From a virus, in IMG/VR virus record IMGVR_UViG_3300020169_000103, positions 1 to 25,237 of that record: a stretch of 25,237 bases of DNA; one strand, 5' to 3'. Below are positions 1 through 25,237 of the stretch, piece by piece (the stretch's first letter is position 1; each line of letters opens with the position of its first letter). The position numbers and the translations under genes were made by a program. A model generated the notes under the pieces. It saw only the letters and a list, made by a program, of their open reading frames with translations. It did not search any database and had not been told where the DNA came from.

Positions 1-571
1 GGGGAGGTGTAAACGGCCCGTTCTGACCTTGCATTGAGCGAGACGCCATCATGCTGTTCCACTTTCTGCTCTTTTTAAGCTGTGTGGATTTCATTGCGAT
101 GAGGGCGGTCTCGTATGACCCGTCATCGTTGAGTAGAAGGACAAAGTGTTGGTGGGTCTCTTCGATGTAAGACCCATCACCATTTGCAACATATTCCTTG
201 TTGTCATCTGGCGAACGCTCTGTCTTTGGACGTTCTTCTCCCGGTTCATAAATTGCCATGGGCGCACCGCTTCCGCTGCCACGCGGAGCCCACTGGATAA
301 ACCTACGCTGATAAGCGCAGGGTACTACTCGCACCCCATCCTTACCTTTGTACGGAATACCAGTAACGGTGTTGTATATATCACCCTTACGTGCCGTTTC
401 ATTTTCGTCCAACACAGGATCGTTACCCGACAAGACTTTAAGGAATGGAAGAGCTAAGTCTTCAGTCCCCATGTTGTCCATGCCTGCTCCGGCATCCTGT
501 TCCATCATGGCAGGATTAAATACTGCCACATCTTTTTTGCCTGCTTCGGCTACTTCGCTTTTCTTAGTCAT
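1..571 (-). CDS. Conserved phage protein, probable DNA-metabolism module (partial, C-terminus beyond left edge)
   Basis: The minus-strand frame opens with ATG at 571 and stays open for 190 codons to the window edge, so the C-terminus is missing. The start is supported by a purine-rich site (CGAGGTAAG) a few bases upstream and by a TAATG junction with the stop of the preceding gene. The protein begins MTKKSEVAEAGKKDVAVFNP. Later come EDLALPFLKVLSGNDP, then RRFIQWAPRGSGSGAP, then ETHQHFVLLLNDDGSYETAL and MKSTQLKKSRKWNSMM. I recognise the general pattern from marine phage genomes, where it is usually an unnamed conserved protein. Its position beside a helicase suggests a role in DNA replication or recombination, perhaps binding single-stranded DNA, but no diagnostic motif shows this. 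There is no signal peptide or membrane segment. I am sure of the gene and unsure of the function. Confidence 0.85.
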   Translation of the reverse strand, partial: MTKKSEVAEAGKKDVAVFNPAMMEQDAGAGMDNMGTEDLALPFLKVLSGNDPVLDENETARKGDIYNTVTGIPYKGKDGVRVVPCAYQRRFIQWAPRGSGSGAPMAIYEPGEERPKTERSPDDNKEYVANGDGSYIEETHQHFVLLLNDDGSYETALIAMKSTQLKKSRKWNSMMASRSMQGQNGPFTPP

Positions 572-1152
572 TATTTCTTACCTCGTTTAATTACTGCGCG
601 TTGACCTACCCATGCTCCGAACAACTCCATCGGAAAATCCTCTCCTGCTTCGCAACGTTCTTTGACAAACGCACGTAACGTTTGAGGATGCACCTCGGTT
701 TTTTGTTCTGGAATAAACCCTTGCTTTTGCGCAAAAGCAGCAAAGGCACCCGCTTGATCGTCCTCTCCACGGCCAAACTGACACAAGACAGTATTTTTAA
801 TAATGTCATCGTGCCCATGATCGCGTAGCCAGTCGTAGGCTTCAGGACGTTTATCAACGAGAATGGACGCACCATAGGTTTGCTTAACCTCGACGGTTGA
901 TCCGTCATCTAGTGCAAAGGAAGACATACCGATCTCTGCAAGCATCGACGGCATCTCCTCATCCGTTAATTTCAAAAGCTCCTTCTTCTGTTCTTTAAGC
1001 GTTTGCTCAAGATCAGAAATTCTTGCTTCTTTATCACGGATTGTTCTGGCCAACGCGGCAACCGAAGTTAGCCCTTGCTGGTCAATTTTCTCAACAGATG
1101 TAGCATTCGTTTGTTCAAAGTCCTGCTCCATCAATCTTTCTAGGTCACTCAT
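571..1152 (-). CDS. Conserved phage coiled-coil protein, 193 aa
   Basis: The start chosen is the ATG at 1152, which has a strong AAGGAG site (1160-1165) seven bases upstream. The frame runs open to 1233, but that part lies over the promoter region and has no ribosome binding site. The N-terminal 65 residues are charged and predicted helical, with a heptad-like stretch (about 31-63, including ISDLEQTLKEQKKELLKL). A compact domain follows with FALDDGSTVEVKQTYGAS (about 79-96), DWLRDHGHDDIIKNTV (107-122), QFGRGEDD (125-132) and HPQTLRAFVKE (155-165). This layout matches a widespread phage family of unknown function found near replication genes. The stop overlaps the next start by one base (TAATG at 571), so the two are probably translated together. 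A leftward promoter just upstream is a likely driver. No catalytic motif is visible. Confidence 0.85.
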   Translation of the reverse strand: MSDLERLMEQDFEQTNATSVEKIDQQGLTSVAALARTIRDKEARISDLEQTLKEQKKELLKLTDEEMPSMLAEIGMSSFALDDGSTVEVKQTYGASILVDKRPEAYDWLRDHGHDDIIKNTVLCQFGRGEDDQAGAFAAFAQKQGFIPEQKTEVHPQTLRAFVKERCEAGEDFPMELFGAWVGQRAVIKRGKK

Positions 1153-1192
1153 CGTGTTTCTCCTTTCGTGGTTAAAGGCACCTCTTTGGGCC

Positions 1193-1222
1193 TTGACAAT
1201 TACAGATATTATCTTATACAAT
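1193..1222 (+). promoter_or_regulatory. sigma70-like promoter for the helicase gene
   Basis: A perfect TTGACA (1193-1198) is followed after 18 bp by TACAAT (1217-1222). An alternative -10, TATACA (1215-1220), sits at 16 bp. Transcription would start near 1229, leaving a leader of about 30 nt that contains the AGGGG ribosome binding site in front of the helicase ATG at 1259. The surroundings are AT-rich and non-coding on both strands. It points to transcription by a host-type RNA polymerase. Confidence 0.65.
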
Positions 1223-1233
1223 ATGAAAGTCAA
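1206..1233 (-). promoter_or_regulatory. sigma70-like promoter for the leftward operon
   Basis: On the minus strand TTGACT (1233-1228) is followed after 16 bp by TAATAT (1211-1206). Transcription would start near 1199 and give a leader of about 45 nt before the AAGGAG site and ATG of the 193-aa gene. The -35 is a 5/6 match and the -10 a weaker 4/6 match. It lies almost wholly inside the rightward promoter. Confidence 0.5.
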
Positions 1234-1258
1234 GCGTTTTTAAAAAATAGGGGCAAGA

Positions 1259-2707
1259 ATGCAAAGTTACGAATATGAGACCCAACCATATGAACACCAG
1301 CGAACTGCTTTTGAAGAGTCGTGGGACGCGGAGTTCTATGCGTTACTCATGGAAATGGGGACAGGTAAATCCAAAGTAGCAATCGACACGATGGGCGCGT
1401 TGTATGAAAAGGGCAAAATTAAAGCCGCTCTTATCGTTGCGCCAAAGGGGGTCTATGACAACTGGGTAAAAGGTGAAGTACCAATACATTTGCCAAAGCG
1501 CATCCCCCGTCACATTATGCGATGGATTCCCGCAAAGACCCAGCGTTTTGAGACTGATTTAAAAGATTTTATCGTGGACCGTGATCCTAAATTAAAAGTG
1601 TTTGTTATGAATACAGAGGCTTTTTCATCACCACGTGGGACAGAAGCAGCCGTAGCGTTCTTGTATCAAAACCCGGATAACATTGTCATTGTTGACGAAT
1701 CAACTACAATTAAAAACAGGAAGGCTGCGAGAACGAAGAACATCATAGCTTTACAGAAACGGGCTAAATACCGCCGGGTATTGACCGGCTCTCCGATAAC
1801 TAAGAGCCCTATGGACCTGTTTAGCCAATGTAACTTCCTTGCCGAAAAGGCATTAGGCTTTAATAGCTACTATGCTTTCCAAGCGCGGTACGCCAATGTG
1901 CAGAAACGCCAAATGGGTCATCGCAGCTTCCAACAGATTGTGGGCTACCGACGTTTAGACGAACTATCTGAAAAGTTAGACCGGTTTAGTAGCCGGGTTC
2001 TAAAGGTCGATTGCCTTGATCTACCTGCCAAAGTTTATATCCGTAGGGACGTTTCCCTCACCCCCGAACAAGTCAAGCTGTACATGCAGATGAAAAAGCT
2101 TGCGCTCGCGAAACTAGAAAGCGGGGAGTTAGCCACGACAGCGAGTGTGCTGACACAGATTATGAGATTACAACAGATTTGCTGCGGACATTTGCAGCCA
2201 GATGATGGTGAGATACAGACGGTCAAAAGTAACCGTTTGAACGAATTACTCGACATCACTGAAGAGTTTCAGGGTAAGGCAATCATTTGGGCGACGTATA
2301 CACACGACATCCAACAGGTAGCTGATGCCCTGCGCGACCGGTTCGGGCCCGAATCGGTCGCAACCTATTATGGTGCTACTCCACAAGATGAGCGCCAGCA
2401 GATCGTTGAGGACTTTCAAGACCCGGACAACCCTTTGCGGTTCTTTGTGGGTCAACCTAAAACAGGTGGATACGGTATTACACTAACAGCCGCTAATACT
2501 GTCATTTACTACAGCAACAGTTATGACTTGGAGATTAGACTACAGTCTGAAGACCGTGCGCACCGTATCGGCCAGTCTAATAAGGTCACTTATATTGACC
2601 TAGTGTCACCGGGCACTATTGACGAAAAGATATTAGGGGCTTTGCGTAGTAAGATTGATATAGCAGGGCAGGTGTTGGGTGAGGACGTTCAAGACTGGCT
2701 TCGCTAG
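1259..2707 (+). CDS. SNF2-family (SF2) DNA helicase/translocase
   Basis: The 482-aa protein carries the ordered SF2 motifs. These are a Q-like YEHQ (11-14), Walker A GTGKS (34-38), motif Ia LIVAPKGVYDNW (58-69), motif II VDEST (145-149), and motif III LTGSPI (175-180). In the second RecA-like domain are IIWATYTHD (342-350), motif V GGYGITLTAANTVIYY (403-418) and motif VI QSEDRAHRIGQ (429-439). The DExx box with S/T and the EDRAHRIGQ signature place it in the SNF2/RapA-like group, here without extra domains. It should use ATP to move along double-stranded DNA or remodel forks and recombination intermediates. The start has an AGGGG site eight bases upstream. It is the only gene on this strand, with its own promoter and a terminator over its stop codon. 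A role in phage replication or recombination is inferred from the family. Confidence 0.95.
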   Translation: MQSYEYETQPYEHQRTAFEESWDAEFYALLMEMGTGKSKVAIDTMGALYEKGKIKAALIVAPKGVYDNWVKGEVPIHLPKRIPRHIMRWIPAKTQRFETDLKDFIVDRDPKLKVFVMNTEAFSSPRGTEAAVAFLYQNPDNIVIVDESTTIKNRKAARTKNIIALQKRAKYRRVLTGSPITKSPMDLFSQCNFLAEKALGFNSYYAFQARYANVQKRQMGHRSFQQIVGYRRLDELSEKLDRFSSRVLKVDCLDLPAKVYIRRDVSLTPEQVKLYMQMKKLALAKLESGELATTASVLTQIMRLQQICCGHLQPDDGEIQTVKSNRLNELLDITEEFQGKAIIWATYTHDIQQVADALRDRFGPESVATYYGATPQDERQQIVEDFQDPDNPLRFFVGQPKTGGYGITLTAANTVIYYSNSYDLEIRLQSEDRAHRIGQSNKVTYIDLVSPGTIDEKILGALRSKIDIAGQVLGEDVQDWLR

Positions 2708-2715
2708 TCCTTTTT
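2693..2715 (+). terminator. Rho-independent terminator overlapping the helicase stop codon
   Basis: GACTGGC (2693-2699), a three-base loop TTC (2700-2702) and GCTAGTC (2703-2709) form a seven-pair stem with one G-U pair, followed by C and five T residues (2711-2715). The helicase TAG stop (2705-2707) lies inside the right arm. In the leftward direction the stem is kept but is followed by TTGAAC, not a T tract, so it should end rightward transcription best. Confidence 0.6.
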
Positions 2716-2853
2716 GTTCCATAGATCAAACAACACTCTGATCTTCTCTTTTATCTGTTCAATGTCGCTGTGCATTTTTGCAAGCACAATTACCAGAGTC
2801 ACGAATGCCGCCGCTATGGGCCAAACTACCCCTATGGCGTCCATTATTTCCAT
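2704..2853 (-). CDS. Small single-span membrane protein, 49 aa (holin candidate)
   Basis: The frame from ATG 2853 to TAG 2706-2704 encodes 49 residues starting MEIMDAIGVVWPIAAAFVTL. One hydrophobic segment (about residues 6-25) is followed by a charged amphipathic helix (about 28-49) ending WNKKD. It starts two bases after the stop of the 120-aa membrane protein and lacks a clear ribosome binding site, so coupling to that gene is likely. An internal ATG at codon 4 could give a second, shorter product. Its TAG stop lies within the CTAG that also holds the helicase stop on the other strand. One membrane span plus a charged tail at the end of the late genes fits a small holin or antiholin. There is no cysteine, which argues against a lipoprotein outer-membrane spanin. 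The function is inferred. Confidence 0.65.
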   Translation of the reverse strand: MEIMDAIGVVWPIAAAFVTLVIVLAKMHSDIEQIKEKIRVLFDLWNKKD

Positions 2854-2855
2854 GT

Positions 2856-3218
2856 TTAGTTCGTGTTTTCAGACTGGCTTGTGTCGTAAAGTGCTTCTAA
2901 TGTACCGATACGGATAGTTAACTCGTGAACCCTGTCTTGCATTTCCCGTAGTTCTACTACGTCTCGCTCTAATCCTTCGAGCAGCATGTCCTGCCGAGCG
3001 TCCGCTGGTAGCGAACCAAGCTGCCCGCGTGGCCATAAAATTCTAAATTCTGAATTTGATTTTATTTCAATGTCGGTCATTTCAACACTGTGTTCTAGTG
3101 TCGTGAGCCGTGATTCGATAGAAAAGTACGCCATGGTGGCAATAGCCGTAAAAGCAATCATGCCCAAAATATTTTTGAGTGGGATTGTTAGATTCGTGTT
3201 TTCGGATAACTCTGCCAT
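2856..3218 (-). CDS. Membrane-anchored coiled-coil protein, 120 aa (i-spanin-like or holin-associated candidate)
   Basis: One membrane segment (about residues 14-33, NILGMIAFTAIATMAYF region) is preceded by a short polar N-terminus. Two heptad-like stretches follow (about 34-54 and 80-112), separated by a proline/glycine linker that contains RILWPRGQLGSLPADAR. This gives a probable N-in, C-out single-span protein with a periplasmic coiled coil, the layout of inner-membrane spanins. However, no partner lipoprotein or endolysin is visible nearby. The gene follows the 313-aa gene after six bases and precedes the 49-aa membrane gene by two, which suggests a membrane-active pair at the end of the late operon. 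No strong Shine-Dalgarno sequence is seen before the ATG at 3218. A structural or host-takeover membrane role is also possible. Confidence 0.75.
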   Translation of the reverse strand: MAELSENTNLTIPLKNILGMIAFTAIATMAYFSIESRLTTLEHSVEMTDIEIKSNSEFRILWPRGQLGSLPADARQDMLLEGLERDVVELREMQDRVHELTIRIGTLEALYDTSQSENTN

Positions 3219-3224
3219 AACATT

Positions 3225-4166
3225 TTAAAAAGCGGGCGGTAAAGAGGCTATGCCTCCACCCATTGATCCGGGGCCCATGGTCTGCATCATTGGTTGAGGC
3301 ATTACTGCGCGATGATTCTGCATCATAGGCATTTGTGTTGGGACGGGTGGTTTTCCATAACCAAAGCTTTCTTCGGCACCGAAGTGCGCACGTTCTGCCT
3401 GATCTACAAGGTCCACAAACTCTGTCACTTTTGCCTGCATTTCTGCGGCTTGTGGGCTTGTGTAAGTCTCGTTTAAGTAATTACTGTAGACCTTCAACGG
3501 TGAAGACTGCATCTGAGTCATCTGCTGACCAAACTGTTGTTGCATGTTTTGGAACATACCACCCACACCACCCATGGGGCTTGAGCCTTGTAGTTCTGCC
3601 CTAGACGGAACTGAAAAACCCACATTTTCATCGTGAACCAGCGTTGGTTTAATAGGACCCATCTGTGTTTTCATAGGGTTTGCGTAAGGGGATGCGATCA
3701 TACCGCCTGCCTCCATGTGTTGTACGGGGTAGATTACACCGCCATCTGCTTTAAGTTGTGTTTCGCCTTCCGGCTCACGTGGATTGCCACCCGGTCCTCG
3801 TTCAGGACCGTCTTGGTTTCCTCCGCTGCCACCGGTTGTTTCTGTGGTTGATCCACCGCCAAATATACCAGCAAGACCACCTAAGTTTACATTTCCGGCA
3901 GTACCACCGCTGGTGTGACCACTGTATCCGGAAAAACTAAAAGCCGGGTTTGTTGATCCAGAGCCGCGGCCCACGTAGCTAAAAGGAATAGCATCTTGCG
4001 AGGCGTCATCCGCAGCTTGCCGGGCATCAAACTTTCTTTGTGCTTGTGCCGAAAAAGCGTCGTACTGTTCTTGAGTGTAATTGTATTTTTCAGGGTTCTG
4101 CAAACGATCCAGTTCGTTGGCCGTGTAATATGATGATCTGCCCCCATATTCTGCAAAAATACTCAT
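3225..4166 (-). CDS. Low-complexity virion-associated protein, 313 aa
   Basis: The N-terminal 60 residues are polar and helical (NELDRLQNPEKYNYTQEQYD). A Gly/Ser/Thr-rich stretch (about 67-140) with GGSGG and PERGPGG segments follows. Next is the motif DGGVIYP (141-147) with QHMEAGGM just after, then a Met/Gln/Pro-rich C-terminus. A conserved-looking stretch at about 224-272 (YSNYLNETYTSPQAAEM) is helical. The DGG motif recurs almost unchanged in the 627-aa protein (DGGLIFP) and loosely in the 803-aa protein, which suggests a shared interaction motif in one virion complex. The ATG at 4166 overlaps the stop of the 1152-aa gene (TAATG). No enzyme motif is visible. A minor structural or ejection-related role is inferred from context. 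Confidence 0.8.
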   Translation of the reverse strand: MSIFAEYGGRSSYYTANELDRLQNPEKYNYTQEQYDAFSAQAQRKFDARQAADDASQDAIPFSYVGRGSGSTNPAFSFSGYSGHTSGGTAGNVNLGGLAGIFGGGSTTETTGGSGGNQDGPERGPGGNPREPEGETQLKADGGVIYPVQHMEAGGMIASPYANPMKTQMGPIKPTLVHDENVGFSVPSRAELQGSSPMGGVGGMFQNMQQQFGQQMTQMQSSPLKVYSNYLNETYTSPQAAEMQAKVTEFVDLVDQAERAHFGAEESFGYGKPPVPTQMPMMQNHRAVMPQPMMQTMGPGSMGGGIASLPPAF

Positions 4167-7100
4167 TACACTTGCCCCATTAAGCTACCTATGCCGAGAA
4201 GTTCTCGGTCTTCTGGGAATAAAGCTGCAAACTTAGTCCGGTCCACAGGACCTGATCCCTGTGACGCCGTTTTAACGGCAGCAGGTGGAGGGTTAACCGG
4301 ACCAAGTGCAGGTCCACTGTTCTTGGTGGGAGTTTGAACAGGTGGATTAAGGGCCCCTTGTTGGTTATTTGAGGGCATGTTTTGTTGTTCTGAAGGCGGA
4401 GCAAAAGCATCAGGCGCAAGCATCTGGTCAACTTCTTCACGAATTTCACGTCCCGTGCCGGGCAAGATAGACCGTACTGGTTTAAAACCGCCCTTCTTCA
4501 AAGTGTCGCCAATGTAACCCCTAAGTCTTTTGCCAATTGCATCCGTTCGTGGCTTACGCATCATGGCTGCTAGTAACTCTGGGTTACGCATAATTTCGGA
4601 CATTACATCTGTTTGTAGCGCAGCAGGAATGTCTGCAAAAATGTTACGCATGGTGTCAGCACCTTTACTCGCCGCCGTAATGGCACCGGGTCCTGCTGAA
4701 CCACCAGTAAATACTTTTTGCATTCTTGTACCTATGGCAGAACCTGAAATAGCCAAGTAAAAATCTAAAATTGGACCCGCACGGTCAACTAATTCACCAA
4801 TAGACCCATCTACCTCTGCTGCTTCAAACCGAACCATTTCTGTTAAGAACTCGCGAAGAGAGTTAGATTGTTGTTTACCCATAACTTGGTTTTCAACCAT
4901 CCAATCCATAAGGCTTAAATCAGATTTAGAGCCTTTTAAAGGTTTAAACATTTGCTGATAAAGCACTGTGGGACTAAACGTGCCAGAGCTTGAAAGACCG
5001 GCTTTTGTACCGGCCCATTCCATAACAGTAGAACGCAACCCTCGCATCGCTTGTTCGCGTAAAGCTTCGTCTGGTGTTGACTCAACAAGATCAAGTATTC
5101 TATTTAAGTTGCGGTAAGGGGCTTTAGAATTTATTGCTTTTGTAATAGCTGTAGTAGGACTTTCAGTTCCGTGCAAACGCCTGCCGTCGCCCATTACCGG
5201 ATTCATAATGTCATAAAAACTTACTTGAGCCGCTTCCTCTGCTTGCCGCATTTTTGCAGCTTGAGAAGTGTCGTTTAATAAAATCGCTGCTTTTTCTGCG
5301 TCTAATAAATCGTCACGCAACGCGGGGAACGTGGCTAAAATATCTTTATTTTTACCCATCCATTTTTGCAAAGAGTCTAAACTTATTTTTCCTGTTTCTG
5401 GATTAAAAGCTTCTGCACGAGCGTTACGCAAAATTGATTCTTGAACGCCACGAAGTGTAGCAACCGTCTGCTCCGCACCTTCGATACCGTTTTCCATTTG
5501 GAAAGTACCGATGTCATTAATTTGTTGGACCCGTAAATAAGTAGGGTCATTACCACCCTGTAGGAGTCGGTTAGCCAACAATTCAGGCGCGATCCGTAGG
5601 CCGCGATCCGTGGTTGTTTCCAGCGCGTCACCGGCAAATGCTCTTGTAAACGTATCATTGAGAGCTTTAGAGTAAACACGTGCTTGGTCGTATGCGGCTC
5701 TAAAGTTTTGTTGCCCCGGCTCTGGCGGTACGTTACCTAAATCTCTTAAAAGAGCATCAGCCATTTGATAAGCGATTGAAGCACTTTTCCTGTTTCCTGC
5801 GGCCATAGCTTCCGAAGCTTCATCCAAAGCTAAAGAACGCATATACGTCAAATCTTTTGTAGTTAAATTGCCCGTAGGAGGTATTGGGTTTCCATCAGTA
5901 TCTGTAAGAAGTCCTAAATCTGCTTTTTTGTCATCAACAAAACCACCCAAATACTTGAGTTTGGTCATGTATTTGTCTCTGTATCTTTGCGGGGCGGTTG
6001 CAAACGTGTTTTCCCAAACCGTTATAAAGTTTGGAACATTAGTAGCTTCACCTGCTTCATCAACAAAACTTGTAATTTCTACGTTTGGAACATTGTTCCA
6101 TAGTTGTTTTTCTTGTCGTCTAGCCAACTCCATTTGATTAGATACTACATCGTAAAGTTTTTCGGATAGTTGAATGTTCGACTCTTTACCCGGAGCAATG
6201 TTTTCAAAAGCGGTAACTACACGGTCGGTGGCTTGTCTTAGGTTGTTATCTAAATTAGCTCTGAAGACACTTTCAGATATATCTGCGGCTGCTTGTAAAG
6301 CAGCTTGCTCATCTGAATTAGATAACGCCAAAATTGTTGTGCGTAATGCCGAAATAGCAGACTTTGCACCAGCGGTTCTTTCTTTACCCAAACCCATGCC
6401 AAGTTGGTCTAAAGATTTTTCAATGGCTAACAATGCGGGGCTACCGGACTTCGCACCAGCCGTAAGTTTTATGGGGTTTCCCGCTTCGTCTAATAAAACC
6501 CCGTTTAAAGAAGAGGCTTCTAGTCGCTCGATTATTGCTTTTGGGTCTTCCCCTGCTTCTTCTAAAATTTCTAAAATACGTGTGACGGCTCTACCTTGTC
6601 GGTATTGTTTAACTGGATTAAGGACTTGCCCGGCCCCGCCTGCGCGATACTGATCGCTCAGTGATCGAAAACCGGTCTTTAAACCATCAAAGTTTTCTAC
6701 AAGTGTAGTAAGAGGGGCACCTAGCAACATCCCGCCGCCGCTTCCTAAAAATTCGTAACCTATTCTAGGTAATGGTTCGTTCGGGTACTGCGTTTCTGCT
6801 GCGCCCGCACCAAACACCGCACCTGCGCCTAAAGCGGATTCACCTACTATCGTTCCGGCTTTGTTATCTCTTGCACCTTGGCCTACTTTACCAAGTAATC
6901 TTTCAGAACCTCGTAAAAAACGCATGGCCCGTGGGCCTTTTTCTATACCTTCTTTTGCAAGATTGTCTAAGTATGCGGCAGCGCCAAAAGTAATTTTAGG
7001 TGAAACCATAAAAGGTAAGGGTAGCCAACCCACCACACCTGCGGCAGTTTTACCCTGTTCGTAAGCAGCCGTTTGACCCGGCGTATGTGGGCGCTCTTCT

Positions 7101-7624
7101 CCCATTGTCACGTCGGTAATTACTTCTCCGGCTTTACCACCAGCAAACATACCTCCGAGGAAACCAACAACACCCGCACCCGCCTGAACGTAGGGGTGTT
7201 TAGGGGCGACTTGCATAAGTTTTTGACCGCCTTTAAAACCACCCGCTAAACTAAGACCTTGAGGTATGATTTCTCGCATAAACCCGCTTTGAAATTCGCC
7301 GGGCATAATTGGGTTACCTTCCGTATCAACCGCAAAAATGCTTATTATCTCTTCATCGGTTAGCGCACGGTTGTTTGGAGCAACACCTTTATATTGTTCA
7401 CTAAAATCAAAAAAAGGTGCCGTCCCGTCTCTTAAACTTTCATAAGTAAAAAGTCCGGGAGCATCTTGACCTACTTCTCCAGCAAGCGTTTTCGCTACAA
7501 CAGTGGCCGCACCTTGATCGGTATCTTTAAAAGTATCTACTATTTGCAGCATTTGATCCCGACTAAAAGTAGCCGGTTTCAGTACAGGCATTTCGGTATA
7601 GGTTGGAGTATTTTCTTCAGCCAT
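4166..7624 (-). CDS. Large internal virion / DNA-ejection-like protein, 1152 aa
   Basis: This very large protein has several glycine-rich hydrophobic stretches in its first third: about 144-168 (VVGFLGGMFAGGKAG), 193-208, 258-276 and 289-309. They could insert in or cross a membrane. The middle (about 330-1030) is long, charged and mostly helical with no recognisable catalytic motif. The C-terminus (about 1075-1152) is rich in Pro, Asn and Gln and ends with RTKFAALFPEDRELLGIGSL. A similar FAALFP-type tail occurs, as I recall, in other marine phage structural proteins and may be a docking peptide. Size, glycine-rich membrane-like segments and position between other giant genes fit an ejection protein of the T7 gp16/P22 gp16 type in role, though no sequence relationship can be claimed. 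It starts directly after the stop of the 803-aa gene (TAGATG). Confidence 0.8.
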   Translation of the reverse strand: MAEENTPTYTEMPVLKPATFSRDQMLQIVDTFKDTDQGAATVVAKTLAGEVGQDAPGLFTYESLRDGTAPFFDFSEQYKGVAPNNRALTDEEIISIFAVDTEGNPIMPGEFQSGFMREIIPQGLSLAGGFKGGQKLMQVAPKHPYVQAGAGVVGFLGGMFAGGKAGEVITDVTMGEERPHTPGQTAAYEQGKTAAGVVGWLPLPFMVSPKITFGAAAYLDNLAKEGIEKGPRAMRFLRGSERLLGKVGQGARDNKAGTIVGESALGAGAVFGAGAAETQYPNEPLPRIGYEFLGSGGGMLLGAPLTTLVENFDGLKTGFRSLSDQYRAGGAGQVLNPVKQYRQGRAVTRILEILEEAGEDPKAIIERLEASSLNGVLLDEAGNPIKLTAGAKSGSPALLAIEKSLDQLGMGLGKERTAGAKSAISALRTTILALSNSDEQAALQAAADISESVFRANLDNNLRQATDRVVTAFENIAPGKESNIQLSEKLYDVVSNQMELARRQEKQLWNNVPNVEITSFVDEAGEATNVPNFITVWENTFATAPQRYRDKYMTKLKYLGGFVDDKKADLGLLTDTDGNPIPPTGNLTTKDLTYMRSLALDEASEAMAAGNRKSASIAYQMADALLRDLGNVPPEPGQQNFRAAYDQARVYSKALNDTFTRAFAGDALETTTDRGLRIAPELLANRLLQGGNDPTYLRVQQINDIGTFQMENGIEGAEQTVATLRGVQESILRNARAEAFNPETGKISLDSLQKWMGKNKDILATFPALRDDLLDAEKAAILLNDTSQAAKMRQAEEAAQVSFYDIMNPVMGDGRRLHGTESPTTAITKAINSKAPYRNLNRILDLVESTPDEALREQAMRGLRSTVMEWAGTKAGLSSSGTFSPTVLYQQMFKPLKGSKSDLSLMDWMVENQVMGKQQSNSLREFLTEMVRFEAAEVDGSIGELVDRAGPILDFYLAISGSAIGTRMQKVFTGGSAGPGAITAASKGADTMRNIFADIPAALQTDVMSEIMRNPELLAAMMRKPRTDAIGKRLRGYIGDTLKKGGFKPVRSILPGTGREIREEVDQMLAPDAFAPPSEQQNMPSNNQQGALNPPVQTPTKNSGPALGPVNPPPAAVKTASQGSGPVDRTKFAALFPEDRELLGIGSLMGQV

Positions 7625-10036
7625 CTATCTACTGCCTCTAATTAAGCTCTGCAAAGCTTCCACTTTGTCCGGATTAACGGCACCGCCAGTAGCTCCGGTC
7701 GGCACTGAAACCAACATGTTAAGTAAACGATCAATTTCAAAGTTGTTTGCCATAACGGAGGCCCGTATCGTGGAATCTTGTATTCCTTGCGATAGCTGTT
7801 CGAGGTTGTTGCGTTTTTGCGTTAGAGCTAAGTTTTTAAGTTCAACAAGTTTATTAGCTTCTGTTTCAGGGTTAGTAAACACAGCATCCGGTTCTGGGAA
7901 AAGCATTGCCACTTTTTCCATTTCTGCAACAGGGAATCTTGGGTTAACAACCAAAGCGGATCGGCCAAGAATCATTAATCCACGCAAGAATTGTCGGTTT
8001 TGCTGCGTATCTTGGAAGGCTTCACGAGCCGCGGGTATTGCACCCCCAAACGTTTTATCCAAGAACACGTCGAACGCTGCGTAAGGACCGGTGCCGTTTC
8101 TAGCGGCTTTCATTGCATCTCTAAGAATTGTAGAGTCTTCTTTCGAAATAGAGGTCGGGTTTTCATTAGTACCGCCTTTTACAACAATACCTAACTGGTT
8201 GTCCAAGACTTCTAATTGATTGCCCGCCATAAGCTGAATACGTTGACGTGCAGCAACGTCTGCGGCAATCGTATCACTCAGGCCTTGCGCATCTTCAGGC
8301 ATGGTCACAATTTCAGGTCCAGATGCTCCGGCCCTGACGTAAGTTCGTCCACCGTCATACGACAACCTCACACCCAGACCTTCGATTTTGTAGGCTTTAG
8401 CTACAGGGGTAGTATCAGAAGGCATTGTCCCAATTTTGTAGCGTTGTGTTCCAGCCTGCATATTACCTGCACTGGCCAGTGCTATTGCTTCTTGGCCCTC
8501 TTTCGTTGTTATGTCAATGTAAGTGACCAAGCCTGTAGCATTATCGCGTAAAACTCTGTAATCGGGCTCCATGTTTTCTGCCGCCGAATAAAGCTCTACA
8601 GGTTTTGATCCTGCTTCTGCGGTGGGGTCTACAAGCAACAACGTGCCATCAACAGTGATTAATTGGCGTTTGTCTTCGGCAAAAACCACTTTTGATTTTT
8701 GTGTTTCTGGATCAAACCTAACTAACTGACCGCCAATTGAGTAAATGTTTTCGTCTTTACCGCTTTTGTTCTCAGCGATTATTTTACCGTCCGAACCTAT
8801 AAGTTGTTGACCCCTACCTAAAATAAAGGTTTCGTCCTCTTCTCCTAAATTAGAAGCTAGGGGTTTTTCGGGATTAGCGGGGTCTACTAAAATAGCGCCT
8901 TTAGCCAAAATGACTGGTTTGGTGTTTTCTCTACCTAAAAGAAGAAGACGCTGATCGTCTGCGGTCATATCATTATAAACACTTAAAGGAACACCTTTAA
9001 TTGTAGCTTCAGGCCTACCTTGTTCTGCGGCGTACTGTTGTCCCGCCATCTGCAAAGCGCCAAGACGCAGTTGCCTATCGTCGGCTGCTTGGGATTGTTT
9101 AAATTTGTTTAGCTCACCGGCTCGTGCGCCTATGTTACCTAACACAGGTTGAAATGCGCTTGCTAATTGTTCCGCGGGCGTCGCTCCGGGGCGTCCGGCA
9201 CCTGCCGCAAACCCTAAAGCACCTTGTGCTACGTCAAATAACATCTGCGCTTTAGTCATTTCACGTTGTTCGTTTAATACAGCCTCTTTTTGCGCAGGAT
9301 CATCTATCTGATTAAACATAGAAAGTGATTGATCGAACAACGATTGAAAGCGGTTTTCGGGCGCGGCGACACCGCCCGGTTCCATATACTGAACAGGGCC
9401 GCCTTGGTTAAAATTTACAGGAGCAGGCCCTCCGGGGACCTGTACAGGAGCTTCTGGAGCGCCCATATTAACAGTAGACATAATACCTTCTGCCATGGCC
9501 CCTTCTACTGGGGCTGACATCTCTTCGGCAGCTAATCCTCCAATACCTTGATCTACCGCTGCAATCTGCATTACAGGTTGAAGCAGAGTCAAAACTGATT
9601 CGGGCGTTTGTTGTGAATCTTCAGGTCCAACCACTTGCGCTAATTCTTGATAACGCTGTTCAATAGGTGCTGTATCGCCTCGAATACCGTTAATGACGGT
9701 TTCGTAATCTTCAGCGTTTTCCAAGTCCTGCATTTGGCCTGCATACTGAGTAAGCATTCCTTCTAATTCAGCCGGATCAATTCCTTGCTGCATAGCACCT
9801 TGGGCCGCTTCGTTAATATCAACGGAATTTGGGTCGATTGCGGGTAAACCGGGAGGCATCATCTGTGGTCCGGGAGCCGCGGGCATTGGCATAGGTGCCA
9901 TACCGCCGTCCTGCATGGGAATTACCCCACGACCCATCAAAATATCCTTTTGCGTAACGTTCCCATCACCACTTAGGTCTGGGAAAGCTGCGCCCCCTTT
10001 GGCAAACATCTGTCTGCCCATTACTTCTCTATTCAT
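7625..10036 (-). CDS. Structural protein with EF-hand/dockerin-like loop, 803 aa
   Basis: Residues 20-31 read DLSGDGNVTQKD, with D1, S3, D5, G6, N7, V8, T9 and D12 placed as in a calcium-binding EF-hand or dockerin loop. A DIL helix start follows. Around it are GG motifs (FAKGGAAFPD, MQDGGMAPMP) and, at 210-223, NQGGPVQYMEPGGV. Residues about 50-225 are Pro/Met/Gln-rich and acidic. The region from about 345 to 560 has repeated short beta-type units such as GAILVDPANPEKPLA and GTLLLVDPTAEAG. The C-terminal 250 residues look helical, with a mixed fold of unknown type. Both gene junctions are tight (TAATG at 10036, TAGATG at 7624), inside the block of giant virion genes. No enzyme signature is seen. 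A calcium-stabilised assembly role is inferred. Confidence 0.8.
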   Translation of the reverse strand: MNREVMGRQMFAKGGAAFPDLSGDGNVTQKDILMGRGVIPMQDGGMAPMPMPAAPGPQMMPPGLPAIDPNSVDINEAAQGAMQQGIDPAELEGMLTQYAGQMQDLENAEDYETVINGIRGDTAPIEQRYQELAQVVGPEDSQQTPESVLTLLQPVMQIAAVDQGIGGLAAEEMSAPVEGAMAEGIMSTVNMGAPEAPVQVPGGPAPVNFNQGGPVQYMEPGGVAAPENRFQSLFDQSLSMFNQIDDPAQKEAVLNEQREMTKAQMLFDVAQGALGFAAGAGRPGATPAEQLASAFQPVLGNIGARAGELNKFKQSQAADDRQLRLGALQMAGQQYAAEQGRPEATIKGVPLSVYNDMTADDQRLLLLGRENTKPVILAKGAILVDPANPEKPLASNLGEEDETFILGRGQQLIGSDGKIIAENKSGKDENIYSIGGQLVRFDPETQKSKVVFAEDKRQLITVDGTLLLVDPTAEAGSKPVELYSAAENMEPDYRVLRDNATGLVTYIDITTKEGQEAIALASAGNMQAGTQRYKIGTMPSDTTPVAKAYKIEGLGVRLSYDGGRTYVRAGASGPEIVTMPEDAQGLSDTIAADVAARQRIQLMAGNQLEVLDNQLGIVVKGGTNENPTSISKEDSTILRDAMKAARNGTGPYAAFDVFLDKTFGGAIPAAREAFQDTQQNRQFLRGLMILGRSALVVNPRFPVAEMEKVAMLFPEPDAVFTNPETEANKLVELKNLALTQKRNNLEQLSQGIQDSTIRASVMANNFEIDRLLNMLVSVPTGATGGAVNPDKVEALQSLIRGSR

Positions 10037-13000
10037 TAAAATAACCCCGCTGATTTAGCACCTGCCGCTGCCGACAAGCCCGCTACACCCAAGCCCAATA
10101 TTGATTGAGCCGGTGATACACTTCCGCCAGATTGCTGTGATATGGCCATCTGACTAGACGGCGCACCTTTATATATGTCAGATAAGAAACCTACACGCTG
10201 GTAAGGCTCGTACATTTGCTCGACTTCTGTCTTACGAGTAGCTTCCAGAACCGCCTGATCTTGTGCTTGCTGTTGCTTACCAACATCGAAGATAAAGCCT
10301 GCTTCTTTCTGACCCAGATTTTGTTGTAGTTCGCCAAGAGCGCCTTGACGTAAGCCAAGTTGGCTAAGTCCTTCACCTTGCTGAAGCGCAAGCTGACCGT
10401 AACTTGTTCCAAGACCCGCGATACCTTCGCCCATTCGGCCTTGTAGCTCGGAGCCTTGTAAACCAAGCGCCCCACCTGCTTGTGAACCCTGCATAGCCAT
10501 TTGTGCTTGGCTTTGACCCAACTGACCAGATTGACTGGCCAACTGACCCGCCAATTGTTCGGCAGATATACCAAGTTGTGCGGCTCTGTTTGCAATGTCC
10601 GCCTGCTGGTTTACACCCTGCATGGCTAACGCGCCTGTTTGTTGGCCTAATTGACCAGCTAACTGCGCTGCACTCATGCCTGTTTGTGCCGCAAGCGATT
10701 GTAGGTTCATACCTGTTGTAGCCAGTGCGTTTGCATTGGCTGACGCCATTTGCTCTGCACTTAAACCTAACTGACCGGCCTGATTCAGAGCCGCTAGACC
10801 CATCTGACCGCCTTGCTGTGCGCTTGCCTGTGCTAATTGTGCTGCATTTAGGCCCATTTGAGCGCCTTGCTGCGCTCCAGATTGACCGAGTTGTGCTGCC
10901 TGCATTCCAAGTTGAGCGCCCTGTTGCGCGGCGGATAGTCCAGATTGCGTAATAAGCTGTTCAGCCGACATTCCTGTCTGAGCCTGTTGATTAATTAACT
11001 GACCCGCAAGCTGTTCGGCTGAAATACCCATCTGCGCAGCTTGTCCAGCCAATTGGCCTTCTAACTGTGATGCGCTAATACCAAGCTGACCCGCTAATTG
11101 TTGTGCAGATATACCTGTTTGAGCTTGTTGTTGAGCCGTGGTCGCTGCTAATTGTTCAGCGGATAAGCCTAACTGACCTGCTTGCTGTGAGGTCGATGCG
11201 AGTAATTGTTGTGCTGAAAGTCCTGTTTGAGCCTGTTGATTAATCAACTGACCGGCTAATTGCTCTGTAGAAATACCCATTTGAGCGGCTTGTCCAGCTA
11301 ACTGACCCTGCAATTGAGCAGAAGACATACCAAGCTGACCGGCTAATTGCTCGGCAGATTGACCTAACTGGCCTGATTGAGCCAAGTTTGAGGCGGCAAG
11401 CTGTTCCGCGGACAATGCTTGTTGTCCTACGTTTAAAGCACCTTGTTGTGCCATTTGCTCGGCAGACATACCCAACTGACCCGCTTGAGCCAAGTTTGAA
11501 GACGCTAACTGACTTGCACCTTGCGCCAATTGACCTTGCTGACCAAACGCTGACAGTCCTAATTGACCGCTTTGAGTTAAACCCTGCTGCGCCAACTGTT
11601 CTGCGGACATACCTGTTGTAGCTGCCAATTGCTCGGCAGATAGTCCCAATTGACCTTGCTGTTGTGCTGTTCGTGCCGCAAGTTCTTCCGCAGACAAACC
11701 TAGTGTACCAGCGGCTTGAGCCGCGGCCATACCTGCCTGAGAACCTTGCGCCCCCAGTGCGCCAGTAAGTTGTGCGGCTTGTTGAGCCCTAGCTTGTTGT
11801 GATTCAAAGGCTTGTTGCGCTCTTTGTGAAGCACTTTCAAAGCCTTGTTGACGCATACCGGCAGCGGTACGACCCTGCTGTTCCAGTATGTTTCTTTGTA
11901 ATTCTTGTTCAGCTACCGCCTGACGTGATCCGCCAAAGGCACCAGCGCCAACTGCTTGTGCGCCAACTTGCTGCTGCTGAATATTACCCGCACGTTGAAT
12001 ATCCGCTAAAGCTTGCTGAACGGCGGCATCTTCATATTGATTCATAAACGAACCAGCCGAAGCAGGATCGTATGCACCCGTAGTACCGGCTAAACCAGCA
12101 ATACCTGATTGAGCAGTTTGTGTTCCTAATGCTCCGGCTTGTTGTAAAGCTTGTGCAGCATCGGATGTGATGCCCCTAGCGCCGGAGATTGCGGTTTGAG
12201 TCTGCTGTGCCGCCTGTTGTGCTGCTGTTTGTCCACCTGATCTAGCTTGTCCTGCAACATTTCTAGCCGCTGTCGCAACATCATCAATTCCTCCAATAGC
12301 TCTTTCATAAGCGCCTATTCCGCCAGCACCAGCAGCTTGTGCGTCTGTTCTAGCTTGTCCACTTACACCACTTAAACCCTGACTAGCTTGTTGGGCCGCG
12401 AGCCGTGCTGCATCGGTAGCACCCGCTACACCTGCACCTGTTTGTTGAGCCGCGAGCCGTGCTGCATCGGATACACCACCTAAACCTGCCGCCGTTCCAG
12501 CCGCACCTAGTCTTGCACCTAGTCCTGCTTGAGCAGCAGCATCTGCACCGGCTAACCCGGCTGCGCCAAGAGCTTGTTGTCCACCAGCCGATTGGGCTCG
12601 TGCGGCCTGAATGGCTGCGTTTGTTGCAGTGCCTGCTTCTTGTGCCGCTTGTAAACCGCCAATACCTGCTTGTGTAAGACCTGCACCAGCGCCAGTAACG
12701 GCCTGACGTGCATTTGCAATAGCGGCAGCAGAATCTGTACCTGATTGTAGAGCCGATGCTTGCGCTCCCGCGCCCGCGGCACGAGCTTGTTCTTGCGCAG
12801 TCCCAGCGGCAGACCCTAAATCGGTTTGTCCAGTAAGAGCTTGTTGTCTTGCATTAGCCGCTACCGTTCCTAAATCCTGACCGCTTTGTTGGGCAAGTGC
12901 CCTAGCATTTAAAGCTTCTTGAGCGGCGGTATTAAGCCCGGTTTGACCCGCAGTGGCAGTTTGTTGTCCGGCTAAAGTGGCAGCATTAAGCCCGGTTTGA

Positions 13001-13719
13001 CCCGCAGTAGCGGTCTGTTGCGCGGCTAAAGCCGCTGCATCTAAACCTGTTTGTGCCGCACCAGCTTGCAGTACACCAGCTTGTCCAGCGGTAGAAGCCA
13101 AGTTTCGGGAAGCTAGGTCAGCGGCGGCGAGTTGAGTACCTAATGTATCTCTTGTACCTGTTTCAGCGGCACGATTAGCCGCTTGAAGGGCCAACGCATT
13201 GGCCGCGGTATTAGCAGATTCAGCACCTGAAATTACGCCGGGAATGTTAGCTGCGGCAGTACCAAGAGCAGTTTGACCTCCGCCCGCTGCTGTTCTACCG
13301 CCCAGTGCGGCGGCATCCAAAGCATTTTGTGCGGCGGTCGTTGCCGTGCCGCCCGCAGTAATAGCACCAGCAATCCCTGTTTGTGCCGCTTCAATCTGTC
13401 CGGGTATGTTAGCCGCGCCTGCGGTCATAAGTGCTGACGCTTCGTCTTGGAAAGGCTTGGCATTTGTCATAACACTGCCCATGGCGGATTGTGCGTCGCC
13501 AAGGGTAAAACCAGCTTCTTCTAAATAAGGTTGATACCCGCCAATACCGGCTTCTGCTAATTCAGTTGCCTTGATTTGTAGGCCGGACATTTCCGCGACC
13601 ATATAGGGCGGAATAGTTTGTCCTTGGTCAGCGAGAGCTTTTGCAGATTGTAAGAGGCCTAGTTTATAAGCCTCAATTTCCGGTGCTTCGCGGACTATCT
13701 GTGTGGATTGTTCAGCCAT
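10036..13719 (-). CDS. Giant Ala/Gln/Gly-rich helical repeat protein, 1227 aa
   Basis: Most of the protein is low-complexity Ala, Gln, Gly, Leu and Ser. The C-terminal half is built from units beginning G[LIM]SAEQL, spaced 11 or 18 residues apart, for example LSAEQLAATTAQQQAQTGI then SAQQLAGQLGISASQL. Since 18 is 11 plus 7, this fits mixed hendecad and heptad coiled coils. The N-terminal half has 18-residue units (TGLNAATLAGQQTATAGQ). Between them, about residues 555-650, is a less repetitive segment with FMNQYEDAAVQQALADIQRA and GAGAFGGSRQAVAEQEL. The last 40 residues are hydrophobic and Gly/Ala-rich (ILGLGVAGLSAAAGAKSAG). A long fibrous helical assembly inside the virion or across the envelope, such as an ejection conduit or a ruler, is inferred. 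The start and stop both form TAATG junctions. Confidence 0.8.
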   Translation of the reverse strand: MAEQSTQIVREAPEIEAYKLGLLQSAKALADQGQTIPPYMVAEMSGLQIKATELAEAGIGGYQPYLEEAGFTLGDAQSAMGSVMTNAKPFQDEASALMTAGAANIPGQIEAAQTGIAGAITAGGTATTAAQNALDAAALGGRTAAGGGQTALGTAAANIPGVISGAESANTAANALALQAANRAAETGTRDTLGTQLAAADLASRNLASTAGQAGVLQAGAAQTGLDAAALAAQQTATAGQTGLNAATLAGQQTATAGQTGLNTAAQEALNARALAQQSGQDLGTVAANARQQALTGQTDLGSAAGTAQEQARAAGAGAQASALQSGTDSAAAIANARQAVTGAGAGLTQAGIGGLQAAQEAGTATNAAIQAARAQSAGGQQALGAAGLAGADAAAQAGLGARLGAAGTAAGLGGVSDAARLAAQQTGAGVAGATDAARLAAQQASQGLSGVSGQARTDAQAAGAGGIGAYERAIGGIDDVATAARNVAGQARSGGQTAAQQAAQQTQTAISGARGITSDAAQALQQAGALGTQTAQSGIAGLAGTTGAYDPASAGSFMNQYEDAAVQQALADIQRAGNIQQQQVGAQAVGAGAFGGSRQAVAEQELQRNILEQQGRTAAGMRQQGFESASQRAQQAFESQQARAQQAAQLTGALGAQGSQAGMAAAQAAGTLGLSAEELAARTAQQQGQLGLSAEQLAATTGMSAEQLAQQGLTQSGQLGLSAFGQQGQLAQGASQLASSNLAQAGQLGMSAEQMAQQGALNVGQQALSAEQLAASNLAQSGQLGQSAEQLAGQLGMSSAQLQGQLAGQAAQMGISTEQLAGQLINQQAQTGLSAQQLLASTSQQAGQLGLSAEQLAATTAQQQAQTGISAQQLAGQLGISASQLEGQLAGQAAQMGISAEQLAGQLINQQAQTGMSAEQLITQSGLSAAQQGAQLGMQAAQLGQSGAQQGAQMGLNAAQLAQASAQQGGQMGLAALNQAGQLGLSAEQMASANANALATTGMNLQSLAAQTGMSAAQLAGQLGQQTGALAMQGVNQQADIANRAAQLGISAEQLAGQLASQSGQLGQSQAQMAMQGSQAGGALGLQGSELQGRMGEGIAGLGTSYGQLALQQGEGLSQLGLRQGALGELQQNLGQKEAGFIFDVGKQQQAQDQAVLEATRKTEVEQMYEPYQRVGFLSDIYKGAPSSQMAISQQSGGSVSPAQSILGLGVAGLSAAAGAKSAGLF

Positions 13720-15602
13720 TACGCCGTAGCCCTCCCACGGCTCTCAAGATTACGCATTACTGAATACATATTCTGGATTCCGTTGTTAAGATTTCCGTTT
13801 CCTAAACCACGTACTGCATCGGTAGTCATTACAAACTCACCGGGCATCAACATGGCTCGAACGCTATCTTCACCCGGAGTACCCTCAGTAGGAGCTATGC
13901 CGCCTGTGCGACGCGGGAAGATGAGTCCACCATCTGCGGCAGATTGGTATCCTTGTGTCACGTAAGGTCGTGCAAAAGGTCCGCCGGGGGTACTAGCTGT
14001 TAAGTAATTTTGTGGGTTTAGTGGAGGTAATGCCGCTACCTGTTCAGGCGGGTTGTAACCTACTAAATCCTCTTCTTCAAAAGCCGTTGCGTTAGCAACA
14101 GGTTCATATTGACCTGTTTCTTGGTTTAACTGCAACTGACCTAAGTTGTGTACAAGGTACTTACCGGGATCAGCGTCGATCAGGTCTCTACCTGTAGTAG
14201 GTGTACCGTCAGGGTTGTAGTCTAAGAAGTTAGCTTGCTCTATTTCAGGTACTTCAAAGAAGCCCGCACCCGTCGCCGCAGCCGTTCCAAGCGCCGCCAT
14301 GGGGCCGTATCGTCTAAGTAAATTAGGTGTTAACTCAGAAGCAACCAGCTTTGCACCTTCTAACTGAGCGGCGGTTGCATTTACTGGGTTTATTTTTTGA
14401 GCATCTAAAACATCAGTTACGCTAGTGCTTTCGGGGAAGAAGGCGTTTTTCATGCCTTCTCCAAAACCAATTTCGTCTCCCGGTGTCAAAGCGCCTTTAA
14501 CGCTTTCGTAGAATCCGGGTGGTTTGGTCAACTCGGTTGCCGCGTCCGTACCTGTATCTACTACGGTATCCAGTAATTTAGTTCCTGTTTGTGCCGTGCC
14601 GCCTGCGCTTACAGACGGAATATTGAGGCTTTCGCCTGCAATAATCATGTTTGGATCAGTAATTTGTGGATTAGCCGCCATCAAAGCGTCAACAGAAGTG
14701 TTGTTTGCTTGAGCAATTTGACTCAAAGTATCGCCTTGCTGAATGGGTTGAGATGCAAGTGAAGTCGCAGATTCCGTTACTTTAGCTACTTCTGCACCCG
14801 GTGTTGGTACATAATCAGAGAAGAAAGACTCTTTAAAGCCTCCCAAGCTTCCGCTTGTAGCACCTTCAGTAAATCCAGATACCGTTTGACCCACACGTGA
14901 AGTAAATCCAGAAGCCGCTTCGCTAATGTTTCCAGTAAAGGAACCCGTGTTTCCAGTGAAACCAGCAGTGACACCACCGACAGCACCAGATATAAGTGCA
15001 GACTTGAGAGCGTCTTTTATACTACCACCGTTTATAAGTGTTCCAATACCTGAACCAAGCGCCGCACCGTATATAGGTCCGAGAGGCGTGAACGCCAATG
15101 CAATAGGTAAGATAATAGGAGCGACTTTTTTGACGATTTTAACAACCGCCTTAACCACTTTTTTAATAGCCTTACCAATTCCTTTGAATAGTTTCTTCAA
15201 AAAGAACTCAGGTAGGCCTGTCGTAGGGTTAAGATCGTTAGCTTCTGCGCCAACAACATAAGCTTCAGGGTCTTCAACCCCGGCTTCTGTAAGAATATCG
15301 TAGATACGTTGCTTCATTACCTCGTCTTCGAGGAATTGTGCGGGGATGACTAATTCACCCTCTGCAACGTGGGCCAGCATGTTGTCTTCGTTTCGACCAT
15401 ACTTCGCCATGCGCTCTGCAAGCGCCGGAAATTGTGCTATACCGTTGTCACCAAACTCTTCTTTAGCATCGACTTCGGAATCATCTCCGTAAACTTTTTC
15501 GAGTTCGTCATCTTCCATGACAAAATCGCCAATACCACCGGTCGGGACTTCCAGTTCTTCTAATTCTTCGGTTTCTTCAACCATTAATGCTTCTTTTGCC
15601 AT
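13719..15602 (-). CDS. LysM-containing virion protein with cationic amphipathic helix and hydrophobic segment, 627 aa
   Basis: The order is an acidic N-terminus (1-50), a segment with LAHVAEGELVIPAQFLEDE (77-94), then a strongly cationic amphipathic helix (FFLKKLFKGIGKAIKKVVKA, 133-152, continuing to 160). A hydrophobic glycine-rich stretch follows (161-190), then a Gly/Ser/Thr region. A LysM domain lies at about 286-329, with QQGDTLSQIAQANNTSVDAL and, near its end, AGESLNIP. A linker rich in Ala/Pro ends with DGGLIFPRRTGGI (557-569) and a conserved-looking tail (APTEGTPGEDSVRAMLMPGE, then FVMTTDAVRGLGNGN). LysM binds peptidoglycan. No lytic enzyme domain is present, so it is not an endolysin. 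Cell-wall binding plus a membrane-active helix fits a protein released at infection to cross the envelope. This role is inferred. Confidence 0.85.
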   Translation of the reverse strand: MAKEALMVEETEELEELEVPTGGIGDFVMEDDELEKVYGDDSEVDAKEEFGDNGIAQFPALAERMAKYGRNEDNMLAHVAEGELVIPAQFLEDEVMKQRIYDILTEAGVEDPEAYVVGAEANDLNPTTGLPEFFLKKLFKGIGKAIKKVVKAVVKIVKKVAPIILPIALAFTPLGPIYGAALGSGIGTLINGGSIKDALKSALISGAVGGVTAGFTGNTGSFTGNISEAASGFTSRVGQTVSGFTEGATSGSLGGFKESFFSDYVPTPGAEVAKVTESATSLASQPIQQGDTLSQIAQANNTSVDALMAANPQITDPNMIIAGESLNIPSVSAGGTAQTGTKLLDTVVDTGTDAATELTKPPGFYESVKGALTPGDEIGFGEGMKNAFFPESTSVTDVLDAQKINPVNATAAQLEGAKLVASELTPNLLRRYGPMAALGTAAATGAGFFEVPEIEQANFLDYNPDGTPTTGRDLIDADPGKYLVHNLGQLQLNQETGQYEPVANATAFEEEDLVGYNPPEQVAALPPLNPQNYLTASTPGGPFARPYVTQGYQSAADGGLIFPRRTGGIAPTEGTPGEDSVRAMLMPGEFVMTTDAVRGLGNGNLNNGIQNMYSVMRNLESRGRATA

Positions 15603-15835
15603 TATCCCGCTCCACCAGTAATGCTTTCAGGCATGGTTACCTGTATTATTGTACTTCGGTTCTCTCCTCCAGTCCATGAAGAACCACATTCAGGGCAATT
15701 CCCGCTCGGATATGACGCTATTTCCTCCGGAGTATCTACCTTATTAGTACAGTTAGCACAATGTACCATGTCTGTGCTAGTGGAAGGTTTCCACTGGCTG
15801 CCATCCGGCATATTAATTACTGTTCCATCACTCAT
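15602..15835 (-). CDS. Small zinc-ribbon protein, 77 aa
   Basis: Two CxxC pairs, C26-A-N-C29 and C47-P-E-C50, are 17 residues apart with H25 beside the first. This is the layout of a zinc ribbon. The rest is short: an N-terminal MPDGSQWKPST strand region and a C-terminal IIQVTMPESITGG. It sits between two virion genes, with TAATG junctions on both sides (15835 and 15602), so it is most likely made together with them. It could be a small virion component that needs zinc for its fold, or an assembly factor. A transcription role for the ribbon cannot be excluded. I do not recognise a named family. Confidence 0.8.
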   Translation of the reverse strand: MSDGTVINMPDGSQWKPSTSTDMVHCANCTNKVDTPEEIASYPSGNCPECGSSWTGGENRSTIIQVTMPESITGGAG

Positions 15836-16128
15836 TATGTTGTCACCGTGACGTTACCCACGGCCCCCGCTGCTTGTGATCCTCTCAGGTACGGCTTGTT
15901 AGCTACAGTTATGCGCAATTCATCGCCGTACTGAAAAATACCACCAAGAGGAAGGTTATAGTTGTCGGTCTGTAAGTTTGGCAACGTCAAAGCTGACGCC
16001 TGCCACGGACCGGGGTTGTTTACTTGTTGTAGAAAAACCGAGAAGGCACGAGTAACCTCTGCCATATACTCTGCATTGTAATCAGAGGGGGCATTTGGGA
16101 ATAGTGGTTGTACTAAGCCTCTACTCAT
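15835..16128 (-). CDS. Conserved phage protein, 97 aa
   Basis: The protein starts MSRGLVQPLFPNAPSDYNAE and includes VFLQQVNNPGPWQASALTLP and LPLGGIFQYGDELRITVANK, ending in a hydrophobic VGNVTVTT strand. It has a short helical N-terminal half and a beta-rich C-terminal half, with no membrane segment. The start overlaps the stop of the 647-aa gene by four bases (ATGA, 16125-16128) and the stop forms TAATG with the zinc-ribbon gene. I recall similar small genes after the tail hub-like gene of marine phages, usually unnamed. Its place suggests a minor tail or neck protein. Confidence 0.8.
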   Translation of the reverse strand: MSRGLVQPLFPNAPSDYNAEYMAEVTRAFSVFLQQVNNPGPWQASALTLPNLQTDNYNLPLGGIFQYGDELRITVANKPYLRGSQAAGAVGNVTVTT

Positions 16129-18068
16129 CTACGTCCATCCGGTCTTAATTCAACACGCGGTGTTCCAAGTCTCCACTCAACACCTGTATTGTCTGATTCT
16201 ATTTTTAACGCAAACGAACGACCCCGCAAACGCAGCCTTACCTGATTGGTAAACTGCTCTACAGGCACGGTAGATGTACGAATTACATTACTGTTTGTTG
16301 TTTGCGTGTACTCTTCACCCGGAAAACGCCTAGTTTCAAGGGTAAAGTCCACGTTTGGAGAAGGTGAGCTTGATCCATCAAACGTTACGTCAGGAATAAG
16401 TTTGCTCAACAATACAAAGTTGTCTCCAGCACCAATCGACATTTGACTACTCTCTATATAAGAGCTAATAGCCGCTGGGGGGTTTACGCTGCCATCATCT
16501 TGGCCAAATTCATGGTAGTAAAGGTAGCCATCTGAGCTTGCTGCAATAGGATATTGGCCAATACCTCGGTCAATCCACGCTGTTCTGGACAAGTTACCGT
16601 AGTACCAAACCTGTTCTTGGTAGTTATAAACGACGTATTTATCAATATCTTGGTTAATTATGCCGTTAGTTACCGTTGCAGATGGATAAAACCACCATAT
16701 CTCGGAAAAAGATGAATTTACGGCTGCTGTAACTTTCTCAGCTTGATCTTGGTTAAAATCGTTGAAAACGTAAGCGCGTACAGAGCATGGTAGCTTTTGC
16801 ACCTGCCCGGTGTAGATATAAAACTCTTCTTCACCCATCCACATCACCATATCGTCTACCGCAATAGCTGACAAAGGACTGGCAATAGTAATGTTTTCGG
16901 AAATCATAGAGATACCGAACGTGAAAGGTGGTCCTAAATACTGCATGGCGTGTAGCGATTTATCGGTAAACACCAGTATTTGTTGCCGTGTTTCGAGGGC
17001 CGTGATTATTTCAGAACCCGTACCGATCCGCAGATCACCAGCCGTATTAGTTGCTTGTGCAGACCAAACCAAAGGGTTTTCTTGGTCAGAAAAGCGAATA
17101 AGTAGTGGGTCTTGCACACCAATATCGTCTTGAGGATCACAACCAAACACGATGACGTGCCTGTCACGATCCGAAATCATGACCTGTTTAGCAATAGTCG
17201 GCGTAGTCGAGTCTGCGCCAGCCAGTGAGGAAAGCTCTACTGCACGAGCAAAAGGCGCTGAACTGGTAGATTTGTCCCAGTAGTAAATACCACCGTTACG
17301 AACGTTGATAATAAGGTCTTCACCAAAGTTGTCGTGGCTCCAGATACGCAAAATGTCGCCTACGGCAGTCAAGTTTGCACCCGAACCCCATGATCCACGT
17401 GACCACGTGCCTGCGCCCCAGCCTGTTCCGGCTACGGTCGTATCCAAACCGGATTGAATTTGGTAAGCGCCTACAATAGAACTACCGCCATTACCGGTAT
17501 CGGAACCATCAGCTACAACAAGTGTAGGACTGTAAGCGCCATTAATAGTAATGTCGTTAAGCGAAGCAACTTCTCTAGCCAAAACTTCGTAGGAGTTATC
17601 GCCAATAATCCTAGATATTTGATACTCTTGATTAAGAACAGCGGCAGTTATGTTACCGCCAAGTGTTACCGCGCCACTAAAAGTAACAAAATCGTTTTCT
17701 TTTGCGCCATGGTTGGTATCAGCTACAGTCAAAGTAGATGATCCGTTGGCCGCGGCAAACGTTACGTCACCCGCAGCAGTTGTCGCACGAATAGGGGTGA
17801 TGTCGTTATAACCACCACCTTCGTTAATGTAGTATTTTAGATGCGTTCCGACACCCAAATAGCTTGCGCCATCTAGTGCAACGAATGGTTTTATTGCCCG
17901 GCAAGTGCCTAAAAAGCTTTTGCCTGAATACTTTTCCCACCCGCCTATTTTTTCTGGGGTGCCGAAACGAAACCTTACTTTGTCACAGTCAAACCAACCG
18001 CCTTCGTTTGTATACGAAGTGGTTTCTCTGTTTACTCCGGGCCTGAACTGTAACTTTTGTAAGGGCAT
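16125..18068 (-). CDS. Tail hub / P22 gp10-like DNA stabilisation protein candidate, 647 aa
   Basis: The N-terminus (PLQKLQFRPGVNRETTSYTN, then EGGWFDCDKVRFRFGTPEKI) is characteristic of a protein common in marine podovirus-like genomes that is often compared with the P22 packaged-DNA stabilisation protein gp10. The remainder is beta-rich with repeated blade-like stretches (DRDRHVIVFGCDPQDD, FTDKSLHAMQYLGPPFTF, MWMGEEEFYIYTGQVQ), consistent with a beta-propeller. A Trp/Gly-rich insert lies at 216-230 (GWGAGTWSRGSWGSG) and is echoed in the 297-aa protein. The C-terminal domain (about 535-647) has LETRRFPGEEY and RLRLRGRSFALKIES, a beta-sandwich-like pattern. It would sit at the tail hub, closing the channel after packaging. 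Family assignment is from memory of the pattern. A search against the P22 gp10 family would test it. Confidence 0.7.
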   Translation of the reverse strand: MPLQKLQFRPGVNRETTSYTNEGGWFDCDKVRFRFGTPEKIGGWEKYSGKSFLGTCRAIKPFVALDGASYLGVGTHLKYYINEGGGYNDITPIRATTAAGDVTFAAANGSSTLTVADTNHGAKENDFVTFSGAVTLGGNITAAVLNQEYQISRIIGDNSYEVLAREVASLNDITINGAYSPTLVVADGSDTGNGGSSIVGAYQIQSGLDTTVAGTGWGAGTWSRGSWGSGANLTAVGDILRIWSHDNFGEDLIINVRNGGIYYWDKSTSSAPFARAVELSSLAGADSTTPTIAKQVMISDRDRHVIVFGCDPQDDIGVQDPLLIRFSDQENPLVWSAQATNTAGDLRIGTGSEIITALETRQQILVFTDKSLHAMQYLGPPFTFGISMISENITIASPLSAIAVDDMVMWMGEEEFYIYTGQVQKLPCSVRAYVFNDFNQDQAEKVTAAVNSSFSEIWWFYPSATVTNGIINQDIDKYVVYNYQEQVWYYGNLSRTAWIDRGIGQYPIAASSDGYLYYHEFGQDDGSVNPPAAISSYIESSQMSIGAGDNFVLLSKLIPDVTFDGSSSPSPNVDFTLETRRFPGEEYTQTTNSNVIRTSTVPVEQFTNQVRLRLRGRSFALKIESDNTGVEWRLGTPRVELRPDGRR

Positions 18069-18069
18069 A

Positions 18070-18306
18070 TCATCCGTTCACTACTTCAGCTTCTTCAGCA
18101 TTCTCCGCTTCAGCAAGAGACGCTGTGAGCATATTGACAAAAGCCTCGCGGCCTACGTTTAGCTGATCCATATTAAAGCGTAGGCTTCCTAGCTTCTTGT
18201 CCAGATCAGCAATGTGGTTAACCATCGCAACTTGTTGCTCGGTTAGGTCTTCAATGTTGTGTTCTACATCGTTGACAGTAATGGTTTTATTTTCATTTTT
18301 CGCCAT
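18070..18306 (-). CDS. Small conserved helical phage protein, 78 aa
   Basis: The start at 18306 has a strong AAGGAG site (18314-18319) seven bases upstream. The protein is soluble, acidic at its C-terminus and predicted mostly helical. It includes KTITVNDVEHNIEDLTEQQV near the N-terminus, then LDKKLGSLRFNMDQLNVGRE, then FVNMLTASL. The pattern (a beta hairpin, then a helical hairpin of heptad character) matches a small family often placed just after tail fibre genes in marine phages. Its function is not known to me, but fibre assembly or chaperoning is a reasonable guess from position. The stop is separated from the 647-aa start by one base. Confidence 0.8.
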   Translation of the reverse strand: MAKNENKTITVNDVEHNIEDLTEQQVAMVNHIADLDKKLGSLRFNMDQLNVGREAFVNMLTASLAEAENAEEAEVVNG

Positions 18307-18331
18307 TATAAGTCTCCTTGTTTAAGTTAAG

Positions 18332-18700
18332 TTATTCAGTTGGTACTGCTTCAGTTACCCAAGGCACACCAGATTCAGTGGTTGCAGCCGCATCAATTTG
18401 CTTTTGCACCTTTGCATCCCGATCCGCTTCTACGCGAGCTTTAGCTTCGGCAGCGGTTTCGTCGCCTTCGATCAAGCTGTCGTATACCCAACCAAGAACA
18501 TCGTTCTCAGTTAAATCAGCGTATGGAATAAAATCTGGAGACGAAGGGTCTCCTTCACAGCGAAGTTTTCCGCCTTCTGAAGCAGTGTACGATGGATCGC
18601 CATCGCTCTGCGCTACCATTGACCAGTAAACGAGGAATACAACCCCGTCCGAGTCAGTTCTTTGCATGTCCGATATGGACCATGTATTTGTAATTGCCAT
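18332..18700 (-). CDS. Conserved phage protein downstream of the tail fibre, 122 aa
   Basis: The ATG at 18700 follows an AAGGAG site (18709-18714). The N-terminal half is beta-type (MAITNTWSISDMQRTDSDGV, VFLVYWSMVAQ). It is followed by FIPYADLTENDVLGWVYDSL, a helical Ala/Glu/Lys stretch (about 80-107), and a TTESGVPW tail. The order, beta domain then YADLTE then helix then GxPW, recalls an unnamed family common in marine phages near fibre genes. Together with the 78-aa gene it forms the only pair in the late block with independent, strong ribosome binding sites and real intergenic gaps. High and separate translation is therefore plausible. Its role is unknown. Confidence 0.8.
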   Translation of the reverse strand: MAITNTWSISDMQRTDSDGVVFLVYWSMVAQSDGDPSYTASEGGKLRCEGDPSSPDFIPYADLTENDVLGWVYDSLIEGDETAAEAKARVEADRDAKVQKQIDAAATTESGVPWVTEAVPTE

Positions 18701-18732
18701 GTTTCTTTCTCCTTTAATGACAGTTGGTTAAG

Positions 18733-21700
18733 TTATTGAGCAATTATATCAATTGCGCTAATCCCATCTATACGACCCCTAAATTCCACCGTTAAAGACA
18801 TATTAAGTATGTAGCTTGAGTTGAGGTTAACCAGAGGAATGTATATGGTTGTACCGTTTGGTTTAGTAGGCGTTCCCATACTAAATTGACCAGAGGTTGA
18901 TCCTAAATCGGCAACAGTAATATTGCCCGCCCCAAACAACGTAGTATTGGAACCATTTGCGCCAATACTGTATATCTTCGTAAAACAACCTATTGCGTTT
19001 ACATTGCTATAATCACCTGTAGCAGTAATGGTCAAACCACCGAAAACACTGCCGTCTTGCTGTATTCTTAAATACTTGGCGGCGGAGGCGGCAAAAATCT
19101 GATTTAGACCAACAGCGTAAAGACCAGCGGCACCCGATCCAACTACTTGCGCCCCGTTAACCCTTAATATCTCATTGGTTACTTTTGCCCCACCAGAAAT
19201 AGTTACTAAGTCTGCACTACCATCAACGGTCAGCATACTTGCGTTGTTGTCAGATTCAACGCGGAAGTCAGCGCTTGCAGCGCCGTCGTTAAATACTGTG
19301 CCTGCTACGTTTGAGTAAAACGCTGAGTGTGTGCCAATGCTAAACGCAATGCTTCTGTCTGCAATTGCTTCAGTGCTGTCGGCTTTGAAGGCTAGGTTGT
19401 ACTTTGCATGTATGGCTGCATTATCGCCATGATTACCTAGTTGGATCGTGGCGGCAGTAGCGGTTCCTCCGTTTACTGTAAGGGGAGTTGTGGTTCCTGT
19501 TGTTCCAATGCCTACCCCGTTATTACCACCATCAACATGGAGCATATTAGTGTTGCTATCAGACTCAACGCGGAAATCTTGGTTATGACTATTATTATTA
19601 AATATAACTTCGTCTCTATCAAATTCTGCTAGTTCTTGCCAACTGATTACATCTCCGGCTGTGCCGCCAGCCGCACTGTAAAAGTGAATTGAGCCGCCCT
19701 GTGAGTTGTGATAAATCTGAGCAGCCTGACGACTAGAGTGCTTGAATTTGTCGCCAGCGGTTGTTGTATAGAATGTAACACCTGTTTTAAGACCGCCCGC
19801 CCAGTAGGTGTTACCCGCCCAAATAGCCCCGTCGTAGCTCATGTCTATCGCAGCGCCTTGCTGATGCTCAAAAACAGAACTGGTGCCTACGCCTATGCCG
19901 TTTCTGGAACCGTCCACCCACAACATATTGGCGTTGCCGTCAGACTCAACGCGGAAGTCTCTGTCTAAACTTGTTTCATTAAATACATATTCGGTTGGTC
20001 CGAAAAACATAGTGGCTACACCACTTTCAACAAGAAATAATTTTGAAGTATCGTGTTGATAACCTATACCGCCTTGATAAGCTTGAGCACCTGCAGTGCC
20101 ATCTGCAAAATATAAAGCACCGTTTGTATCACTTGCAGTAGCAATGGTAATACCAGCTTCACCACTTGCTTTAGCTACAACTAATTGCTCTGCTCCTGAG
20201 TAATATGAACCTGGTGTTGAAGTACCTATTCCTACCGCATCATTACCAGCATCAACAAACAGCATATTGGCGTTGCTGTCAGACTCAACGCGGAAGTCGG
20301 TGTCTGCACTGCCCTCGTTAAAAACAGTTTCACCAAGACTAAACTGAGCGCGAATTCCGCCACCAGAACGTAAGGTAAGCCTGTCTGCGGAATGTTCGTA
20401 TTGAATCTGCCCTTGGTACGCATCTGCACCCGAACCGTCACCAAACAAAACATATCCGTTGCCATCTGTTGTTGTTTGGATTTGTATTCCGTTTTGAGAA
20501 TCAGACGTAGTGCCAATATTTAACAGCGTTCCTGCGTAGGCAACAGTCGATGTTCCAATAAGTACATTGCTAGTACCACCATTAACAAACAGCGCATGAG
20601 TGTTGCCGTCAGACTCAACGCGGAAGTCTTTATCCCCCCCATCGTCATTGAAAGCAACTTCTGAGCCTACCACTCTCATTCTGTTTGCCCCGCCAGTGTC
20701 TAGCTCAAACTGATCCCCACCTTGGAAGCCAAAGTAAGTGTGAGTATCACCAGCGTGATAGATAAAGTCAGGTATATGTATACCTGAATTAAAGTAAGCC
20801 GCACCCGCATCTGACATATCAAGTGTAAGCGCGGTAATTGTAGTGCCGCCATCGTTGCCTAATAAATTTATGTCTTTATCTTGTACTGGTGCATAAATCT
20901 GAAGGCTTGAAGCAGAGTTAGAAATACGACCAAACTCAGTACCTGCATCCTTAACGCTTAGATCCCCACCATCAGCATCAAGGATAATGTCTCCTGCAAC
21001 GTCTAGTGTTAGGTTGCCAGAGCTTACGTCAATCTCATTACCATCTATTGTAATGTTGTCTACATTTACTTGAGTAAATGTACCGACTGCTGGAGTTGTG
21101 CCGCCAATAGTAGAGTTATCAATAGTACCGGCGTTTATATCAGCAGTTGTTAATACAGACGAAGCGATAGTCATTACGCCCGTGCTGTTAGCGATTGTTG
21201 CAGAAGCCGTACCGTCATTTGCAGAAATACTGCCTGTTTCAACGTCAGTAGCGTTAACTACGTCATCTTTGAGCAAAACACTGTCAATCGTGACACCGCT
21301 GCCCGCAGAGGTTTCGTTAATCGTGTTGGTTTTTAGCGCCTGACCCGCAGTAACCTCCGGGTTGGTTGATCCAGACGTGGCTCCATTAGCTAGAACCTCG
21401 GCCCACGTATCGACCGTGCCGACCTGTGAATCAACGTAAGCTTTAATAGATTGCTGCGTAGCAAGCTTTGTGGCGCTATTAGACGCCATGTTGTCTTCGT
21501 CTTTGATACCTGTAACAGTTGCGCCGTCACCTGCAATATTTAAACTGGTGTTAGCAACAACCGTCGTACCGGTTACTGCTGCCGCCGTAGAACCACCAAT
21601 AACAGAGTTATCAATAGTACCGCCGTTAATATCGGCAGTACCCGCGGTAAGTGTAGGCGTGGTAATTTCAGTAGCACGTAACTTGGTGTAAACGTCCGTG

Positions 21701-22134
21701 ACAGTAGCCGCACTTGCGCCGCCACCATCAAACTTGACCACCATGTCAACGCCCGCAGGTATTTCAAGGTCCCTGCCAGAGTTGTAAGTGCCTTGGAAAA
21801 GTAAAATAGACCGACTACTTGCCAGACTATTTCTTACAAAAACTATTTTTTCAGCGTCATTTGGGTCAAGCTGAACAAAAACATCGCCCCCTAGATCGCC
21901 TGAACTGTAAAATTCAATCCACTTATTGCGCCCGTCTGAGGTCGCACCGTTGCTGATTTGAAGTGTGTTTGGTGATCCGGATGAGCCCGCGCTAGTAAGC
22001 GTAACCCGCTCTGCGCCATTAATTGCTTGATCCAGAATATCGAAATTGACGTTTGTAGTATCACCCCATGTACCCGACTGCTCACCAGTGGCCGGTTTTT
22101 CAATACCGAGGTTAACTGTATAGGTACTTGGCAT
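18733..22134 (-). CDS. Tail fibre protein, 1133 aa
   Basis: The N-terminus (STYTVNLGIEKPATGEQSGT, then WGDTTNVNFDILDQAINGAE) is typical of the virion-attachment domain of marine phage fibres. A globular region to about residue 160 follows, then long Ser/Thr/Asn/Gly repeats (GGTIDNSVIGGST, AGTIDNSTIGGTTP). Five modules follow, each starting near DFRVESD at residues 503, 613, 726, 853 and 956. Most continue into MLxVDG and GIGTS segments. The C-terminal 150 residues lack repeats (FTKIYSIGANGSNTTLFG) and may form the receptor tip. I see no S74-type chaperone domain at the end. A GAGG site lies about 10 bases before ATG 22134. The role is receptor binding. The repeats are probably trimeric beta-structure. 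Confidence 0.85.
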   Translation of the reverse strand: MPSTYTVNLGIEKPATGEQSGTWGDTTNVNFDILDQAINGAERVTLTSAGSSGSPNTLQISNGATSDGRNKWIEFYSSGDLGGDVFVQLDPNDAEKIVFVRNSLASSRSILLFQGTYNSGRDLEIPAGVDMVVKFDGGGASAATVTDVYTKLRATEITTPTLTAGTADINGGTIDNSVIGGSTAAAVTGTTVVANTSLNIAGDGATVTGIKDEDNMASNSATKLATQQSIKAYVDSQVGTVDTWAEVLANGATSGSTNPEVTAGQALKTNTINETSAGSGVTIDSVLLKDDVVNATDVETGSISANDGTASATIANSTGVMTIASSVLTTADINAGTIDNSTIGGTTPAVGTFTQVNVDNITIDGNEIDVSSGNLTLDVAGDIILDADGGDLSVKDAGTEFGRISNSASSLQIYAPVQDKDINLLGNDGGTTITALTLDMSDAGAAYFNSGIHIPDFIYHAGDTHTYFGFQGGDQFELDTGGANRMRVVGSEVAFNDDGGDKDFRVESDGNTHALFVNGGTSNVLIGTSTVAYAGTLLNIGTTSDSQNGIQIQTTTDGNGYVLFGDGSGADAYQGQIQYEHSADRLTLRSGGGIRAQFSLGETVFNEGSADTDFRVESDSNANMLFVDAGNDAVGIGTSTPGSYYSGAEQLVVAKASGEAGITIATASDTNGALYFADGTAGAQAYQGGIGYQHDTSKLFLVESGVATMFFGPTEYVFNETSLDRDFRVESDGNANMLWVDGSRNGIGVGTSSVFEHQQGAAIDMSYDGAIWAGNTYWAGGLKTGVTFYTTTAGDKFKHSSRQAAQIYHNSQGGSIHFYSAAGGTAGDVISWQELAEFDRDEVIFNNNSHNQDFRVESDSNTNMLHVDGGNNGVGIGTTGTTTPLTVNGGTATAATIQLGNHGDNAAIHAKYNLAFKADSTEAIADRSIAFSIGTHSAFYSNVAGTVFNDGAASADFRVESDNNASMLTVDGSADLVTISGGAKVTNEILRVNGAQVVGSGAAGLYAVGLNQIFAASAAKYLRIQQDGSVFGGLTITATGDYSNVNAIGCFTKIYSIGANGSNTTLFGAGNITVADLGSTSGQFSMGTPTKPNGTTIYIPLVNLNSSYILNMSLTVEFRGRIDGISAIDIIAQ
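19251..20628 (-). repeat. Five dispersed direct repeats in the tail fibre gene
   Basis: A 19-nt core, cagactcaacgcggaagtc on the plus strand, begins at 19251, 19560, 19941, 20280 and 20610. Three copies are exact; the 19251 and 19560 copies each differ at one position. The spacings are 309, 381, 339 and 330 bp, all multiples of three. Each encodes DFRVESD. The surrounding sequence is similar but more diverged. Confidence 0.85.
21104..21639 (-). repeat. 44-nt imperfect direct repeat in the fibre N-terminal part
   Basis: Positions 21104-21147 and 21596-21639 match at about 39 of 44 bases, 492 bp (164 codons) apart. Both encode the start of a TADIN-GGTIDNSVIGG-like unit. The near identity at base level suggests a recent duplication within the fibre. 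Confidence 0.7.
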
Positions 22135-22145
22135 CTATTTTATCC

Positions 22146-23039
22146 TCACGCTGCTATTTGCGTCCAATTTGCGCTCTGGGTTGGTTCTTCCTCCGACCAT
22201 GACGGCGACTGATTAACATCTATCTCACTATAACCCGGATTTTGATCCGGGACAATGTTAGAGTATACCAGTACATTTCCGACAACACCTGTTGCGCTGA
22301 CTCCTATTACATTTATTACAGCATCACTTTCTACGGTGACACTACCGACTTGACCTGTTCCACTCACACCACCAACGTTAATTGTCTGTCCGGTCCTAAC
22401 TGTTACCGAACCTGTGGTGCCTGTCGCAGACAAGCCTGTTACCGGTACATTAGCTTCGCCGTCTATAGTGGCGTCGCCTACCTGACCAGTAGCTTCAAGA
22501 CCTATTGGGAAAACATTGGCTTTTGCAACAATCGTTACTGAACCAACGGACCCTGTGGCCTCAAGTCCTGTGACGGGTACAATTGCGCCAGCTACGACGC
22601 TTACGGAGCCTACTGCTCCAGTTCCCGACACACCCGTAACGTTTACGTTTGCATCTGCGGTGACCGATACGGAGCCTACTGCTCCAGTTCCGGCCAATCC
22701 GGTGACGGGGACATTCGCATCAGCAGTTATGCTGACCGAACCGACCTGCCCTGTTCCCGCTACACCTGTAACGTTAACATTGGCACCTGCCGTTGTAGTG
22801 ACACTGCCTACTTGGCCAGTACCAGCTACCCCTGTTACAGATACGTTGGCTGCCGCGTTTATTGTTACGCTGCCAACACTACCTGTTGCTTGTAGTCCTG
22901 TTACCGGTACATTGGCTTCCGCCACAACCGTTACAGAACCTACAGAACCCGCAGCTTGTGGTAGCCCACTCTGGGACCACGGGCCTGCGCCCCAACCTGA
23001 ACGGCCCCAGCCGCCTATTGGGACGATTACGTCAGCCAT
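22146..23039 (-). CDS. Tandem 22-residue repeat protein, 297 aa
   Basis: A Trp/Gly-rich N-terminus (GGWGRSGWGAGPWSQSG, 9-25) is followed by ten consecutive 22-residue repeats (33-252) and a partial eleventh. The consensus is VGSVTVxAxANVxVTGVxATG. Each unit should form two beta strands, so a beta-solenoid or beta-sheet stack is likely. The C-terminus (about 263-297) has three short aromatic units, PGYSEID, PSWSEEE and ANWTQI. I recall similar VTGVSATG repeats in marine phage genomes, without a known function. The gene overlaps its upstream neighbour by one base (TAATG at 23039). The fibre gene starts 11 bases beyond its stop. It is probably a virion surface or fibre-associated protein. Confidence 0.8.
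   Translation of the reverse strand: MADVIVPIGGWGRSGWGAGPWSQSGLPQAAGSVGSVTVVAEANVPVTGLQATGSVGSVTINAAANVSVTGVAGTGQVGSVTTTAGANVNVTGVAGTGQVGSVSITADANVPVTGLAGTGAVGSVSVTADANVNVTGVSGTGAVGSVSVVAGAIVPVTGLEATGSVGSVTIVAKANVFPIGLEATGQVGDATIDGEANVPVTGLSATGTTGSVTVRTGQTINVGGVSGTGQVGSVTVESDAVINVIGVSATGVVGNVLVYSNIVPDQNPGYSEIDVNQSPSWSEEEPTQSANWTQIAA
22284..22943 (-). repeat. Ten tandem 66-bp repeats
   Basis: The ten units are in frame and contiguous, each 66 bp with no length variants. Base-level similarity between units is moderate, with the TGG/CAC-like repeats most alike in the middle copies (for example 22590-22700). Because 66 is a multiple of three, the opposite strand also stays open, which creates a long false reading frame there. 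Confidence 0.8.
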
Positions 23040-23491
23040 TACGCTATCCGTATAATCGCGTTACTTGCATCAGCAGTTGGAAAAACAATCGTAAAGTCAC
23101 CTGCGGTGGATGTTTTGTCCGCGCCGAAGTCCAAAACTACAACAGTCGGATTGGTTACCGAAATTGACGTAGTATTGGGTGTAGTATTATATATCAATGC
23201 GCCACGTGCCGTAATTGTAGCATTTGAGAACGTTTCGTCTTGAAAGTCCGTCAGTGCCGTGGTTCCGGACGAGGTTGGATCGACATTAGTTAAAGCTCCG
23301 CCACCAGCACTGTACCCTGTCCCACTTACTTCATTACTGGTGGTGTACGCAGTAGTTGAAGCATCGAAAGAGGCGCTGTTGGTGTAAAGAGCAATTTTAA
23401 AGGTATCGCCGTTGGCGAGATCAAAGTCGTGGACACCGTACAATAGCTCTTTCTTGAACGATGTACACATGAAGTTTCCGCTGAAAGCCAT
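23039..23491 (-). CDS. Conserved marine-phage beta-rich virion protein, 150 aa
   Basis: The protein begins MAFSGNFMCTSFKKELLYGV and contains TFKIALYTNSASFDASTTAY, NEVSGTGYSAGGGALTNVDP, ARGALIYNTTPN and FTIVFPTADASNAIIRIA. It is beta-rich throughout, with no membrane segment or catalytic motif. The whole length matches a very common unnamed marine phage family that I recall as a structural protein close to tail fibre genes. A TAGGAG site lies about ten bases before ATG 23491, inside the end of the 99-aa gene. The stop overlaps the repeat protein start (TAATG). It is probably a decoration, neck or fibre-base protein. Its position is clear, its exact role is not. Confidence 0.8.
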   Translation of the reverse strand: MAFSGNFMCTSFKKELLYGVHDFDLANGDTFKIALYTNSASFDASTTAYTTSNEVSGTGYSAGGGALTNVDPTSSGTTALTDFQDETFSNATITARGALIYNTTPNTTSISVTNPTVVVLDFGADKTSTAGDFTIVFPTADASNAIIRIA

Positions 23492-23493
23492 GG

Positions 23494-23793
23494 TTACAGT
23501 CTCCTAATTAGTTCCGCAAGGTCTTGATTACCAGAATCAATAATTGCGTTGTACACGGTTGTTCTATCACTTTTAATCGCTTCACGCATGTAAAATTCTA
23601 AAACCTTTACAATGTGTTGACGAAAGGCGTGTGCTTGTGCCTGTATTGCAGGGTTTGCAGAATCACTAATAGATATAATCTTGTTAGCGCATCGCTCTGC
23701 AATTTCCTCTGGGGTGAAGCCCCGGTTCTGAGTGGTGTGTACTTCCACCTTGAAGTCAGGGTTCATGTCTAGTTCTAATGCTGGGAAGCTCAT
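23494..23793 (-). CDS. Small helical conserved phage protein, 99 aa
   Basis: The protein is helical. After an N-terminal SFPALELDMNPDFKVEVHTT come RGFTPEEIAERCANKIISIS (about 24-43) and AIQAQAHAFRQHIVKVLEFY (about 49-68), then a short C-terminal helix ending LAELIRRL. The TPEEIAERC segment and long amphipathic helix recall a small conserved gene in marine podovirus-like structural clusters. The start shares ATGA (23790-23793) with the stop of the 216-aa adaptor-like gene, so the two are probably co-translated. It could be a neck component or an assembly helper. No motif decides. Confidence 0.8.
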   Translation of the reverse strand: MSFPALELDMNPDFKVEVHTTQNRGFTPEEIAERCANKIISISDSANPAIQAQAHAFRQHIVKVLEFYMREAIKSDRTTVYNAIIDSGNQDLAELIRRL

Positions 23794-24440
23794 TGTTTCG
23801 GCCTCACTAGCATACCAGTGCGATAATCATCGGTTACTTCTTTGTTTTCACCCAACATTTTCATGCCGGTCATCGCTTCTGTAAATCTTTTTTCATACGC
23901 AGCCATTATATCCTGTTCACCCTTCATATAGATATATGCTTCAATTAAACTGCCATAAAGCATAGCCATCTGGGCGTTCTCACTAAGCCACGTTGTTCCA
24001 GAACCTGCTCCAGCAGTTAAACTTGCAGGTCTATAGAAGTAATGTAGCTCCACGGCCCTTGCTGCGTCGGGAGTAGGACCGATAATAAAATTATCAACGT
24101 CAAATACCGCATAAAAACGCGGATTACCCGTCGTTGCGGGGTTTGGGTTAAAGGATTGTACAAAATCAGTGTCCTTAAACTCTAAAAACGTCTTATCGCT
24201 GTTAGCGTCTACAAAAGAAAGAGAAAATGGTGCTAAAAAGTCACTAGGACAAGCCAAATACTGGTTTGCCTGCGTCATATTGCCGCTGACGTTCTTGCGA
24301 AACAGGCTCAACTGCACGTTTTTTAGTATTCTTTCCTCTGCCTGACGTATAAATACAGGCAAATTGGTTACAAAAGACGTTTCATCGTTCTCTGCGTAGT
24401 CTTGTATCGCTGTTTTTAACTGATCGTATGTAAAACTCAT
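23790..24440 (-). CDS. Head-tail adaptor-like protein, 216 aa
   Basis: The protein begins with helices (SFTYDQLKTAIQDYAENDET, then FVTNLPVFIRQAEERILKNV). A beta-rich middle follows (LACPSDFLAPFSLSFVDANS, FYAVFDVDNFIIGPTPDAAR, LHYFYRPASL), then a C-terminal helical hairpin (AYIYMKGEQDIMAAYEKRFT). The all-helical bundle with an inserted beta domain, the FIRQAEERI motif and the C-terminal alpha helices fit the adaptor/tail tubular A-type ring proteins that join portal and tail in podoviruses. The assignment is by family pattern from memory. Junctions are ATGA on both sides (24437-24440 and 23790-23793). The next stretch to the right also encodes an adaptor-like protein. Confidence 0.65.
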   Translation of the reverse strand: MSFTYDQLKTAIQDYAENDETSFVTNLPVFIRQAEERILKNVQLSLFRKNVSGNMTQANQYLACPSDFLAPFSLSFVDANSDKTFLEFKDTDFVQSFNPNPATTGNPRFYAVFDVDNFIIGPTPDAARAVELHYFYRPASLTAGAGSGTTWLSENAQMAMLYGSLIEAYIYMKGEQDIMAAYEKRFTEAMTGMKMLGENKEVTDDYRTGMLVRPKQ

Positions 24441-24796
24441 GGTGTCACCACCGATACGGTGCCCACGGCACCTTGTAAAGCGTCAGTTATTTCGAGTTCC
24501 GAAGGCATTTCTGCTGTTCCCGCTGTGCTCCAGTTACCATTACCTAAGTAAACAATACCGTTTGTAGTAACAATAAGAAAAGCACTGGTAGGGTTTGGCG
24601 AGTCTGGCCTAGCGCCTTGTAACGCCTGCGGATCAGACACGGTTCTAAACGGACCCAGTTGTGGTTGCTTTGGTTCGTACTCATCCGGACCCACAAGCAA
24701 TCCGTTCCACTCTTTTTTCATCACCTTGTAGGGGTATCTGAAACCAGAGCGGTCTGAAATAGCGTATGAGTTTTTACCCGATGCGTACTTTGCCAT
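24437..24796 (-). CDS. Conserved phage protein, 119 aa
   Basis: The N-terminus is basic and aromatic (KYASGKNSYAISDRSGFRYP, then KVMKKEWNGLLVGPDEYEPK) and leads into a P-Q-L-G-P segment. The C-terminal half has beta-type stretches (AFLIVTTNGIVYLGNGNWST) and ends AVGTVSVVTP. I recall the SDRSGFRYP and EWNGLxVGxDEYEPK pattern from many marine phage structural clusters, without a function. Its last residues (GAVGTVSVVTP) resemble the VGSVTV unit of the 297-aa repeat protein, so the strand may be used in the same assembly. It lies between two adaptor-like genes with TGATG and ATGA overlaps. A neck or tail-completion role is inferred. Confidence 0.8.
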   Translation of the reverse strand: MAKYASGKNSYAISDRSGFRYPYKVMKKEWNGLLVGPDEYEPKQPQLGPFRTVSDPQALQGARPDSPNPTSAFLIVTTNGIVYLGNGNWSTAGTAEMPSELEITDALQGAVGTVSVVTP

Positions 24797-25237
24797 CAGC
24801 CTGTCCTATAGTATTCATATCTAGGAACAACGTTAAACGAAGACCTGTCACGATCCTCGGTTGCTGCCCGATCAAATTCTTCTTCATACATAGCTTTAAG
24901 CATTTGAACCCTGTTCGGAGCCCTTTTCAAAGCAATGTAATAGGCTAATCCTGCGGCCAAACACGGGTAGAACCTGAAAGGTAGGTCCATTGTGTTGGTG
25001 TAAACGTCTGCATCGTCCATACGAGTCAGTGCATCGTAGTAGATAACGTCCGTACTGTTCTGCGGAACAGGCCAAATTTTAAGGTTTGGAGTGATTTGAC
25101 GGTCTAAAAAGAACTGATTAGGCCTACTTTGTGTCGTTTTTGTCGGAATTGTCAGATACTCATCACGACTTAAACGCTCTAAAGCATAATCTGTGCCGTC
25201 TCTGCGGATAATTACAGACAATACGTCAATAATATCG
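24796..25237 (-). CDS. Adaptor-like phage protein, C-terminal 146 residues (partial at right edge)
   Basis: The frame remains open to the window edge with no ATG visible. The residues before the TTG codon at 25221 (DIIDV) join smoothly to LSVIIRRDGTDYALERLSRD, so that TTG codon is an internal leucine, not a start. The visible part includes TIPTKTTQSRPNQFFLDRQI, LKIWPVPQNSTDVIYYDALT, PFRFYPCLAAGLAYYIALKR and LKAMYEEEFDRAATEDRDRS. Beta strands are followed by a long helical region with ALKRAP. I recognise this as a common marine phage structural family of the adaptor or neck type. The stop overlaps the next start by one base (TGATG, 24796). The N-terminal part lies outside the window. Confidence 0.75.
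   Translation of the reverse strand, partial: DIIDVLSVIIRRDGTDYALERLSRDEYLTIPTKTTQSRPNQFFLDRQITPNLKIWPVPQNSTDVIYYDALTRMDDADVYTNTMDLPFRFYPCLAAGLAYYIALKRAPNRVQMLKAMYEEEFDRAATEDRDRSSFNVVPRYEYYRTG

What the first reader, a model, noticed from the sequence alone, without database searches (positions are those of the whole stretch)
19251..20628. Base-level conserved repeats in the fibre as likely recombination points
The DFRVESD core is kept almost identically in bases, including third positions, across five modules, while the flanks differ. All spacings are multiples of three. In-frame recombination between copies could add, remove or exchange fibre modules and change host range or fibre length.
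Basis: partly seen in the sequence, partly recalled or inferred. Interest (0 to 1): 0.5.

Follow-up and report, generated by a model that had tools for sequence, protein, structure and literature searches.

The report
Phage fibre modules swapped at repeats
This ocean virus's host-grabbing fibre is built from interchangeable segments joined by short, nearly identical DNA stretches, and comparison with related viruses shows that segments are swapped between viruses at those joints.

Summary
The tail-fibre gene (18733-22134, minus strand) has five DFRVESD cores; codons agree in 58 of 70 pairwise comparisons, simulated mean 30.1, reached in 0 of 20,000 runs. In relatives the cores are module joints. 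Of core pairs from different genes, 141 match at 80% or more on one side only and 11 on both. Similarity ends fall in core blocks in 133 of 173 cases, 66.6 expected. Sixty pairs of internal modules are shared between fibres, 44 at different positions, 56 with neither neighbour shared. The window's module 4 recurs in L307 between unrelated sequence; cultured CRP-212 and CRP-235 share one module between two cores. Core number is not fixed. Base identity is pool-specific, not a universal site. Against it: the nearest relative differs by replacement of the whole distal fibre, not at cores, and breaks inside modules are common. Exchange between phages is shown; duplication inside a gene is not. Enzyme and host-range effect are untested. 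New variant of known tail-fibre mosaicism.

The parts
18733..22134 (-). Modular tail-fibre gene, 1133 aa
   Evidence: no Pfam or PHROG family at E 0.001 and no PDB sequence at E 0.1
21130..22134 (-). Conserved N-terminal fibre domain (about 335 aa); 94% nt identical to L008 over 21400-22134
21073..21147 (-). TADINAGTIDNSTIGGTTPAVGTFT motif: second kind of junction; identity to 8 relatives declines across it and is at background just after it. An 80% copy lies at 21579-21639
20608..20628 (-). Core 1 (DFRVESD), block 20545-20652
20323..20544 (-). Module 1 variable part (74 aa); 57% aa over 56 residues in L331
20278..20298 (-). Core 2, block 20215-20322
19984..20214 (-). Module 2 variable part (77 aa); listed relatives 36-47% aa
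19939..19959 (-). Core 3, block 19876-19983
19603..19875 (-). Module 3 variable part (91 aa); 51-52% aa in L297 and L300
19558..19578 (-). Core 4, block 19495-19602; left junction of the module shared with L307
19294..19494 (-). Module 4 variable part (67 aa); 83% nt, 86% aa identical to module 1 of 2 in L307
19249..19269 (-). Core 5, block 19186-19293; similarity to L307 ends about 28 nt into it
18736..19185 (-). C-terminal part after the last core (150 aa); no tblastn hit at E 0.001 in 433 fetched loci

Best explanation
The cores are in-frame homology joints of a modular phage tail fibre. Shown: fibres of related marine phages share single modules whose similarity begins and ends in the core blocks, while neighbouring modules, and often the rest of the DNA held, are unrelated. 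Inferred: during coinfection (or infection of a cell holding related phage DNA) homologous recombination or single-strand annealing uses the ~50-110 nt block as short homology. Two crossovers at successive cores, or at a core and the N-terminal motif or gene end, then swap, insert or delete a module without losing the frame. Inferred: codons about -2 to +18 of the core are re-mixed by these crossovers and so stay alike at base level across a recombining pool of phages, while module interiors stay deeply diverged, perhaps under selection for different surface binding.
For: Codon identity beyond chance in the window. The excess reaches from about codon -2 to +18 and is absent at other conserved residues on either side, in the set fetched by homology and among GC3-matched genes. 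One-sided matches 141 against 11 two-sided, in 102 families; the change-point lies between -15 and +60 nt of the core in 82 of 102. Break fraction 265/295 at cores against 151/241 inside modules. HSP ends per kb 7.2 in blocks, 1.4 in modules. Distinct ends in blocks 133/173, shifted null mean 66.6, maximum 86 of 1,000. Six chosen junctions read base by base switch in the core block. 60 shared internal module pairs (75% or more, over at least 60% of the shorter), 44 at different ordinal positions, 56 with neither neighbour shared; 47 of 60 of identical length. In 44 of 60 the flanks show no hit (29) or are below 75% identical (15). Window module 4 in L307. Cultured CRP-212 and CRP-235 share one module bounded by variant cores. 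L319 and L399 carry two modules in swapped order. Core number varies with the same neighbouring genes.
Against: Against L008 (neighbouring genes 95.7-97.6% identical) no module is shared and the junctions are at another motif and near the gene end. Breaks inside modules are also common (0.63). In the broad pattern set (122 genes) core codons are hardly more alike between genes than codon usage predicts at several positions, and less at F1 and E4. 1,408 core pairs fell between the thresholds and were set aside. HSP ends inside a block may be placed at its edge because the block itself is similar. Part of the loci were chosen by core spelling. No recombinase was identified among the window proteins scanned. 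Many ORFs come from truncated contigs.
Confidence: 0.85

Rival explanations
1. The base identity is only protein conservation plus codon bias and recent common ancestry of the repeats, with no role in recombination.
For: The six residues DFRVES are 96-100% conserved in 629 blocks (partly by construction, since blocks were found with a profile of such cores). In the broad pattern set core codon identity is near or below expectation at several positions, and core GC3 tracks gene GC3 (r = 0.84 over 142 genes).
Against: 0 of 20,000 codon-usage simulations reach the window's identity. Between GC3-matched genes the core is 0.687 identical (expected 0.419), while codons 19-30 and -10..-3 show almost no excess; recent ancestry would show in the whole block. 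Similarity breaks concentrate at the blocks.
Confidence: 0.08
2. The core is a dedicated DNA-level recombination site, kept by nucleotide selection and recognised by a nuclease, invertase or site-specific recombinase, in the manner of an integron or another cassette system.
For: Base-level conservation with a clear boundary; single modules behave as cassettes.
Against: The spelling changes with phage composition and in serine codon class: 473 TCN and 137 AGY cores, 23 of 133 genes mixed. No inverted repeat of 18 nt or more in 18500-22000. Change-points spread over about 75 nt rather than one position. No such enzyme among the window proteins scanned.
Confidence: 0.05
3. Modules are exchanged by non-homologous recombination anywhere, and only joints at module borders survive because the fibre must fold; the core is a marker of the border, not the driver.
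For: Cores coincide with a conserved protein block; breaks also occur within modules.
Against: Junctions keep exact register and 47 of 60 shared modules have identical length. Base-level likeness beyond the protein is not predicted by selection on folding alone.
Confidence: 0.12
4. Assembly artefact: short-read assemblers joined unrelated fragments at the repeated cores.
For: Most loci are metagenome contigs, several ending in the fibre; 8 of 60 shared modules are 96.4-100% identical.
Against: 52 of 60 shared modules are 75-96% identical (median 85.7%), which chimeric joining of the same reads would not produce. Complete genomes of cultured CRP-212 and CRP-235 show the same pattern.
Confidence: 0.03

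Closest known systems
Phage mosaics formed by relaxed homologous recombination, with traces of homology at the borders (De Paepe et al. 2014, PMC3945230; 12 of 51 passages seen)
   Same: Exchanged segments flanked by short, diverged homology; donors otherwise distant.
   Different: There, mosaics among temperate E. coli phages and defective prophages, with homology traces in about 30%; here up to 8 core blocks per fibre ORF, each a potential joint. Recombinase dependence was not tested here.
Domain mosaicism of phage receptor-binding proteins (PMC10684548, 2023; 12 of 51 passages seen)
   Same: Ongoing shuffling of tail-fibre fragments between phages.
   Different: That work is at protein-profile level and notes that fibres rarely hit more than one ECOD domain; here the joint is located at base level in a fibre without Pfam or PHROG match.
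T4-type gp37 swaps at conserved motifs (His boxes, glycine-rich motifs; recalled, no source read)
   Same: Conserved motifs in a fibre gene serving as crossover points.
   Different: The motif here is one DFRVESD block repeated along the protein; no sequence relation was tested.
Genus-wide tail-fibre exchange in Pectobacterium tailocins (PMC13195805; abstract and outline seen)
   Same: Homologous exchange of fibre loci across lineages.
   Different: Whole tail-fibre loci, alongside DNA inversion; here internal modules.

Membership tests
Tail-fibre mosaicism by homologous recombination at conserved flanking sequence | Exchanged segment bounded by conserved homology on both sides | tested here: met
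Tail-fibre mosaicism by homologous recombination at conserved flanking sequence | Segment more similar than the rest of the genomes | tested here: met
   Of 60 pairs: 29 no flank hit, 15 flanks below 75%, 10 at 75-90%, 2 at 90% or more, 4 too short. Some no-hit flanks may be non-overlapping contig regions.
Tail-fibre mosaicism by homologous recombination at conserved flanking sequence | Dependence on a recombinase | not testable with these tools
   No recombinase family among window proteins scanned; the window is a 25-kb record
Invertase-driven fibre cassettes (Stf/Min type, recalled) | Inverted crossover sites and switched orientation | tested here: inconclusive
   No inverted repeat of 18 nt or more in 18500-22000; module comparisons used the plus strand only, so inverted copies would have been missed
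Site-specific cassette system (integron-like) | A fixed DNA site across phages | tested here: not met
   Core spelling follows gene GC3 (r = 0.84) and varies in serine codon class
Diversity-generating retroelement | Reverse transcriptase and template/variable repeat pair | not tested
   No dedicated search; the variation seen is whole-module replacement

The most novel reading that the evidence does not exclude
Marine phages share a common pool of interchangeable fibre modules with one standard joint, and selection for exchangeability itself keeps the joint alike at base level within each pool, making the fibre an evolvable cassette array.
Probability: 0.2. Interest if true: 0.75.

Novelty: new variant of a known kind. 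Interest (0 to 1): 0.55.

Why it matters
It gives a concrete, base-resolved account of how uncultured marine phages reassemble their fibres, in a protein that the Pfam and PHROG searches here did not recognise. It makes the rate and rules of module exchange measurable from long reads and in cultured Roseobacter phages, two of which (CRP-212, CRP-235) are listed with the same host.

Tried and rejected
Universal DNA site: rejected, because core spelling follows gene composition and differs in serine codon class. The 18-mer core occurs twice in the genome collection; my own estimate for chance with equal base frequencies is about 7. Intragenic duplication: no support, 0 of 454 within-gene module pairs, with only 0.41 expected at the between-gene rate. 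The first HSP-end statistic was confounded by short HSPs covering only the conserved block; replaced. Structure prediction of a 70-aa fragment was of low confidence (mean pLDDT 68, pTM 0.33), so no fold search was made. A profile search of PDB sequences gave two insignificant hits, E 0.29 and 0.54. One query found 3 loci only. Literature: eight searches; the five motif strings occur in 0 papers of the held library. Passages of PMC2993671 and PMC7029224 mention tail-fibre mosaicism or a hypervariable host-recognition region, without a joint motif in the passages shown.

Full report
What is there. The window is an IMG/VR virus record of 25,237 bases. The gene at 18733-22134 on the minus strand encodes 1133 aa. 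Its translation matches, at 27-34% identity over parts of its length, proteins of Roseobacter phages CRP-345, CRP-902, CRP-901 and CRP-212 annotated as tail fibre and a hypothetical protein of CRP-235, and shorter stretches in 11 other records. It has no Pfam or PHROG match at E 0.001 and no PDB sequence match at E 0.1. Five DFRVESD cores lie 110, 113, 127 and 103 codons apart.

Is it more than chance. Three cores are identical over 21 nt and the others differ by 1 and 2 bases; no further copy exists in the window with up to 3 mismatches. Given the fibre's own codon usage, 58 of 70 pairwise codon identities compare with a simulated mean of 30.1 and maximum of 56 in 20,000 runs.

How far the base conservation reaches. 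Over 144 genes from loci not chosen by exact core spelling (though fixed serine as TCN), 43 of them with two or more cores, codon identity at core codons 0-6 is 0.732 within genes (expected 0.428) and 0.687 between genes of similar GC3 (expected 0.419). It remains raised to codon 18; at codons 19-30 and -10 to -3 it is close to expectation. In the broad pattern set of 122 genes the between-gene excess is weak or absent at several core positions, and over 142 genes core GC3 follows gene GC3 with r = 0.84. The spelling is therefore shared within pools of phages of like composition, not universal. Serine 5 is TCN in 473 and AGY in 137 cores, and 23 of 133 genes with two or more such cores mix both; this set includes loci selected by spelling, so the proportions are not a census.

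Junctions. From all loci then held I kept 260 non-redundant ORFs with 629 blocks, 1-8 per ORF, many truncated. Among core pairs in different genes, 73 matched at 80% or more upstream only, 68 downstream only, 11 on both sides, 184,607 on neither, and 1,408 fell between the thresholds and were set aside. The 141 one-sided pairs form 102 families; in 82 the estimated change-point lies between -15 and +60 nt of the core. That scan looks only around cores, so controls were run. The fraction of similarity that breaks is 265/295 at cores, 151/241 inside modules, 288/437 after the last core and 1839/5427 before the first (55 further cases had no room). HSP ends per kb (85% or more, 150 nt or more) are 7.2 in blocks, 1.4 in modules, 1.75 after the last core and 0.85 before the first. 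Distinct ends in genes with at least three blocks lie in blocks in 133 of 173 cases, with a shifted null mean of 66.6 and maximum of 86 in 1,000; blocks (-45 to +105) make up 42% of that length. Six junctions that I chose and read base by base switch within the core block.

Modules as units. Among 366 internal modules, 60 pairs between genes match at 75% or more over at least 60% of the shorter one; 44 are at different ordinal positions, 16 at the same, and in 56 neither neighbour is shared. In 47 the lengths are identical. Flanking DNA outside the gene gives no hit in 29, less than 75% identity in 15, 75-90% in 10, at least 90% in 2, and is too short in 4; some no-hit cases may be non-overlapping contigs. 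L319 and L399 carry two modules in swapped order. No matching pair occurs within a gene in 454 comparisons, with 0.41 expected at the between-gene rate, so only frequent duplication is excluded.

The window itself. Module 4 matches module 1 of 2 in L307 at 86% aa over 65 residues. Flank identity is at background before core 4, 22-28 of 30 across the module, and falls after about +28 nt of core 5. Modules 1 and 3 have relatives at 57% and 51-52% aa, module 2 weaker ones, and the C-terminal part none in 433 loci. Against L008, whose neighbouring genes are 95.7-97.6% identical, no module is shared; only core blocks match. There, and in seven other informative relatives of 12 examined (L088 and L350 give the same profile), identity declines from about nt 939 of the gene, through a TADINAGTIDNSTIGGTTPAVGTFT motif at about 21073-21147, to background from nt 1059 on. 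L008 resumes at window 18725, near the gene end. So that large replacement used another motif and the gene end, not the cores.

Core number. With related neighbouring genes the number of blocks is 5 in the window, 5 in L008, 4 in L012, 4 in L019, 6 in L020, 5 in L088, 6 in L006, 3 in L090, 2 in L050 and 1 in L058 and L077; in others, for example L026, L061 and L069, none was detected at the thresholds used. Neighbour identity ranges from about 70% to 98% among these.

Cultured phages. CRP-212 gp31 and CRP-235 gp33, from phages listed with the same host FZCC0040, share one module at 91% aa whose similarity starts at the first core and ends at the second; these cores are divergent variants of DFRVESD. 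CRP-901 and CRP-902, also listed with one host, share a module at 83% aa at different positions, and the next module at 52%, with 4 and 5 blocks detected, several at weak scores. These are complete genomes, which argues against assembly artefacts.

Mechanism and limits. Homologous exchange at the core blocks between phages is the best account. The enzyme is unknown, the effect on host range is untested, and the fold is unresolved. Cores are preferred but not exclusive joints.

Noticed in passing
window 22146-23039 (-): Protein of 297 aa that by eye is made of about eight or more repeats of a VGSVTVxAxANVxVTGVxGTG-like unit, next to the fibre; Tandem Repeats Finder does not report it.
   Followed up: no
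window 10036-13719 (-): 1227-aa protein that by eye is largely A/G/Q-rich repeats (LGLSAEQLA type), with a 54-nt tandem repeat at 12931-13060.
   Followed up: no
window 13719-15602 (-): 627-aa protein with a LysM domain (Pfam) and weak PHROG matches to endolysin and tape-measure families.
   Followed up: no
window 21087-21147 and 21579-21639 (-): A second repeated motif (TADIN-GTIDN-IGG) at 80% nt identity, one copy at the N-terminal junction.
   Followed up: partly
window 2-1158 (-): Two adjacent proteins matching Pam3 gp34-like and gp33-like families.
   Followed up: no
L439, L440: CRP-212 and CRP-235 each carry core blocks in two genes, so modules may also move between genes of one phage.
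   Followed up: no
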